Below, piece by piece: positions 1 to 64,000 of a stretch of DNA of 64,000 nucleotides. The first letter of the stretch is position 1. Every line of letters starts with the position of its first letter. Location of the stretch: NCBI GenBank assembly GCA_024178355.1, contig JAMZNZ010000001.1, forward strand, positions 310,001 through 374,000. The letters run 5' to 3'. The DNA comes from Maricaulaceae bacterium EIL42A08 (lineage in GTDB: Bacteria; Pseudomonadota; Alphaproteobacteria; Caulobacterales; Maricaulaceae). The notes under the pieces were generated by a model. It searched no databases. It was given only the letters and a program-made list of their open reading frames with translations, and was not told the origin of the DNA. The translations under genes and the position numbers were made by a program.

Positions 1-503
1 TGCTGGCTTTCCATATCTTCGATTGTGCCGCCGGTCAGCGCTTCGGCTTCTGGCACATTCGGCGTGATCAGGGTGGCGCGGGGCAGAAGCCTGTCGCGCA
101 CTGCCTCAACTGCCGCCTCATCAATCAGGCGGTCACCGGAGGTGGCCACCATCACCGGATCGACCACCAGCGGAATGATGGGGTCACCATGCTCATCAAG
201 AGCCTTGATGACGGTCTCGATCACGTCAGCGGTAGCGAGCATGCCGGTCTTGATGGCGTCCGCGCCGACATCGGTGAGCACGGCCTCGATCTGGCCGGCG
301 ATAATGTCGGTCGGCACCGGATGAACCGCGCTAACGCCTTTTGTGTTCTGCACCGTGATCGCGGTGATTGCCGTGGCCGCATAGCCGCCCAGCGCGGTGA
401 CTGCCTTGATATCGGCCTGAATGCCGGCCCCGCCGGAGCTGTCCGAGCCAGCGATGGACAGGACACGGCCCTGGGGCTGGAGGTCGTCGGTGGTTTCGGT
501 CAT
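1..503 (-). CDS. thiD: Hydroxymethylpyrimidine/phosphomethylpyrimidine kinase, 3' end cut by window
   Basis: ThiD phosphorylates HMP and HMP-P in the cytosol to make the pyrimidine half of thiamine. About 167 N-terminal residues are present and the C-terminal third lies outside the window. The N-terminus carries the ribokinase-fold substrate loop SIAGSDSSGGAGIQADIK, followed by GGYAATAITAITVQNT and VDPVMVATSGDRL, all typical of ThiD. The ATG at 501-503 overlaps the TGA of the upstream lysoplasmalogenase gene (ATGA), so the two are probably translationally coupled. Family assignment is firm. The missing end means the ATP-binding anion-hole motif cannot be checked. Confidence 0.93.
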   Translation of the reverse strand, partial: MTETTDDLQPQGRVLSIAGSDSSGGAGIQADIKAVTALGGYAATAITAITVQNTKGVSAVHPVPTDIIAGQIEAVLTDVGADAIKTGMLATADVIETVIKALDEHGDPIIPLVVDPVMVATSGDRLIDEAAVEAVRDRLLPRATLITPNVPEAEALTGGTIEDMESQ

Positions 504-1222
504 GGCGTCTGGCTTTCTGTGGCTGCGGCCTCTTCGCGCTTGTGGCGGACAACGCCTAGCGCCAGGCAGGTTTGCGCCACGAAATAGGTGATCCAGATCA
601 CCGCGCCAACCAGGTCTATGCGCCCCCAGCTGACAGTGAGCTCGCGAAACCAGCCCGCCGCAATCAGGCTGTCTGACAGCACAAAGAGTAACGCTCCAAC
701 GGCGAGAAGCCGCGGGCCGTGCACAAAGCCCGACAGGATCGCCATGGTCAGGATGATCACCAGATATGCGCTCACCGGCGCGCGCATCGCGCCCATACCG
801 GGACTGAGCCACCCGTACATGGCCATACCAAAAGCGCCGAGCGCCACGGCAAGAACCAGACCGTCACGTTTAAACCCGGACTTTAAAATCATCAGCGCAA
901 AGATGACGATGTAGACGATGTGAGCCCCGGCAAAGAAGCCGATCCCGGCCTCGCGAGCCGGCGGGCTGATCCCCAGCGCATAGTCGCCCGCCGCAGACAG
1001 AAGCAGCGCCAGCGTCAAAAGCGGGGCCTTTGAAAACCCGGCATAGCTGGCCAGCAGAACCACCGACAGCGCCTTGACCACAGCCATACCGGTCGTGCTG
1101 CCCAGGATGATAGCCAGCAGCAGATAGGCAAATCCTGTTATCCCGGCGACCCACAGATAAACGGGGGCTGCCCACTCCGGGACAAGCGGCTCGGTGTTGT
1201 CGTAGCGGCTGGGTTCAGTCAT
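500..1222 (-). CDS. YhhN-family lysoplasmalogenase-like membrane protein
   Basis: A 240-residue polytopic membrane protein with about eight hydrophobic segments and short loops, matching the YhhN/TMEM86 family. Characterised members hydrolyse the vinyl-ether bond of lysoplasmalogens, but most bacterial homologues are untested. The ATG at 1222 is chosen over an in-frame TTG at 1237; neither has a clear Shine-Dalgarno. The stop overlaps the start of thiD, suggesting a two-gene operon, though no metabolic link is obvious. The assignment rests on overall hydrophobic pattern and motif style (for example SAAGDYALG, FAGAHIVYI). Confidence 0.8.
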   Translation of the reverse strand: MTEPSRYDNTEPLVPEWAAPVYLWVAGITGFAYLLLAIILGSTTGMAVVKALSVVLLASYAGFSKAPLLTLALLLSAAGDYALGISPPAREAGIGFFAGAHIVYIVIFALMILKSGFKRDGLVLAVALGAFGMAMYGWLSPGMGAMRAPVSAYLVIILTMAILSGFVHGPRLLAVGALLFVLSDSLIAAGWFRELTVSWGRIDLVGAVIWITYFVAQTCLALGVVRHKREEAAATESQTP

Positions 1223-1330
1223 GGCAGTTGCACGCAAATGGCTATCGTTAATGCGGTTTAAAGGCTATGCGCCCCACACAACAACCCCTCATCCATTGCC
1301 GCAAGCATCGCCAGACATAGAACCTTGTCC

Positions 1331-2338
1331 ATGAAATACGTCATTGCTCCGCTTATTGCCCTCCTGCTCGCCGCGATTACGCCTGCGTCTGCCTTGGCTG
1401 AGGAGGAGGCGCTGCCAGAACCATTACAGGCGCTGCTTGCCGCTGCGGCTGCAGATCCGGACCCGGCGCGCTTTACCGCGGCGGTGGAGCTGATGGCCCT
1501 CACACAAAGCGCCGAGGCCATCGCGGCGGGCGCAGCCCTGGTCTCCGACGCTCACGCCAGCACGGCTCGCGACACGCTGGGCATGGAGCCTGTGATGATG
1601 GCCGAGGCATCCTCGACAGAGCCTGCGCCTGAAGCAGAACCGCAGCCGATCTGGAAAGCGCTACCTGCGCAGGCAATCTCGACACTGGCCAATGGCGAGT
1701 CTGACTTGTGGACAGGTCAGGTTCGCGCCGGTTTTCGTCAGGACAGCGGCAACTCGGACCGTGTTGACTACACGCTCGCGCTCAGCGTTGAGCGAGACCT
1801 CGCCGTCTGGGGCTTCGAAGCTGGCGTGAACTACGCCTACGCAGAATCTGATGGCGCGGTGGGTGCCGATGCCCTCATCGCCAACGCCCAGCTGGACCGC
1901 GAAACCGGCGATCGCTGGTCGGTCTTCATCGGTGGCCAGTATGAGCAGGATAACCTGTCAGGCTTTGACTATACCGGCGTGCTGGATCTGGGTCTGGCCT
2001 ATCGGATCCTGACCGGGGAGGTTCGCACTCTCACGGTTCAGGCTGGTCCCGCCGCGCGCTTCATCCACCCGATCAATGGCGATCTGCGCGTCGAACCGGC
2101 GAGCGAATTCAGCGCCGACTTTGACTGGCAAATAAGCGACACGCTCTCCTTTGCCGCCGACAGCGAGTTGCTGGTCACCGACCAGTCGCGCTTTGAACAA
2201 ATCCTCGCCCTGCAGACCAGCCTGGGAGAGCTTTGGGCGCTCCAGCTGGCCTATCGCTATCGCAACGAGTTTGACCCCGAACCAGGCTTTGAAGAGGTTG
2301 ATACCCGCACGGATATTTCCATCGTGCGCGAGTTCTGA
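1331..2338 (+). CDS. DUF481 family outer-membrane protein
   Basis: A 335-residue exported protein. Residues 1-22 form a signal peptide ending at SALA. Residues 25-105 are Ala/Glu-rich and low in complexity. The C-terminal 220 residues contain alternating amphipathic strands (GQVRAGFRQDSGNSDRVDYT, WGFEAGVNYAYAES, LQLAYRYRNEF) and end in Phe, as outer-membrane beta-barrels do. This matches DUF481 (YdiY-like) proteins, which are predicted barrels of unknown job. The ATG at 1331 is preferred to a TTG two codons upstream. It is a single gene, divergent from the yhhN-thiD pair. Confidence 0.78.
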   Translation: MKYVIAPLIALLLAAITPASALAEEEALPEPLQALLAAAAADPDPARFTAAVELMALTQSAEAIAAGAALVSDAHASTARDTLGMEPVMMAEASSTEPAPEAEPQPIWKALPAQAISTLANGESDLWTGQVRAGFRQDSGNSDRVDYTLALSVERDLAVWGFEAGVNYAYAESDGAVGADALIANAQLDRETGDRWSVFIGGQYEQDNLSGFDYTGVLDLGLAYRILTGEVRTLTVQAGPAARFIHPINGDLRVEPASEFSADFDWQISDTLSFAADSELLVTDQSRFEQILALQTSLGELWALQLAYRYRNEFDPEPGFEEVDTRTDISIVREF

Positions 2339-2354
2339 GGCCAGCGGGGTTTGA

Positions 2355-2744
2355 TCAGGCTTTAAGCTGCAAAAGCTGGATCAGGTTCCCGCAGGTATCG
2401 TCGATCACCGCCATCATCACATCACCGGCTTTCGTCGGTGGATGGGTGAAGGTGACGCCTGCGGCGGTCAGACGCTCTGCCTCTGCCTCCAGATCGTCAA
2501 CGCTGAACGCGGTCCACGGGATGCCATCGGCCTTCAGCTGCGCCTGAAAGGCGCGCGATGGTTCGTGCTGGTTGGGTTCCAGCGCCAGCTCAACCCCATC
2601 GGGTTCATCGGGTGAAACAAGGGTCAGCCATTTGAACTCACCCATCGCAATATTGTGCTTCACCTTGAAGCCAAGCTTGGTGGTGTAGAAGTCGAGCGCC
2701 TTGTCCTGATCGTCCACGATCACGCTCTTGATATACATTTTCAT
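2355..2744 (-). CDS. VOC-superfamily protein (glyoxalase/bleomycin-resistance fold)
   Basis: A 129-residue protein with the paired beta-alpha-beta-beta-beta modules of the vicinal-oxygen-chelate fold. It opens with the usual strand and helix (IKSVIVDDQDKALDFYTTKLGF). The C-terminal metal-ligand position, normally Glu, appears to be Gln in GNLIQLLQL, so metal-dependent catalysis is uncertain. A GGGGAG ribosome-binding site precedes the ATG at 2744. Substrate cannot be predicted. It lies between the 3' ends of the DUF481 gene and the trypsin-like gene. Confidence 0.83.
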   Translation of the reverse strand: MKMYIKSVIVDDQDKALDFYTTKLGFKVKHNIAMGEFKWLTLVSPDEPDGVELALEPNQHEPSRAFQAQLKADGIPWTAFSVDDLEAEAERLTAAGVTFTHPPTKAGDVMMAVIDDTCGNLIQLLQLKA

Positions 2745-2786
2745 GCGGTCAGCTCCCCAGCCGTATAAACCGCCCTGGCGGCTCTC

Positions 2787-4091
2787 CTACTTCTTGATTG
2801 GCGCAAGCGGGTCAGGCTTGCCTGGCCCTTGCGGACGACCAATCTGACCGGTGGAAAAGCCTTCGATCTGGCTCACCCAAGGGCTCGATAGCGCCGCGAT
2901 ATAGATCATGGGACCGTTGGGATTGGAGCGGAAATTGGAGTCGGTGGCCACGACCGCCCACTGATCGCCGCGCCGCACCATGAAGGGCGAGCCGCTGTCC
3001 CCGCGCGTGGTATCGCAATTGTGGGCCATGGTGTTGTCGCGATTGAAATCGACAATCCGACAATCCTCGTTGCCGGACAGATTGGTTCCGGTGTCCCAGG
3101 AATAACCCGCCTGCCATATCCGCTCGCGCCGCGCGGCACGACCACCGGCCTCAGCCAGATCCACCGCGCCCAGATAGCCCAGCTCGTCACCCAACGGGCG
3201 GTCAATTCGCAACAACGCCCAGTCGGTTCCATCAATGTCGTCTGTGCTGCTGAAGCGCTGCTCGTTCCAGTTTGGATCAACCAGATAGTCCACGACCCTG
3301 GCCCGACGCGGCCCACCGGGCAGATTCTCACCCGTCAGGAATTCGCCAGCAGCCTCGATCCGGTTGCCTTCAGAAATACAATGCGCCGCTGTTGCCAGAA
3401 CGTTGGGGGCCACCAGCGAGGCGGTGCAGGTTCCACCAGAATCGAAGGTGACGTACCCAATCACGCTCCACGGGAAGGTGCCGGTGTCCATCATCACCCG
3501 GTCATCGCGGCCGAAGAAGTGGTCGTTAATGGTCAGCGGGCGGTCGCGCGTGGAACAGTCAGTCCGGTCGCTACGCGCCTCGCACTGGCCATTGCCCCGG
3601 CCCGGCTCTTCACAGATTCCATTAAACGCGGTGTCGCAGGTGTCGCGCTGGAAGCGCAGATGGATGACGTCGCCGCAATCGGTCAGGTCGGTGCCTTGGG
3701 TACACGCTCCGGTGCCAAAGCCCGGCTCATCACACTCGCCATCACGGGCCCAGCGGCAGCTGTCGTCCTCGATGCCGTTGATGATGCGATAGCAATCGGA
3801 CCGGTCGGTGCCAGATGGGCAGGCCCCGGTGCCGATACCCGGCTCGTCGCACTCGCGGTCATTGGCCCACTGGCAGCTGTCATTACCACCACCGCCGCCA
3901 CCGGGACGACGCGGGGGCTTGGAGACCTGGGAGAGGAGGCGCGAATAGTCACGCGCGGTCGGGCCATCCCCGAAGCCATCAGGAATTTGAACCGAGGGTG
4001 CGGGCTCTACCGCGTTTGCCGCCCCCGATTGCGCCGCCTCATCCGCGCCTGAAAAGGACAGGAACACCGCCGCAACCCAAACACTCAACAT
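2787..4091 (-). CDS. Secreted trypsin-like serine protease with three four-Cys repeats
   Basis: A 434-residue S1-family protease. Residues 1-20 form a signal peptide. A Gly/Pro linker (about 55-70) leads to three copies of a four-cysteine repeat with spacing C-x7-C-x9-C-x8-C at 73-100, 112-139 and 152-179 (core CDEPGxGTGxC...GTDxxDC). The protease domain follows, with His237 (LATAAHC), Asp290 (TDWALLRID) and Ser366 (RGDSGSP) all present, so it should be active outside the cytoplasm. The ATG at 4091 is chosen over a TTG at 4112 because it starts the signal peptide. It is paralogous to the protease at 5123-6232, with matching blocks such as WQAGYS.DTG.NLSG..DCR. Target unknown. Confidence 0.88.
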   Translation of the reverse strand: MLSVWVAAVFLSFSGADEAAQSGAANAVEPAPSVQIPDGFGDGPTARDYSRLLSQVSKPPRRPGGGGGGNDSCQWANDRECDEPGIGTGACPSGTDRSDCYRIINGIEDDSCRWARDGECDEPGFGTGACTQGTDLTDCGDVIHLRFQRDTCDTAFNGICEEPGRGNGQCEARSDRTDCSTRDRPLTINDHFFGRDDRVMMDTGTFPWSVIGYVTFDSGGTCTASLVAPNVLATAAHCISEGNRIEAAGEFLTGENLPGGPRRARVVDYLVDPNWNEQRFSSTDDIDGTDWALLRIDRPLGDELGYLGAVDLAEAGGRAARRERIWQAGYSWDTGTNLSGNEDCRIVDFNRDNTMAHNCDTTRGDSGSPFMVRRGDQWAVVATDSNFRSNPNGPMIYIAALSSPWVSQIEGFSTGQIGRPQGPGKPDPLAPIKK

Positions 4092-4321
4092 GACCAAAAC
4101 CCTCAAAAACAAATCGAATATAGTCAGGCTAACCTGTTGGGGTCAGTTTTCCAAACACTTCGATTATCCAGTCTACGCTGTGGCACCGTGACGCAATTGT
4201 CACAACTTCATATCTTCATTCATACTCACTATATCGCTTTAACGATCTCCCCTCAGGATTGATCAACCATAGCGATAGCCGCTTTCCCACACTGTCTCTG
4301 TAGGTCCGGGAAGCGTGCTCA

Positions 4322-4371
4322 GGCAGGGTCGATGCGCAACCCCAACTGCCCATCGCCTGCCCCCTTTTTTT
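4322..4371 (+). terminator. Rho-independent terminator-like hairpin 1
   Basis: The arms GGCAGG-GT-CGATG (4322-4334) and CATCG-CCTGCC (4351-4361) pair over 11 bases. CCC and a run of seven T follow (4365-4371). This is a textbook intrinsic terminator on the plus strand. No plus-strand protein gene lies immediately upstream, so it may end a small RNA. Confidence 0.6.
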
Positions 4372-4373
4372 AT

Positions 4374-4409
4374 AGAACCGCCGACGCATTTTCGTTGGCG
4401 GTTCTTTTT
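4374..4409 (+). terminator. Rho-independent terminator-like hairpin 2
   Basis: AGAACCGCC (4374-4382) pairs with GGCGGTTCT (4397-4405). Further pairing inward (GACG with CGTT, one G-U) gives about 13 pairs around a small loop, followed by five T. It sits directly behind hairpin 1 in tandem. Confidence 0.6.
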
Positions 4410-4576
4410 GAAGCGTCAAAGCGCGGCCCCCCAGCCAAACACTTGTGGTCATTATTGTTCATCTGCCTGAACGGGAGCTGAACACCGACGCCACACCGTA
4501 TTCAGGCGTGCCTTCACATACTCATGGCTCAAGGTCGCCGAACCGTTCGGCGGCTGACAGAAAAGAGGCGAGAGCC

Positions 4577-5068
4577 ATGACCCATTTTGCCAAATTGGCT
4601 GCAGCCGCAGGCCTTGCAGCCTTGAGCCTGACCGCCCTTCCCGCCGCCGCTGAGGCCCAACGCTATGGCGGCCATCACGGGGGGCGCTGGAACGGACCTG
4701 AAGGCCACTTCCTTGTTTACGCCCACGCATGCCCGGACCTGCGTGAAGATCGCCGGGACCGCCGCGTCAATCGCGGGCGCGCGGATCGACGCGAGGACCG
4801 ACGCGATGCCCGTGTTCTGAACTGCCCAAGCCGGGCCTGGGAATATGTGCCCACCCGCCGCGAATTGCGTCAGGGCCGCACCGGCGAGCGTCTACGCCCG
4901 AATGTGGCTTATCTCGATCGCCGTAGCGGCATCTATTATGCCGAGACCCGCTGGGGCGACGTGCCGGTCTATGTTGTCGGTGGACGGGGCTATCGCCCAC
5001 ACCACCGCGGTTATCGCGACCGCCACCATCGCCGGGGCCACCGCGATCACTACGGCTATCGCCACTAG
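4577..5068 (+). CDS. Arg/His-rich exported protein of unknown function
   Basis: A 163-residue protein. It has a clear signal peptide (MTHFAKLAAAAGLAALSLTA then PAAAEAQ). The mature part is extremely rich in Arg and His, with an Arg/Asp repeat-like zone (RRDRRVNRGRADRREDRRD) and a C-terminal His/Arg/Tyr tail. The composition recalls RcnB-type periplasmic metal-associated proteins, but no diagnostic motif supports a name. Charged tails of this kind could bind metals or anionic envelope polymers; that is inference only. The ATG at 4577 has a GAGG-type site upstream and starts the signal peptide. A longer reading from 4445 is unlikely. Confidence 0.7.
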   Translation: MTHFAKLAAAAGLAALSLTALPAAAEAQRYGGHHGGRWNGPEGHFLVYAHACPDLREDRRDRRVNRGRADRREDRRDARVLNCPSRAWEYVPTRRELRQGRTGERLRPNVAYLDRRSGIYYAETRWGDVPVYVVGGRGYRPHHRGYRDRHHRRGHRDHYGYRH

Positions 5069-5092
5069 GTGAGGTTAGAGCCTCTAAAGAAA

Positions 5093-5122
5093 GCGCGGGT
5101 CGCCCTTCGGCCCGCGCCTTGT
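5093..5122. terminator. Terminator hairpin between convergent genes
   Basis: GCGCGGG (5093-5099) pairs with CCCGCGC (5111-5117). It is flanked by a T-rich run on the plus side and by TTTCTTT when read on the minus strand. It lies between the 3' ends of the exported-protein gene and the second protease and could serve both. Confidence 0.5.
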
Positions 5123-6232
5123 TTATTGGCCGTCCGCAAACACAGCATCCGGATCGGGCACGACAGAGCTTGAGACGGCATAGGCCCGGTCCACGATCTG
5201 GATCTGTCCGAAGCCTTCTTCCTCGGCGTCCCGGCTCATGTGAGAGACCACAGCGATAATCGCCCAGTCCTCACCCCGGCGGACCAATAGCGGCGAGCCG
5301 CTATCGCCCACCACGGTATCGCAGTTGTGACCGATCAGGCCGGACGCGCGAAACTCCAGCAAGCGGCAGTCATCACTGCCCGACAGGTTCTCGCCGGTAT
5401 CACCGGAATAACCCGCCTGCCACACCCGCTCCAGACGCGGGTCCTCGCCAAAGAAGGTGCGCGCGGCAAAGCCCGCCAGCACCAGAATGCCTACCGCCGC
5501 GAGCAGCCGCAGCACCCGGCGCTGGGTGCCCTGCAGCGCGAAAGACGCGATGAAGGTGATGATCGCCATGGCGATGAAGCTGATCAGGTCGCGGCGTAGC
5601 GGGCGATTATCGCTGACCGTTTCAACACCCAGATACCCCAGCTCAGCGCCCAGCGGCCGATCCAGTTTCAAAAGCGCCCAGTCGGAGTTCTCCCGGAAAA
5701 AGCGCTGCATGTCCGGGTCTTCGCGCACGGTGTCGAGGATATGGCCCTCAACAATCCGGGCACGCACCGGGCCGCCGCTCTGGTTTCGCGCGGTGACGAA
5801 TTCGCCTTCGGTGACCACCGCGCCAAAATGCACGATGCAATGGGCCGCGGTCAGGACAACATCTTCGCCAATCAGGCTGCCAGAACAGGTCGCGCCGGTA
5901 TCAAAGCGCAGCTGGCCAATAGCCCGCCAGGGCCAGGCACCAGTGTCAAACAGCTGGCGATCGTCATAGCCAAAGAAGGTGGCCAGCGGCGTCGCGCCCA
6001 TCTCCCGGCCTTCACAATCGGCATAATCCCCGCCCAGCGGGCACAGGCCCGTGCCACCTCGCCGCGGATCATCACAGCGATTGTTAAAGGCCAGATCACA
6101 GGCGTTGGGGGCCAGCTGTTGCGGCGCGGCGTCCGGCTTTTGAGCGTGGGCCAGGCCTGCAAGCGCAAGTGCCGCCACCAGACTGGATAAAGCGATCCAG
6201 ATCGCGCGCGCTAAGCCGAAGCCTGGGGTCAT
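5123..6232 (-). CDS. Trypsin-like serine protease split by a transmembrane hairpin
   Basis: A 369-residue paralogue of the protease at 2787-4091. It has a signal peptide or anchor at 11-30 and one four-Cys repeat at 45-73 (C-x7-C-x10-C-x8-C). The triad is intact: His131 (LTAAHC), Asp184 (SDWALLKLD) and Ser311 (VGDSGSP). Unlike its paralogue, it carries about 45 extra residues at roughly 213-262, between the Asp and Ser halves. The insert contains two hydrophobic stretches (LISFIAMAIITFIASFAL and LLAAVGILVLAGFA) joined by a short basic turn, QGTQRR. The insert would tether the folded domain to the inner membrane while keeping both halves in the periplasm. The ATG at 6232 is unambiguous. Confidence 0.87.
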   Translation of the reverse strand: MTPGFGLARAIWIALSSLVAALALAGLAHAQKPDAAPQQLAPNACDLAFNNRCDDPRRGGTGLCPLGGDYADCEGREMGATPLATFFGYDDRQLFDTGAWPWRAIGQLRFDTGATCSGSLIGEDVVLTAAHCIVHFGAVVTEGEFVTARNQSGGPVRARIVEGHILDTVREDPDMQRFFRENSDWALLKLDRPLGAELGYLGVETVSDNRPLRRDLISFIAMAIITFIASFALQGTQRRVLRLLAAVGILVLAGFAARTFFGEDPRLERVWQAGYSGDTGENLSGSDDCRLLEFRASGLIGHNCDTVVGDSGSPLLVRRGEDWAIIAVVSHMSRDAEEEGFGQIQIVDRAYAVSSSVVPDPDAVFADGQ

Positions 6233-6266
6233 GGCCTGCCTTCCTCGATGCGGAATGAACCAGCCC

Positions 6267-7082
6267 CTAAAGCCGGATCACACCGGTGAGATAGGCCTTT
6301 GATCGTCCGATCAAACCCACGCGGCCATTGCCGGGCGCCTCCACGCCAAGCGCGCCAGGACGCGGACCGATCTGGCGCGCGGTCATCGAGGCCTTGCCAA
6401 AGCGCTGGGCCCAGTAGGGCGCAAGCGTACAGTGGGCCGAGCCTGTCACCGGGTCCTCGTTGATCCCGGCATCGGGACAGAAGAAGCGCGACACGAAATC
6501 ACTGTCTTTACCCGGTGCGGTGGCGAGCACATTGATACCGGTACGCTTCAAGGCTCCAAAGTCGGGATCGAGCCCCGCCACCGTGGCTTCATCGGCGTAG
6601 ACGAACATCTGGTAGCGCGAGCCATGGATGCGCTCCACCTCATAGGCTTCAAGCGGCTCAGCCCCTAGCGCCGCGGCGGCATCGGCGTCTGCGGTTGCCG
6701 GCTCAAACGGTACTTCAGGAAAATCCATGACCAGTTGGCCATCAGGCCGCTGGCTGACATTCAGGCGTCCCGACGCTGTATCAAAGCGCGCGACGTCACC
6801 CGTCACACGACCGGCATCAAACAGGGTAGAGGCCGCCGCCAGAGTGGCGTGGCCGCACAGATCCACCTCACAGCCGGGGGTAAACCAGCGCAGCGACCAC
6901 AGGTCTGGCTCATCCTTTGCGATCAGATACGCGGTCTCTGACAGGTTATTGGACTGGGCCAGCCCCTGCAGGTCCGCATCCGACAAAGCTGCGTCCAAGA
7001 GGCAGACGCCCGCCGGATTGCCGCTATGGGGCGTGTCGCCATCTGGAAAGGCGTGGCGCTCTTCGTAAGCAATCTCGACCAT
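6267..7082 (-). CDS. PhzF-family isomerase/epimerase-like protein
   Basis: A 271-residue, two-domain protein of the PhzF/diaminopimelate-epimerase fold. It shows the catalytic-Glu motif NNLSETAYL (Glu49), the second-strand motif DLCGHATLAAA, and the C-terminal NEDPVTGSAHCTLAPYW signature. PhzF itself isomerises a phenazine precursor, but most stand-alone homologues such as this have unknown substrates and no phenazine genes are nearby. The stop of the thioredoxin-like gene lies only 6 bases upstream, so they form an operon. Confidence 0.9.
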   Translation of the reverse strand: MVEIAYEERHAFPDGDTPHSGNPAGVCLLDAALSDADLQGLAQSNNLSETAYLIAKDEPDLWSLRWFTPGCEVDLCGHATLAAASTLFDAGRVTGDVARFDTASGRLNVSQRPDGQLVMDFPEVPFEPATADADAAAALGAEPLEAYEVERIHGSRYQMFVYADEATVAGLDPDFGALKRTGINVLATAPGKDSDFVSRFFCPDAGINEDPVTGSAHCTLAPYWAQRFGKASMTARQIGPRPGALGVEAPGNGRVGLIGRSKAYLTGVIRL

Positions 7083-7088
7083 GGCGGC

Positions 7089-7571
7089 TTACTCCTCTTG
7101 CGTTATGGTAACCCGGTCTGACGGGTTGGCGGCCACGTCAGTCAACGCATCAAAATAGTCGATCACATGCTGTGGCTTTTGCTGGCGGGCGGTGCGCCAG
7201 TGATCGGCGCTGGCGCGGTTTGCCACAGCCCCGTCCGCCGTCATAACCAGCACGGTTGGCGCGCCGGGCAGGCCATCAGCAAAGCCTAGCCTTGTCACAA
7301 CATCCTGATTGACATCATAGCGGCCAATGCTGGCCGTCACGATTTCAAACTGCTCCGTCAAAAAGGCGTGCACCGCCGGGATTGTCATCATGCCCGCCAA
7401 GACGCGGCAATCGGGACACCACGCCCCGCCCAGCTTGATCAGCACCCGCTTGCCACTGGTCCTGGCTCTGGCAAAGGCGTCGGTCAGCGCGCGCTGAACG
7501 TCCAGCTCCAGATCATAAGGCTCGGCGATTTCATCAAAGGGCGTGTCGTCGGGGATGATGGGTGCGGTCAT
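7089..7571 (-). CDS. Thioredoxin-like protein with CPDC site
   Basis: A 160-residue thioredoxin-fold protein with no signal peptide, so probably cytosolic. The redox site reads GGAWCPDCRVL. Beyond the cis-Pro loop (PGAPTVLVMTADG) it carries a SADHWRTA motif. The same HWRTA element occurs in the exported thioredoxin-like protein at 61437-62285. The ATG at 7571 is preferred to a GTG nine codons upstream. It is co-transcribed with the PhzF gene. It is probably a disulfide reductase or bacillithiol-independent redox factor; the partner is unknown. Confidence 0.82.
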   Translation of the reverse strand: MTAPIIPDDTPFDEIAEPYDLELDVQRALTDAFARARTSGKRVLIKLGGAWCPDCRVLAGMMTIPAVHAFLTEQFEIVTASIGRYDVNQDVVTRLGFADGLPGAPTVLVMTADGAVANRASADHWRTARQQKPQHVIDYFDALTDVAANPSDRVTITQEE

Positions 7572-7603
7572 GGCACAGGCTCCGAAGCGAAGAGCCACAA
7601 GAC

Positions 7604-8845
7604 CTAATCAGTCGCCTCGGACAAATCCAGCACCTGAAGCGCAATGAACATCAGCTCGGCCTCATAACGGGTAAAGCCGGACACCGGGTCGCGCGACAAG
7701 TCCCCGTCCGGGTTCACGCCGGTGACGAAAAACGCGACCGTGGCGTTACGCTCAGCAATCGCCCACGCCCCACCATAAAGCCCATAGGCCTCGCCAGCAT
7801 GACCGACAAAGCGCAACTCGGGGTGGGAGGCGATCTGACCGGGCAGCAGGATTTGTGGCCCTGGTCCGTAAGCGCGCACGCCTGGGCTCTCATCGCCAGT
7901 CCAGACCGGATCGCCCAGCGCCTCGCCCATGCCACCCGGTAAAAAAGCGCTCGCCAGCACGGCCAGGTCTTCAACGCTGGCCCTCAAGCCGCCTTGCGGG
8001 GAGTAGAGCGTGCCGTTGGTGAAGGGGTTCGCAGCGACAATCGGGACATGCCCACTTTCTGGCGCATCGTCACGCCGCAGGATGGCCGGTCGGGTATCGT
8101 TGAGCGTCTCGGTATCATCAACCTGCGCCACCCAGCGCCCGTCGACGAACCGGTAGAGCGTCGCGCCGTTGCGCCGTGTCAGACCGCTGACCCCCGACCA
8201 GTTGAACCCGGCATCAAGGCCCAGCGGCTGCAGCACGCGCTGTGTCGCCAGCCGGTCAAAGCGCTCGCCGGCAGCGATCTCCATCACCTGCGCGGCGATG
8301 CCGTAATTGATATTGGCGTAGGTCCAGCCCGCCCCCGGGGGATAGGGACAGGTCGCATCTTCCGTAAGCAGGGCTTCCAGATGCTCACCCTCAGCAGCCC
8401 AGTACACCTCCGGATCGCAAATGCCGCTGGTATGGGCGAGCAGCGAGGTCAGCGTCACCGGCGCGCCACCGGGCTGAACCGGAAGCTCAAAGCCCAGCGT
8501 GTCCGTCACGTCTGCGTCCATGTCCACTATGCCGTCTTCAGCCAGGCTCAACGCCGCCAGCGCTGTCGCGAGCTTGGAGATGGACGCAGCCCGGACCGAC
8601 GAGCGCGGGGTCAGGTCGCGCCCTGGCGTGATGCCGTCCAGGCTGAACTGCGCTGTCCCGGCGGCGTGCGACCACACAATCTCCCCATCGCGCCAGACCG
8701 CCACCGCAGCGCCCGGCACGGCCTGCAAGCTTTCTTCAGTGTCCACAAGTGCCACCATCCGAGCCTCTGGTGAGATCGGGTCGGCTTTCACACCGGTACA
8801 GGCGGCAAGCAGAGAGGCGGCAACAGGCGTGAACATTCTGATCAT
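7604..8845 (-). CDS. Serine beta-lactamase-family (class C/esterase) lipoprotein
   Basis: A 413-residue member of the beta-lactamase/PBP4*-type family. A short signal sequence ends in a lipobox (LLAAC, Cys16), so it is probably anchored in the envelope. The active-site motifs are S88-I-S-K91, Y176-A-N178 and, near the end, a GHAGEAYG (HxG-like) element. Such proteins may be esterases, D-aminopeptidases or beta-lactamases, and sequence alone does not decide. The ATG at 8845 is used; another ATG lies three codons in. It sits 32 bases upstream of the thioredoxin-like gene and may be in the same operon. Confidence 0.88.
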   Translation of the reverse strand: MIRMFTPVAASLLAACTGVKADPISPEARMVALVDTEESLQAVPGAAVAVWRDGEIVWSHAAGTAQFSLDGITPGRDLTPRSSVRAASISKLATALAALSLAEDGIVDMDADVTDTLGFELPVQPGGAPVTLTSLLAHTSGICDPEVYWAAEGEHLEALLTEDATCPYPPGAGWTYANINYGIAAQVMEIAAGERFDRLATQRVLQPLGLDAGFNWSGVSGLTRRNGATLYRFVDGRWVAQVDDTETLNDTRPAILRRDDAPESGHVPIVAANPFTNGTLYSPQGGLRASVEDLAVLASAFLPGGMGEALGDPVWTGDESPGVRAYGPGPQILLPGQIASHPELRFVGHAGEAYGLYGGAWAIAERNATVAFFVTGVNPDGDLSRDPVSGFTRYEAELMFIALQVLDLSEATD

Positions 8846-8884
8846 TGCGCCAGCCTAGCCGAATCCCTAGCCACAGGGCAGTCC

Positions 8885-9577
8885 CTACCCGTCTTCATCC
8901 CCTCTCGTGAGGTAGAGATAAAGCATGCGCGTGAAGGCCTGCAGCTTTTCCTCTTCGTCCAGCGCGACCGATTGAGTAAGAACCGGATTTCGCAGCACGG
9001 CTTCATCAAGATAGGCGATGTTGGCCAGATAATAGGCCATCTTCGTTGGCTGTCGCAGGTCAGGCCAGGCAAGCGCATCACGGTGAGGCTCGAGCGCGCG
9101 CTGAAACGTGTCCATGAATTGCTCATTGACCTCGGCTCTGCGGGGGATATCGCGATCCGGATAAATCCGGCGATAGGTAATAAGGGCGCGCACCAATCCC
9201 AGATCGCCCAGCATCATCTGGCGAGCGGCCAGGAAAAAAGACCGGACGGTGGTCTTTAAATCGACCTCTGCCCCGATGGGCATGGCAATGCCATCCATGC
9301 CGCGATGTCTGCGAAAGCTGTCCACTCGGGTTTGCGCGCGGTCGACCCGGCGCTCCATCAGCGCAGGCAGCAGGGCATCCTTGTCCTTGAAGTGGCTGTA
9401 GACCGACCCGACCGCCACGCCCGCTTTACCGGCAATGTCTGCAATCGCGACCTGCTCAAATTCTTTGGTTTCAAGCAGAGTTTCAACGGCCGTCAGAATT
9501 TTTTCCCGCGTTATCAGAGCACGCTTTTGAACCGGAGCCACAACATTACCTCGAATTAAAATTGAATTTGAATTCAT
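8885..9577 (-). CDS. TetR-family transcriptional regulator
   Basis: A 230-residue regulator. The N-terminal helix-turn-helix (about 24-70) reads TREKILTAVETLLETKEFEQ, then VAIADIAGKAGVAVGSVYSHFKDK, a clean TetR DNA-binding domain. The remaining 150 residues form a divergent ligand-binding domain. The ATG at 9577 is used; a TTG two codons upstream is less likely. A nearly perfect 24-base palindrome overlaps this start codon and lies just before the divergent CPBP protease gene, so it probably represses itself and that neighbour. Confidence 0.9.
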   Translation of the reverse strand: MNSNSILIRGNVVAPVQKRALITREKILTAVETLLETKEFEQVAIADIAGKAGVAVGSVYSHFKDKDALLPALMERRVDRAQTRVDSFRRHRGMDGIAMPIGAEVDLKTTVRSFFLAARQMMLGDLGLVRALITYRRIYPDRDIPRRAEVNEQFMDTFQRALEPHRDALAWPDLRQPTKMAYYLANIAYLDEAVLRNPVLTQSVALDEEEKLQAFTRMLYLYLTRGDEDG

Positions 9578-9584
9578 ATTCAAT
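9561..9584. promoter_or_regulatory. Probable TetR operator palindrome
   Basis: The 24 bases at 9561-9584 match their own reverse complement at 22 of 24 positions. The outer arms are ATTGAAT and ATTCAAT and the centre is GAATTC. The site covers the start of the TetR gene and precedes the divergent CPBP gene. That placement suits autoregulation plus control of the neighbour. Confidence 0.7.
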
Positions 9585-9668
9585 TATGCCATGGGAAGCC
9601 TCAATAAGAAAGGCCAAAAACAAGAAAAGCCTGAACAAGAAAATCTGAACAGGAAAAGGTTGGTCGAC

Positions 9669-10409
9669 ATGACACTCTCAACGCAGACGCTCTCCTCCCC
9701 TCAGCCCCAAACGCGATGGCGTGGCCTGCCAGCCATAATCGAAGTCGCACTTGTGGCCATGATCTTTGCCGGCACGCTTCTCGCTGCCCGGGTGACCGAG
9801 CTACCCCTGGGCGGTCCCCTCGCCCTCATTGCGGCGACTGTGACCGTGACGCTGCTCCAGCGGCTTCGCGGTGAAGGCTGGGGGGAGCTTGGAATGCGAA
9901 TGCCGAAGACCCTGACCAGTGTCGCACTTGGAAGCCTGGCGGTGGTTGGCATCTGCGTGACGGCGTTCGGCGTAAATGGTGTGCTGCAGCCTGTCCTGGC
10001 AGCGACACTGGGCGACGGCGCGGTCCGTGCGCTCCCTGACGTCTCCACGGTGGCCCGCTATGTCACCCTCATGATCGTGATCTGGACGACCGCCGCTTTC
10101 GCTGAGGAAATGGTGTTCCGCGGCTTCTTCATGACGCGCGTCGCCGACATCTTCGGTCGCAACGCATTTGGCTGGACGGTCGCCCTGATCGTTCCGGCGA
10201 TCTTTTTCGGACTGGCCCATAGCTATCAGGGCCTTGCGGGCGTCATCGTCACCGGTACGGTCGGCCTGATCTTCGGGATCTGGTATCTGATTACCAAACG
10301 CAACCTGCTACCGTTGATCCTCGCACACGGTCTGGTCAATTCAATCGGGATTACAATGCTGTTTCTGATCGCTCAGGGCGTCATTCCCGCCGACGCAGTC
10401 TCAATCTGA
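9669..10409 (+). CDS. CPBP-family intramembrane metalloprotease
   Basis: A 246-residue, multi-span membrane protein of the CPBP/Abi family (Rce1-like). Motif 1 is A-E146-E147-M-V-F-R151-G, motif 2 is FFGLAH184 and motif 3 is LAH220GLVN. All the residues expected for an intramembrane Glu/His endopeptidase are therefore present. The ATG at 9669 follows AGGAAAAGG at a suitable distance. An ATG at 9591 would add 26 Lys/Gln/Glu-rich residues and is less likely. It is probably controlled by the divergent TetR regulator through the shared palindrome. Substrate unknown. Confidence 0.85.
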   Translation: MTLSTQTLSSPQPQTRWRGLPAIIEVALVAMIFAGTLLAARVTELPLGGPLALIAATVTVTLLQRLRGEGWGELGMRMPKTLTSVALGSLAVVGICVTAFGVNGVLQPVLAATLGDGAVRALPDVSTVARYVTLMIVIWTTAAFAEEMVFRGFFMTRVADIFGRNAFGWTVALIVPAIFFGLAHSYQGLAGVIVTGTVGLIFGIWYLITKRNLLPLILAHGLVNSIGITMLFLIAQGVIPADAVSI

Positions 10410-10418
10410 AGACGGGCC

Positions 10419-10445
10419 CCTCTCCACTGTAGCACGGTGGAGAGG
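10419..10445. terminator. Hairpin between convergent genes
   Basis: CCTCTCCAC (10419-10427) pairs with GTGGAGAGG (10437-10445) between the stops of the CPBP gene and the ABC transporter gene. No T-run follows, so termination ability is uncertain. Confidence 0.4.
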
Positions 10446-10453
10446 AGCGCCCC

Positions 10454-12244
10454 TCAAGTGCCCGCCAGCGCTGCAAGCCGGGCATAGACGCCCTCACCTT
10501 GAGCGGCGAGCTCGTCATGGGTGCCCTGCTCCACGATGCGGCCCTGGTCAAAGACCAGAATGCGGTCGGCATCGCGAATGGTGGACAGGCGGTGAGCAAT
10601 CACGATGGCGGTCTTGCCCATCGTCACCTCGGCCATGGCCTCCTGTACAAAGCGCTCCGTCTCGTTATCGAGCGAGCTGGTGGCTTCATCGAAGATCAGG
10701 ATCGGCGCATCGGCCAGCACCGCGCGGGCAATCGCCACTCGCTGACGCTCCCCGCCGGACAGCTTCACACCGCGCTCACCCACCAGCGTGTCATAGCCTT
10801 GCGGAAGGCGCTCGATGAAGTCGTGAGCGCGGGCGCGGATCGCAGCATCGATAATCTCCGCCTCGCTCGCATCGGGCCGGGCGTAAGCGATGTTTTCCCG
10901 GATCGTGCGGTGGAAAAGCGCTGGATCCTGCGGCACCAAGGCAATGGCACTGCGCAGGCTCGTCTGGGTCACCGAGCGCACATCCTGACCATCAATCCGA
11001 ATGGCCCCCGCATCGATATCGTAGAGCCGCTGGACCAGCTTCACGAAGGTCGATTTGCCCGATCCGGTCGGGCCCACCAGCGCCACCTTCTCCCCGGCCG
11101 AGATTTTCAGGTTGAAGCCGTCATAGAGCGGGCGCTCCTGCCCGGCATAGGTAAAGCGCACATCGTCAAACACGATCTCGCCTGCACCAGGCTCGAAAAT
11201 CGGCGCGTCCGGCGCGTCGGCGATCTGCTCGGCCATCTTTGCGTAGCCTGCGATGTCCTGGATCTCATCAAGGCCGCGCTGGACGTTCTGCACTTCTTCG
11301 CCAAAGCGGCGCATGTAACCCGCCATCATCAGAAAGGCTGTGATGCCAAACACAACGTCGCCTGCGCTGGCATTGCCTTCAGTCCACAGCTGTAAAAGCA
11401 GACCGGCAAGCCCCGCCTGAAGCGCGAGCACCGCCACGATCTGCACCAGCCAGGTGTTCACAAAGCGCAGCCACGTCTTCTTCGTTTCGGTGCGCCAGTG
11501 CCAAGCCAGCCTATGGAAGCGTTCATCCTCACGCGCCTCGGCACCAAAGCTTTTCACCGTGGCTATGCTGGAAATGGCGTCCGATACCGCACCACCAAGC
11601 TGAGAATCCACCGCGTTGGAGATCAGGTTTTGTGGGCGGATATAGCTATTGGCCATCCATACCGAGAGCGCCATGAATATCGCCGTGACCGTCAACGCAT
11701 ACACGCCCACCCAGACCCAGGTGAACAGCATGTAGACGCCAAGACCGATCATCACGCTGACCGACGGGATCAAACCCAGCCACAGCGTCGCGGTGATCGT
11801 GTCATAGGCCCACATGCCGCGGGTGATCCGCCGCACGATGGAGCCTGCAAAGGTGTTGGCATGCCAGTCAGCCGAAAAGCGCTGGACCTTGGCAAAAGCC
11901 TCTGTGGTCATGTCGGCCATGTTGGCGCTGGAAAACGGCACCTCACAGCGCACGGCGATCTGGCGAAAGGCATTCACCAGCACCGCAAAGCCGATAAAAA
12001 CACCCAGCGCCATCCAGTGGGTGGAACCCTCACGGTTCGCGCCCTCACCGCTAATGCTGTCAATCAAGGCACCGGCTGCGACCGGAACGAAAACATCGGC
12101 CACAGTCGCCGCCATTGTGAACACAAACAGACCGGCAAACAGGCCAGGCCGCCGCTTCCACTGACGGGCCACAAAGCCGATCACTTCAAGATTGGAAAGG
12201 ATACGCTCGCGCCGCTTGTCGGCGTCATCGTCAAAGTCAGTCAT
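10454..12244 (-). CDS. ABC transporter half-exporter (permease-ATPase fusion)
   Basis: A 596-residue, type IV ABC exporter half-transporter. An N-terminal six-helix membrane domain (about 25-320) precedes a nucleotide-binding domain. The ATPase part has Walker A at 391-399 (GPTGSGKST), the signature LSGGERQRVAIARA, Walker B ILIFDEATSSLD and the H-loop IVIAHRLSTIRDAD. It should work as a homodimer or heterodimer in the inner membrane. The substrate (lipid, peptide or drug) cannot be told. The ATG at 12244 follows AGGTGATGAC. An earlier start at 12325 is unlikely. Confidence 0.92.
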   Translation of the reverse strand: MTDFDDDADKRRERILSNLEVIGFVARQWKRRPGLFAGLFVFTMAATVADVFVPVAAGALIDSISGEGANREGSTHWMALGVFIGFAVLVNAFRQIAVRCEVPFSSANMADMTTEAFAKVQRFSADWHANTFAGSIVRRITRGMWAYDTITATLWLGLIPSVSVMIGLGVYMLFTWVWVGVYALTVTAIFMALSVWMANSYIRPQNLISNAVDSQLGGAVSDAISSIATVKSFGAEAREDERFHRLAWHWRTETKKTWLRFVNTWLVQIVAVLALQAGLAGLLLQLWTEGNASAGDVVFGITAFLMMAGYMRRFGEEVQNVQRGLDEIQDIAGYAKMAEQIADAPDAPIFEPGAGEIVFDDVRFTYAGQERPLYDGFNLKISAGEKVALVGPTGSGKSTFVKLVQRLYDIDAGAIRIDGQDVRSVTQTSLRSAIALVPQDPALFHRTIRENIAYARPDASEAEIIDAAIRARAHDFIERLPQGYDTLVGERGVKLSGGERQRVAIARAVLADAPILIFDEATSSLDNETERFVQEAMAEVTMGKTAIVIAHRLSTIRDADRILVFDQGRIVEQGTHDELAAQGEGVYARLAALAGT

Positions 12245-12574
12245 GTCATCACCTGGACCGTCAGCCTCTGGCAAAACGCCAGCGCTAGGTTTTATCTGAA
12301 TTGCGGAAAATCCGGCGATGGGCAAACCCGGGCCGTCCGGCGCATTGAGCGCAAGAGGTGAGCGCGGGATGCGGTGCTCGCCGCCTGACGCATCGTGTCA
12401 GGGCACCGCGATTAAATTCAGATCAGTCGCATGGATCAGACAAGGCTCCTGTGCTCGGCAAAGATGGGGGTGCCGGGGTGGCGGTGATTAACCAAGCGCT
12501 CCTGGTAAAGCCAGCGCAAAGCGCCTCCCCCTGTTGCCTTTGCGTGACGCTGTGGCTTTTGGGCACCTGGCATC
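12245..12574. other. Upstream region of ABC transporter; no gene seen
   Basis: Short open frames occur but none has a credible start, ribosome-binding site or protein-like composition. It probably holds the ABC transporter promoter. I see nothing else specific here. Confidence 0.4.
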
Positions 12575-12683
12575 TGTCATCCCGGACGCGAAGCGATCTC
12601 AGGACCTACCGGTATTCAAAGAGCTTGACTCCACCAGCGCAGACGGTCCCGGCTCTGCGCCTGTCGGCTTGGCCGGGATGACA
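12575..12683. repeat. Palindromic repeat, 'tcatcccggacgcgaagcg' type, long form
   Basis: The left end TGTCATCCCGGACGCGAAGC (12575-12594) begins the same element that is complete at 12705-12740. The right end CCGGGATGACA (12673-12683) is its inverted complement, with about 80 unrelated bases in between. It looks like one palindromic unit interrupted by, or expanded with, unique sequence. Confidence 0.6.
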
Positions 12684-12704
12684 CGGTGAGAGGCTGAAGT
12701 TTAC

Positions 12705-12740
12705 TTGTCATCCCGGACGCGAAGCGATCCGGGATGACAG
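12705..12740. repeat. Palindromic repeat, 'tcatcccggacgcgaagcg' type, compact form
   Basis: TGTCATCCCGGA pairs with TCCGGGATGACA around a CGCGAAGCGA core. It ends exactly at the stop codon of the TonB-like gene at 12741, so it may double as that gene's terminator. A related inverted copy is at 22182-22207. Confidence 0.65.
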
Positions 12741-13826
12741 TCAGGGGCCGCCGGGGTTCAGGGGGTCCGAGACGCCGAGGTGATCGGCTTCATTGCGACG
12801 ATCACGCGCCATTTGCCGGGTCAGGTCAGGACTGTTGAGCGCCTCGCGCCGGGCTTCACGCACACTGGTCAGAATGCGGCCGATGGCGCTGTCGCCGGCC
12901 CCGGTTTGTGACAGCTGGAAAGCCAGCCGGTCCATGTCCTCAAGAAATTCCGGCGGCTCCTCACCCAGCCCCATCAGCCCGAACTGCGCCAGGCGCGAGG
13001 CGGCGAGCTGGGAGCCTTCAGGGCAATCAAAGGCTTCCTGATTGGCATCAGACGAGGACAGGCAGAAATTTTCCCGCACCGTCCCGGTCACCCCGCCATC
13101 GAAATTGGCGATGATACGAAAATCCTCCGGATCAAGCCGGGATTCAGCCCGTGCCAGAATATCAGCGAAGCTCACCGGCGCAGCGGGACGCGCGTCCTGC
13201 GGGACGGCGGGACCGGGTTGGGCCGTGGCCACGGGCTGGTTGGGATCGGTGGGCTGAGACGGTGGCGGCGCCGTTTGCGGCCTTGGACGGCTTTGAGCCG
13301 GCGGCGCGCCCTGGGGTGTCGCCTGAACGATGGCCGCATCCGCGCCATCCGTAACCGTATCGACGTCCGGGATCGCCAGCGGGTCGACTTCAGGAAGTTC
13401 GGTTTCCACAGGCGCAGGCGGTTCGCTCGCCTCCGGCTCGGCGTCCTCAGCGACCTCCGGTTCCGGCGGCGCGCTGACCTGGTCCTCACTGGCCGCCGCC
13501 CCCAGGCTGCCATTAGCGCCTTCCCCGCCATCAACGCCTACCGGGCCTGCTCCACTTTGCCCACCGGCGAGCGGAGGCTCGAACAAAGGCGCATCAGTGT
13601 CGGCGTCGGGACCACCGGCCACGGTGTAAAAGCGCACTTCCAGCGCCTGACCGATACGTCCTGCTTCGCGCACGACCGCAGGTGGCACGGTGATCAGCGC
13701 TACCAGCGCCAGGGCATGGAGGAGGACTGCGACCCCATAGCTGGCCGCCCGCCTCCGAAACTCGGTCGACGCGAACAGCTCTCGCAGCGGATCGGCTGCG
13801 GCAGGAAGGGTCAGGGTTGCGCTCAC
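12741..13826 (-). CDS. TonB-like Pro-rich protein with one membrane segment
   Basis: A 361-residue protein. One hydrophobic helix at about 30-50 (YGVAVLLHALALVALITV) is followed by a long Pro/Glu/Ala-rich region (about 80-220). The C-terminal domain has SFADILARAESRLDPEDF and two Cys (NFCLSS, FDCPEG). This layout resembles TonB or periplasm-spanning energy transducers, but no classical TonB C-terminal motif is visible. The start is uncertain. GTG at 13826 is chosen because longer readings overlap the upstream gene. That upstream gene (13882-14307) is probably in the same operon. Confidence 0.6.
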   Translation of the reverse strand: MSATLTLPAAADPLRELFASTEFRRRAASYGVAVLLHALALVALITVPPAVVREAGRIGQALEVRFYTVAGGPDADTDAPLFEPPLAGGQSGAGPVGVDGGEGANGSLGAAASEDQVSAPPEPEVAEDAEPEASEPPAPVETELPEVDPLAIPDVDTVTDGADAAIVQATPQGAPPAQSRPRPQTAPPPSQPTDPNQPVATAQPGPAVPQDARPAAPVSFADILARAESRLDPEDFRIIANFDGGVTGTVRENFCLSSSDANQEAFDCPEGSQLAASRLAQFGLMGLGEEPPEFLEDMDRLAFQLSQTGAGDSAIGRILTSVREARREALNSPDLTRQMARDRRNEADHLGVSDPLNPGGP

Positions 13827-13881
13827 CAGCGGCAAAATGGGACAGCGCGCCCATCGCTTCAAATGAAAATGCGGTGAGGGA

Positions 13882-14307
13882 TCAGGTCTTCGGCAGGTCC
13901 GGACGCGTGCGCTCTCCGTAGCGGACAACAAGAAAGAAGCCGATTGCACCGAGCCAGCCCGCCAGCACCAGGACTGCTGTCAGGGCCTGCATGAAACCCA
14001 GCGGAACCGGACTATCCAGGCCCACCGGCCCCAGCCATCGCAAGTCACCACCCGGCGGGGATGTCGACTGGATGTAGGCCTGCAGTGCGAAGAAGTCTGA
14101 AAAGGAAAAGAACACGCCGATCCCAAGCCCCAGACACCCCAGCGTGAACAGCAAAAGCGCGCTGATTGCGACCATGAGTGACATGCGCCGCGCCAGCAGC
14201 CAGCTCGCGGTCAGCATCGCGAAGATCAAGGTCATATAGCTGGCAAAGATGACGTTCGAGGTGTTGAGAAATTCAACGAACAGAACGCCCTTCTCAAATT
14301 CCGTCAT
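13882..14307 (-). CDS. Four-helix membrane protein of unknown function
   Basis: A 141-residue protein with four hydrophobic segments, at roughly 13-35, 42-68, 70-85 and 108-128, and a basic C-terminus (YGERTRPDLPKT). I do not recognise the family. It lies 55 bases upstream of the TonB-like gene and downstream of a 50-residue membrane protein, all on the same strand, so the three may form an envelope-related operon. The ATG at 14307 is clear, with no competing start. Confidence 0.65.
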   Translation of the reverse strand: MTEFEKGVLFVEFLNTSNVIFASYMTLIFAMLTASWLLARRMSLMVAISALLLFTLGCLGLGIGVFFSFSDFFALQAYIQSTSPPGGDLRWLGPVGLDSPVPLGFMQALTAVLVLAGWLGAIGFFLVVRYGERTRPDLPKT

Positions 14308-14367
14308 GACGCGGCCCCCAAAAGCAAGGCGAGAAGCCTAGCCGGTCCGGTCATTCGGGCAAGCACC

Positions 14368-14520
14368 TTACCGAGCGCTCGACACCACGCTGTCGGCAAT
14401 AAAGAGCGTGTCGGAGCCCTGGGCTGCGCTGGCGTGGAAAACATAACCCACGATCACCAGGCAAAGTGCGGCCAGAAACAGTCCCGTCCAACCACCGGCG
14501 TTTCTACGTTTCGTCATCAT
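14368..14520 (-). CDS. Small single-span membrane protein
   Basis: A 50-residue frame starting MMTKRRNAGGWTGLFLAALC with one transmembrane helix (about 11-30) and a short polar tail. A strong GGGAGG ribosome-binding site sits 5 bases before the ATG at 14520, which is the main reason to call it real. Function unknown. It is the first gene of the apparent three-gene run ending at 12741. Confidence 0.55.
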   Translation of the reverse strand: MMTKRRNAGGWTGLFLAALCLVIVGYVFHASAAQGSDTLFIADSVVSSAR

Positions 14521-14694
14521 CGCCTCCCTGCAAGGCCCACGGGCGGCCCCCAAATGAACCGTCCATGAATGAAAGCTTCAGACTGGCGCAAGGCGGCGGG
14601 CGGGCATGATTGGGGCAAAGCCAAGGTCAATTGTGACCCTTTCGCGGCAAGGCGCTTGCCAGAGCCCCCACCCATCGCACACGCTAGACCGGCA

Positions 14695-16468
<1,774 letters not shown>

Positions 16469-16585
16469 CCCTGCCCCACAGGCATCGGCAAAACCTATAG
16501 ATTCGAGCGCAATTATCGATTTTATTTATATCCGCGCTTCCTGCATACCTGTTTCCAATGAATTTCAGGAGAAGGAGATAGCGCC

Positions 16586-17053
16586 ATGGATATCAATATG
16601 GGTCTCGATAAGGGCCAGCGCGAAGAGATGGCGGCGGCCGTGTCGAAGCTACTGGCGGATACGTATGCGCTTTATTTTAAAACCCACGCCTACCACTGGA
16701 ATGTAACGGGGCCTCGTTTCCACGATCTGCATTCCATGTTCGAGCTGCAGTATAACGAGCTGTGGACCGCCACCGACGAGATTGCCGAGCGTATCCGCGC
16801 TCTGGGCGTTCTGGCTCCGATTTCCTACGGTGAGATGGCGGCAAACGCGTCCGTCGACTTTGACGACGCGACACCGGATGCCAACAGCATGGTGGCCAAT
16901 CTGGTCGCCGGGCATGAGCAGGTGGTGCGCACCGCCCGCGCCGCCCTGAAGCTGGCGCAGGAGCATGACGACGAGGCTACGGCCGACCTCGTCGCGCCGC
17001 GCATCACTGTCCACGAAAAGACCGCCTGGATGCTGCGCGCAACGCTGGGCTAG
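16586..17053 (+). CDS. dps: Dps/ferritin-like DNA-protection protein
   Basis: A 155-residue Dps protein. The ferroxidase signature is present: KTHAYHWNVTGPRFHDLHSM followed by FELQYNELW and TDEIAERIRALG, giving the inter-subunit His, Asp and Glu ligands. Twelve such subunits form a shell that oxidises and stores iron and protects DNA from peroxide. A very strong AGGAGAAGGAG site precedes the ATG at 16586. An AT-rich leader (16500-16560) probably holds the promoter, and a terminator follows at 17080. Confidence 0.95.
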   Translation: MDINMGLDKGQREEMAAAVSKLLADTYALYFKTHAYHWNVTGPRFHDLHSMFELQYNELWTATDEIAERIRALGVLAPISYGEMAANASVDFDDATPDANSMVANLVAGHEQVVRTARAALKLAQEHDDEATADLVAPRITVHEKTAWMLRATLG

Positions 17054-17079
17054 ATATCCGATAAACACCGGCTTGAGAG

Positions 17080-17109
17080 CGCCCCGTCAGACCACTGGCG
17101 GGGCGTTTT
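17080..17109 (+). terminator. Terminator of dps
   Basis: CGCCCCG (17080-17086) pairs with CGGGGCG (17099-17105), followed by four T. It lies 27 bases past the dps stop. Confidence 0.75.
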
Positions 17110-17168
17110 CGTTGTAGAAAGAAACACCTCGAGCGCTTTAGCGCTCGCAAGGCGAAAAGCCGCCCGCA

Positions 17169-17187
17169 CCCCGGACTTGATCCGGGG
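17169..17187. repeat. Small palindrome (CCCCGGA/TCCGGGG)
   Basis: CCCCGGA and TCCGGGG flank CTTGA. It resembles the intergenic 'ccggacttgatccggg' elements common in alphaproteobacteria. It lies in a 624-base gene-poor stretch after dps. Confidence 0.45.
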
Positions 17188-17228
17188 GAGGACCGACCGA
17201 CCGGAGGGGAGGGAAGACAGGAAGAAGC

Positions 17229-17264
17229 AAAAAAAAGCCGGCCCCAGTTTTATTGAGGGCCGGC
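17229..17264 (-). terminator. Strong minus-strand terminator
   Basis: Read on the minus strand, GCCGGCCC pairs with GGGCCGGC (17237-17264) and is followed by eight T (17236 down to 17229). This is one of the best intrinsic terminators in the window. The only candidate transcript upstream of it is the unclear minus-strand region 17250-17600. Confidence 0.7.
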
Positions 17265-17459
17265 TTGGTAAGTCTTCCGCGTCAGTTCGGGGAGGAGACG
17301 ACGCGGGTAATCACAGGGGAACGCAGCGGCATCGCCGCCGTTCACGAGCGGGTATATGCCCTCGTTGCCGCACCGCAGCAAGGCGAGATTGGTTATATCC
17401 GCTATGCATTTCTGCAAGCCAATCACAGTTTGGACACGGGGCTGACGCATGGCTGTCAT
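17250..17459 (-). CDS. Possible 69-residue protein or part of a small RNA
   Basis: An open frame starting ATG at 17459 and running into the strong minus-strand terminator, whose stem begins just before the stop. The frame remains open upstream to about 17517 without another good start. There is no convincing ribosome-binding site, and the opposite strand is also open here (17253-17507). I do not recognise the peptide. The AT-rich zone upstream (17520-17620) could hold a promoter. Either a short gene, a truncated gene or a noncoding RNA of about 300 bases would fit. Confidence 0.25.
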   Translation of the reverse strand: MTAMRQPRVQTVIGLQKCIADITNLALLRCGNEGIYPLVNGGDAAAFPCDYPRRLLPELTRKTYQAGPQ

Positions 17460-17616
17460 ACTTTGTCGCAGCTCATCAGACAGGCGCAGAAAATCAGCTT
17501 TGAATGAGCCCTTTGAATCGTACTATCAGAAAAATTACAGAGGCCCCAATAATTTAAAATTCATCGACTTTTAGCCATATCAAAATTGATTTTCTATCCG
17601 TAAACTGACTAAAAAT

Positions 17617-17645
17617 TTGCTTTTCCGTGTCGACTGTGAGATTAT
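17617..17645 (+). promoter_or_regulatory. Possible sigma-70 type promoter for the small membrane protein
   Basis: TTGCTT (17617-17622) and GATTAT (17640-17645) are 17 bases apart in an AT-rich zone, about 22 bases before the AAAGGAGG ribosome-binding site of the gene at 17678. Matches to consensus are only moderate. Confidence 0.3.
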
Positions 17646-17677
17646 TCAGTCTTAGACAAGAGCCAAAGGAGGCTCCC

Positions 17678-17893
17678 ATGACCCGACTCAATCAAGCCTT
17701 GATCATTGTGCTGGCCTGGACCGGATTTGTTGCCGCTGGTCCACGTTTCCTGTCCGAAGACTGGATGGGCGGGCTAACGATTCTCGGCATGGTGCTGACC
17801 TTCGTGGTACTGTCCCGCCACGGCCCGCTTCGGCGCAAGGACCCGCTCGCGCTCAGCTCCACCGGTCGACGTCCGTATTTTGAGATGCGGTAG
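17678..17893 (+). CDS. Small membrane protein of unknown function
   Basis: A 71-residue protein with two hydrophobic helices (about 7-22 and 30-48) and a basic C-terminal tail. A near-ideal AAAGGAGG site lies 7 bases before the ATG at 17678, and an AT-rich promoter-like region precedes it, so it is probably expressed. I do not recognise the family. It stands alone between dps and the glutaryl-CoA dehydrogenase gene. Confidence 0.65.
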   Translation: MTRLNQALIIVLAWTGFVAAGPRFLSEDWMGGLTILGMVLTFVVLSRHGPLRRKDPLALSSTGRRPYFEMR

Positions 17894-17921
17894 GAAACAG
17901 AAGCCCAATACAGGTGTGTCA

Positions 17922-17942
17922 TCCCCCGGCTCGTCCGGGGGA
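17922..17942. repeat. Palindrome TCCCCCGG/CCGGGGGA
   Basis: TCCCCCGG and CCGGGGGA are separated by CTCGT, inside the common intergenic motif 'gtcatcccccggctcgtccgggggatcc'. It lies between the convergent small membrane protein gene and gcdH and could act as a terminator hairpin. Confidence 0.5.
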
Positions 17943-18018
17943 TCCATGCTACTCAGCCGCAGCTTGCCTCAACACAAACAGAATGGATGGCCTTAGATAA
18001 ACCGTCCATGACAGGTGC

Positions 18019-19218
18019 TTAGCTAAACGCCTGCAGGCCCGTCATGGCGCGGCCCATGATCAGGGCGTGGACGTCGTGCGTGCCTTCATAGGTGTTGACG
18101 GTTTCCAGATTAATGGCGTGGCGCAGGATGTGATACTCCTCCGCGATGCCATTACCGCCGTGGATGTCGCGCGCTTCACGGGCAATGGCGAGCGCCTTGC
18201 CGCAGTTATTGCGCTTCATCAGCGAGATGGCTTCAGGCACGAAAGCCCCCTCGTCCATCAGGCGGCCCAGCTGTAGCGCGCCCTGAAAGCCCAGCGCGAT
18301 TTCGGTCTGCATGTCCGCCAGCTTCTTTTGCACCAGCTGGGTGCCGGCGATTGGCTTGCCGAAGACAATACGCTCCATGGCGTAGTCGCGCGCCGCGTGC
18401 CAGCAGAATTCCGCGGCCCCCATCGCGCCCCAGGCAATGCCGTAGCGCGCCTTGTTCAGGCAGCTGAACGGACCGCGCAGACCCTTCACATGGGGCAGGA
18501 TCGCATCGTCTGAAACGAACGCGTCGTTCAGCGAGATCGAACCAGTGGTAGAGGCGCGAAGCGACATCTTGCCGTTGATCTTGGGGCAGTCGAAGCCCTC
18601 AACACCCTTGTCCACGATGAAACCGCGGATCACCCCATCCAGCTTGGCCCAGACCACCGCCAGATCAGCAATCGGCGAGTTGGTGATCCACATCTTCGAG
18701 CCATTGAGCACATAGCCGCCATCGACCTTTTTCGCCGTGGTGCGCATGGCACCCGGATCAGAGCCGCCATCGGCTTCGGTCAGGCCAAAACACCCAACCC
18801 ACTCACCGGTGGCCAGCTTCGGCAGGTATTTCTTTTTCTGCTCTTCAGACCCAAAAGCTTCGATCGGATACATCACCAGCGACGACTGAACGCTCATGGC
18901 CGAGCGATACCCGCTGTCGATGGCTTCAACCTCGCGCGCGATCAGGCCGTAGGCGACATTGCTGAGGCCCGCACCGCCATACGCTTCAGCCACGGTCGCG
19001 CCCAGTAGGCCCAGCTCGCCCATCTCGGTCATGATCGAGCGGTCAAAGCTCTCCTCGCGATAGGCATCAATGACGCGCGGCAACAGCTTGTCGCGGCAAT
19101 ACTGGCGCGCGGTTTCTGAAATCATCCGCTCGTCCTCAGACAGCTGATGGTTCAGGTGCAGCGGGTCTTCCCAGTTAAAGCTCAAGCTCTGCTCGTTCGC
19201 AGCGTCCAGCGCAGCCAT
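18019..19218 (-). CDS. gcdH: Glutaryl-CoA dehydrogenase-type acyl-CoA dehydrogenase
   Basis: A 399-residue flavoprotein that oxidises and decarboxylates glutaryl-CoA to crotonyl-CoA in lysine/tryptophan breakdown, passing electrons to ETF. It shows [32 protein letters not shown], the substrate-binding [10 protein letters not shown] and the catalytic Glu in [19 protein letters not shown]. Those last two motifs distinguish GCDH from general acyl-CoA dehydrogenases. The ATG at 19218 follows AAGGA; a GTG at 19263 is less likely. The electron acceptor genes etfB-etfA lie at 29232-30924. Confidence 0.93.
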
Positions 19219-19334
19219 GGTGGTGTCCTTCTTGTTCGCGAGTGTCGCGATGAATTCTGTCACACGGGTGGTACGCCATTGTGAGCTAGCCCGGCAAGGG
19301 CGCGCGCGTAGTGCAGCTGTGTCGCAGGGGGTGC

Positions 19335-19438
19335 GTCCTTCGAGGCTTTTCTTACGAAAAGTACCTCAGGATGAGGGATGTTGGAGCTTTTTCTTACCCT
19401 CATCCTGAGGTGCGAGCTAAAGGCGAGCCTCGAAGGAC
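19335..19438. repeat. Long palindromic repeat, 'gtccttcgag...cctcatcctgagg' type, copy A
   Basis: The left arm runs from GTCCTTCGAGGC (19335-19346) to ACCTCAGGATGAGGG. The right arm runs from CCCTCATCCTGAGGT to GCCTCGAAGGAC (ending 19438). The arms are inverted complements apart from their middles, which each contain a local small palindrome. It lies in the 329-base gap between gcdH and the amidohydrolase gene, which otherwise shows no gene. Confidence 0.8.
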
Positions 19439-19547
19439 CCGCAGGACCAGGCTCCGCCCCCCGTTACTCTATAACTCAAGACATCCCCCTCACCCCCTGC
19501 TAGCGTCTGGCTCAAATGCGGCCAGAGCCGCTTCAGGGAGAGATTTC

Positions 19548-21632
19548 ATGACTATGTCAGTGCGTTGGGTGATGGCCGCGACGGTCGGGTTTGCGGTTGT
19601 AGGGTGTGGAGCGCAACCGGCGCCAGAGGCGCGCGATGAGGCTGCAGCCACCACGCCGACAGTGATCGCGGCACCCGCTGACGAGGCCTCCAGCTACACC
19701 GTTCTGGTGGGCGGCACGCGTATTGGTGCGGCGAATATCACGCGCACCGACGACGGCTTTGCCATTGAATACGAGTTTCGCAACAACGGTCGCGGCCCGA
19801 CCCTGAACGAGACGATCAGCCTGAATGATCGGGGTTATCCGGTCAGCTGGGCGATCACCGGCAACACCACGTTCGGCAACGCCGTGGACGAGATGTTTGA
19901 GTGGTCCGGCGACAGCGCCACCTGGCGCGATGCCACCGGTGAAGGCTCAGCTGACATGGACGGCCCGGCCTATTATGTGCCGCAGAATTCGTCGCCCTAT
20001 CAGCTGGCCATTGCCGCGCGGCTGTTGCTGGCCGATGAAGATCGCACGATCTCTGCCCTGCCCAGCGGCGAACTGCGCCTGACCGAGATGGAAGAGATTA
20101 CGCTGGGCGAGGGTGAAGACGCGTTTGACGTCACCGCCTGGGCGCTGTCGGGCACGTCTACCAGCCCGACCTATTTCTTGATGGATGGCGCGGCCTTCTT
20201 TGGCGTTGTGTCACCGGGCTTTGCGGTTCTGGCTGAAGGCCAGGAGGCCCATGACGAAATGCTGCGCGCGCGGGCAGCCGAATACGGTGCCCAGCGTTAT
20301 GAGGACATCCAGCAGCGCACGGCCAATCGCTATGAAGGCCCCGTTGCGATCACCAATGTGCATGTCTTTGACCCGGCCACTGAGAGCCGCGGCGAGCCAT
20401 CGACGGTGGTGTTCGAGGGGAATCGCATCACCGCCATCAACCCGCCCAGCATTGAGGGCATGACCCAGATCGACGGCGCGGGCGGCACGCTTGTGCCGGG
20501 CCTGTTTGAAATGCATGCCCACCTGGGCGAAAGCGCAGCCGCGCTCGGCATCGCCGCGGGGATCACCAGCGTGCGCGACATGGGCAATAACAACGACGTC
20601 CTGTCCGGCCTGATTGCCAATATCGAAATCGGGCGCGTGGCGGGACCGCGCGTCTTCCGCTCCGGCTTTATCGAAGGGCGCAGCCCGTTTAACTCCAATA
20701 ACGGCATTCTGGTCGGTAGCGAGGAAGAAGCCGTTGAGGCGGTGCGCACTTACGCGAACATGGGCGGCTTTCATCAAATCAAGGTCTACAACTCCATGGA
20801 TCCTGAGTGGATCCCCGCAGTGATTGCCGAAGCGCGCGAGCATGGCCTGCGCGTCACTGGTCACGTGCCCGCCTTCACCGATGCCAACGCGATGATCGCG
20901 GCCGGGTATGACGAGCTGACCCATATCAACCAGCTGATGCTGGGCTGGGTACTTGATGAGGGGGAAGACACCCGCACGCTTTTGCGCCTGACCGCGCTGA
21001 AGCGCCTGCCGGAGCTTGATCTGGACAGCGAGCAGGTTCAGTCGACCATCGATGCGATGGTGGAGGCTGACATCGCCATCGACCCGACCTTTGCCATTCA
21101 CGAAGCCCTGCTGTTGTCGCGCAATGGCGAGCTGTCACCAGGCGCTGTCGACTATATCGACAACATGCCCGCCAGCTCCCAGCGCCAGGCGCGATCGGCC
21201 TGGGCGGCGATTGAAAGCGAAGAAGACGATATCGCCTATCGCGGCGCGTTCGAGCAGATTACCGCAGGGCTGGCCGAGCTTCGCGATCGCGGCATCTTCA
21301 TGGTGCCCGGCACCGATCTGGGCGGAAGCTTTGCCTATCACCGCGAGCTGGAGCTTTACCAGACCATCGGCATGGAACCGGCTGAAATCCTCGCCTGGGC
21401 GAGCCAGGGCATGGCCGATTATCTGGGCGCTGGTGATGAGCTGGGCTCGGTAACACCCGGCAAATATGCCGACTTCTTCCTCGTTCCCGGCGATCCGACG
21501 GCCGACTTCAAAGACATCAAGACCATTTCCATGGTGGTCGCCGATGGCGTGGTCTACTTCCCGTCGGACATCTATCCCGAATTTGGCATCCGCCCCTTCG
21601 TGGACGCCCCGGAGGTGACGGTGGCGCAGTAG
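19548..21632 (+). CDS. Amidohydrolase-superfamily lipoprotein
   Basis: A 694-residue protein. The signal peptide ends in a lipobox (AVVGC, Cys around residue 19), so it should be envelope-anchored. The first 230 residues form an extra domain of unknown type. The C-terminal 460 residues are a metal-dependent amidohydrolase of the imidazolonepropionase/prolidase-like group. Visible metal-site motifs are GLFEMHAHLGES, TGHVPAF, DELTHINQLM and VPGTDLGG, and the C-terminal GSVTPGKYADFFLV is typical. Substrate unknown; a dipeptide or cyclic amide is plausible. The ATG at 19548 is chosen because it starts the signal peptide. Confidence 0.87.
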   Translation: MTMSVRWVMAATVGFAVVGCGAQPAPEARDEAAATTPTVIAAPADEASSYTVLVGGTRIGAANITRTDDGFAIEYEFRNNGRGPTLNETISLNDRGYPVSWAITGNTTFGNAVDEMFEWSGDSATWRDATGEGSADMDGPAYYVPQNSSPYQLAIAARLLLADEDRTISALPSGELRLTEMEEITLGEGEDAFDVTAWALSGTSTSPTYFLMDGAAFFGVVSPGFAVLAEGQEAHDEMLRARAAEYGAQRYEDIQQRTANRYEGPVAITNVHVFDPATESRGEPSTVVFEGNRITAINPPSIEGMTQIDGAGGTLVPGLFEMHAHLGESAAALGIAAGITSVRDMGNNNDVLSGLIANIEIGRVAGPRVFRSGFIEGRSPFNSNNGILVGSEEEAVEAVRTYANMGGFHQIKVYNSMDPEWIPAVIAEAREHGLRVTGHVPAFTDANAMIAAGYDELTHINQLMLGWVLDEGEDTRTLLRLTALKRLPELDLDSEQVQSTIDAMVEADIAIDPTFAIHEALLLSRNGELSPGAVDYIDNMPASSQRQARSAWAAIESEEDDIAYRGAFEQITAGLAELRDRGIFMVPGTDLGGSFAYHRELELYQTIGMEPAEILAWASQGMADYLGAGDELGSVTPGKYADFFLVPGDPTADFKDIKTISMVVADGVVYFPSDIYPEFGIRPFVDAPEVTVAQ

Positions 21633-21650
21633 GGGGCAAGCCCTTTGTGC

Positions 21651-21749
21651 GTCCTTTAAAGACGGTCCTGACGGACCTCCTCAGGATGAGGAAAGTTTAT
21701 GCTCTATGAAAACCTCATCCTGAGGAGCGCAAAGCGCGTCTCGAAGGAC
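21651..21749. repeat. Long palindromic repeat, copy B (left of GIY-YIG remnant)
   Basis: The left arm starts GTCCTT (21651) and ends CCTCAGGATGAGG (21679-21691). The right arm is CCTCATCCTGAGG (21713-21725) through TCTCGAAGGAC (ending 21749). It is the same family as copies A and C. It ends 17 bases before the GIY-YIG pseudogene. Confidence 0.85.
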
Positions 21750-21766
21750 CAGCCGGATCAAGCAGC

Positions 21767-22057
21767 ATGATCGCCGCCTGAGTCTATATTCTCAAATGCT
21801 CGGACGGATCTTACTACGTGGGATCAGCTCGTGGTGAGACCATGGACAGGCGAATGGCCGAACACCAGTCTGGCAGCCTTGGCGGATATACATCGACCCG
21901 TCGGCCCGTAGAGCTGGTCTGGAGCGAGTGGTTTCAATCCATCACCGATGCCATTGGTGTCGAGCGCCAGATCAAGGGCTGGAGCCGGGCGAAAAAAGAA
22001 GCGCTAATCGCTGGTGCATTTAATCAGCTGCCCGAGCTTTCTAAGCGGCGGACATGA
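21767..22057 (+). pseudogene. GIY-YIG nuclease gene with an in-frame stop at codon 5
   Basis: Reading from ATG 21767 gives MIAA, a TGA stop (21779-21781), then VYILKCSDGSYYVGSARGET and a normal GIY-YIG domain with EHQSGSLGGYTSTRRPVELV, E-RQIKGWSRAKKEALI and a stop at 22057. Family members nearly always have Trp just before the VYIL strand, so TGG to TGA explains the break. The only internal start (GTG 21818) would remove the catalytic first strand. The full frame would be 97 codons, typical of single-domain UPF0213-like proteins. It is bracketed by palindromic repeat copies B and C. Confidence 0.75.
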
Positions 22058-22062
22058 CCTGC

Positions 22063-22160
22063 GTCCTTCGAGACGGTCCTAGCGGACCTCCTCAGGATGA
22101 AGGAAGATGGCGCTTGATGAAAACCTCATCCTGAGGAGCGCGAAGCGCGTCTCGAAGGAC
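22063..22160. repeat. Long palindromic repeat, copy C (right of GIY-YIG remnant)
   Basis: The left arm is GTCCTTCGAGACGGTCCT (22063-22080) to CCTCAGGATGA. The right arm is CCTCATCCTGAGG (22124-22136) to GTCTCGAAGGAC (ending 22160). It begins 5 bases after the GIY-YIG stop codon. The right arm differs from that of copy B at only one position (GCGCGAAGCGC against GCGCAAAGCGC). Confidence 0.85.
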
Positions 22161-22181
22161 CATGCGGGTCAAGCCCGGGGG

Positions 22182-22207
22182 TCCCGGATCGCCTTCGGCG
22201 TCCGGGA
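22182..22207. repeat. Palindromic repeat, 'tcccggatcgccttcggcgtccggga' type
   Basis: TCCCGGA and TCCGGGA flank a CGCC-TTCG-GCG centre. It is related to the elements at 12575 and 12705, here in inverted orientation. It lies just before the stop of the GNAT gene at 22225 and may act as its terminator. Confidence 0.6.
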
Positions 22208-22224
22208 TGACATCAGTTTAGCGC

Positions 22225-22761
22225 CTACCCACCCCGCGCGCGCCACATCACCAGCGTGTCAGCCTCGCCCAGCTTTGCCATCTCGCGCTTCCCATAGCCA
22301 AGCTTCTCAGCCACGCGGATGGACGCCGCGTTTTCTGGCGCGATGAGGCAGACGCTTCTTGGCGCGTCGAGATGGGTGTCCATCCAGGCCAGGATCGCGC
22401 CCATGGCCTCGGTCGCATAGCCCTTGCCATGGTGATCGGGACTTAACACCCAGCCTGTTTCCGGCACGCCCGCAATGTCGGCTGAGCAATCGCGTTTGAA
22501 ATCGGCCACGCCCACCTGACCGACAAACTCGCCCGCCTTCGTTTCCGCGATCCAGTAGCCATAGCCGATCAGCACCCACAGCCCGGCAAACTGCTGCAGG
22601 CGTCGCCAGCTATGGTCCGGCGGTGAGGGCTGGCCGCCGATATGGCGGTAGACCCGCTCATCACTCCACAGCGCGACGGTGTTATCGAAATCCTCGGCAC
22701 GGGCAGCGCGCAGGACGAGGCGTTCCGTAGTGAGCGTGGGGGCAGTCTGTGGCAGGGTCAT
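22225..22761 (-). CDS. GNAT-family N-acetyltransferase (RimJ/RimL type)
   Basis: A 178-residue acetyltransferase. It opens with LTTERLVLRAARAEDFDN, carries the acetyl-CoA loop motif HGKGYATEAMGAILAW and continues with APRSVCLIAPENAASIRVAE, all typical of the RimJ/RimL/YdaF subgroup. These acetylate protein N-termini, aminoglycosides or small amines; the substrate is not predictable. The ATG overlaps the putP stop (ATGA), so it is translationally coupled to the symporter gene upstream. Confidence 0.88.
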   Translation of the reverse strand: MTLPQTAPTLTTERLVLRAARAEDFDNTVALWSDERVYRHIGGQPSPPDHSWRRLQQFAGLWVLIGYGYWIAETKAGEFVGQVGVADFKRDCSADIAGVPETGWVLSPDHHGKGYATEAMGAILAWMDTHLDAPRSVCLIAPENAASIRVAEKLGYGKREMAKLGEADTLVMWRARGG

Positions 22762-24257
22762 GGTGTTGTCTCCGTCTGGTCCGCGCGTGAGGGCTGGCGC
22801 ACGGCGAATAACAGGACAAGCGGCGCGATCCACGGCACGATGCGCTCAAACGGATCGCCGGGGATGGCCGCCCAGTTCGCAAGCGTTTGAGGCAGGCCTG
22901 ACAGGCTGGCCGCATCCATCTGGCCGAATATGTAGAACACCACCGTGGTGAAGAATCCCGCCAGGATCGCGGCAAAGATCGCCCAGCCCTTCGGCTCCAA
23001 ACCCATGACCCGCGCGATGATCACCGGCCCGAAGGCAGCCCCCAGCGCAGCCCAGGAAAACAGCACGCGATTGAAAATGGTCGCAGGCACGCTCAGCGTC
23101 AGGATCACCGCCAGCACGCAGATCGCCACCATGACGGAGCGACTGACCAGCACCTCGCGGCCCTTCAAGAGCTTGACGATCTTCAGATCGTGGGCAGCAG
23201 CGGCAGACGCGGCGACCAGCAACGAGTCCACCGTGCTCATCACCGCAGACAGGATGGCCGCGATGACAATCCCGGCGAGAACCGCAGGCAAAAGCTGGGC
23301 GGTGAGCTGGTAGAAGAGCGCCTCGCCATCGGCCACATCGGGCAGAAGCGCCCGGCCGGCCAGCGCCATACAGCCCATGCCCACAAACACGATCACGCCC
23401 CAGCTCATCGCCACGATGAAGCCGCGGCGGCGTGACGCCTCGTCCTTGACCGCCATCAGACGCGCCAGCAGATGCGGCTGGCCCAGCGCGCCGAGCCCGA
23501 TCGCGGCAATGCCGAGCGCAAAGCCCAGGAACGCAAAACCTGCGCGTCCGCCAAACGGGTCGAGGTACTCAGGCGGCATGGTCACAGACAGCGTCTCCAC
23601 AATACCCGCCGGGCCACCGGCTGCGATCACCGCCAGCGCCGGGACCAGCACCGCAATCAGCGCCATGATCGCACCCTGCAGTGTGTCGGTCAGCGACACT
23701 GCCCAGAAGCCGCCCAGAAGGCCGTAGATCAGAATCACCGCCGCGCCGATCAGCACGCTTTCAGTGCGCGACAGGGCAAACTGGCTCTCAAATGCGATGG
23801 CCGCCGCCCCGAACTGGGCCGCGATGTAGAACACGAAGGTGAAGAGGACGAGAAACCCGGCCAGCATGGAAATGGCGGGCTTCCAGGCTGGACCGGCTTT
23901 GGCGGCAAGAAAATCGCTGGCGGTGACGTGGCCCTCGGTCTCGGTCTCGGTACGTAGCCTTCGCCCGAACCACAGCCACACGCCCACATAGCCTAGCCAG
24001 ATGCCCGGCACCATCCACAGCGCCGACACGCCATAAGCGTAGACAAAGCCGGAAAAGCCCAACAGCACCCAGGCTGAACTGGTGGACGCAGCATAGGACA
24101 GCCCCGCCACCCACGGCCCCAGACCCCGGCCACCCAGGAAAAAATCGGATTCGTTCTTGTTGAACCGGGCCGCCCAGATGCCGATGCCGATCAGCACGAT
24201 CTTGTAGATTACGAGCGTGGCGAGCACGACGCCGGTTGCCGAGTCTTCTGATCCCAT
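22758..24257 (-). CDS. putP: Sodium/proline symporter (SSS family)
   Basis: A 499-residue inner-membrane symporter with about 13 hydrophobic segments. It has the SSS-family stretch DFFLGGRGLGPWVAGLSYAA, then SSAWVLLGFSG and the Na+-site region AILSAVMSTVDSLLVAASAA. These fit PutP, which imports proline with Na+, useful as an osmolyte or carbon source in a marine cell. No putA lies nearby. The ATG at 24257 is clear. It is co-transcribed with the GNAT gene and divergent from the EamA gene. Confidence 0.9.
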   Translation of the reverse strand: MGSEDSATGVVLATLVIYKIVLIGIGIWAARFNKNESDFFLGGRGLGPWVAGLSYAASTSSAWVLLGFSGFVYAYGVSALWMVPGIWLGYVGVWLWFGRRLRTETETEGHVTASDFLAAKAGPAWKPAISMLAGFLVLFTFVFYIAAQFGAAAIAFESQFALSRTESVLIGAAVILIYGLLGGFWAVSLTDTLQGAIMALIAVLVPALAVIAAGGPAGIVETLSVTMPPEYLDPFGGRAGFAFLGFALGIAAIGLGALGQPHLLARLMAVKDEASRRRGFIVAMSWGVIVFVGMGCMALAGRALLPDVADGEALFYQLTAQLLPAVLAGIVIAAILSAVMSTVDSLLVAASAAAAHDLKIVKLLKGREVLVSRSVMVAICVLAVILTLSVPATIFNRVLFSWAALGAAFGPVIIARVMGLEPKGWAIFAAILAGFFTTVVFYIFGQMDAASLSGLPQTLANWAAIPGDPFERIVPWIAPLVLLFAVRQPSRADQTETTP

Positions 24258-24428
24258 CGTCTTCGCGCCCCGATCTTTAGAGAATACTTTCGCATTAGTG
24301 GCATGAAACGCCCGGCGATCAACAGCCCGCTCACTGGCTGCAGACTGAACGCAAAAACCGTTTGCGTCGTGGCGACGCCTGCTCCAATACGCAAAAATAA
24401 AATGGATATTTAGGCGAGCGTGTCACCC

Positions 24429-25409
24429 ATGGCTCAGGCCAGCGTCACATCAGCCCCCGATGAGGGGCGTAGCGCCCTTGTCGGGATGGTGGCGCTGTTC
24501 TGTGCCGCCTCTGTGCTGGGCTTTGCGCCGATCTTTGTGAAGATGTCGGAGCTGGGACCGCAGGCCACGGGCTTCTGGCGCCTGACCATGGCGCTACCGC
24601 TGCTGGCGGTGTGGCTGTGGGTGGACCAGCGCCAGTCAAAGCGCCGCAAGGACACAGACAGCCTGGCCCCAGCCCCTGTGGCGTGGAAGCCGATCATTCT
24701 GGCCGGTCTGTTTTTCGCGGGCGATCTGGCCTTCTGGCATACCGGTATCAAGCTGACGACGGCAGCGAACGCGACCTTCCTGTCCAATCTGACCCCGATC
24801 ATCGTGGCGGTAGTGGCTTATTTCCTCTTTGGGGAGCGCATCACCCGGCCCTTCATTTTTGCGGGCGCGCTGGCGCTGTTTGGCGCCCTGCTTTTAAGCG
24901 TGGGCAATATCCAGTTCGCGCCAGAGCGGCTGACCGGTGACATCTTCTCTGTGCTCACCTCGCTGTGGTATGCGGCCTATCTACTGGCGGTGCGTGCCGC
25001 GCGGCGTGCGGGAGCCGCAACGGTCAAGCTGATGTTCTGGTCCACCGCCACGGCAGCACCCATCCTGCTTCTGGTCACGCTGGCTTTTGGTGAGCCGCTG
25101 CTGCCATCCAGCTGGGTCGGCTGGCTGCCGCTGATCGGCCTTGGGGTTGTGGCCCATGTGGGCGGTCAGGGCGGCATCGCCTTTGGCCTGGGCCGCACGC
25201 CGGCTGCGCTGGCCACACTCATCATCCTGATCCAGCCGGTGGTCGCAGCGGCGGCGGGATGGATCCTGTTTGGAGAGGCCCTGATCGCGATCCAGTGGCT
25301 GGGCGCGGGCCTGGTCCTTGCCGGTGTTTACGCCGCCCAGCGCTTCCGCCCGGCGGTACCGGCACCAGCGCCTGTCTCGACCTCGGCCCCGGACAACGCT
25401 AAACCGTGA
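24429..25409 (+). CDS. EamA/DMT-family transporter
   Basis: A 326-residue protein with ten hydrophobic segments arranged as two EamA repeats (about 20-150 and 165-300). It shows ATGFWRLTMALPLL and AANATFLSNLTPIIVAVVAY, and the second repeat LATLIILIQPVVAAAAGWIL. These proteins usually export metabolites such as amino acids; the substrate is unknown. The ATG at 24429 is preferred to a GTG three codons upstream. The next gene, a Rieske oxygenase, starts 4 bases after the stop, so the two are surely co-transcribed. Confidence 0.88.
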   Translation: MAQASVTSAPDEGRSALVGMVALFCAASVLGFAPIFVKMSELGPQATGFWRLTMALPLLAVWLWVDQRQSKRRKDTDSLAPAPVAWKPIILAGLFFAGDLAFWHTGIKLTTAANATFLSNLTPIIVAVVAYFLFGERITRPFIFAGALALFGALLLSVGNIQFAPERLTGDIFSVLTSLWYAAYLLAVRAARRAGAATVKLMFWSTATAAPILLLVTLAFGEPLLPSSWVGWLPLIGLGVVAHVGGQGGIAFGLGRTPAALATLIILIQPVVAAAAGWILFGEALIAIQWLGAGLVLAGVYAAQRFRPAVPAPAPVSTSAPDNAKP

Positions 25410-25413
25410 TCCC

Positions 25414-26535
25414 ATGATGGATGACGCCCCAGCAAAGCCCGCCGCGCGCGAGGAAAAGTTCACCGCTTCCGGCGGCGAGCTCTTGCGTGACATGTGGTAT
25501 GTCGCAATGACAGCCGGTGAGCTGAAGCCCGGCAAGCTCCACAAGAAAATGTTCCTCAACGAGCCGGTGGTGATGGGCCGCCAGGGTGATGGCAAGCCCT
25601 TCGCCCTGCGCGATATCTGCCCGCACCGGGCCGTGCCCCTGTCTGCCGGGCAATTCATCGATACCGACGGGGTCCAGACGGTGGAGTGCCGCTATCACGG
25701 CTGGCGCTTTAAAACCTCCGACGGCGGCTGCGCACACATCCCCTCGCTTGTGAAGGATCAGCCCTTTGATCTGGAGCGCATCAAGGTGCGCAACTATGCG
25801 GTGGTCGAGCAGGACGATCTGATCTGGATTTATATGGGCTCGACGCCGGAGTCTGAGCCCGATGGCCCGCCGCCACGCTTTAAGCGCATGGTCCACCAGA
25901 AGGGCGCAAGCGAAGGCAAGGTGAAGTTCTTTGAACGCGCTGAGCTGGCCTGTCATATGGATCACGCCGTCATTGGCCTGCTGGATCCGGCTCACACTCC
26001 CTTCGTTCACAAAAGCCCGCTGTGGCGCAGCTCCAAGACCTTAAAGGAAAAGGAAAAGCACTACGCGCCAAGCGAGATGGGCTTCACCATGCTCAGCCAT
26101 GAGCCGGTGAACTCACCGCTGTATAACTGGCTTCTGGGTCCGGATGTGGAAGTGGAAATCCAGTTCCTGCTGCCCGGACTTCGCGCAGAAAGCATTACCA
26201 CCAGCCGCAACAGCTTTTTAGGGCTGGCTGCTATCACCCCCATCACCGATGAGCTGTGTGAAATCCGCGAGATCATGTACTGGAATGCGCCCAGCCTTGA
26301 TTTTGTGAAGCTGTTTGCGCGCCCCTTCACCCAGACTTTCCTGGATCAGGATGCTCGTATCATGAAGCTTCAGGGTGAAGGGCTTTCCTATGATCCGCCG
26401 CTGATGCAAATCCCGGACGCCGACACGCTGATGGTCTGGTATCGCAGGCTGAAGCGTGAATGGATAAAGGCGCAAGCCGAAGCTCGCGCCTTTGAAAATC
26501 CGGTCAAATCGGCAACGCTACGCTACCGGACGTAA
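25414..26535 (+). CDS. Rieske non-heme iron oxygenase, alpha subunit type
   Basis: A 373-residue aromatic ring-hydroxylating dioxygenase-like protein. The N-terminal Rieske [2Fe-2S] site is CPHRAVPLS...ECRYHGWRF (Cys-x-His, Cys-x2-His). The catalytic domain has a mononuclear iron motif D-PA-H-TPFV-H. The size and layout resemble vanillate O-demethylase/phenoxybenzoate-type single-component oxygenases. No reductase or ferredoxin gene is adjacent. The coupled EamA transporter and the TetR gene just downstream suggest a regulated catabolic or modification unit. Confidence 0.88.
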   Translation: MMDDAPAKPAAREEKFTASGGELLRDMWYVAMTAGELKPGKLHKKMFLNEPVVMGRQGDGKPFALRDICPHRAVPLSAGQFIDTDGVQTVECRYHGWRFKTSDGGCAHIPSLVKDQPFDLERIKVRNYAVVEQDDLIWIYMGSTPESEPDGPPPRFKRMVHQKGASEGKVKFFERAELACHMDHAVIGLLDPAHTPFVHKSPLWRSSKTLKEKEKHYAPSEMGFTMLSHEPVNSPLYNWLLGPDVEVEIQFLLPGLRAESITTSRNSFLGLAAITPITDELCEIREIMYWNAPSLDFVKLFARPFTQTFLDQDARIMKLQGEGLSYDPPLMQIPDADTLMVWYRRLKREWIKAQAEARAFENPVKSATLRYRT

Positions 26536-26540
26536 CGGCT

Positions 26541-27158
26541 TTAAGCCTTAAGGCCACCCATCACGACCTCAAGGCGGATGGTCAAAGCCTCGCGCGTATC
26601 GCGGCCATTGTCTCGGCGGTCTTCTCGGATGGCACTAAAGAAAATGTCGATCAGCACCTGCATGGCGACATTGATGCGCAGATCCTTGCGGAACTCGCCA
26701 GACTCCACACCTTCACGAAGAACGCGGCGAATGGGCTCCCAGGCAAAGTCCATGTCCTGCATGGCGGCCTGATAATCAGAATTGGCAACCAGCCAGCTAT
26801 GACCGATGGCCGCCGCAAACAGCTCGGTATGCCGGGTATGGCCATCCAGCATCAGGTGCAGCAGGGCGTGAACCCGGTCCGCGGCATTGCCTGACAGCAC
26901 CGCTTCCATGCGCTCAACCGATTCAGCCAGCTGCTCGTATTCATGGCGCAGGATCGCCACCAGCAGCGCCGCCTTGGACGGTTCGGCGTTCAGCACCGTG
27001 CCCGGTGACACACCGGCCTCATCGGCGATCATCTTGATGGTGGTGCCGTCAAAGCCCGCTCTCAGAAACACATCGCGCGCCGCTTCAAGCACAGCAGCTT
27101 TCGTCGCTTCGCGGCGCATGTCGCGCCGGGTCATCCGGGGGCAGGTCGCATCATTCAT
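26541..27158 (-). CDS. TetR-family transcriptional regulator
   Basis: A 205-residue regulator with an N-terminal helix-turn-helix (about 14-60: TKAAVLEAARDVFLRAGFDG, then IKMIADEAGVSPGTVLNAEPSKAALL). The usual aromatic residue in the recognition-helix tail is replaced (NAEPSK rather than HFxSK), a modest oddity. It is convergent with, and nearly abuts, the Rieske oxygenase gene. Its own upstream region carries an AACGCGTT-centred inverted motif, a possible autoregulatory site. The ATG at 27158 is chosen over an upstream alternative at 27188. Confidence 0.88.
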   Translation of the reverse strand: MNDATCPRMTRRDMRREATKAAVLEAARDVFLRAGFDGTTIKMIADEAGVSPGTVLNAEPSKAALLVAILRHEYEQLAESVERMEAVLSGNAADRVHALLHLMLDGHTRHTELFAAAIGHSWLVANSDYQAAMQDMDFAWEPIRRVLREGVESGEFRKDLRINVAMQVLIDIFFSAIREDRRDNGRDTREALTIRLEVVMGGLKA

Positions 27159-27194
27159 GGTCTTACTCTTCCACAAAAGATGGCACAAAAAAAT

Positions 27195-27214
27195 AGTTGA
27201 ACGCGTTTGTTAAA
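27195..27214. promoter_or_regulatory. Possible operator upstream of the TetR gene
   Basis: GTTGAACGCGTTTGTTAAAC is a partly symmetric sequence centred on the palindrome AACGCGTT. It lies 37 bases before the TetR start and between two divergent genes. The assignment is tentative. Confidence 0.35.
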
Positions 27215-27406
27215 CAGCCATTCGCAAAGTGTGACAACTCGATGGCATTTCTTTATGACCACGGTCAATCAACCCCCGGAAGCATCAAGCACACCAATTT
27301 TGCCAGCTCAGGTAAATGCGTCTCAAACACGCAATGGTTTCAGGGCATTAAAACGGCAACAGTTTCAAGCATTGCCAGCGGACCCCGAGCGAATTATTTC
27401 CCCGTC

Positions 27407-27610
27407 ATGACCGATTTCATCGATATTCTGCTTTATGTGCTGCTTGCCGTCGTCTTTGTGATCCTCGCGCTGGGAATCTATTCACTGTTTCGAGGCGGTG
27501 AGTTTGGGCGCAGCTGGTCAAACCGTCTGATGCGCCTGCGCGTGCTATTCCAGTTTATCGCCGTTCTGGTCATCGTCGCTGGATTCTGGCTGAAGCAGCA
27601 ATTGGGCTAG
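27407..27610 (+). CDS. Small two-helix membrane protein (HIG1/twin-transmembrane type)
   Basis: A 67-residue protein with two transmembrane helices (about 4-24 and 43-62) joined by FRGGEFGRSWSNRLMRLRV. This loop pattern (GGExxRxxSNRLMRxRV) is typical of small alphaproteobacterial twin-transmembrane/HIG1-type proteins, often found beside a cobalamin adenosyltransferase and the etf genes, exactly as here. HIG1 proteins associate with respiratory complexes; the role in this organism is unknown. The ATG at 27407 is chosen; a longer in-frame reading from 27197 is unlikely. Confidence 0.78.
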   Translation: MTDFIDILLYVLLAVVFVILALGIYSLFRGGEFGRSWSNRLMRLRVLFQFIAVLVIVAGFWLKQQLG

Positions 27611-27651
27611 GCGGGCTGGCAAGTCAGCGCTGACACGTTACAACGGACGTC

Positions 27652-28227
27652 ATGGTTCGACTGACAAAAATCTACACCAAGACCGGTGATGGCGGGCGCA
27701 CACGGCTCGGCGACATGAGCGAGGCGGACAAGACCGATCCGCGCGTGGAAGCCTATGGTGCGGTGGATGAAGCCAATGCCGCCATTGGTCTGGCCGTGGC
27801 AGCGCTGGATGAGACCCACGACCTGCATGCCATACTGATTGCAATCCAGAATGATTTGTTTGATGTGGGCGCGGATCTGTGCGTGCCCGATCGCGGTGAA
27901 AAGCTGGAATGGACGCCGCTGCGCATGGAGATGGCCCAGGCTGAACGCCTGGAGCGTCAGATCGATACGCTCAACGCCCGGCTGGAGCCACTGGACAGCT
28001 TTGTTCTGCCCGGTGGGTTTGAGGCTTCGGCACGCCTTCACATGGCCCGCACCATCACCCGCCGCGCCGAGCGCCGCGTCTTTGCGCTGAAAGCCTCCGG
28101 CGAGCCGGTCAGCGACGCGGTGGTGATCTATCTCAACCGCCTGTCGGATCTCTTGTTTGTGGCCTCGCGCGTGGCCAATGAGGATGGCGCGAAGGATGTG
28201 AAGTGGGTGCCGGGTGCCAATCGCTAG
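27652..28227 (+). CDS. Cob(I)alamin adenosyltransferase, PduO type
   Basis: A 191-residue enzyme that transfers adenosyl from ATP to cob(I)alamin or cobyrinic diamide. The ATP motif TKTGDGGRTRLGD is at the N-terminus, VEAYGAVDEANAAIG follows, and the trimer-interface motif ARTITRRAERR and YLNRLSDLLFVASR are intact. It should be a fully active cytosolic trimer. The gene lies 41 bases after the small membrane protein. No cobalamin biosynthesis genes are in the window, so it may serve salvaged corrinoid. Confidence 0.95.
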   Translation: MVRLTKIYTKTGDGGRTRLGDMSEADKTDPRVEAYGAVDEANAAIGLAVAALDETHDLHAILIAIQNDLFDVGADLCVPDRGEKLEWTPLRMEMAQAERLERQIDTLNARLEPLDSFVLPGGFEASARLHMARTITRRAERRVFALKASGEPVSDAVVIYLNRLSDLLFVASRVANEDGAKDVKWVPGANR

Positions 28228-28379
28228 CCCGGCTGCAGCGTAATCTTTCCGCCACGGAAACGCGCCTTTTCGCGCCCCAACACTGGCAAAGCCCCCCTCA
28301 TCGACCCTATCTACACCCTCGACGGTGCGGCACCCGGTCGCACTGCGTTCTGTTTTATAGAGCAAAGAGGGTTTATCCC

Positions 28380-29003
28380 ATGAAGACCGCATTTGCCGCC
28401 GCCTCGCTCGCGGCCTTCCTCGCTGCCCCGTCTGTCGTAACCGCGGCTGAGCCGGTGGAGTATGAGTTCGACAAGACCCACACCGCCATCTCCGCCACCT
28501 GGACCCATCTGGGCTATTCTCAGCAGTCCATCTACTTCACCGACTATGACGGTGTGCTGCTACTGGATCTGGAAGAGCCTGAAAACTCAACCGTGGACGT
28601 GACCTTCAACCTGGCCAATGGCTTCTGGGTTGGGGCCAATCAGGAGCGGTTTGAAAACCACCTGAACTCCTCTGACCTTCTGAACACCGAAGCTTTCCCG
28701 ACCGCGCGTTTCGTAGCCACCAGCTTTGAGACCGAAGACGGCGAGACCGGCACCATGACCGGCGACCTGACGCTGCTGGGCCAGACCAATCCGGTCACCC
28801 TGAACGTCACCCTGCGCCAGGCCGGTCCGCACCCGTTCAGCGGCACCCAGACGGCTGGTTTCTCGGCCACCGGCACCATTATGCGCTCTGAGTGGGGTGT
28901 GGGGTATGCGGTTCCGGCTGTGTCCGACGAGCTGACGATCTCGATTGAAACCGAGCTGGCTGTGGTCAGCGACGAGGACGAAGCCGAAGACGCCGCTGAG
29001 TAA
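28380..29003 (+). CDS. YceI-family periplasmic lipid-binding protein
   Basis: A 207-residue protein with a signal peptide (residues 1-22, ending VVTA-A) and a YceI lipocalin-like barrel: EYEFDKTHTAISATWTHLG, ESFGVQ-like strand FRT, LTLLGQTNPVTLNVTL and MRSEWGVGYAVP. YceI proteins bind isoprenoid chains such as ubiquinone precursors in the periplasm. The C-terminus is unusually acidic (DEDEAEDAAE). A GAGGG ribosome-binding site precedes the ATG at 28380, and a terminator follows at 29028. Confidence 0.9.
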   Translation: MKTAFAAASLAAFLAAPSVVTAAEPVEYEFDKTHTAISATWTHLGYSQQSIYFTDYDGVLLLDLEEPENSTVDVTFNLANGFWVGANQERFENHLNSSDLLNTEAFPTARFVATSFETEDGETGTMTGDLTLLGQTNPVTLNVTLRQAGPHPFSGTQTAGFSATGTIMRSEWGVGYAVPAVSDELTISIETELAVVSDEDEAEDAAE

Positions 29004-29027
29004 TCCAGCGCTTCTGGCAAACGATCA

Positions 29028-29059
29028 GGCCGGTGCAGCGAACGCTGCGCCGGCCTTTT
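29028..29059 (+). terminator. Terminator of the yceI-like gene
   Basis: GGCCGG-T-GCAGCG pairs with CGCTGC-GCCGGCC with a two-base loop (29028-29055), then TTTT. It is a strong intrinsic terminator 25 bases after the stop. Confidence 0.75.
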
Positions 29060-29231
29060 CATTTGTGCGCCGCACCAGGGCTGTGTGCAGACGCGATGCG
29101 GCATTGCGGCGCATCCGTTGACTTCGGGGGCGCTCGGGGGCAGTTTCCGCTCCAGTTTTTCAAGGTGTCGTAGTGCTCCGTCCTGAAGGTCAGGACAGCG
29201 TGCTCGACCCGTCACCAATCCGGAGCCGTCG

Positions 29232-29981
29232 ATGAAAATCCTCGTCCCCGTCAAGCGGGTGGTCGACTACAACGTGAAAGTTCGCGTGAAGCCCGACCAA
29301 ACCGGCGTTGACCTGGCCAATGTCAAAATGAGCATGAACCCCTTCTGCGAGATCGCTGTGGAAGAAGCGATCCGTCTGAAGGAAAAGGGTGCAGCTGAAG
29401 AGATCGTCGTGGTCTCCATCGGCCCGGCTCAGGCCCAGGAAACCATCCGCACCGCGCTCGCCATGGGCGCTGACCGCGGCATCCACATCACCACCGACGA
29501 CGCGGTCGAATCGCTGGGCGTTGCAAAGCTCCTCGCCAAGGTCGTGGAAGAAGAGAGCCCCGAGCTCGTCATCCTCGGCAAGCAGGCGATTGACGGCGAC
29601 GTCAATGCCACCGGCCAGATGCTGGCTGCTCTGCTGGGCTGGCCGCAGGCGACGTTTGCCTCTGAGGTCGAAAAGACCGATGACGGTTATAACGTCACCC
29701 GCGAGATCGATGGCGGCCTGCAGACCATCAAGGTCTCCTCACCGGCCATCATCACCACCGACCTGCGCCTGAACGAGCCGCGCTATGCCTCGCTGCCGAA
29801 CATCATGAAGGCCAAGCGCAAGCCGATCGATGCCAAGACGCCAGCCGATTTCGGCGTTGACATCGCACCGCGCCTTGAAGCGCTGAAAGTTGCTGAGCCG
29901 GCCAAGCGCGAAGCCGGTGTGAAGGTGGAAAGCGTCGCCGAGCTCGTCGACAAGCTGAAGAATGAAGCGGGGGTTATCTAA
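29232..29981 (+). CDS. etfB: Electron transfer flavoprotein beta subunit
   Basis: A 249-residue EtfB. It has [20 protein letters not shown] at the N-terminus, the AMP-binding fold, and the family signature [20 protein letters not shown]-like stretch ([20 protein letters not shown]). It pairs with EtfA to carry electrons from acyl-CoA dehydrogenases, such as the GcdH at 18019-19218, to ETF:ubiquinone oxidoreductase. The etfA ATG follows one base after the stop, so synthesis is coupled. Confidence 0.96.
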
Positions 29982-29982
29982 A

Positions 29983-30924
29983 ATGACTGTCCTGGTTATT
30001 GCTGAACACGACAACGCGTCGCTCAACGACGCCACCCGCGCCGTGATCACTGCTGCAAAAGGTATTGGCGGCGACATCCACGTGCTGGTCGGTGGTGAGG
30101 ACTGCGGGCCGGTCATCGAAATCGTCAAAGGTCTCGACGGTGTGACCAAAGTCCTCCATGCCGAGAGCCCCGCTCTGAAGAACCGTCTGGCTGAAGCCAT
30201 GGAGACGCTCGTGCTGTCGATTGCCGACGGCTATGACGCGATCCTGGCCGCAGCATCGACCACGGGTAAGAACTTCATGCCGCGCATCGCTGCCAAGCTT
30301 GATGTGATGCAGATCTCCGACATTACCGCGGTTGAAAGCGCCGATACGTTCGTGCGCCCGATCTATGCCGGTAACGCCATGATGACGGTGAAGTCCAACG
30401 ACGCCAAGAAAGTCATCACGGTGCGCCCGACCACCTTTGAAAAGGCAGGCGATGGCGGCTCGGCTTCGGTTGAGACGATTGACGCTCCGGCTCCAGCAGC
30501 TGCGTCCGAGTTTGTCTCTGAAGAGCTGTCAAAGTCTGATCGTCCGGACCTGGGTTCGGCCAAGATCGTCATCTCTGGCGGTCGCGGCATGGGCAATGGC
30601 GAGAACTTCGCCATCATCGAAAAGGTCGCCGACAGGCTGGGCGCTGCCGTGGGCGCTTCGCGCGCTGCAGTGGACGCAGGCTTTGTGCCGAACGACTACC
30701 AGGTCGGTCAGACCGGCAAGGTCGTCGCGCCAGAGCTCTACATTGCCGTGGGCATTTCCGGTGCCATCCAGCACCTGGCCGGCATGAAGGACTCCAAGGT
30801 GATCGTCGCGATCAACAAGGACGAGGAAGCCCCGATCTTCTCGGTGGCCGACTATGGCCTGGTGGCCGACCTCTTCACCGCCGTGCCCGAGTTTGAGGCC
30901 GAGCTGGAGAAGGCGGGCGTCTAA
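29983..30924 (+). CDS. etfA: Electron transfer flavoprotein alpha subunit
   Basis: A 313-residue EtfA. The C-terminal FAD domain is complete: [52 protein letters not shown] and [20 protein letters not shown]. It binds FAD and forms the functional heterodimer with EtfB. The ATG at 29983 is chosen over an earlier in-frame start that overlaps etfB. A terminator at 30956 ends the unit. Confidence 0.96.
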
Positions 30925-30955
30925 AACCCGCCCCAGCCTGTATCCGCAAAGATCA

Positions 30956-30985
30956 ACGCCCCGGAAATTCCTTCCGGGGCGTTTT
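30956..30985 (+). terminator. Terminator of etfBA
   Basis: CGCCCCGGAA pairs with TTCCGGGGCG around ATTCC, followed by TTTT. It lies 31 bases beyond the etfA stop. Confidence 0.8.
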
Positions 30986-31012
30986 CATATCTGCATAACG
31001 TCAAGCGAGGAC

Positions 31013-31040
31013 TAACGCGCTGTATTCATTGAGCGCGTTA
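31013..31040. promoter_or_regulatory. Inverted repeat TAACGCGC-N12-GCGCGTTA
   Basis: A perfect 8-base inverted repeat with a 12-base centre, in the upstream region of the receiver-protein gene. It could be an operator. A second perfect palindrome, TAAACGCGTTTA, lies at 31087-31098. Confidence 0.4.
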
Positions 31041-31086
31041 AAATCATGCACAGAATGTCGCATCCCGGGGCTTTTCAAATTGAAAT

Positions 31087-31128
31087 TAAACGCGTTTAGT
31101 TTTTCAAGCCACAAAACTTTTGTGGCTT
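31087..31128 (+). promoter_or_regulatory. Palindrome and hairpin in the leader of the receiver-protein gene
   Basis: TAAACGCGTTTA (31087-31098) is a perfect palindrome. Next, AGCCACAAAA and TTTTGTGGCT (31108-31128) form a 10-base stem with a one-base gap, followed by TTTT, only 15 bases before the ATG at 31144. It could be an attenuator-like terminator or a structure that masks translation, since no Shine-Dalgarno is evident. Confidence 0.4.
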
Positions 31129-31143
31129 TTGAAAGCCATAACC

Positions 31144-31632
31144 ATGGATCTATACACGCCTTTTCTGTCAGAAGACCTCGACAAGACACACCGCCCCCCT
31201 CTGACACCCCGCCTGCCCATGGGCTACGCCAGAACGCCCCTCAGGCACACCGACCACGCCTATGTGCTGGAAGACGACGAGGCGAGCGGCCAGGTCGCCA
31301 CTGAGTTCTTAAAAGGCTATGGCTTCAAGACGGTCGCCTGGCGACGCAGCATGGTCGAAGCCATGAAGGATGCCGATGATCTTGCCACGGGCCAGTACGA
31401 TCTCATCCTTCTGGACATGATGCTGCCTGACGGTACGGGCGTCCCGCTGCTGGACAAGATCAAACGCCGTGGCTGCCCCGTTCCGGCCGGACTCTATACA
31501 GGTCGATCAAATCTTGAAGACAGCGAGTTCTACGACACTCACGCCTGTGACTTTGTGTTTGAAAAGCCGCTGATGGCCGCGACCTTCGTTCACACGCTCA
31601 ACGATCTGAAAAAGCTGGCCGACGAAGACTAA
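31144..31632 (+). CDS. Single-domain response-regulator receiver protein
   Basis: A 162-residue protein. After about 35 N-terminal residues comes a CheY-like receiver: acidic pair in AYVLEDDEASG, phospho-acceptor Asp in DLILLDMMLPDG, Thr in LYTGRS and Lys in FEKPL. There is no output domain, so it must signal by protein contact or act as a phosphate sink. No histidine kinase is in the window. The start is not certain: the ATG at 31144 lacks a clear ribosome-binding site and is preceded by a hairpin. Confidence 0.85.
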   Translation: MDLYTPFLSEDLDKTHRPPLTPRLPMGYARTPLRHTDHAYVLEDDEASGQVATEFLKGYGFKTVAWRRSMVEAMKDADDLATGQYDLILLDMMLPDGTGVPLLDKIKRRGCPVPAGLYTGRSNLEDSEFYDTHACDFVFEKPLMAATFVHTLNDLKKLADED

Positions 31633-31659
31633 AACGTCCCTCGCCCAGCCGCTCGCGAC

Positions 31660-32166
31660 CTAGCCGTCTTCGCTTTCAAAAGCCCGCTCTAACGGCCACT
31701 CTTCATCGGCAGCGCGCCACGCGATCGAAGCGATTTTCCAGTCCTCGCCCTCGCGCACGATCACCAGCGTATTCAGGCCCACGGCCATCACCTCACCGGT
31801 GGACTGGTAGATGCCTTCATAGGTGCTCAGCACCGTGGCCATATCGCCGTAGTTATAAGTCCGGCGATCAAGCTCAACCTCAGTAAAGCCATTCGCCACA
31901 AGGTTCGGCCCCGCCCGCTCGATATAGTCTTCCGGCGACAGGGTCACGATACGGTTGGTCCCGTCTTCCTGCGGCACGACCACGCGCATGTTAGCCCCGT
32001 CCAGGAAAAGCTGGCGGAACAGATCCCAGTCGCGCGCCTCGCCGACGGGTCCTGAGATCACATCATAGAGTGTTTCCAGCGTCTCACCGGGCGATGACTG
32101 CTGGGCGAATGATGGCGCACTGACGACGGCAAGCGCGGCGGTGGCCGCAAAGATTGAACGAAGCAT
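31660..32166 (-). CDS. Exported SnoaL/NTF2-like protein
   Basis: A 168-residue protein with a signal peptide (residues 1-21, ending SFAQ) and an NTF2-like cone fold (ETLYDVISGPVGEARDWDLF, YNYGDMATVLSTYEG, VIVREGEDWKIASIAWRAAD). Such periplasmic SnoaL-like proteins usually have no known substrate. A GGGGAGGA site precedes the ATG at 32166. It lies 68 bases downstream of the tlpA-like gene on the same strand. Confidence 0.78.
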   Translation of the reverse strand: MLRSIFAATAALAVVSAPSFAQQSSPGETLETLYDVISGPVGEARDWDLFRQLFLDGANMRVVVPQEDGTNRIVTLSPEDYIERAGPNLVANGFTEVELDRRTYNYGDMATVLSTYEGIYQSTGEVMAVGLNTLVIVREGEDWKIASIAWRAADEEWPLERAFESEDG

Positions 32167-32234
32167 GGTCGGTCCTCCCCATATGTTGGAGACAAGTGGA
32201 GACCGAAAGCCGACTTTGATCAAATGAAGCTGTG

Positions 32235-32834
32235 TTAATACTGCTCGATCACCGCTTCGATCAGGCGGAAGGCATCCTCGCTCGCCCACTCCGCTTCGCC
32301 TGCAAGACGCCCCAGCTCCTGACCATTGCGGTCATAGAGGATGGTCAGTGGCAGGCCGCGATTGGTCGCCCCCATCACATTGAACGCAATGCTCATGGAC
32401 GGGTCGAAATACAGCGGCAGATGCTCCAGCTCATTGTCCTGAAGAAAGCGCTCGGCATCGGCCTGTGTCCGATCCATGGAGATGGTCACCACCTCAAACT
32501 CGTCCGAGCCATAGCGCGCCTGAAGCTCATTCAGGTAAGGCATTTCAATGACGCAGGGCGCACACCAGGTGGCCCAGAAATTGACCAGAATGATCTTGCC
32601 GCGCTTTGACGCCAGCGTCGTCGTGCCGCCATCTTCGGTGCGCAGCTCCATCAGCGGCTGGTCAGGCGGAGTGGACACCGTGCGAAAATCGGCCATCGTG
32701 CCGACCGCATAGCGGTCAAAGGGCCCACGCTCGGTGGTGACAACTGCAGAGCCAATGACGTAGACAATGCCCAGAAGGCCGATCAAAAACATGCCCGTGA
32801 TGGCGTTGCCGAGGGTCGGTTTGGGAAGCTGCAC
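32235..32834 (-). CDS. tlpA: TlpA-type membrane-anchored thiol-disulfide reductase
   Basis: A 199-residue protein with an N-terminal membrane anchor (about 10-32) and a periplasmic thioredoxin domain with site [15 protein letters not shown] and cis-Pro region [10 protein letters not shown]. It fits TlpA/ResA-type reductases that keep periplasmic cysteines reduced, for example for cytochrome oxidase copper loading or cytochrome c. It starts at a GTG (32834) with GAAGGA upstream; the next ATG would remove half the anchor. It is divergent from argH. Confidence 0.88.
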
Positions 32835-32887
32835 CGTCTGGCGTCCTTCTTATCTGTTTCAATGCCCATCCCGGAGCCCTTTGCCCC

Positions 32888-34294
32888 ATGAGCGACACGT
32901 CTTCAAAATCCGCAGCCAGCGATATGTGGGGCGGCCGGTTTGACGCCGGACCGTCTGATATCATGCAGGCCATCAACGCCAGCGTGGACATCGATCAGCG
33001 CCTGTATAACCAGGACATCGATGGCTCGCTGGCCCATGCCCGGATGTTGTCTGCCTGCGGGGTAATTTCAAGCAAAGATGCTGAGGCAATCTGCTCCGGG
33101 CTGGAAGCAATCCGCGCCGATATCGCCGCGGGCAACTTCGTCTGGAAGCCCGAGCTTGAAGACGTGCACATGAATATCGAGGCCGCCCTGCGTGAAAAGA
33201 TCGGTGAGCCTGCTGGCCGGCTCCACACCGCGCGCTCTCGCAATGACCAGGTCGCCACCGACTTCCGGCTGTGGATGCGCGACACACTCACCGGCGCGAT
33301 TGAGGGGCTGACCCGCTACCAGCGCGCCCTGATCGCCCAGGCCGAAGCCCATGCCGACTGGGTCATGCCCGGCTTTACCCATTTGCAAACCGCCCAGCCG
33401 GTCAGCCTGGGTCATCACCTGCTGTGCTGGGTGGAAGCGGCCGAACGCGACAAGGGGCGGCTTGAAGACTGTCGCAAGCGCCTCAATGAAAGCCCGCTGG
33501 GGGCGGCTGCCCTGGCCGGAACTGCCTTCCCCATTGATCGTGATCAGACCGCCAAGGCGCTCGGCTTTGACCGGCCCATGGCCAACTCGCTTGATGCGGT
33601 CAGCGCGCGCGATTTTGCGTTGGAGGCGCTGTCAGCCGCAGCTATCACGGCGGTAAACCTGTCGCGCTTTGCCGAAGAGATTGTGCTGTGGACCTCGCGC
33701 CGCTTCGGCTTTGCCCAGCTGACCGATGCTTTTTCCACCGGCAGCTCCATCATGCCGCAAAAGCGCAACCCGGATGCCGCTGAGCTGGTGCGCGCCAAGC
33801 CGGGCCGCATCGCGGGCGCGCTACAAGGCCTGATCCTGGTGTGCAAGGGTTTGCCGCTGGCCTATTCCAAAGACCTGCAGGAAGACAAATCGCTTGTCTT
33901 CACCGCCTTTGACGATCTGGCGCTGGCCGTCTCGGCCATGGCCGGCATGGCCGCGGACCTAAGCTTTAATCGAGACGCGCTGGAGGAGGCCGCCGGTGAA
34001 GCTTACTCCGACGCGACGGATCTGGCTGACTGGCTGGTGCGCGAACTGAACCTGCCCTTCCGCGAGGCCCACCATGTGGCCGGAAGCGCGGTGAAGCTCG
34101 CTGAAAGCAAGGGCGTGCCGCTCAGCGAGCTGACCCTTGGCGACTACCAGACGATTGAGCCGCGCATCCATGACGGGCTGTTTGCCGTGTTATCGGCTCG
34201 CGCCTCCATGGAGAGCCGGTTAAGCTATGGCGGAACCGCGCCGGTGCGGGTGCGCGAACAGATCGCGGCCTGGAATACCCGGCTTGAAGCCTGA
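32888..34294 (+). CDS. argH: Argininosuccinate lyase
   Basis: A 468-residue enzyme of the fumarase/aspartase superfamily that splits argininosuccinate into arginine and fumarate, the last step of arginine synthesis. It has [15 protein letters not shown] at the N-terminus, [20 protein letters not shown], and the signature [20 protein letters not shown] with the catalytic Ser loop. Full length and intact. It is followed by a small lipoprotein gene, as in many proteobacteria. Confidence 0.97.
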
Positions 34295-34310
34295 TGTGAG
34301 GGAGTGCCCC

Positions 34311-34493
34311 ATGCGCCGACTGATCTCGATTATCACCGCCCTCGGGGCCGTCCTCATCCTTGGTGCCTGCGGTGTCCGCGGCGACCTTGAACGCCCCCCG
34401 CCCGTCTGGGGCGAAGACCAGCGCGCCGACGAAGAGCGGGCGTATGAGGATGAGGGTGATGGCGACGATGATGGCGAAGCCGAACTTCGCTGA
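34311..34493 (+). CDS. lptM: LptM-like small lipoprotein
   Basis: A 60-residue lipoprotein. Its signal peptide ends LGACGVRGDLERPPP, matching the short LptM/YifL pattern (lipobox then Cys-G-x-(K/R)-G-x-L). In E. coli LptM helps mature the LPS translocon LptDE. The tail is strongly acidic (DEGDGDDDGEAELR). Its position right after argH is the usual one, which supports the call. The lysA gene that commonly follows is absent here. Confidence 0.75.
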   Translation: MRRLISIITALGAVLILGACGVRGDLERPPPVWGEDQRADEERAYEDEGDGDDDGEAELR

Positions 34494-34537
34494 TCAGTAA
34501 CGTGGCAAGCGCCGCCATGGGCGCTACACTCTACTCC

Positions 34538-37120
34538 ATGAGAACGCGTGCTGCCCTTTTCAAAGCCCGGGCTGCGCTCCTGTGGGAGCGGGCTGCGCCG
34601 GTGCTTGTCGGTCCGCTGGCGGCGCTGGGGCTGTATCTGCTGCTGGCCTTTGGCGGGCTGTTTGAGCGCGCGGGCGATCCGGTTCGGATACTGGTCTTTC
34701 TGGCGCTGTTGCTGGCCGGTGGCTTTCTAGCACGCCGGGCCTGGAGCCAGTTCAAAGCCCCCACCCACCGTGACGCCGAACGCCGGGTTGAGGACGATAG
34801 CGGCCTGACCGATCGCCCGTTCGAGGCGCTGGCCGATGCGCCCGCGGCCGGGGATAGCGCCCTGTGGGATGCCCACCGCGCGCGCATGGCTGAACGGCTG
34901 TCCGGGGCCAAGGCACGGCGGCCCTTTGCGGCCTGGGCCCGGCTTGATCCTTACGGCCTGCGTGCGGTCCTGATCATCCTGATTATCACCGCCGCCTTCC
35001 TTGCCGGTGACCGCGCCACGGAGCGGCTCAGCGATGCCTTCGCCCCGCGCCTGATGGCGGGCGGTGGCACGGCTGCCGAGATCGAGTTCTGGGTTGAGCC
35101 GCCTGACTATACCGGTCGGCCCGTCGCCTATCTGCGCGATCGGCGCGAGGCTGAACTGGTGGAAGGCTCGGTCGTTGCGGCCCGCATTGTCGGCCTGCGC
35201 AGGGATCCTCGCGTGTCTGGCGCTGAGGCGGAGATCAAGACGCTGTCCGATGATGTGCGGCTGGTCACCTTGAGCCCTGAGGCCGATGGCGAGATCGTCA
35301 TCCGCTCCGGCGCGCTGCGCGAAACGCTGTCGCTGACGCTGATTCCAGATACTCCGCCTGAAGTGCGCCTCGCCGCCGAGCCGGAAGGCGACGCGCAGGG
35401 GCAGATGATCCTGGACTTTGTTGCCGAAGATGATTTCGGCATTGAAGCCTATGCGCTGGAGTTTGCCGCTGAGCCGGACGCGGGCGAGCCCTCTGAAGAC
35501 AGCTTTGAGGTCCTGGCCCTGTCGCCGGGCAGCGTCAGCCCGCCCGACGCCGATGGGGTGCGCACCGCCCGCATCGATCTGGCACGGCACAGGCTGGCAG
35601 GTGAGCGCGCGGTGATCCGCATGGCCGCCCTTGATGGTGCGGGCCAGCGTGGCCGCTCCGGACCCCTGGCGATCACCCTGCCCCAGCGCGTCTTCCTTAA
35701 TCCGCTGGCGCGCTCTGTCGCGTCTGAGCGCAAGCGCTTCATAGGCGAAGAGCGCAGCTATGCGGACATGCCGGACAGTGCGCCGACCGCCATGACCGGT
35801 GGTTTCCTGGGCGATGAACCGGCGCGGCGGCTGGAGCGTGCGCCGGAGGGCGTGCTGCGGCTGGCCCGAGCTCTGGATGCCGTCAGCGATGCGCCGGCGG
35901 CCTATTTCAATGATGCAATCGTGTGGACCGGCCTGCGCACCGCCATGCGCGAAGTGCGCCGCGCGCGCGAGCTTGAGGACCTGTCCCATCTCGATGAAGA
36001 CCTGTGGCAGATCGCGCTGCGCGCCGAGCTCGGCAGCCTGGCCGATGCGGAAGCGGCGCTGCGCGCGGCTGAACAGGCGCTGATGGACGCCATGGCGCGC
36101 GGAGCCGATCTCATCGAGCTGTCTGCGCTGTTTGATGCATTTGAGCAGGCGGTCTCCAACTACATGCAGGCGCTCGCCCGTGAGGCCCTGGAAGAAGGCC
36201 GCTTTGCCGAAGGCGGCGGCGGTGGCGGCGGCGGGATGAATTCCGATGGCCTGCAGGAGCTGCTCGATGCCCTGCGTGAAGCTGCTGAGCTGGGCGATAC
36301 CGAAGGCTCGCGCCGGGCGCTCGCCCAGCTGTTGGAGATGCTGCGCAATATGCAGGTCAATCTGTCCCAGGGCGGCAATGGTGAAGGCGGCGAAAGCGCC
36401 ATGGCCGAGGCCCTGCGCGAGGCGCTGGAAGAGCTGGGCGAGACCCTGTCTGACCAGCGTGAAGCCATGAATGACACCTTCGAGGAAGCCGAGCGTCAGG
36501 GTGAGCGCGGGAACGAGCGCGGCGAGGGTCAGTCGCAAGGTGCCCAGCCTGGCGGTGATCTGCCCGTACCGGGCACCCAGCCCGGCGCAGGCTTTGGCGA
36601 GGAGCGCGAAGACGGCACACCCGCCGCTGGCGGTGGCGCTGAAGAGGGTGAAGAGCCCGGCCCCGGCCTGGATGCGCTGGCTGAACGCCAGGCGGAGATC
36701 GCCGGTGCCATCCCGGGCCGGTCAGAACGCCTGCCGGAGGCCGGTCCGTCTGCCGATGCTGCTCGCCGGGCGCTCGATGAGGCGGCGGACGCCATGGAGG
36801 ATGCCGCCCGCGCGCTGGGCGAAGGCGATGCTGAAGGCGCGCTGGAGGCTCAGGACGCGGCGATTGAAGCGCTGCGCGACGCGGCGCAGGCCGCCTCTCA
36901 GGCCTTTGAAGCCGCGCGTGGCGGCACTGAGGGCGAAACCGACCCGCTGGGCCGCGCGCAGGGCAATGCTGCCGGTCAGGGCACGCAGACCGGTGTGCCC
37001 TCTGAAGCTGAACGCCAGCGCGCCCGTGAAATCCTGGAAGAGCTGCGCCGTCGCGCCGCCGAACGCGGCCGCCCGCAAGAAGAGCTGGATTATATCGACC
37101 GGCTGCTGGAGCGGTTTTAA
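34538..37120 (+). CDS. TIGR02302/DUF4175 family large membrane protein
   Basis: An 860-residue protein with two or three hydrophobic helices near the N-terminus (about 20-65 and 135-155), a beta-rich middle (VEPPDYTGRPVAYLRD), and a long C-terminal half that is helical, very rich in Glu/Ala/Gln/Gly and contains an eight-Gly run. This matches TIGR02302 proteins, found almost only in alphaproteobacteria near argH/lysA; their function is unknown. The start is uncertain (ATG 34517 or GTG 34502 are alternatives). Very long open frames on the opposite strand are composition artefacts. Confidence 0.85.
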   Translation: MRTRAALFKARAALLWERAAPVLVGPLAALGLYLLLAFGGLFERAGDPVRILVFLALLLAGGFLARRAWSQFKAPTHRDAERRVEDDSGLTDRPFEALADAPAAGDSALWDAHRARMAERLSGAKARRPFAAWARLDPYGLRAVLIILIITAAFLAGDRATERLSDAFAPRLMAGGGTAAEIEFWVEPPDYTGRPVAYLRDRREAELVEGSVVAARIVGLRRDPRVSGAEAEIKTLSDDVRLVTLSPEADGEIVIRSGALRETLSLTLIPDTPPEVRLAAEPEGDAQGQMILDFVAEDDFGIEAYALEFAAEPDAGEPSEDSFEVLALSPGSVSPPDADGVRTARIDLARHRLAGERAVIRMAALDGAGQRGRSGPLAITLPQRVFLNPLARSVASERKRFIGEERSYADMPDSAPTAMTGGFLGDEPARRLERAPEGVLRLARALDAVSDAPAAYFNDAIVWTGLRTAMREVRRARELEDLSHLDEDLWQIALRAELGSLADAEAALRAAEQALMDAMARGADLIELSALFDAFEQAVSNYMQALAREALEEGRFAEGGGGGGGGMNSDGLQELLDALREAAELGDTEGSRRALAQLLEMLRNMQVNLSQGGNGEGGESAMAEALREALEELGETLSDQREAMNDTFEEAERQGERGNERGEGQSQGAQPGGDLPVPGTQPGAGFGEEREDGTPAAGGGAEEGEEPGPGLDALAERQAEIAGAIPGRSERLPEAGPSADAARRALDEAADAMEDAARALGEGDAEGALEAQDAAIEALRDAAQAASQAFEAARGGTEGETDPLGRAQGNAAGQGTQTGVPSEAERQRAREILEELRRRAAERGRPQEELDYIDRLLERF

Positions 37121-37329
37121 GGGGATTTTTTCCTGTCCTCCCGCCCCTCCGTTCTGTCGGTCCTCGCTTACCGCGAGCAAGCTCGCTCACGCTGCGGACG
37201 GGCGTTCGCCCTGGCGAGCGCTAGCGCGCTCCGGGCGTTCAACTCGTTAAGCATCGTCACTATCCCTCTCCCCTTTTTGTAGGGAGCGGTCAGGTGAGGG
37301 GGTGCGCCCCGGATCAGCCCCACCCGGCC
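37121..37329. other. Intergenic region with repeat-like boilerplate
   Basis: A 209-base gap between convergent genes. It contains short palindromes (GCGAGCGCTAGCGCGCTC near 37217-37234) and 'ccctctccccttttt...gtgaggggg' sequence of the kind scattered between genes in many alphaproteobacteria. No gene seen. Confidence 0.4.
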
Positions 37330-37857
37330 CTAGAGCCGCTTGGCGAGCACCCAGTCTGAATAGACCGCGCCGCCCACATCGAAGCTGCGCTCGCCGACGC
37401 GTTCAAAGCCGACGCGGTCATAGAAGGCCAGCGCTGTCTCATTTTTCTTGTAGACGCCCAGGAGCATGCGGCAGGCCTTTTGCTCCCGCGCATATTGCGC
37501 CGCGGCGTTGAGCAGAACGCGGCCCAGGCCCTGGCGCTGAAGCGTAGCCAGCACATAGATGCGCTTGATCTCGATATCGCCGGGCTTGATCTCGATCGGC
37601 AGGTGCGGCGGGGCCATGTGCAGATAGCCGACCGGCGCGCGGCCCGGATCAAGCTCGGCCAGCCAGAGCGCCTGCTGTGGGTCACTCAAGGCCGCCGCAT
37701 AGGCGACGCGCGATTGCTTCTCCGCACAGTGGCGCACCAGCGCACCGCCATCGATGACGCCTGCATAGCTTTCAAGGAAGGTCGCGGTGCCGACCACTGA
37801 CATGGCATCAACATCATCAGGGCCGGCACGGCGCAGCCGTGTCTTGGGTGAGGTCAT
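37330..37857 (-). CDS. GNAT-family N-acetyltransferase
   Basis: A 175-residue acetyltransferase. The acetyl-CoA motif lies in IYVLATLQRQGLGRVLLNAA and motif B in GVYKKNETALAFYDRVGFE. The N-terminus (TRLRRAGPDDVDAMSVVG) is typical. It resembles the group that includes spermidine/phosphinothricin-type acetyltransferases; the substrate is unknown. It lies 23 bases after the S9 peptidase stop on the same strand, so it is probably in that operon. Confidence 0.88.
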   Translation of the reverse strand: MTSPKTRLRRAGPDDVDAMSVVGTATFLESYAGVIDGGALVRHCAEKQSRVAYAAALSDPQQALWLAELDPGRAPVGYLHMAPPHLPIEIKPGDIEIKRIYVLATLQRQGLGRVLLNAAAQYAREQKACRMLLGVYKKNETALAFYDRVGFERVGERSFDVGGAVYSDWVLAKRL

Positions 37858-37880
37858 GGCGTTTTTCGAGCGCGAGAGCG

Positions 37881-39842
37881 CTACTCCTCCTCACCCATCA
37901 GCATCTCTTCCAGGAATGCGGCTTCACGGCGGAAGTAGAAGAGCTGGTTGGACAGCTTGCGCCAGCCATGGCCTTCGTCGGGAATGCGGATGAAGTCCGC
38001 CCGCACGCCATTTTCGCGCAGCGTGGTGACCATGACTTCGGTTTCATAAATATCGATGCGCGGATCCATCACCCCGTGAGAGTAGAGCACTGGCACATCA
38101 ATCTGATCGGCCTGACGGATAGGCGAGTTCTCGGTGTAATACTGCTGCCAGTATTCCTCGGTGATATCGCCATACTCGATACGGTCAGACGCCTTCAGGC
38201 CCGGTGAGGCCACTTCCAGCGCGGTCACCCAGTCGGCCACACCGAACAGGCTGACGCCCGCATCAAAGGTGCCGGGGAAGTTGGCGAGCGCTGCGTTCAC
38301 CGCATAACCGCCATAGGACCCGCCGCGCACCGCCGCGCGAGACGCGTCGACCCGGTCATCGCCTTCAAGATGTTCCAGCATATCAACCAGGTCGCGTACC
38401 GAGTTCAGCCGGTTCTCCCGGTCATCAAGCGTGGTGTAGGTACGGCCAAAGCCGGTCGAGCCGCGCACATTGGGCTGGAAGACGGCAATGCCGCGATCAA
38501 GCAGATACTGCATGGACGGCTCCCAGGTGGCCTGGGACTGGGCCGTTGGCCCGCCATGGACGTCAAACACCACAGGGGCCGGCTCGCCGCCGCGGGAGTC
38601 TTCGTCCGGGATGTAGAGCAGGCCCTGCAACTCCACGCCATCGCGCGCGGTGATGCGGATGGATTCAGGGCGGATCAGGCGATCTTCATCGATACCGGCA
38701 AGGTTGGCCTTGAAGGTCCGGGTCAGGTCACCCGACGACAGGTCCAGCGTATAGATATCGCCTGGCGTCGACCAGCCGTTCACGCCAATGGCCACTAGGT
38801 CAGTATAGGCCCCGCAGCTGACCCCAATCGCGCCTTCAGGAAGCTCAGGCAGATCGACCATCTGGTCCGCCTCAAGATCACGGGCATAAAGCTCGTGGAA
38901 GCCATCCACGTTGACCGTCCAGACCAGCCAGCGCTGACCAAGGCCGCACAGCGTGACCTGGCCGATATCGTGCTCGGCTTGTTCAATCACGGTGAACTCA
39001 CCGGTGCCGAGGTCATAACGCTCCAGCGCAGCAAACTCGCGGCCCCGATTGGTGGAAAGGTAGAGGCTGTCGCCGCTGGCGGTCCACTCAAACCCGCCCT
39101 CAGAATGACTGGCGCGCGGATCAGGTGCGGACAGGGTTTCAATTTCGCCGCTGTCCAGGTCAAGCAGGTAGAGATTGTCCGCGTCCTCGCCCACGGTTTC
39201 GGTGACGATGGCGCTGGAGCCGTCCGGCGAGATGGAGCGCGCGAAATAGCCAAACGTGCCTTCAAAGATCAGCTCGGTTTCACCGGCCAGATTGCCCCGC
39301 CAGATGTCAAAATCCTGGCCGTTACGCTCGGTGGAGCTGAAGACAAAGCTGTCGCCACTGGAGGCAAAGTCGCCAAAGGCCCGGAAGCCGCCTTCGGCTG
39401 CGCCAAGCACCAGAGACTCTTCAGAGCCATCGACGCTGACCCGGTAAAAGGCCGGCTGCTCATTGCCGTCATTGTCCGCGCCATAGATCAGGCCAGAGGC
39501 ATCGGGAAGCCAGCGGAAGAAGGTGATGCCCGACCCGAAGGTCAGGCGCTGGGGCTGGCCGCCAAGCGCGGGCATGACCCACAGCTGGCGCTCTCCGGTG
39601 ATGGACCAGGAAAAGGCAATCGTGCCGCCATCAGGGCTGATCTGGGCCCCACCAGCCCCCGACGCCAGGAGGTAGCGCGCGATATCGGCCGGGTCTTCGC
39701 CAGCAACACCGACGGAGACCGCCTCATCGGTCGGCTCGATCGCCTCGATGTCCATATTGGCACCGGACTGACCGCCAAACTGGGCCGACGCCGCACCGCC
39801 CATCAGGGCTGCAGCGCTCACTGCCATCAGAAACCGCACCAT
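37881..39842 (-). CDS. Secreted S9-family prolyl-oligopeptidase-like peptidase
   Basis: A 653-residue exported peptidase. A signal peptide (1-21) is followed by a seven-bladed propeller region (about 60-400, for example SPDGGTIAFSWSITGERQLW) and a C-terminal alpha/beta hydrolase. The catalytic triad is visible as RGGSYGGYAVNAAL (Ser), MDPRIDIYETE (Asp) and PDEGHGWRK (His). It should cleave short peptides in the periplasm as a DPP- or acylaminoacyl-type enzyme. A GGGAGG site precedes ATG 39842; a GTG two codons upstream is less likely. Confidence 0.92.
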   Translation of the reverse strand: MVRFLMAVSAAALMGGAASAQFGGQSGANMDIEAIEPTDEAVSVGVAGEDPADIARYLLASGAGGAQISPDGGTIAFSWSITGERQLWVMPALGGQPQRLTFGSGITFFRWLPDASGLIYGADNDGNEQPAFYRVSVDGSEESLVLGAAEGGFRAFGDFASSGDSFVFSSTERNGQDFDIWRGNLAGETELIFEGTFGYFARSISPDGSSAIVTETVGEDADNLYLLDLDSGEIETLSAPDPRASHSEGGFEWTASGDSLYLSTNRGREFAALERYDLGTGEFTVIEQAEHDIGQVTLCGLGQRWLVWTVNVDGFHELYARDLEADQMVDLPELPEGAIGVSCGAYTDLVAIGVNGWSTPGDIYTLDLSSGDLTRTFKANLAGIDEDRLIRPESIRITARDGVELQGLLYIPDEDSRGGEPAPVVFDVHGGPTAQSQATWEPSMQYLLDRGIAVFQPNVRGSTGFGRTYTTLDDRENRLNSVRDLVDMLEHLEGDDRVDASRAAVRGGSYGGYAVNAALANFPGTFDAGVSLFGVADWVTALEVASPGLKASDRIEYGDITEEYWQQYYTENSPIRQADQIDVPVLYSHGVMDPRIDIYETEVMVTTLRENGVRADFIRIPDEGHGWRKLSNQLFYFRREAAFLEEMLMGEEE

Positions 39843-39909
39843 CGTCACCTCCCAAAAAGAAATCCGAAGACTGGGAGGTTAGCGGGCGCAGCTGCCGCGG
39901 CAAGGGGCG

Positions 39910-42603
39910 TTAGCCGAGCTTTGGAACGTTTACCAGCTTTACGCGGCCGGTTTTCTTGTCCCGAACGACAATAACCCGGTTTTCCGGCACGCCATCCACC
40001 GGCTTGCCCGCCTCTTTGAGCATCGCAAGCGCCGCTTCGCGCACCGTTGCGTCATCGGCATCGGGTGCCAGCGTCACAGATCCGCGACGCTTGCCGCCTT
40101 CCTGGATGATGACCTCCACCGCATCGATGGCCGCTTCCAGTTCAGCTTCATCAGCCTCCGGCCAGCCCGCGTTAAAAACGCTGGGGTTTTCGCCGGCCAT
40201 CTCCCACAACTCTTCAGCCATGAACGGCGCGAATGGGGCCAGCACGCGGATAAAGTCCTTCACCGTTGCCGCAGAAATCGCCTCGCCCTCAGCCGCGTTG
40301 AGGAATTTCATCAGCTCTGAAATGCCCGTGTTCAGGCGCAGGCCTTCGAGATCCTCGGTGATGGCCAGCACCAGCTTGGTGCGGGCCAGCGTGACCGGCT
40401 TGGCGTCCTCACCTGCTGGCGCAGCAATCGCGCCGGTGACAAAGCGCCAGACGCGACGCAGGAATCTCAGCGCGGAGGCGGTCTTCTCTGTTTCCCACTC
40501 GCGCATGGATTCCACCGGTCCCATGAACATCATGTGCACGCGGAACGCGTCAGAGCCAAAGCGCTCCACCACATCATCCGGCGTGACCACGTTGTGCAGA
40601 GACTTCGACATCTTCGCGCCGACTTTCTCCACGCGCTTGCCTGTGGCGGTGTGGATGAAGACATCCTCGCCCTGCTCCTCCACCTCATCGATGGGCAGCA
40701 CGACACCGCGCTCGTCCTTATAGGCAAAGCTGGTGAGCAGGCCCTGGTTCACCAGCTTCTGGAAGGGCTCTTTCGTGGACACCAGGCCTAAGTCAAACAG
40801 CACCTTGTGCCAGAAGCGGGCATAGAGCAGGTGCAGCGTGGCATGCTCGGCCCCGCCCACATAAAGATCAACGCTGCCCCAGGCTTTCTCCACGTCCTTG
40901 CCAACCAGCTCATTACGGTTTTTTGGATCCATGAAGCGCAGATAATACCAGCAGCTGCCTGCCCATTGCGGCATGGTGCTGGTTTCGCGCTTGCCGGTCA
41001 TGCCGGTTTCAGGATCGGTGACCTCCACCCAGTCTTCAGCCCGGGCAAGCGGGCTCTGCGCATAGCCGGTGGGCTGGTAATTATCGACATGGGGCAAGGT
41101 CAGCGGCAGCTGGTCCTCAGGCACCGTGGTGCGCGTGCCATCCTCCCAGTGGATGATCGGAATCGGCTCACCCCAATAGCGCTGGCGGGCAAAAATCCAG
41201 TCGCGCAGATTATAGCTGATGACCCGTTTGCCTTTGCCCTCGCGTTCCAGATGATCAGCGATTTTTTCCTTCGCCTGACGCCAGGCAATGCCAGCGGTAT
41301 AAAGGTCTTCTGACATGCCTGGAGGCGGTGGCAGCATCACACCATCGCCAGCAAGGCAGGCTTCACCTGCCAGCACAGCATCACGGTTTTCAACATCTGC
41401 GCCGGGGTCAATAACGGGCACCACATCAAGGCCGTAGGCTTTTGCGAATGCAAAGTCGCGTTCATCGTGCGCAGGCACGCCCATCACAGCGCCAGTGCCG
41501 TAATCATACAGCACATAGTCAGCCACAAAGATCGGAACGGCCTTGCCCGTGACTGGATTTATCGCTTCAGCGCCGGTGAAGACGCCTGTCTTTTCAGCAT
41601 CCACCGTGCGTTCCAGATCGGACTTGCGGGCTGCGGCCTCGACATAGGCGTCAACGGCGGCCTTGTGGTCGGCATCGGTGAGTTCAGCCACCAGCGGATG
41701 TTCCGGTGCCAGCGCCAGGAAGGTGACCCCGCCCAGCGTATCAACGCGGGTGGTAAAGGTCTCGATCGTGGCGTCAGAACCCCCGACAGCAAACTGCAGG
41801 GTCACGCCTTCAGAGCGGCCGATCCAGTTGCGCTGGCTTTCCTTGATCCCTTCAGGCCAGTCGAGGCCATCAAGGTCAGCAATCAGGCGCTCGGCATAGG
41901 CGGTGATGCGCATTTTCACCTGGCGCAGCGGCACGCGAACCACCTCATAGCCCTTCTCCGACTTGCCATCGAAGACTTCTTCATTGGCCAGGATCGTGCC
42001 TTCCTCGGCGCACCAGTTCACCGGCGCGGTCTCGTAATAAACAAGCCGACGCTCGTCCTGATAGTCCTGAATTGCCAGCTTGCCACCGCGGGCCACGTCC
42101 TCAGGGATGGGCAGCTCGTCAATGGGGCGCGCCTTGTCAGCGTCGGCGTCGTACCAGGCGTTATACAGGCGCGCGAAGATCACCTGCGTCCAGTGATAAT
42201 AATCCTCAGCCGAGGTCTGGACTTCTCGATCCCAGTCATAACCCAGCCCAAGCAAATTCATCTGCTTTTTATAAGTCGCGATATTCTTTTGCGTTGAGAT
42301 CGCCGGGTGGACGCCCGTCTTCATCGCATAGCGCTCAGCGGGCAAACCGAAGCTGTCCCACCCCATCGGGTGTAGCACTTTAAACCCGGCCATCTTCTTG
42401 TAGCGCGCCACGATATCGGTCGCGAGATATCCCACCGGATGACCCACATGGAGCCCTGCGCCCGACGGGTAGGGGAACATGTCGAGCACATAAAAAGTCT
42501 TGTCGCCAGGCTCAGGCTGCGGCGTCGCATTGGTGCGGTTTGCCACCCAGTAATCGCGCCACTTCTTTTCAATAGCGGAAAAATCGTAGGTCTGTTCAGT
42601 CAT
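39910..42603 (-). CDS. leuS: Leucyl-tRNA synthetase
   Basis: An 897-residue class I synthetase. The HIGH-type motif is PYPSGAGLHVGHPVGYLATD, the CP1 editing domain follows (TTRVDTLGGVTFLALAPEHP), and KMSKSLHNVV is intact. It charges tRNA-Leu. The ATG at 42603 is chosen because upstream in-frame residues are unlike any LeuRS. The gene is 180 bases downstream of ileS. The lptE gene that often follows leuS is not present here; an S9 peptidase gene comes next. Confidence 0.97.
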   Translation of the reverse strand: MTEQTYDFSAIEKKWRDYWVANRTNATPQPEPGDKTFYVLDMFPYPSGAGLHVGHPVGYLATDIVARYKKMAGFKVLHPMGWDSFGLPAERYAMKTGVHPAISTQKNIATYKKQMNLLGLGYDWDREVQTSAEDYYHWTQVIFARLYNAWYDADADKARPIDELPIPEDVARGGKLAIQDYQDERRLVYYETAPVNWCAEEGTILANEEVFDGKSEKGYEVVRVPLRQVKMRITAYAERLIADLDGLDWPEGIKESQRNWIGRSEGVTLQFAVGGSDATIETFTTRVDTLGGVTFLALAPEHPLVAELTDADHKAAVDAYVEAAARKSDLERTVDAEKTGVFTGAEAINPVTGKAVPIFVADYVLYDYGTGAVMGVPAHDERDFAFAKAYGLDVVPVIDPGADVENRDAVLAGEACLAGDGVMLPPPPGMSEDLYTAGIAWRQAKEKIADHLEREGKGKRVISYNLRDWIFARQRYWGEPIPIIHWEDGTRTTVPEDQLPLTLPHVDNYQPTGYAQSPLARAEDWVEVTDPETGMTGKRETSTMPQWAGSCWYYLRFMDPKNRNELVGKDVEKAWGSVDLYVGGAEHATLHLLYARFWHKVLFDLGLVSTKEPFQKLVNQGLLTSFAYKDERGVVLPIDEVEEQGEDVFIHTATGKRVEKVGAKMSKSLHNVVTPDDVVERFGSDAFRVHMMFMGPVESMREWETEKTASALRFLRRVWRFVTGAIAAPAGEDAKPVTLARTKLVLAITEDLEGLRLNTGISELMKFLNAAEGEAISAATVKDFIRVLAPFAPFMAEELWEMAGENPSVFNAGWPEADEAELEAAIDAVEVIIQEGGKRRGSVTLAPDADDATVREAALAMLKEAGKPVDGVPENRVIVVRDKKTGRVKLVNVPKLG

Positions 42604-42782
42604 TGGTCTGTTACCGCTTCGGTCAAATTCCCTCCCACGAGCAGGAGGGGCGTCAGTCACAACCTGACGTGTTCAGCGAGGATCGTAAAGCACTTGAGTA
42701 TTGAAGACCGGGCATCCCCAACCCGGCCCGCACTGGCGTATCGTGGTCTGACGCGTGAGACTATACGCAACGTCCTCTTTGT

Positions 42783-45700
42783 TCAGGCCGCTTTCTCAAC
42801 GCTCAAAATCACATCTTCACCACCCAGTTTGATTTCGCTGCGCGCTCCAGGGCCCGCAGCAGTGGTAAGCGAAAGCGCGAGCACTTCAGATTTGATGAAG
42901 TCTCCATGGGCGTCGACCGCAGCTGCTACAAGCGGCCCGCCTTCAACACCCAACGCAATGCGATCAGAGACCTCAAGACCAGCATCTTTTCGGGCGGTCT
43001 GGACGGCGCGGATCAAGTCGCGGGCGAGGCCTTCGCGCTCCTGGTCCTCGTCCACGGAAATGTCGACCACCACCGCGCCCGTACCGGCAAAGGGTTCAGC
43101 CGCACTGCCTTCCTCAGTCACCATGGCAAGCAGGAACTCGTTGGGGCTGAGCGTCTGACCACCCACGGTGGCCGTGCCATCGGCGTTCAGCTCAAATTCG
43201 CCGCGCTTGGCCGCGCCCATAACCTCTTTCATGGCCTTGCCGAGACGCTTACCAATCTTGGGATCAGGACGCAGCTGCACCGCGCCATAGGCATCCAGAT
43301 CCGTGGAAAGCTCAACGCCACGCACATTGATCTCGTCAGCGATAAGTGACTTGAACGGGGCCAGACCAGCGCTCTCAGAATGCACGATGGTCAGAGTTTT
43401 AAGCGGCAGGCGCACGCGAAGGCGCGAGCGTTCACGGACCGCAAGCGCCGCCGAACAGGCATCGCGCACCAGGTCCATGGAGCGCACAAGGTCATGGTCA
43501 GCTGGGAACTCGTCGGCGGTCGGCCAGGTGGTCAGGTGAACCGAACGCTCACCGGTTAGCGCCTTGTAGAGCTTTTCAGAAATGATCGGCAGCAGCGGTG
43601 CGCAGATGCGTGTGGCCTGCACCAGCACCGTGTAGAGCGTATCGAAGGCCGCATCTTTCGACGCCCCGTCCTGCGCGCCCCAGAAACGCGACCGCGAGCG
43701 GCGGATATACCAGTTGGTCAGCGCATCGAAGTAAGACACCGTCTCGCGCGTGGCTTTCGGGATATCGTAGGCATCCAGTGCCGCGCCCACGTTCTCGGCC
43801 AGCTCGCCGGTCTTTGTCAGGATATAGAGATCCAGCGGATCGTCCGCCGTTGTGACCCGTTGCGGGGCCCGCGCCTCCAGATTGGCGTAGAGCGAGAAGA
43901 AGGAATAGGCGTTGAGCAGCGGCGCAATCGCTTCGCGTTGCACGCTGGCAATCTCGCGGCCTTCCTTGGGCACCAGCAGGTCACCACCGTTCAGGACCGG
44001 AGAGGAGATCAGGAACCAGCGCATGACGTCCGAGCCAAACTCGTCAAAGAAGCCGAGCGGATCAGGATAATTACGCAGGCGCTTGGAGAGCTTCTGGCGG
44101 TTCTCGTCCAGGACGACACCGTGGCAGATCGCGTTTTTAAACGGCGGTCGGTCAAACAGCATCGTGGACAGCACCATCAAGGTGTAGAACCAGCCGCGCG
44201 TCTGGGCGACATATTCCACAATGAAGTCTGCCGGGAAGTTCTGCTCAAACGTCTCTTTGTTTTCAAACGGGTAGTGGACCTGGGCGTAGGGCATGGAGCC
44301 TGAATCAAACCAGACATCGAACACGTCTTCGACGCGCCGCATGGTCGACTTTCCAGTGGGATCATCCGGGTTCGGGCGTGTCAGTTCATCAATGAAAGGC
44401 CGGTGCAGGTCAGTAACTTTCACGCCGAAATCACGCTCCAGGTCTTCAATCGAGCCGTATACATCGGTGCGCGGATAGGCCGGATCATCGCTGACCCAGA
44501 CCGGGATCGGCGTACCCCAGAAGCGCGAGCGGGAGATATTCCAGTCCTGTGCGCCGGCCAGCCAGTTGCCAAAGATGCCGTCCTTGACGTGGCCCGGAGC
44601 CCAGTTGATCTGCTGGTTCAGCTCCACCATGCGATCACGATAGTCCGACACACGCAGATACCAGCTGTCCACCGCCTTGTAGATCAGCGGCTCGTCAGTG
44701 CGCCAGCAGTGGGGATAATTGTGGTCGTAGGTGTCATGGCGGAAGAGTTTTCCCTCCTCCTTCATGCGCTGGATGATCGGCTTGTTGGCGTCAAACACCA
44801 GCATGCCTTCGTAGTCGGCAACTTCGCTGGTGTATTTTCCCGCCGCGTCCACCGGCACGACCGGACGGATACCCGCCTTTCGACAGGCGTTGAGGTCATC
44901 CTCACCAAAGCCCGGCGACAGGTGCACGATGCCGGTGCCGTCCTCGTCAACCACGAAGTCTTCCAGCAGCACCTGATGCGCGTTCTCGCGGCCGACGAAG
45001 TAATCGAACGGTGGATGGTATTTCAGGCCCGCCAGATCGGTGCCCTTGACCTCACCAACCTGTTCAGCGCCCTCCAGCTGCTTCTTGAACTTCTCAACAC
45101 CGTTCGCCGACAGGATGTAGCGCTGGCCATCCTTGGCCATCACCACATAGGTGATGTCCGCGCCCGCAGCGGCGGCGAGGTTTGAGGGCAGGGTCCACGG
45201 CGTTGTGGTCCAGATTAGCAGCTGCGCGCCAGACAGATCGCCCTGCCCCTCAGCGATTTTAAAGCCGATGGTGACCGCGGGATCGGTGCGATTGCGGTAG
45301 GAATTGTCCAGCCGCGTTTCAAAGTTCGACAGCGGGCTTTCCACCGCCCAGCTGTAAGGCACAACGCGATAGTCCTTGTAGACCACGCCCTTGTCCCAGA
45401 GCTGTTTGAACGCCCACAGGCAGCTTTCCATAAAGGTGATGTCGAGCGTCTTGTAGTCGTTCTCAAAATCGACCCAGCGCGCCTGGCGGGTGACATAATC
45501 CTCCCACTCAGCCGCATACTTCATGACTTCGCCACGGGCCGCTTCGTTAAACTTGTCGATGCCCATGTCGAGCACAGCCAGACGCCCGGAGATGCCCAGC
45601 GTTTTCTCTGCGGCAAGCTCAGCAGGCAGGCCGTGAGTGTCCCAGCCAAAGCGGCGCTCAACGCGCTTGCCCTTCATGGTCTGATAGCGCGGGATCACAT

Positions 45701-45926
45701 CCTTGGCGAAACCGGTCAGCAGATGGCCATAGTGCGGCAGGCCATTGGCAAAGGGCGGGCCATCATAGAACACGAACTGATCGTCTTCGGGGCGCTCATC
45801 GATTGACGCCTGAAATGTGCCGTCGGCCTTCCAGAACTCCAAAATCTCCTGATCCACCGAGGGCAGCTCTTTGGGAGACGGCGCATCGGGGAAACGGCGC
45901 GATTGGGTCTTGGTGGCGTCGGCCAT
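42783..45926 (-). CDS. ileS: Isoleucyl-tRNA synthetase, eukaryotic-like type 2
   Basis: A 1047-residue class I synthetase. The active-site motifs are HYGH at 65-68 (FANGLPHYGHLLTGFAKD) and KLSKRLRNYPDP at 612-623. Most proteobacterial (type 1) enzymes have HxGH...KMSKSLGN and are about 930-960 residues with a zinc-binding tail. The HYGH plus K-L/M-SKR-x-x-NYPDP pattern, greater length and C-terminal NARKEAGLEV-like stretch (TARKDAGLEVSDRI) mark type 2, the form that includes eukaryotic cytosolic and mupirocin-resistant bacterial enzymes. It is the only ileS seen in the window. No lspA follows. Confidence 0.95.
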   Translation of the reverse strand: MADATKTQSRRFPDAPSPKELPSVDQEILEFWKADGTFQASIDERPEDDQFVFYDGPPFANGLPHYGHLLTGFAKDVIPRYQTMKGKRVERRFGWDTHGLPAELAAEKTLGISGRLAVLDMGIDKFNEAARGEVMKYAAEWEDYVTRQARWVDFENDYKTLDITFMESCLWAFKQLWDKGVVYKDYRVVPYSWAVESPLSNFETRLDNSYRNRTDPAVTIGFKIAEGQGDLSGAQLLIWTTTPWTLPSNLAAAAGADITYVVMAKDGQRYILSANGVEKFKKQLEGAEQVGEVKGTDLAGLKYHPPFDYFVGRENAHQVLLEDFVVDEDGTGIVHLSPGFGEDDLNACRKAGIRPVVPVDAAGKYTSEVADYEGMLVFDANKPIIQRMKEEGKLFRHDTYDHNYPHCWRTDEPLIYKAVDSWYLRVSDYRDRMVELNQQINWAPGHVKDGIFGNWLAGAQDWNISRSRFWGTPIPVWVSDDPAYPRTDVYGSIEDLERDFGVKVTDLHRPFIDELTRPNPDDPTGKSTMRRVEDVFDVWFDSGSMPYAQVHYPFENKETFEQNFPADFIVEYVAQTRGWFYTLMVLSTMLFDRPPFKNAICHGVVLDENRQKLSKRLRNYPDPLGFFDEFGSDVMRWFLISSPVLNGGDLLVPKEGREIASVQREAIAPLLNAYSFFSLYANLEARAPQRVTTADDPLDLYILTKTGELAENVGAALDAYDIPKATRETVSYFDALTNWYIRRSRSRFWGAQDGASKDAAFDTLYTVLVQATRICAPLLPIISEKLYKALTGERSVHLTTWPTADEFPADHDLVRSMDLVRDACSAALAVRERSRLRVRLPLKTLTIVHSESAGLAPFKSLIADEINVRGVELSTDLDAYGAVQLRPDPKIGKRLGKAMKEVMGAAKRGEFELNADGTATVGGQTLSPNEFLLAMVTEEGSAAEPFAGTGAVVVDISVDEDQEREGLARDLIRAVQTARKDAGLEVSDRIALGVEGGPLVAAAVDAHGDFIKSEVLALSLTTAAGPGARSEIKLGGEDVILSVEKAA

Positions 45927-46191
45927 GGCGAACTCTTCAAGCTTGTCGTGACTCCTGACCGGGCAGACCGCCAGGGCAGGAACCTGGAAAATGGACATAA
46001 AAGTCGGCGCGCACACCCATGCGGCCGACCCTTTAGAGGTTGGCGGTACTCCCTGTCTGTCAGCGGGTCAAGGCGAGCGCGGGATATGCGCCCGGATCGG
46101 CGCACAGCCAGGTGCGTTGAAGCTACGCAATTGCGTCAGCGCACGCAGCAGTTCAAAACACGGGTCCGAAGTGTGACCGGGGAGGTTTGGC

Positions 46192-47010
46192 GTGGTGAAA
46201 CGACTTGATTTCAAAGACATGACGGCGGCCATTACCGGCGCAGGAAGCGGTATTGGACAGGCTCTGGCCGTGGCGCTGGCTAAGCGCGGCGCACACCTGG
46301 CGCTGTCTGATATCCGCGAGCAGGGCCTGGCCGCCACACGCGATATGATCGGCGATGCTGGCTTGCGCGTGACGACGCACGTCATGGACGTGGCCGACCG
46401 GGCTGCACCCGCGTCCTTTGCTGACGCGGTCAAGGCCGACCATGGCGGCGCGAGCCTGGTGTTCAACAATGCCGGGATCGCCGTCGGCGGGACGTTTGAC
46501 CGGGTACCTGAAGAAGACTTTGACCGGGTGATGGAGGTAAATTTCCACGCAGTCGTGCGCATGACCCGGGCCTTCCTGCCGCTGCTTCAGGCTGAACCGG
46601 AAGCCCAGCTGGTGAATATCTCCAGCATCTTCGGGATTATCGCGCCGCCAGGACAGACCGCCTATAGCGCGGCGAAATTCGCCGTGCGCGGCTTTTCCAT
46701 GTCGCTCGCCCATGAGCTTGAAGGCTCCAACGTGGGCGTCACCGTTGTCCACCCCGGCGGGGTCAACACGCGCATTGCCGAAGACGCCAAAAAGCCCGCC
46801 GACGCCACCAATGAAGAGATCGCCGAACAGCTGGAGAAGGCCAAGCAAGCCCTTGTCATGCCCCCGCCAGAGGCCGCCGAAATCATCCTGCGCCACGTTG
46901 AAAAGCGCGACCGCCGGGTGCTGGTGGGCCGCGATGCCCACATGGCCATGCAGATGGAGCGCTTCTTCCCGACGACCTATCTGCAGTTTGCCAAGAACCG
47001 GCTGAGCTAA
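46192..47010 (+). CDS. Short-chain dehydrogenase/reductase
   Basis: A 272-residue SDR with the nucleotide loop TGAGSGIGQALA, NNAGIAVGG, the catalytic Ser in NISSIFGIIA and Y-x-x-x-K in YSAAKFAVRG. The Asp in ALSDIREQG after strand 2 suggests NAD+ preference. Substrate unknown. It starts at GTG 46192 with a strong GGGGAGG site 8 bases upstream; a second GTG follows directly. It is divergent from ileS across a 265-base region with no other gene. Confidence 0.92.
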   Translation: MVKRLDFKDMTAAITGAGSGIGQALAVALAKRGAHLALSDIREQGLAATRDMIGDAGLRVTTHVMDVADRAAPASFADAVKADHGGASLVFNNAGIAVGGTFDRVPEEDFDRVMEVNFHAVVRMTRAFLPLLQAEPEAQLVNISSIFGIIAPPGQTAYSAAKFAVRGFSMSLAHELEGSNVGVTVVHPGGVNTRIAEDAKKPADATNEEIAEQLEKAKQALVMPPPEAAEIILRHVEKRDRRVLVGRDAHMAMQMERFFPTTYLQFAKNRLS

Positions 47011-47024
47011 AGCGTCGCTTCCCT

Positions 47025-47792
47025 CTAAAACACATCCTTGCGGCGGCGTACTTCGGCGAAGACGTCTGCGTCGCTGGCGTCCTTCAGGTCGAGCTGGGCC
47101 CTTAAGCCTTCGTCGTCCCAGCGCAGGAAGGGGTTGGTGAGGCGTTCCTTGCCGATGGTGGTGGGCACGGTCGGCGCGCCGCGCTCGCGCTTCTTGTGAA
47201 CGTCGAGCGCATAGGCTTTCAGCGCCTCGTTATCCGGGTCCACCGACAGGGCGAAGGCGGCATTGGCGGCGGTATATTCGTGAGCGCAGTAGATCACCGT
47301 GTCGTCAGGCAGCCCGCGCAGGCGTGCCAGCGAGGCCTGGAATTGCTCTGGCGTACCTTCAAACATCCGCCCGCAGCCCAGCGCAAACAGGCTGTCACCC
47401 ACAAAGGCGACATTGGCGTCTTCAAACCAGTAGGCGATATGGCCCAGCGTATGCCCGCCGACATCAATGACTGTCGCACGCTGATAGCCCAGCTGGACGA
47501 TGTCGCCATGCTTCAACGGCCGGTCGATATGGCCGATGGCTTCCGCTTCGGCTTCCGGCGCGGTGATGGAGACGTTGAGGCTTTTGCGCAGGGCGTCATT
47601 GCCGCCGGCGTGGTCCCAGTGGTGGTGGGTATTCCAGACCTCTTTAAGGCCCCACTTCATCTTCTTGGCTTCAGCCTCGATGACGCTGGCGTCCGGCGTG
47701 TCGATGGTGGCGCAGGCCCCGGTCTGGCTACAGCGAATGAGATAGCCGTAATTGTCCGACAGGCAGTTGAACTGGAGAACATCGAGCGCCAT
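47025..47792 (-). CDS. gloB: Hydroxyacylglutathione hydrolase (glyoxalase II)
   Basis: A 255-residue metallo-beta-lactamase-fold enzyme that hydrolyses S-lactoylglutathione in methylglyoxal detoxification. The metal motif THHHWDHAGGN, DVGGHTLGHIAYW, FVGDSLFALGCGRMFEG and CAHEYTAANAAFAL are all present. Full-length for the family. The ATG at 47792 has AAGGA upstream; earlier starts at 47813 and 47849 are less likely. It is divergent from a methyltransferase gene, a conserved alphaproteobacterial arrangement. Confidence 0.95.
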   Translation of the reverse strand: MALDVLQFNCLSDNYGYLIRCSQTGACATIDTPDASVIEAEAKKMKWGLKEVWNTHHHWDHAGGNDALRKSLNVSITAPEAEAEAIGHIDRPLKHGDIVQLGYQRATVIDVGGHTLGHIAYWFEDANVAFVGDSLFALGCGRMFEGTPEQFQASLARLRGLPDDTVIYCAHEYTAANAAFALSVDPDNEALKAYALDVHKKRERGAPTVPTTIGKERLTNPFLRWDDEGLRAQLDLKDASDADVFAEVRRRKDVF

Positions 47793-47896
47793 AGGTTTTT
47801 CCTTATCTCTCATTGGGGTCTTACCGCGATCGGAGCGAAGCCTTATCATTTAAGTGTTAGAACCGTGAGCCAAGGCAACACCTGAAAGAGCCTTTC

Positions 47897-48685
47897 ATGC
47901 GCACAGACGCCCTTGAGATTGACCGCTTCTACCGCAGCAAGCGCGGGCGTGCTGCCCGCGAGATGGTGCTGCGTCGCCTGCGTTTTTTATGGTCGAACAC
48001 CCGCGATCTGGACATTTTAGGCTACGGCTATGCCAGCCCCTACCTGTCCGCATTCAGCGATGAGGCGCGGCGCACCGTGGCCTACATGCCCGCTGAACAG
48101 GGCGCGGTGCCGTGGACTCAAAACGGCAAGAACCGCGTGGCGCTGGGCGATGAATGCCGCCTGCCCTTCGTGGAGAGCCTGTTTGACCGGGTCATCCTGG
48201 TTCACGCGCTTGAAGAGGCTGAAGACCTGCGCCGGCTGCTGCGCGAGGTGTGGCGCGTGATGGCGCCTGAAGCCCGGCTAATGGTGATCTGCACCCATCG
48301 CGGCGGCTTGTGGGCGCGGGTGGATTCCACCCCCTTTGGCCATGGCCGCCCGTTTTCGCGTACCCAGCTTAATCGCTTCCTGACCGATGCCCTGTTTGAA
48401 CCGACCGCCTGGTCCCAGGCGCTTTACGCCCCGCCCTGGCGGTTCAGCTGTGGGGAAAAGGCCGCCGATGGCTTTGAGGCAGTGGGCGAGCGGCTCTACC
48501 CGGCCTTTGGCGGATTGCTGATGGCCGAGGCGGTCAAACATGTGGGCGCGGTGCGTCCCGGCAAAACAGCGCAGCGGGTTTCTGTCAGAAAGCTTGAAGG
48601 TGTGGGCAAGCGCGCGCTATCTCCCAACTCAGACAAGACGCCGACCTCGGCCAAGCCCCATTCTTCGAAGAAAGACGTGTCATGA
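47897..48685 (+). CDS. Class I SAM-dependent methyltransferase-like protein
   Basis: A 262-residue protein. The N-terminal half fits a Rossmann-like methyltransferase of the UbiE/Methyltransf_11 type (DLDILGYGYASPYLSAF in the SAM-loop position, LPFVESLFDRVILVHALEEA, REVWRVMAPEARLMVI). The glycine loop is weak (GYGYAS rather than GxGxG). The C-terminus is Lys/Ser-rich and probably flexible. The substrate is unknown. The stop overlaps the hisC start, so expression is coupled. Confidence 0.8.
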   Translation: MRTDALEIDRFYRSKRGRAAREMVLRRLRFLWSNTRDLDILGYGYASPYLSAFSDEARRTVAYMPAEQGAVPWTQNGKNRVALGDECRLPFVESLFDRVILVHALEEAEDLRRLLREVWRVMAPEARLMVICTHRGGLWARVDSTPFGHGRPFSRTQLNRFLTDALFEPTAWSQALYAPPWRFSCGEKAADGFEAVGERLYPAFGGLLMAEAVKHVGAVRPGKTAQRVSVRKLEGVGKRALSPNSDKTPTSAKPHSSKKDVS

Positions 48686-49761
48686 CGCTTCAGCCCCGCC
48701 CCGGCCTTATGGACATCAAACCCTACACCCCCGGTGCTGCCGCGCCGGACGGTGCGGTCAAGCTGTCCTCGAACGAAAACGCCCTTGGATGCAGCCCGAA
48801 AGCGGCTGAAGCCTTCAAGTCATCGGCTGAGCATCTGCATGTTTATCCCGACGGCGGTGCCAGCGCCCTGCGCGACGCCATCGCCAAGGCTGAAGGTATT
48901 GAGGCAGAGCGCATCGTCTGCGGCGCGGGGTCGGACGAGCTGCTACAGCTGATTGGCCGGGCCTATCTCGATCCGGGCGATACGGTGGTCCAGACCCAGT
49001 ATGGATTCCTTGTTTACCGGCTGGTGGCGATGCAGTCCGGGGCTCACATCGTGTCGGCCCCTGAAAGCAATTACACCGCCGACATCGACTCCCTTCTGGA
49101 AACGGCCAAGGAAGGCGCGAAGATCGTCTTCATTGCCAACCCGAACAACCCGACCGGCACCTGGGTGCCTGACAGCGAGATCCGCCGCCTGCGCGAGGGT
49201 CTGCCCGAAGATACGCTTTTGGTGGTCGACGGGGCCTATGCTGAATTCGTCAAGGAGCCAGGCTATGGCAATCCGCTAAAGCTGGTCGATGATTACGAAA
49301 ACACGATGGTCACGCGCACCTTCTCCAAGATCCATGGCCTGGCCGGTCTGCGTCTGGGCTGGATGTATGGCCCGAAGGACATCGTGGATGTCATCCACCG
49401 TGTCCGCGGTCCGTTCAATGTGAACCTGCCCGCGATTGAAGCAGGCCTTGCCGCAATTCAGGACGCGGCCTTTGTTGAAGACTCGGTCAATCACAATGAA
49501 CGCTGGGTCGGCCAGATGACCCAGTCGATCCGCGCCCTCGGCTACGAGGTGACCCCTTCGGTATGTAACTTCGTGCTGGTCCACTTCCCGGAAACGCTCG
49601 GCAAGGATGCCATGGCGGCCAATGCCTTCCTGGCAGAGCGCGGCCTGATCGTGCGCCCGGTCCAGCCCTATGGCCTGCCCAATGCGCTGCGCATTTCCAT
49701 CGGCAAGGATGACGATAATCGCCGCGTGATCGAAGCTCTGGAAGCCTTCGCGAAGGCTTAA
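48682..49761 (+). CDS. hisC: Histidinol-phosphate aminotransferase
   Basis: A 359-residue PLP enzyme that converts imidazole-acetol phosphate to histidinol phosphate; many alphaproteobacterial HisC also aminate aromatic keto acids. It shows KLSSNENALGCSPKAAEA, ANPNNPTGTWVPDSEI and the PLP-lysine motif TFSKIHGLAGLRLGWMYGP. Full length. It overlaps the methyltransferase gene by four bases (ATGA). No cyclohexadienyl dehydrogenase gene follows; the next gene is convergent. Confidence 0.94.
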   Translation: MTLQPRPGLMDIKPYTPGAAAPDGAVKLSSNENALGCSPKAAEAFKSSAEHLHVYPDGGASALRDAIAKAEGIEAERIVCGAGSDELLQLIGRAYLDPGDTVVQTQYGFLVYRLVAMQSGAHIVSAPESNYTADIDSLLETAKEGAKIVFIANPNNPTGTWVPDSEIRRLREGLPEDTLLVVDGAYAEFVKEPGYGNPLKLVDDYENTMVTRTFSKIHGLAGLRLGWMYGPKDIVDVIHRVRGPFNVNLPAIEAGLAAIQDAAFVEDSVNHNERWVGQMTQSIRALGYEVTPSVCNFVLVHFPETLGKDAMAANAFLAERGLIVRPVQPYGLPNALRISIGKDDDNRRVIEALEAFAKA

Positions 49762-49770
49762 GCCGGACGC

Positions 49771-50796
49771 CTAGCTGTCACGCTCGGCAAATGTGCCGAT
49801 CTGGGCGGGGCCCAGGAAGACCCCGCCTTCACGCAAGCGAAACGGAAGGGCGATTCCGCCCTCGCGGCGCGGTGCCATGAGAGCGGCGAGCCGCAAGGCC
49901 TCACCCTGCTCATCAACCACCAGGCCAGCCGCTTCCAGCCCGCCAATCAGGGTTTCAGGGTCGGTGACCACCACCGAAAGCCGGCCTTCCGGCAACAGGT
50001 CGGCATCAAGGCCGATTTGCCCCTCACCAGACAGGTCCGCCGGGCCCCAGACCAGCTGGGACTGGTTGATCACCAGCGCCCCGTTGGCCATCCGCCATTC
50101 CAGCGGATCAGCCACACGGGCCAGCGCCGTCCACTGCGTCACCACCATATCGGCGCGCACCAGATCAAGCTGGGGCCCGAAAGCATTGACCAGATCAGGC
50201 TCCAGCACCCCGTCACCAAAGCGCACGCCTTCACCTTGAACTCGCAAGGCGAGCTGGTCGTCTTCATCAAGGAAACCGGAAATCGCCAGCGAGCCGAGCG
50301 CGGTGATCGCCGCCTGAGGCCCGCTGAGTGTTGTGACCACCAGACCGTCAATATTCGCGCCAAGGCGAGAGGTTGCCCCGTCACTGGCCCGCAAGGACAG
50401 GCGCGCGCTTTCAGCGACCAGCTGATAACGCGCCGAACCGGCGGTGATCTGTCCTTCGCCATCGGGCGTCACGATCCAGTGGTTGAGGTCATAAAACTGC
50501 GCCGATGCTGACAGTCGCTCCACCTGCGTCGTCCATCCACCCTCGCTGCGCGGCGCGGTCAGGCTGGCCGCATCAGCCCGAAGCGAAAACCGAAACGGAT
50601 ATCCGCCGACGCGCAAGCTATTGTAATTGACCTGATACCCGGCTGCTTGCTGTTGCTCGATCCAGGTCAGGGCGCGCTGTTCGATCTGGCTGGCGGCATA
50701 GGTCCAGTAGGCGGCGTGCAGCACCAGCACCACAATCAGCGCCACGAAGGGCGCAAACAGGAAAATGCGGGACGGGGCACGGTCGGAGTTCGACAT
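49771..50796 (-). CDS. DUF2125 family membrane-anchored protein
   Basis: A 341-residue protein with an N-terminal membrane anchor (about 11-32) and a large periplasmic part with RVGGYPFRFSLRADAASLTA, a typical DUF2125 block, and long beta-strand stretches. DUF2125 is common in alphaproteobacteria and of unknown function; the AsmA-like look suggests an envelope role. The ATG shares one base with the plsC-like stop (TGATG), and the gene is the last of an envelope gene run beginning at ftsE. Confidence 0.88.
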   Translation of the reverse strand: MSNSDRAPSRIFLFAPFVALIVVLVLHAAYWTYAASQIEQRALTWIEQQQAAGYQVNYNSLRVGGYPFRFSLRADAASLTAPRSEGGWTTQVERLSASAQFYDLNHWIVTPDGEGQITAGSARYQLVAESARLSLRASDGATSRLGANIDGLVVTTLSGPQAAITALGSLAISGFLDEDDQLALRVQGEGVRFGDGVLEPDLVNAFGPQLDLVRADMVVTQWTALARVADPLEWRMANGALVINQSQLVWGPADLSGEGQIGLDADLLPEGRLSVVVTDPETLIGGLEAAGLVVDEQGEALRLAALMAPRREGGIALPFRLREGGVFLGPAQIGTFAERDS

Positions 50797-51530
50797 CAGG
50801 CAGCCTCTGGCTTGTATGCGGTTGAGGTCGACGCCTCAAGAAGCGCGGTCGATGCGGTCTCGATCCGCTCCTCCAGCGTGGCGATGAACTCAGCCTTTGG
50901 AAGGCCCGGCTCAATGGGTTCTAAAAACTCGACGATGATGGTTCCGGGCTTACGGCCAAGACCATGGGCGGGCCAGTAGAGGCCAGAGTTCAGCGCCACC
51001 GGAACACAGGGCACCTTCATGGAGGTGTAGAGGCCCACAACACCGGGCTTGTGGCTTTCCGCCTCACCGGGCTCGACCCGGGTACCTTGCGGGAAGATCA
51101 CCACCTGGCGGTCTTCGGTGGCGCGTTCGCGGGCCTGTTTGAGCATGGCGCGCAAAGCCTTGGCCGCAGCCGCACGATCGACCGAAATATTCTTCAGCTT
51201 CATCGCATACCAGCCAAAGAAGGGCAGGTAGGACAGCTCCTTCTTCAGGATGATCGCGGGGTCATCAAGGATCTGCCAGAAGGCCAAAGTTTCAAACATG
51301 GACTGATGTTTGGACGCCACCAGGGCCCCGCCCTTGGGCAAATGCTCCAGCCCGCGCACCTCGTAGCGGATACCGCACAGCACGCGCAGGCCGCCAAACA
51401 CCAGCGACAGCCACAGGCGCGCACACGCCTTGGTCCACACGCGCGGGCCCAAGAGGGCCGGCAGACAGATAATCCCCATGACGACCATCAGGCCGTACAT
51501 CCAGATCACAAAGACAATCGAGCCGATCAT
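50796..51530 (-). CDS. plsC: 1-acyl-sn-glycerol-3-phosphate acyltransferase family protein
   Basis: A 244-residue acyltransferase with one N-terminal membrane helix. The catalytic motif reads SKHQSMFETL, the H-x4-E variant of H-x4-D usual in alphaproteobacterial PlsC-like proteins, and the glycerol-phosphate motif is VVIFPQGTRVEPG. It should acylate lysophosphatidic acid to phosphatidic acid at the inner membrane. The start could also be GTG 51536, two codons upstream. It is in a run with ydcF, ftsX and ftsE. Confidence 0.92.
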   Translation of the reverse strand: MIGSIVFVIWMYGLMVVMGIICLPALLGPRVWTKACARLWLSLVFGGLRVLCGIRYEVRGLEHLPKGGALVASKHQSMFETLAFWQILDDPAIILKKELSYLPFFGWYAMKLKNISVDRAAAAKALRAMLKQARERATEDRQVVIFPQGTRVEPGEAESHKPGVVGLYTSMKVPCVPVALNSGLYWPAHGLGRKPGTIIVEFLEPIEPGLPKAEFIATLEERIETASTALLEASTSTAYKPEAA

Positions 51531-51542
51531 GGCCACGTGTGC

Positions 51543-52136
51543 TTATCCCTCATCGCTGGACGGGACGCGGCGGGCGCGACCGGTGATGTGTTCACGGCCA
51601 TAAACGGCGGCGTATTTCACATACTCGGTCAGCCAGCGGCGGGCTTCGTCCAGATTGGTCCAGGGTACCGGTGCCGGTACCGCATGGGCGATGAGACGGG
51701 TATCCGGCATGGCGGCCTGTAATTCAAGCAGAGCGCGCGGCATATGGTAGTCGCTGGTCACCACGATCAGGCGGGCATAGCCGCGTTCGGCCACCCAGGC
51801 CGCGGTCTCAAGCGCATTGCCTTCGGTATCGGCCGCGGTGGGGCCCACATCCACACAACAGGCAAACAGCGCTTCGGGGGCACCGGCCGCAGAGGCAATG
51901 TCAGACACCGGGCTGCCCGGGTTCACCCCGGAGATCAAAAGTCGCTCAGCCCGTCCCGCTTCCAGCAATTCTACCCCCGTCGCGACCCGGTTGGGACCGC
52001 CGGTCAGCACCACAATACCATCGGCTTCGGCCATGGAACCTGAAGCGATGCTGCGTGCTTCGCGAATGAACAGGCCGAAGCCGGACACGAAGGCGATCAG
52101 GATTACAAAGGCGAGGGTTCGAAGGGCTTGTTTCAT
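51543..52136 (-). CDS. YdcF/DUF218 family membrane-anchored protein
   Basis: A 197-residue protein with one N-terminal membrane helix (about 6-24) and a DUF218 domain (ADGIVVLTGGPNRVATGVEL, then LLISGVNPG and RLIVVTSDYHMPRALLE). DUF218 proteins such as SanA/ElyC/YdcF are tied to envelope integrity and may bind nucleotides or undecaprenyl carriers. The position between ftsX and plsC is usual in alphaproteobacteria. The ATG at 52136 is chosen over 52184 because it begins the membrane anchor. Confidence 0.9.
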   Translation of the reverse strand: MKQALRTLAFVILIAFVSGFGLFIREARSIASGSMAEADGIVVLTGGPNRVATGVELLEAGRAERLLISGVNPGSPVSDIASAAGAPEALFACCVDVGPTAADTEGNALETAAWVAERGYARLIVVTSDYHMPRALLELQAAMPDTRLIAHAVPAPVPWTNLDEARRWLTEYVKYAAVYGREHITGRARRVPSSDEG

Positions 52137-52197
52137 TGTTGCTACCGGGCCGTGCTGGCGCAGCTTGATGCAAAAGTGGGGCAAAAACAGGCCGGGC

Positions 52198-53088
52198 TCA
52201 TGTCCAGCGTGCCTTCAACACATTGCTGACCGCAAGGCGGGCCGAAATCGCAGAAACAAGGCCGGAGACGAGCGCCGCGCCCGCCACGATGCCTAGGCCC
52301 AGCCAGCCAAATTCAAACCTCGGCAGGAAGAAGACCGCACCGGCACTGCCGCCCAGAATGGACAGGCCATAGCCGACTACCCCGGCGAGCACCGCCCCGA
52401 TCAGGCCTGCATTCATGCCCAGCATGAAAAACCGCTCCTGAAACAGGCGGGTGATATAACTGTCAGGAGCTCCCACCAGATGCAGCGCTTCGGCCACATC
52501 CCAGCGCGCCGCCAGGGATGCCCGCGCTGCAAACGCCACCACAGCGGCGGCGGCCAGCGTGAGCAGCGCAACAACGCCAAGGCCGAAATATCTGACAGCG
52601 GCAGCGGCGCGCGTGACTGCACGCTCCCACCGGTCATGGTCATCAACCACCACCTCATAGGGGGCGTCACCCAGCAGGGCTTCGACCGCGCCGGGGGCCA
52701 GAGGCGTTTCAGAGTCCAGCCGCACCGCAATCAGGCGCGGCACGGGCAGGTCATCGGGCAGCACACCGGTACCCAGCCACGGCTCCAGCAGGCGTTCAGA
52801 CTGGGCACGGCCGCGGGCCTCGGCGCTCGCCACGCCAGGCAGCCTCGCAATCTCTATCGCAGCGGCTTCGGCATCAGCATCCGCATCGCGGCCGGTGCCG
52901 GGCAGGATCTGAACGGTGATCTGGTCGGTGAGCTGGGCGGTCCACCCTTCAGCGGCCTGCCAGGCGCCCGCTGCGCCAATGCCGGCCAGCGACGCCAGAA
53001 ACACCAGGATTGCCGCCACAGCCAGAAGCGGCCGGTCGCGGCCCCTGTCAGGCGGGAGGAGGTCGCCGGAGCGGGACTTCTGGCTCAT
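52198..53088 (-). CDS. ftsX: Cell-division protein FtsX
   Basis: A 296-residue, four-helix permease-like protein. A cytoplasmic N-terminus precedes helix 1 (about 22-42), a periplasmic domain of about 110 residues follows, and three helices lie at about 170-190, 220-245 and 262-285. With FtsE it couples ATP hydrolysis to periplasmic peptidoglycan hydrolases at the septum. Family features include WDVAEALHLVGAPDSYI (the FtsX coupling-helix region). The ATG overlaps the ftsE stop by four bases. Confidence 0.92.
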   Translation of the reverse strand: MSQKSRSGDLLPPDRGRDRPLLAVAAILVFLASLAGIGAAGAWQAAEGWTAQLTDQITVQILPGTGRDADADAEAAAIEIARLPGVASAEARGRAQSERLLEPWLGTGVLPDDLPVPRLIAVRLDSETPLAPGAVEALLGDAPYEVVVDDHDRWERAVTRAAAAVRYFGLGVVALLTLAAAAVVAFAARASLAARWDVAEALHLVGAPDSYITRLFQERFFMLGMNAGLIGAVLAGVVGYGLSILGGSAGAVFFLPRFEFGWLGLGIVAGAALVSGLVSAISARLAVSNVLKARWT

Positions 53089-53810
53089 GCTGCGCGCCTT
53101 CCGTCATCGATGAGCTTGCCGTCAGCCAGCTCCAGCACCGGCGCGCCCAGCGAGCGCACCAGGCCGATATCGTGGCTGGCGATGAGCACCGTGGTGCCCA
53201 GACGATTTAGCTCCACCAGCAGGCGTAGCAGGCGATTGGCCATCTCAGGATCGACATTGCCCGTGGGCTCGTCGGCGATCAAAAGCTCCGGCTTGGAGAT
53301 GACGGCGCGCGCGATGGCGGCGCGCTGCTGCTCACCGCCGGACAGGGTTGGCGGCAGGGCATCAATCCGGTCGCCGAGCCCCACCCATTTAAGCAAGTCG
53401 ATCACGTCATCGGCATAACTCGCCCTCGCCTGGCCTGCGACACGCAGCGGAAGCGCGACATTATCGAAAACGGTGAGGTGCTGGAGCAGGCGGAAATCCT
53501 GAAACACCACGCCGATGCGCCGCCTGAGGTCCGGCAGTGATTCGCGCGGGATCAGCGCGCTGTCGCGTCCAAACATGGAAATCAGCCCCCGCGAGGGGCG
53601 TTGAGCGAGGTAAATCAGCTTTAACAGTGATGTTTTACCCGCTCCGGACGGTCCGGTGAGGAAATGGAAACTTCCGCTTGGTAACTCAAAGCTGAGGTCG
53701 CTTAAAACCTCCGGCCCGCGCCCATAGCGCATGCCCACGCCATCAAAGCGCACCGCTGCAGGAGCGCTCTGGGGGCTGGCGGCGTCGGGATCGCGCGGAT
53801 CGGTGGTCAT
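53085..53810 (-). CDS. ftsE: Cell-division ATP-binding protein FtsE
   Basis: A 241-residue ABC ATPase. It has Walker A GPSGAGKTSLLKLIY, Q-loop VFQDFRLLQHLTVFDNVALP, signature LSGGEQQRAAIARA, Walker B ELLIADEPTGNVD and the H-loop ASHDIGLV. Partner of FtsX at the division site. The ATG at 53810 leaves about 25 extra N-terminal residues compared with E. coli FtsE; a longer reading from 53909 is unlikely. It is divergent from the zinc-ribbon protein gene. Confidence 0.95.
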   Translation of the reverse strand: MTTDPRDPDAASPQSAPAAVRFDGVGMRYGRGPEVLSDLSFELPSGSFHFLTGPSGAGKTSLLKLIYLAQRPSRGLISMFGRDSALIPRESLPDLRRRIGVVFQDFRLLQHLTVFDNVALPLRVAGQARASYADDVIDLLKWVGLGDRIDALPPTLSGGEQQRAAIARAVISKPELLIADEPTGNVDPEMANRLLRLLVELNRLGTTVLIASHDIGLVRSLGAPVLELADGKLIDDGRRAA

Positions 53811-53890
53811 GACAGCGACACTCGTTAGGTTAGACGTCGGCGAAGCAAAGCGATTCGCCCGACTATGCAGGATGAGCAAGGCGTGCGTCC

Positions 53891-54601
53891 ATGATCGTGA
53901 CCTGTCCAAGCTGCGAGGCCAAGTATCGCGTAGACGCGGCCGCTCTGGAAGCGCGCCGTGGCAAGGTGAAGTGCGCCAGCTGCGCCCATGTGTGGACGGT
54001 CGAGGACGAGGCCCTGACCTTGAGCCAGCCCGTCGCCGCGCCAGACCCTGCCCCGGCTCCTGAACCGGTTGCCGAGGCCGCGCCAGAGCCCGCCCCTTCC
54101 ATGCGCACCCGCCCCCACGCCGCCATCCGCGCGCGCGAGGACGCCAAGCGTCGCAATGCCCGCCTCGCCGCAGAAGGCGCTGGCTGGCTGGGCGTCGCGG
54201 CCTGCTTCACGGTGCTCATCGCCGCAGCGGTGGTGTTCCGCGTGGATGTGGTGGATGTCTGGCCGCGCACAGCGGGCGCCTACGCCGCGGTCGGCCTTGA
54301 GGTGAACCCCCACGGGGTGGAGATCGAGGACCTGGCCGCGCGCTTTGACACCACGACCAGCGCCGGCACCGTAGCCCCCACGCTGATCGTCTCCGGCGCG
54401 CTGCGCAATATCACCGGCGAGGACCGCGCCGTCCCGCCGCTCGAAGCCGTGGCCTATGACGCGACCGGCACGGTGCTCTACCGCTGGCCGGTGGCCGTGG
54501 AAGCCGCCAGCCTCACCACCGACACCCCCACCCAATTCGAAACCGCCCTGCAAAACCCGCCCGAAGGCGCGGTGCGCGTCGAAGTGGTTGTGGTGGGGTA
54601 A
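53891..54601 (+). CDS. MJ0042-type zinc-ribbon, membrane protein (DUF3426-like)
   Basis: A 236-residue protein. The N-terminal zinc ribbon has Cys5, Cys8, Cys28 and Cys31 (MIVTCPSCEAKYRVDAAALE...CASCAHVW). Then come a Pro/Ala-rich linker (about 43-72), one membrane helix (about 97-117) and a C-terminal beta domain (about 135-236) resembling DUF3426. The zinc ribbon is cytosolic and the beta domain periplasmic. Function unknown; the divergent placement from ftsEX is conserved in alphaproteobacteria. Confidence 0.87.
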   Translation: MIVTCPSCEAKYRVDAAALEARRGKVKCASCAHVWTVEDEALTLSQPVAAPDPAPAPEPVAEAAPEPAPSMRTRPHAAIRAREDAKRRNARLAAEGAGWLGVAACFTVLIAAAVVFRVDVVDVWPRTAGAYAAVGLEVNPHGVEIEDLAARFDTTTSAGTVAPTLIVSGALRNITGEDRAVPPLEAVAYDATGTVLYRWPVAVEAASLTTDTPTQFETALQNPPEGAVRVEVVVVG

Positions 54602-54629
54602 AAGGGTTTGAAGACGGTTTTTCCTGTCC

Positions 54630-56843
54630 TCAATCGCCCCCAAGCTTCTTAATCTCGTCCCTCAACCGAGCCGCCTCCTCAAACTCCAGATCGGCGGCCG
54701 CTTCGCGCATGCGTTTCTCCAGATCCGCAATAACAGCCTGGAGGTTGTTCGGTTCGAACTTGGCCTGTTCCTCGGCCATTTCGCGGTTGCGGTCCCGGTC
54801 GCGGCGTTTGGCGCTGCGGCCTTTGGCGGTTTTTTCCATGACGCCTTGCAGGATGTCGCTGACGCCGCGGACGACCGTGGTGGGGGTGATGCCGTGGGCG
54901 GTGTTATGCTCGATCTGTTTGGTGCGGCGGCGTTCGGTTTCGTCCATGGCGCGTTGCATGGAGCCGGTGATGCGATCCGCGTAGAGGATGACCTTCGCGT
55001 CGGCGTTTCGCGCGGCGCGGCCGATGGTTTGAACCAGACTCGTCTCTGAGCGCAGGAAGCCCTCCTTGTCCGCATCGAGGATGCCGACAAGGCCGCATTC
55101 GGGGATGTCGAGGCCTTCGCGGAGCAGGTTGATACCCACCAGCACGTCGTATTCGCCGAGACGCAGGTCGCGGATGAGCTCGATGCGTTCGACGGTGTCC
55201 ACGTCGGAGTGCATGTAGCGGACTTTCAAACCCTGCTCATGCATGTATTCGGTCAGGTCCTCGGCCATGCGCTTGGTGAGCGTGGTCACCAGGGTGCGGA
55301 AGCCTTTCGCGGCGGCCTGTCTCGCCTCCTCGATGATGTCGTCGACCTGGGAGGTGTGTTCGGTCTGCACCGGGCGGACTTCGACCGGCGGGTCGATGAG
55401 GCCGGTCGGGCGGATCACCTGTTCGGTAAAGACGCCGCCGGTCTGGTTGAGTTCCCAGGGGCCGGGCGTGGCGCTGACATGGATGGTGGGCGGGCGCATG
55501 GCCTCCCACTCCTCGAACTTCAGCGGGCGGTTATCCAGGCAGCTGGGCAGGCGGAAGCCGTGCTCGGCCAGGGTGCGCTTACGGTTGAAGTCGCCCTTAT
55601 ACATGGCGCCGAGCTGGGGCACGGTGACGTGGCTCTCATCGGTAAAGACGATGGCGTTGTCGGGCAGGTATTCAAACATGGTGGGCGGCGGCTCGCCCGG
55701 CTTGCGGCCAGTGAGGTAGCGCGAGTAATTCTCGATGCCGGCGCACGAACCGGTGGCCTCCAGCATCTCAATGTCGAACTCGGTGCGTTGCTGCAGGCGC
55801 TGGGCCTCAAGCAGCTTACCGTTGGCCTCCATCCATTCGAGGCGCTCTTTCAGCTCGGTCTTGATGCTGGCGATGGCCTGGTTCAGCGTCGGGCGGGGCG
55901 TGACATAGTGGGAGTTGGCGTAGACGCGAACCTTCTCCAGCTGGGTGATCGGCTTGCCGGTGAGGACCTCGAACTCGGTGATGGCCTCGATCTCGTCGCC
56001 GAAAAAGCTGATGCGCCAGGCGCGCTCATCATAGTGGGCCGGGAAAATCTCCAGCGTGTCGCCGCGAACGCGGAAAGACCCGCGCTGGAAGGCCGCGTCG
56101 TTGCGCTGATACTGCAGCGAGACAAGGTCGCGCATGACCTGGCGCTGGTCCCTCTCCGCCCCCACCTCCAGGTCGAATACCATGGCGGTGTAAGTCTCAA
56201 CCGAGCCGATGCCGTAAATGCAGGAGACCGAGGCTACGATGATGACGTCGTCACGCTCCAGAATCGCGCGGGTGGCGGCGTGGCGCATCCGGTCGATCGC
56301 CTCGTTGATGGAGGACTCCTTCTCGATGAAGGTATCAGTGCGCGGAACATAAGCCTCCGGCTGGTAATAGTCATAATAAGAAACAAAATACTCCACAGCA
56401 TTATCGGGAAAAAATGACTTAAATTCCCCGTATAACTGCGCTGCCAAAGTCTTGTTGGGTGCCAGCACCAGGGCTGGACGCTGCAGGGTTTCAATGACTT
56501 TCGCCATGGTGAAGGTTTTACCCGACCCCGTCACCCCTAGGAGAACCTGGTCCCTTTCTGACTGGGTCAATCCCTCCACCAGCTCGGCGATGGCCGTGGG
56601 CTGATCGCCCTTCGGTTCGTACTCGGAGTTCAGGCGGAACAGCTTGCCGCCTTCGGATTTTTCCGGGCGCTCGGGGCGGTGGGGGGTCCAGTTATCCGGC
56701 AGGGAGAGCGGGTCAATGATGGAGCCAGAGGCCGCAGACTTGCCAGACCTGGCCACGGGCTTGTCCAGCACGAAATCAGCCTGCCCCATATCCTCCACCC
56801 CGGAGGGCGCGTAGGCGGTATCGTCTGAGGTCAGCTTGGGCAT
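54630..56843 (-). CDS. uvrB: UvrABC excinuclease subunit B
   Basis: A 737-residue, DNA-damage-recognition helicase-like subunit of nucleotide excision repair. It shows Walker [17 protein letters not shown], the beta-hairpin region [20 protein letters not shown], helicase motifs ([20 protein letters not shown]) and the C-terminal UVR motif ([18 protein letters not shown]). The N-terminus has about 75 residues before the usual start, a Pro/Ser-rich extension seen in some alphaproteobacteria. The ATG at 56843 is chosen. A long frame on the opposite strand is an artefact. Confidence 0.97.
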
Positions 56844-57001
56844 GAACCCAATATGGGCCTGCAGGGCCGAGCTGAACAGGTCTGGCAGCAAGGTGCACTG
56901 CAGCTCATCTCTGCCCGAACCAACAGGCCTAAGGCTTGGTTAACTCCTGCAAGGCAGATTGGCGGGGTAGTCCTGACTCACACCGCGGATCGATTCGTCC
57001 C

Positions 57002-57526
57002 ATGTCCGAAGGCAGTTTTGAGCGCATACGGGTCCTTATCCTTGAGGACAACACGCACATGTCGACTATTCTGCGCACGATCCTGCAGGGTTTTGGCGTG
57101 CGCAACATCGTGGAGACGCGCGACGCGGCGGACGCGTTTGAGACGATGCGCAGTGCCAACCCGGACCTGGCATTGGTGGACTACATGCTCGGCGATGTGG
57201 ACGGGCTGGAATTTACACGCCTCACCCGCACCGCGTCGGACAGCCCGAACAAGTATCTGCCCATTGTGATGGTGTCCGGTCACACCGACCGCTCGCGCAT
57301 CATGGAAGCGATCAATGCCGGCGTGAACGAGTATCTGGCCAAGCCGGTTCGCCCTGTGGACCTGTATAACCGGCTGGTGCCGCTAATCGAGCGCCCACGC
57401 CGTTTTGTGAAGTCGCCGGGCTATTTCGGACCGGACCGCCGCCGCCGCCAGGATCCGCGCTATGCCGGACCTTTCCGCCGCGCCAGCGATCAGGACTTCG
57501 ATACCGCCGACGTGGACTTCGGCTAG
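57002..57526 (+). CDS. CheY-like response regulator with basic tail
   Basis: A 174-residue protein. The receiver domain (about 8-130) has LILEDNTHMSTIL, the phospho-acceptor Asp in ALVDYMLGDVDGLEF, Ser in VMVSGHTD and Lys in YLAKPVRP. The tail carries a GPDRRRRQDPRYAGPFRR motif, an Arg/Pro-rich element recurrent in alphaproteobacterial signalling proteins. There is no DNA-binding domain. It lies 94 bases upstream of the ketosynthase operon on the same strand and could be co-transcribed with it. The ATG at 57002 is chosen over an upstream start at 56936. Confidence 0.88.
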   Translation: MSEGSFERIRVLILEDNTHMSTILRTILQGFGVRNIVETRDAADAFETMRSANPDLALVDYMLGDVDGLEFTRLTRTASDSPNKYLPIVMVSGHTDRSRIMEAINAGVNEYLAKPVRPVDLYNRLVPLIERPRRFVKSPGYFGPDRRRRQDPRYAGPFRRASDQDFDTADVDFG

Positions 57527-57620
57527 CCCCTGCGCCAATCCGCGCCCTAGTCGCCTGCCCTAATTTCGCCTCAACTGTCTTGACGATGACCCTTGGGAAG
57601 GGTGAAGCGGAGGCGATTTA

Positions 57621-58772
57621 TTGCGCCCAATTCAGCCTGTCTATATCTCCGGCACGGGAGCCTTCCTGCCTGGAGAGCCGATTCCCAACGACCAGATGGA
57701 AGCCTATATCGGCCTGGTGCATGGACGCCCGTCCAGCGTCGGTCGACGGGTTCTGCGCTGGAATGGGATTGAGACGCGCCATTACGCGCTTGATCGCGAC
57801 GGACTCCCAAACCACTCCAATGCCGGCCTTGCCGCAGAGGCAGCGCGCCAGGCCGCGGACAATGCGGGCGCGGACCTTTTTGAGCTTGAGCATCTGGCCG
57901 CGGCCACCACACAGGGCGACCTGCTGGTTCCGGGTCATGCCGCGCAGCTACATGCCGAGCTAGGCTGCGGCCCACTGGAAATTGCGAGCTTTCAATCTGT
58001 CTGCGGCTCAGCCCTGATGTCCGCGAAATCCGGGTTTCAGGCGGTGCGCACCGGTGAAGCCCGGCAGGCCTGCGCATCCGCCAGCGAGCTGTCCTCACGC
58101 TGGTTCAGGCCTGAATTCTTTGAAGGCGCAGACCTGACCGGCCGCAAGGGCAATGTCGTGCTAGAGGCCGAGTATCTTCGCTGGACGCTGTCAGATGGCG
58201 GCGGTGCAATCTGGATGACAGACGCCCCAAAGCGCGACGGCATCTCCCTTCGCATCGACTGGATCGATATCGTGTCCCTGGCTCACCAGTTTGATCCTTG
58301 CATGTGGGCCGGAGCGCGCATGTCCGACCGTCACGATCTCCTGAGGTCCTGGTCCTTCCTGGGCCCACAGGCGGCTTTCCAGACAGGGGCCATTGCACTT
58401 CAACAGGATTTCACCCTTTTAAAATCGATTATCCGGGCCTGGGTCGGCGTCTATCTGAAGAAGGTGGATGAGGGTCGCATTGATCCAGCCTCTATCGATC
58501 ACCTGCTGGTGCACTACTCGGCCAAATCGCTGCGCGAAGAAATCATCAGGCTTCTGGAAGACACCGGCGGCATGATTGATGAGGCCCGCTGGTTCAACAA
58601 TCTGCGCACGGTCGGCAATACCGGATCGGCATCGATCTGGATCATGCTCAACGCGCTTTTGAACGAGCGCCCGGTCAAACCCGGCGAGCGCCTGCTGGCG
58701 GTTGTGCCAGAAAGCGGGCGCGGCCTTGTCGGCTTTATGCAAATGACGGCCGTCGGGCCGGATGGAGAATAA
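57621..58772 (+). CDS. StlD/DarB-like beta-ketosynthase (FabH-related)
   Basis: A 383-residue, thiolase-fold ketosynthase. The active-site residues are Cys128 (SFQSVCGSALMS), His298 (LLVHYSAKS) and Asn333 (TVGNTGSASIW), so a working Cys-His-Asn triad is predicted. The N-terminal block NDQMEAYIGLVHGRPS...RWNGIETRHYALDRDG closely matches my memory of StlD/DarB enzymes, which join two beta-ketoacyl chains into cyclohexanediones leading to dialkylresorcinols or stilbenes, rather than FabH. It starts at TTG 57621, supported by GGAGG 7 bases upstream. The next gene follows after two bases. No DarA/DarC homologue is seen. Confidence 0.85.
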   Translation: MRPIQPVYISGTGAFLPGEPIPNDQMEAYIGLVHGRPSSVGRRVLRWNGIETRHYALDRDGLPNHSNAGLAAEAARQAADNAGADLFELEHLAAATTQGDLLVPGHAAQLHAELGCGPLEIASFQSVCGSALMSAKSGFQAVRTGEARQACASASELSSRWFRPEFFEGADLTGRKGNVVLEAEYLRWTLSDGGGAIWMTDAPKRDGISLRIDWIDIVSLAHQFDPCMWAGARMSDRHDLLRSWSFLGPQAAFQTGAIALQQDFTLLKSIIRAWVGVYLKKVDEGRIDPASIDHLLVHYSAKSLREEIIRLLEDTGGMIDEARWFNNLRTVGNTGSASIWIMLNALLNERPVKPGERLLAVVPESGRGLVGFMQMTAVGPDGE

Positions 58773-58774
58773 TC

Positions 58775-59482
58775 ATGGCGAGCATTGAAACCTTGAGCCA
58801 GTCGGCCGATGCCCAATCGCTGCAGGTCCAGTCCGTTCTGCGCAAGCTGGCCATTGCCTGGACCGAGTTCGAAGCGCGGCTGGAAACGACACCCCTCATC
58901 CGCAAACTCAATCGCGGCCAGCTCACAATCGAGGAATATCAGGCCTTCCTTCTCAATCTGCGCCAGCAAGTGGTGGAGGGAGCCTGCTGGATCTCGCGTG
59001 CAGCCTCCAATATTTCAGAAGACTATTTCGAGCTGCGGTCCACCTTGATGCAGCATGCCCAGACCGAGCATCGCGATTATCAAATGTTGGAGGCTGACTT
59101 CGTTGCGGCAGGCGGTGAGCTGCAGGCCATCCGGTCGGCCCGAAAGAATATCGGCTCAGAAGCCTTGTCCGCCTGGATGTATCAGCAGGCCTCAAAACCG
59201 AACCCCTTCTCCATGATTGGGGCCATGTGGATTATCGAGGGGCTCGGATCCCAGAAAGCCCGCGACTGGGGCAAGGCGGCGCTGAAACAGCTCGACCTGC
59301 CAGAGGAGGCCGCACGCTTTCTGCTCTATCACGGTGAAAACGATCTCGAGCATATGGAAGAATTTCAGGAGATGCTCACCCTGATGCCGCTTGATGAGGC
59401 TCTCATTGAGGACATTGTCATGTGCGCGCGGGTCACCGGGCGGCTCTATGCCCTCCAGCTGGAGGAGATCACAAATGCCTGA
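58775..59482 (+). CDS. Heme-oxygenase-fold iron-containing redox enzyme (HDO-like)
   Basis: A 235-residue, all-helical protein of the TenA/PqqC/CADD-like fold. Candidate iron ligands are Glu98/His99 with His94 (MQHAQTEHRDY), Glu155 (MWIIEGLG) and the H-x3-D-x2-H motif His186, Asp190, His193 (LLYHGENDLEH). That last motif is the diagnostic one of heme-oxygenase-like diiron oxidases such as UndA and CADD. The second-helix ligand pattern departs from the usual E-x2-H, so metal binding is not certain. The gene is tightly coupled on both sides, suggesting it modifies the product of the ketosynthase. Confidence 0.78.
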   Translation: MASIETLSQSADAQSLQVQSVLRKLAIAWTEFEARLETTPLIRKLNRGQLTIEEYQAFLLNLRQQVVEGACWISRAASNISEDYFELRSTLMQHAQTEHRDYQMLEADFVAAGGELQAIRSARKNIGSEALSAWMYQQASKPNPFSMIGAMWIIEGLGSQKARDWGKAALKQLDLPEEAARFLLYHGENDLEHMEEFQEMLTLMPLDEALIEDIVMCARVTGRLYALQLEEITNA

Positions 59483-60401
59483 CCAGCTTGGACAAGACTT
59501 CAATCCGGACAGCTTTGACCGAAACGATCCTGATCCCTGGCTTGCCCTGTGGCTGGATACCAGCCTGCCCATCGACGACGACGCGAAGGCGGCACTTCTA
59601 AAAGGCCATGACAGCTATTCGCGCCGCTTCCTGCTGCCCTTCCTTCGCCCCTTTGTCTTTGTGTTTTTCGTGCTGGTTCACGCCCTGAGACGCATCTTCC
59701 TGCGCTGGCCGAACATGCCAAAGACACTTCACAAGACCATCCACTGGGGTTTGCGTACCTTCGCCACACCAGAGGCGAACACCCTGATCCTGCGTCACTT
59801 TTCGATCGGTACGGAAATCCTGGGCTTCATCAAGGCCAATGCCGGCCCGGTCGAAATCGAGAGCTTTCCGCTCAAACCGACAACCCTTAAAGAGCTTGAA
59901 GACAATATTTTCCTCCAGCACGATCTGAACATCTACAACTTCATTATCGAGCTGAATAAGTCGTTGCGCGAACAAGGCCGTGACCTTTCGCCGCCCGACA
60001 CGCTTGATCTGTCCATGATCACAGACGAACAGTTTGAGTTCGAAGACTTCCCGGACACAAAGCTCAATTTCGTCGACATACAGACCGCGATTGAGCTCTA
60101 TACGCCCCTCTACGCCCTCTTCCTGCCGAAAAATGATTTCGTCCGCGCAGCGAACTCGCTCCAGCTCGATGAAACCATCGCCATCTATATCGCGAAAATC
60201 CTCGGCACGGATTATCACCTCAGCTTCATCAAAAACGGTCACCCGATGGTGCCCCTTTCCACATTTGAGGCCGGGCATCGACTGATGCTTCACGGCCTTG
60301 ATGCTGAAGGCATCCATGGCTGGCTTCGCGTTCTGAAGCGTCGTCAGGCGGCGGGCCTGCCGCTCGACCCTGCAAGGCCACCAGGTCAAATTGGCGACTA
60401 G
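59475..60401 (+). CDS. Unrecognised protein of the ketosynthase operon
   Basis: A 308-residue protein that I cannot assign to a named family. Residues 9-40 are acidic (NPDSFDRNDPDPWLALWLD), a strongly hydrophobic helix lies at about 52-73 flanked by Arg, and the rest looks globular and helical with several His (LILRHFSIGTEILG, FLQHDLNIYNFI). It overlaps the HDO-like gene by eight bases, so it is translated together with it. It could be a membrane-associated partner enzyme or carrier for a lipid product. Its stop overlaps the convergent threonine aldolase stop. Confidence 0.75.
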   Translation: MPDQLGQDFNPDSFDRNDPDPWLALWLDTSLPIDDDAKAALLKGHDSYSRRFLLPFLRPFVFVFFVLVHALRRIFLRWPNMPKTLHKTIHWGLRTFATPEANTLILRHFSIGTEILGFIKANAGPVEIESFPLKPTTLKELEDNIFLQHDLNIYNFIIELNKSLREQGRDLSPPDTLDLSMITDEQFEFEDFPDTKLNFVDIQTAIELYTPLYALFLPKNDFVRAANSLQLDETIAIYIAKILGTDYHLSFIKNGHPMVPLSTFEAGHRLMLHGLDAEGIHGWLRVLKRRQAAGLPLDPARPPGQIGD

Positions 60402-61420
60402 CCCTCAGCAGCCTTAACAACGGCATCAATATCGGCCTGGGTCGTGCGCCAGCTGGCCACGAAGCGGGCCGAGCCGTCCGGCCAGGCGTAAAAGCCTGCG
60501 CCGGCGGCCTGCAGCCGGTCTTTGACCGCTTCGGGCAGGCGCAGAAAGACTTCATTGCCCTGAGTGGGGTGGGCAGCCTCAACCCCTTCAATCTGGCAAA
60601 GCCGATCGGACAACTCTTTGCCTGCGGCATTCGCGTGACGGGCAAGCTCCAGCCACAAATTGTCGGCCAGCCAGGCCTCAAACTGGGCCGCCACATAGCG
60701 CATCTTGGGCAGCATGTGCCCGGCACGCTTCTGGCGGGCCTGGAGCTTTGGGAAATGTGCCCGTGCATCACCAAACAGGATCACCGCCTCAGCCGCCAGC
60801 GCTCCGTCCTTCGTCGCGCCCATGCACAAAACATCAACGCCGCGCTTCCAAGTCATATCCGCCGGTGAACAACCCAGATGGCTGAGCGCATTGGCAAAGC
60901 GGGCCCCATCCATATGGACAGAAACCCCAGCGGCCTTCGCCTGTGACATCAGCGCATCCAGCTCCTCGAGCGCATAGGCGCAACCAGACTCGTTGAGTTG
61001 AGAGATCGAGAGTACGCGCGGCGGCGTCGTGTGGACAAAGTCCTGGGGCCATTCATTTAGCGCGTTGGCGAGATTATCAGGATCGATCTTCGCGTGCGCC
61101 CCATGAAGCGGCAGCAGCTTGGCCCCGCCGGTAAAGAATTCCGGAGCACCGCGCTCATCGCGCTGAATATGAGCTTCATCGTGGCACAGAATGATATCAT
61201 CCGGCCCTGACAACACCGAGAGGGCCAGTGCATTGGCCGCCGTTCCAGAGGTGGTGAACAACACCTCCAGCTCGGTCTCGAACAGCTCAGTCAAACGGGA
61301 TCTCACCCGCTGGCTGATCGGGTCCGCGCCATAGCTGGGGGCAAAGCCCTCATTGGCGCGCACCATGGCATCGAACAGGCTGGGGTGTGCGGGGGCGGTG
61401 GTGTCAGACAGGAAATTCAT
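60398..61420 (-). CDS. Low-specificity L-threonine aldolase family protein
   Basis: A 340-residue, PLP fold-type I lyase of the threonine-aldolase/beta-eliminating group. It has MNFLSDTTAPAHPSLFDAM, FTTSGTAANALAL, VHMDGARFANAL and the PLP-lysine region VLCMGATKDGALAAEAV. It cleaves threonine or related beta-hydroxy amino acids to glycine and an aldehyde. It ends with a four-base overlap with the convergent operon. A thioredoxin-like gene lies 16 bases upstream (61437) on the same strand, suggesting co-transcription. Confidence 0.92.
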   Translation of the reverse strand: MNFLSDTTAPAHPSLFDAMVRANEGFAPSYGADPISQRVRSRLTELFETELEVLFTTSGTAANALALSVLSGPDDIILCHDEAHIQRDERGAPEFFTGGAKLLPLHGAHAKIDPDNLANALNEWPQDFVHTTPPRVLSISQLNESGCAYALEELDALMSQAKAAGVSVHMDGARFANALSHLGCSPADMTWKRGVDVLCMGATKDGALAAEAVILFGDARAHFPKLQARQKRAGHMLPKMRYVAAQFEAWLADNLWLELARHANAAGKELSDRLCQIEGVEAAHPTQGNEVFLRLPEAVKDRLQAAGAGFYAWPDGSARFVASWRTTQADIDAVVKAAEG

Positions 61421-61436
61421 AAGCGCTACGACAACC

Positions 61437-62285
61437 CTAAGGTTCGTTCTCGGTCAAGGCATCGTCGCTGCGATCCGCCTCATAACGTGCCAATTCACGA
61501 TCGCCGCGCTCACTCAGATCCATATCCCGGTCTGCCAGGCGAGCAATAACTGCCTGCGTCAGATCGATACCGGCCTCGGCACCTTCAGGCAGATTGGCCA
61601 CGTCCACCGCCTCAAGTTCGCGCTCCTCAGCTTCAAGCCCAAGCGCGCGGCGGGCCATGGATCGGGCAAAGCCTTCATAATACGCCGCGCGCACCGCCCT
61701 GCCGCTGGTGTCAAGATCGCTCGTCTCGAGCGCCGCGAGAGCTTCGGTGAAGGGCGGCCAGGCATGAATGGTTGACGTCAGATCGGCAGAGGCTTCAGCC
61801 CGTATAGGCAAATCCACATTGGCGTGGTGAGCCAGATAAGATGCAACATCAGCCGCACCCGCATTATCCGCAGTGCGCCAGTGGTGAACACTGTCGCTGT
61901 TGAGTGTAGTGCCATCCCCAGTGGCGACCGCCAGAGTTGGGGTTCCAAAGATACGGTCAACGCCAAAGCGCGCGAGTTGGTCCAGATTGCGATCCCGCTC
62001 GCCGATATCAACAAAAACGAGCTCGAATTCATCTGCAATGAAAGCGTTCAGGGCCTCGTCCGTCTCAATCCGGTTCGCCAAGCCCCGACTATCGTGGCAC
62101 CAGTTGGCTCCAAATACGATGAAGGCGGGAACATCCCGATCCTGCGCAACCGCCAGCGCCGCATCGATCGCAGCGGCGGCATCTTCCTCGGCGTCATAGA
62201 CCGCGCCACGGCGTTCATCAGCACACGCGGTTGTGGCACTGAGACCAAGAAGGACAAGGGCGGCAAAACAGGCACGGACAAGCAT
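61437..62285 (-). CDS. Exported thioredoxin-like protein with CHDS site
   Basis: A 282-residue protein. A signal peptide (1-21, ending TTACA) precedes a thioredoxin-fold domain (about 30-150) whose active site reads FGANWCHDSRGLANR, so the second redox Cys is replaced by Ser. It shares a HWRTA motif (SDSVHHWRTADNA) after the cis-Pro strand with the cytosolic protein at 7089-7571. The C-terminal 120 residues are helical and acidic with no known domain. An AAAGGAG site fixes the ATG at 62285. It may work as a monothiol reductase or isomerase, or as a chaperone. Confidence 0.83.
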   Translation of the reverse strand: MLVRACFAALVLLGLSATTACADERRGAVYDAEEDAAAAIDAALAVAQDRDVPAFIVFGANWCHDSRGLANRIETDEALNAFIADEFELVFVDIGERDRNLDQLARFGVDRIFGTPTLAVATGDGTTLNSDSVHHWRTADNAGAADVASYLAHHANVDLPIRAEASADLTSTIHAWPPFTEALAALETSDLDTSGRAVRAAYYEGFARSMARRALGLEAEERELEAVDVANLPEGAEAGIDLTQAVIARLADRDMDLSERGDRELARYEADRSDDALTENEP

Positions 62286-62429
62286 GGCGATCTCCTTTGG
62301 GGCAGCCATTGCGGGACGTGACTGTCAAAGGGTCAAGCCTGACGACCAGCAGGGGCGGATTTTCGCTCAAACCGTGCTAGGTCAGACGCTGATCCGACAC
62401 TGATCCGACACTTCAGTTCTGGCCCAACC

Positions 62430-63269
62430 ATGACCCAACGCCCCACAATCGCGCTTGCCTATGACTTTGACGGTACGCTGTCGCCCGGTTCCATGCAGGA
62501 GCATTCCTTCATCCCTGAAATTGGCGAGGACAAGGCGGCTTTCTGGCGGCGCGTGAATGGTGAGGCAGCCCGGCTGGGCGCTGACAACATATTGATTTAC
62601 ATGCACGAAATGGTCAAAGCGGCCCAGCGCGAGGACAAGCGCTTCCGCCGCGAAGACATTGAGCGCCATGGCCAGAAGATCAGTTTCTTCGATGGTGTTG
62701 CCGATGGCTGGTTTGAGCGTATGCGCCGCTTTGGGGCCAGCTGCGGGGTGGAAGTGCAGCACTTCATCATCTCTTCCGGCCTGAAGGAGATGATCAAGGC
62801 CTGCGCGATTGGGCGCGAGTTCGATGCGATCTTCGCCAGCGAGTTCAAATACAATGCCGATGACGTGCCGGTATGGGCGGCCTCGGCGGTGAACTACACC
62901 AACAAGACCCAGTTCCTGTTCCGCATCAACAAGGGCGAGCTGGATCTGTCCGACCATGTTGGCGTCAACAAATATGTGGCCGAGGACGACCGCCCCGTGC
63001 CCTTCCGTAACATGATTTATATCGGCGACGGTGATACCGACGTGCCGTGCATGCGCACGGTCAAGGAACAGGGCGGCGTCTCCATCGCAGTCCATCCGGC
63101 CGGCGACGAGCGCGGCGCAGCCAAGACCGCATCGCTGAAAGCCGACGCGCGGGTGCATTTCACCGCAGACGCTGACTATTCTGACGGCTCAAAGCTGGAT
63201 GAATACGTGCAGGCCGCCATCACCAAGATGGCCGCTATGGAGCATCTGAAAAAGCTGGAGCGCGGTTAG
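62430..63269 (+). CDS. HAD-superfamily phosphatase-like protein
   Basis: A 279-residue HAD-fold protein. Motif I is ALAYDFDGTLSPGS, motif II probably IISSGLKEM, and motif III/IV MIYIGDGDTDVPCM. All catalytic positions look intact, so it is probably a phosphatase of a small metabolite; the family resembles phosphoserine-phosphatase-like proteins of unknown substrate. The ATG at 62430 is clear. It ends with a four-base overlap with the convergent coq7 gene. Confidence 0.88.
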   Translation: MTQRPTIALAYDFDGTLSPGSMQEHSFIPEIGEDKAAFWRRVNGEAARLGADNILIYMHEMVKAAQREDKRFRREDIERHGQKISFFDGVADGWFERMRRFGASCGVEVQHFIISSGLKEMIKACAIGREFDAIFASEFKYNADDVPVWAASAVNYTNKTQFLFRINKGELDLSDHVGVNKYVAEDDRPVPFRNMIYIGDGDTDVPCMRTVKEQGGVSIAVHPAGDERGAAKTASLKADARVHFTADADYSDGSKLDEYVQAAITKMAAMEHLKKLERG

Positions 63270-63835
63270 ACTCGCTCGCTCACCGCGATGGCGGTGTGGC
63301 AGCCGGCGGTGATGGCGGCCGACAGGATGGGGTAGCCCACCGCATCCTTTGCGCCTTCGTCCACGGCGAGATCCTTGTGCTCCACCTCTTCAGCCTGGAA
63401 CTGCGCAAACTGGTCGGCAAGCTTTGTCTCACCCATCAGGCGCAGCTCTTCGACCTGGTTGCCGTAATGGCCCTCGATCACAGTCTCCACCGCTTCGGTG
63501 CAGGCATGGGCTGCGCGCTCCCCCATCAGGGCTGTGATCGCGCCCAGGGCAAATCCGGCTGCATCCCAGGCGGGGCCCAGGAAAGTTGGGCGAGCAAGGC
63601 CGTCGCGAATATGGCCGTCAAAGGCGTCGAGGTGGTGCTGCTCGTCCGCCTCCATGCGTTGCAGCTGTCCAGCGATACGCGCTTTCGACGGCTGATTGGC
63701 GAACACCGCGCGCTGGCCGCGATAGATTCGTACCGCCCCATATTCACCAGCATGGTCCACGCGCACCATCTGCTCGATCCGCTTGGGGTCACGTACGCGG
63801 CCCGGGCGGCGCACGGTCTTGCGTTGAAAGCTCAT
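63266..63835 (-). CDS. coq7: 3-demethoxyubiquinol 3-hydroxylase
   Basis: A 189-residue ferritin-like diiron enzyme for the last hydroxylation in ubiquinone synthesis. Its two repeats carry the ligands: RVDHAGEYGAVRIYRGQ, RMEADEQHHLDAF (E-x2-H), AVETVIEGHYGNQ and FQAEEVEHKDLAV (E-x2-H). This COQ7/UbiF-replacing form is typical of alphaproteobacteria. The ATG at 63835 overlaps the dsbB stop (ATGA), so the two are coupled. Confidence 0.95.
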   Translation of the reverse strand: MSFQRKTVRRPGRVRDPKRIEQMVRVDHAGEYGAVRIYRGQRAVFANQPSKARIAGQLQRMEADEQHHLDAFDGHIRDGLARPTFLGPAWDAAGFALGAITALMGERAAHACTEAVETVIEGHYGNQVEELRLMGETKLADQFAQFQAEEVEHKDLAVDEGAKDAVGYPILSAAITAGCHTAIAVSERV

Positions 63836-64000
63836 AGATCCGGTCTCCACGACGGTGCCTTGAACATCACGGCGAGGGTCAACAACCCCATCACCGCGCT
63901 GAACAGGAAGTTATATCCTGCCATGGAAATACCAAGCATCGACCATGCGACTTCATCGCACGGCACCACATTCTGAGCGGTGGCCATCGCCTCAAACACA
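63832..64000 (-). CDS. dsbB: Disulfide-bond formation protein DsbB, 5' end cut by window
   Basis: The C-terminal 55 codons of a DsbB-type membrane protein are present. The visible part has a conserved Cys in VVPCDEVAWSMLGISMAGYN, the periplasmic cysteine region before the last helix, and a final hydrophobic helix (FLFSAVMGLLTLAVMF). DsbB re-oxidises DsbA with ubiquinone, whose synthesis needs the coupled coq7 gene. The first half lies outside the window. Confidence 0.85.
   Translation of the reverse strand, partial: VFEAMATAQNVVPCDEVAWSMLGISMAGYNFLFSAVMGLLTLAVMFKAPSWRPDL

Follow-up and report, generated by a model that had tools for sequence, protein, structure and literature searches.

A conserved gene trio related to DarB systems, encoding a ketosynthase, a heme-oxygenase-like dimetal oxidase and a DUF6999 protein

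Three adjoining genes of Maricaulaceae bacterium EIL42A08, encoding a StlD/DarB-like ketosynthase (KS), a heme-oxygenase-like dimetal oxidase (HDO) and a protein of Pfam family DUF6999, are a real and conserved relative of the DarB systems, in which the third protein has a predicted fold without a match among solved structures. The genes lie in a window of 64,000 nucleotides (contig JAMZNZ010000001.1, positions 310,001 to 374,000), and all positions given below are those of the window. As far as the open literature shows the trio is unstudied: no paper on it, nor any mention of DUF6999, was found in the open-access literature. We propose, with confidence that is about evenly balanced, that the three proteins form a lipid pathway of their own, a branch of DarB-type chemistry that does without DarA and in which HDO would oxidise the KS product. 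The trio also provides a handle on a function-less Pfam family and on a possible new iron-site variant.

Gene order, start signals and distribution

The three genes run in one direction across positions 57621-60401 (Table 1), with spacings of +2 (KS/HDO) and -8 (HDO/DUF6999), and the operon described in the initial annotation was re-derived with the same coordinates and spacings. The TTG start and ribosome-binding site that had been proposed for the KS gene are supported as well, both GGAGG and TTG being kept in the nearest relative (L016). The spacer between them differs in L016 by a one-base indel, which would break any shared upstream frame, and the stretch 5' of the TTG is therefore unlikely to be coding. 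The TTG start may, as had been suggested, tune the dosage of KS. A scan of positions 57300-60700 for consensus promoters and terminators found neither (chance expectation 1.1 and 3.3, respectively), and the window's operon encodes neither an acyl carrier protein nor an activating enzyme. A response regulator gene precedes the trio; the gene 3' of it, on the opposite strand, encodes what we take to be a threonine-aldolase-like enzyme and has a match in each of the 15 genomes that represent the genus.

Table 1. Features of the trio locus, in window coordinates
Feature	Position	Strand	Remarks
GGAGG ribosome-binding site	57609..57613	+	7 bases 5' of the KS TTG; read from sequence
KS, StlD/DarB-like ketosynthase	57621..58772	+	TTG start, 383 aa, C128/H298/N333
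HDO (heme-oxygenase-like dimetal oxidase)	58775..59482	+	ATG start, 235 aa, PF14518
DUF6999 protein, all-helical	59475..60401	+	308 aa from ATG, PF22523

The initial annotation had asked whether the three genes occur together elsewhere, and they do, both in three genome samples and in a wider scan. The class was sampled with 385 genomes, the order with 299 and the phylum with 398; 6, 25 and 9 of these, respectively, had DUF6999, and each of them had KS and HDO beside it (6/6, 25/25 and 9/9). The three samples overlap, G000 belonging to all of them and certain other genomes to two. When 84,980 species genomes were scanned, 458 stretches with DUF6999 relatives were obtained. Among the best 80 of these 458 loci, which are the most similar ones and include 23 from Achromobacter, 77 had both KS and HDO 5' of DUF6999 and on its strand, and in the remaining three (L030, L034 and L049) HDO was present and the contig then ended. 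The KS-HDO-DUF6999 grouping is far beyond chance, and the trio is old and almost never split up. Approached from HDO, a search of 61 genomes (the window's own and its relatives) gave nine matches; each of the five strong ones (G000, G002, G009, G030 and G056) belongs to a trio, and no KS or DUF6999 is seen in the short loci of the four weak ones. One apparent loss of KS, in G462 (L104), was rejected, as the KS gene is present upstream, behind an AAA ATPase gene inserted between KS and HDO. Of 79 loci, 70 have an HDO-to-DUF6999 spacing of -8 to +17; in the other nine it is larger, and some of these gaps are long enough to hold extra genes.

By record titles and tree labels the scan loci belong to Pseudomonadota, Cyanobacteriota, Acidobacteriota, Myxococcota and Bacteroidota. 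Metagenome bins are the source of every locus from Cyanobacteriota and Acidobacteriota and of the single one from Bacteroidota; the trio locus of Sorangium cellulosum comes from a complete genome. Even beside a distant DUF6999 protein encoded on a Pseudoalteromonas plasmid (about 28-30% identical) the trio is still present. Since the intact DUF6999 genes in the samples all have both partners nearby, an uncharacterised metabolite or lipid may be widespread among bacteria of the environment and may even occur in the laboratory model Caulobacter vibrioides, where DUF6999 was matched.

Within the genus the trio is found in 3 of 15 genomes, at the same place, and in these 2,846-3,409 bases separate the matches to its two flanking genes, those for the response regulator and the 3' enzyme. 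Among the 12 trio-less genomes, nine have the two flanks 10-657 bases apart, two have them at least 15 kb apart and one gave no match to the regulator. Because most congeners have the same flanks without the trio, it appears to have been acquired or lost as a single block and to be dispensable for the genus as a whole.

The ketosynthase and its exchange of partners

On the NCBIfam StlD/DarB model (NF005293) the window's KS scored 342 bits, under the cut-off of 450, and the other trio KSs scored 302-374 bits; the DarB model gave 293 bits (cut-off 550) and the FabH model 49 bits, which rules out a FabH paralogue. The nearest solved structure is StlD (5gk0; E 2.4e-70, 240 bits), and the next protein follows at 43 bits. 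The Cys128-His298-Asn333 triad, read as intact in the initial annotation, is at those positions and is kept in all 92 aligned rows, 79 of them trio KSs (identical rows were collapsed, and L043, L048 and L086 were dropped because of a stop inside the matched stretch). The trio KSs and DarB have 34 near-invariant positions in common, and at many of these the two FabH rows aligned with them have other residues.

Grouping of the KS with ordinary FabH had been named in advance as an outcome that would make a dedicated pathway unlikely, and a tree of 83 rows shows otherwise. FabH is split off at 100/100 on a branch of length 3.2, DarB forms a separate clade (98/88), and the trio KSs together with two Streptomyces KSs are the sister of DarB (88/84, below the star threshold); the tree omits L166, a duplicate of the window, 17 near-identical Achromobacter rows, and OleA- and PpyS-like sequences. 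The description of the KS as StlD/DarB-like stands, in that it clusters with DarB, on a branch of its own, though it scores under the NF005293 cut-off. Another KS match in the same genome (G000:C1:552465) falls with FabH. Streptomyces plasmid KSs, 41% identical, were not accepted as trio members, the next gene being DarA-like and not HDO or DUF6999.

When 299 genomes of the phylum were scored on the StlD/DarB model, three separate score bands were obtained: genuine DarB in seven genomes (560-601 bits), a KS of the trio branch in five (302-344 bits, window included), and other matches at 66 bits or less. Next to each of the seven genuine DarBs is a DarA-like protein of about 305 residues, which we presume to be DarA from its place and size, and neither HDO nor DUF6999 is present in the surrounding 4 kb or so of any of the seven. 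Conversely, HDO and DUF6999 adjoin all five trio-branch KSs, and none of the five loci has a DarA-like stretch. The two sets of partners are mutually exclusive, which bears out the suggestion in the initial annotation that HDO and the third protein take the place of DarA. The 80 scan loci, too, contain no DarA-like match at E <= 1e-5. A genome-wide search for DarA matched both of two DarB genomes, one of which was the query's own, and gave nothing in G000, G009 and G756, which carry the trio; there was likewise no DarA in seven further trio genomes, in each of which every KS stays below the DarB cut-off. Five DarA-like proteins that were scanned matched no NCBIfam model.

Taken with the missing DarA, the sub-cut-off score excludes the window's KS as a genuine DarB. 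It resembles the StlD/DarB ketosynthases of the flexirubin, arcuflavin and dialkylresorcinol pathways over its full length, in its C/H/N triad and in its place on a sister branch, but differs from them in its score (342 against 450 bits), in the lack of DarA and in being paired or fused with HDO and paired with DUF6999. PMC3949708 describes DarA as an aromatase and DarB as a cyclase. With the DarA/DarB/DarC dialkylresorcinol operon the trio has in common a DarB-type KS and an adjoining oxidising partner gene; the oxidiser there, however, is a flavodoxin-like DarA and the third gene an acyl carrier protein, whereas in the trio these are HDO and DUF6999.

The mutual exclusion of DarA and HDO plus DUF6999 would also be expected if the trio made an ordinary dialkylresorcinol, with HDO as a non-homologous aromatase doing the job of DarA. 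Consistent with this, an antiSMASH "resorcinol" region with DarB as its core is listed for Achromobacter mucicolens in PMC9045304, and in the A. mucicolens LMG 26685 genome the sole DarB-like KS is that of the trio and there is no DarA match. An ordinary resorcinol would, however, leave DUF6999 and the desaturase and hydroxylase of the betaproteobacterial loci (see below) unexplained, and HDO enzymes normally do more than dehydrogenation, so that we consider this explanation unlikely. Because the only DarB-like KS of LMG 26685 belongs to the trio, the "resorcinol" label for A. mucicolens is probably misleading, a conclusion drawn across different strains, and automatic tools probably file trio loci as "resorcinol" clusters despite the missing DarA.

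Fusion and metal site of the oxidase

Of 77 loci, 44 encode KS and HDO in one open frame of about 610-700 residues; Achromobacter contributes 23 of these fusions, and one fusion, L052, ends at its contig edge. Both domains were found by Pfam in the single protein of L056. Mapped on the KS tree, fusion requires four changes of state, at least three of which are forced by well-supported branches. Such repeated fusion or splitting is strong evidence that KS and HDO act on one substrate, and the natural fusion gives a direct way into the action of HDO on ketosynthase products. Another HDO, MboA, can work with a dedicated partner from its own operon (PMC13185094). A protective or redox role in place of biosynthesis has a precedent in DtpC of Acinetobacter, an HDO protein that limits peroxide in dried cells according to PMC13232832 and so shows that an HDO can serve stress tolerance; DtpC, however, pairs with catalase, whereas the trio HDO adjoins, and is often fused to, a KS with an intact triad, and we regard such a role for the trio as highly improbable.

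HDO scored 37.8 bits on PF14518 (cut-off 28.9); among the other members, Pseudoalteromonas L096 did not reach E 0.01 on this family. The predicted structure (alignment of 29 sequences; pLDDT 94.7) has the seven-helix heme-oxygenase fold and is closest among solved folds to 3dde (TMq 0.81), the product of Shewanella denitrificans Sden_3740 from structural genomics, followed by CtCADD (Chlamydia CADD; 0.80) and UndA (0.73). The H-x3-D-x2-H motif that had been noted in this protein is present as H186-x3-D190-x2-H193, and H94, E98, D101, E155, H186, D190 and H193 are invariant in 107 of 107 rows, which include repeat reads of the same genome (L044 was dropped because of a stop inside the matched stretch).

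The ligand motif given for HDO enzymes in PMC11363339 is E-H-E-H-(D/E)-H, to which about 85% of 150 HDO groups conform. The trio HDOs depart from it, keeping five of the six positions and having Asp101 at the second in 107/107 rows. On helix 1, E98-x2-D101 replaces E-x2-H, and His94 is invariant in the same rows; the helix 2 Glu (E155) and the helix 3 motif are retained. E98 and D101 are assigned via alignment and not structure, and the register of helix 1 is supported by three HDO-like proteins from related genomes that have E-x2-H in the same columns. The site is, by alignment, a variant of the canonical metal site with the putative ligands E-D-E-H-D-H, and the diiron site could be altered because the canonical helix 1 His is missing. 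UndA, CADD, SznF, BesC and FlcD, also of PF14518, share with the trio HDO the fold, the helix 2 Glu and the helix 3 H-x3-D-x2-H, but they carry E-x2-H on helix 1, as does 3dde by profile alignment, where the trio HDO has E-x2-D and the invariant His94; unlike them, the trio HDO is fused to or encoded with a KS.

Ketosynthases can give other products, OleA a beta-keto acid and PpyS/MxnB an alpha-pyrone, and UndA decarboxylates lauric acid. Because its score is under the StlD/DarB cut-off, the chemistry of the trio KS could differ from that of StlD/DarB in such a way (e.g. pyrone, beta-keto acid), and a KS giving an open-chain or pyrone product, followed by oxidative decarboxylation by an UndA-like HDO, would lead to an alkenyl ketone or hydrocarbon-like lipid. 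The fold of HDO is near that of UndA, and PMC13108848 and PMC11363339 describe UndA and others as coupling O2 to C-C cleavage; according to the first of these, known HDOs act mainly on fatty or amino acids. StlD is, however, by far the nearest solved KS (240 against 43 bits), the residues of the DarB type are kept, and HDO is nearer to 3dde and CtCADD than to UndA, and on balance we think the UndA-like route rather unlikely.

The DUF6999 protein, the proposed pathway and neighbouring lipid genes

The third protein had been called unrecognised in the initial annotation, which is wrong in name only: it is a member of Pfam DUF6999 (PF22523; 386 bits, gathering cut-off 27), a family listed there without function and newly tied here to KS and HDO. 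An AlphaFold2 model from a 37-sequence alignment (pLDDT 92.2, pTM 0.90) consists entirely of helices. Compared by fold with the PDB it gave no match at E <= 0.001, the best probability among the matches listed being 0.06, and it gave no fold match among the BFVD viral models; the DUF6999 profile matched no PDB chain by sequence. The comparison covers solved structures and viral models, and Foldseek can miss folds; the safe wording is that the predicted fold matches no solved structure. All 37 aligned relatives match the DUF6999 family, and for these members no convincing distant relatives were found in other Pfam or NCBIfam families. Residues invariant in the 37 include H86, R107, H108, N122, H149, D150 and D201, and also R224, D232, E233, N254, H273 and E278. 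The single membrane helix that had been assigned to this protein is not secure, because a hydrophobic 19-residue window (Kyte-Doolittle mean >= 1.6) is found in only 27 of the 37 members and in many carries R-P-x-A-R.

For the proposed three-component pathway each chemical step, the product and the role of DUF6999 are reasoned from the protein families. KS would couple two fatty acyl chains, most likely in the manner of DarB/StlD by Claisen condensation and then ring closure, to give a dialkyl-cyclohexanedione or its carboxylate. The adjacent or fused HDO would receive this product directly and oxidise it with O2 at a diiron site, a step that would replace flavodoxin-like DarA and lead to a dialkyl product that is aromatised, hydroxylated or opened at the ring. 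The DUF6999 protein may act last, or may hold the product at the membrane. The scheme of the initial annotation, in which a cyclohexanedione is oxidised or cleaved to a membrane or pigment-like product, is likewise hypothetical. More broadly, and with rather less than even confidence, we suggest that oxidised two-chain lipids or signals are a widespread class, made by a KS-HDO oxidative condensase, which in many bacteria would unite both activities in a single protein, with the E-D-E-H-D-H site, and finished by a DUF6999 protein of new fold, with invariant His, Asp, Glu and Asn residues of its own, acting as an enzyme or in lipid binding.

The genes next to the trio point to a lipid product. 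FA_hydroxylase (PF04116)-like genes are present in 38 and FA_desaturase (PF00487)-like genes in 36 of 86 loci, 23 of which are from Achromobacter. No hydroxylase or desaturase adjoins the trio in the alphaproteobacterial loci (window included) or in those of Microbulbifer, Saccharospirillum and Acaryochloris. Where present, the two genes mostly lie directly upstream; the loci that have them are betaproteobacterial, together with a small number of other fused loci. Hydroxylases are also present in the loci of Myxococcaceae and Flammeovirgaceae, and an MFS-acyltransferase-like protein is encoded in four loci.

Trio site and gene spacing

In 9 of the 12 genus genomes that lack the trio (ketosynthase KS, heme-oxygenase-like iron enzyme HDO and DUF6999), matches to the flanking genes lie 10-657 bases apart, which is an empty site. 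In genome G462 an AAA_21 ATPase gene separates KS from HDO; at every other order-sample locus the two are close to each other. The DUF6999 protein of the Pseudoalteromonas locus has diverged, with an identity of only about 28-30%, and a 185-residue gene precedes KS there.

Ketosynthases on plasmids

The KS of the Streptomyces plasmids is DarB-like, with 41% identity to the window KS, and is adjoined by a DarA-like gene; two acyl carrier proteins, FabF, FabG, a P450, an FAD-dependent enzyme and an SCP2 protein are also encoded. This set is an unassigned, plasmid-borne dialkylresorcinol-like cluster. For the Prevotella KS, a DarA-like gene was sought within 8-kb flanks and none was found. Plasmid primase genes are close to the Streptomyces cluster.

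Coordinates of the features
Feature	Locus	Position	Source
Trio site compared across genus genomes	window	57527-60400	
Plasmid-borne trio	L096	5997-8615	Pseudoalteromonas sp. THAF3, 801-kb plasmid
DarB-like KS cluster	L151	5337-18156	Streptomyces linear plasmids NZ_CP108315, NZ_CP109562 (L151 and L152)
DarB-family KS	L153	7995-9131	Prevotella nigrescens plasmid
Fatty-acid hydroxylase-PAP2 phosphatase fusion	L080	7003-8391	Woeseia, immediately downstream of DUF6999
AAA_21 ATPase gene	L165	3051-4301	G462, between KS and HDO
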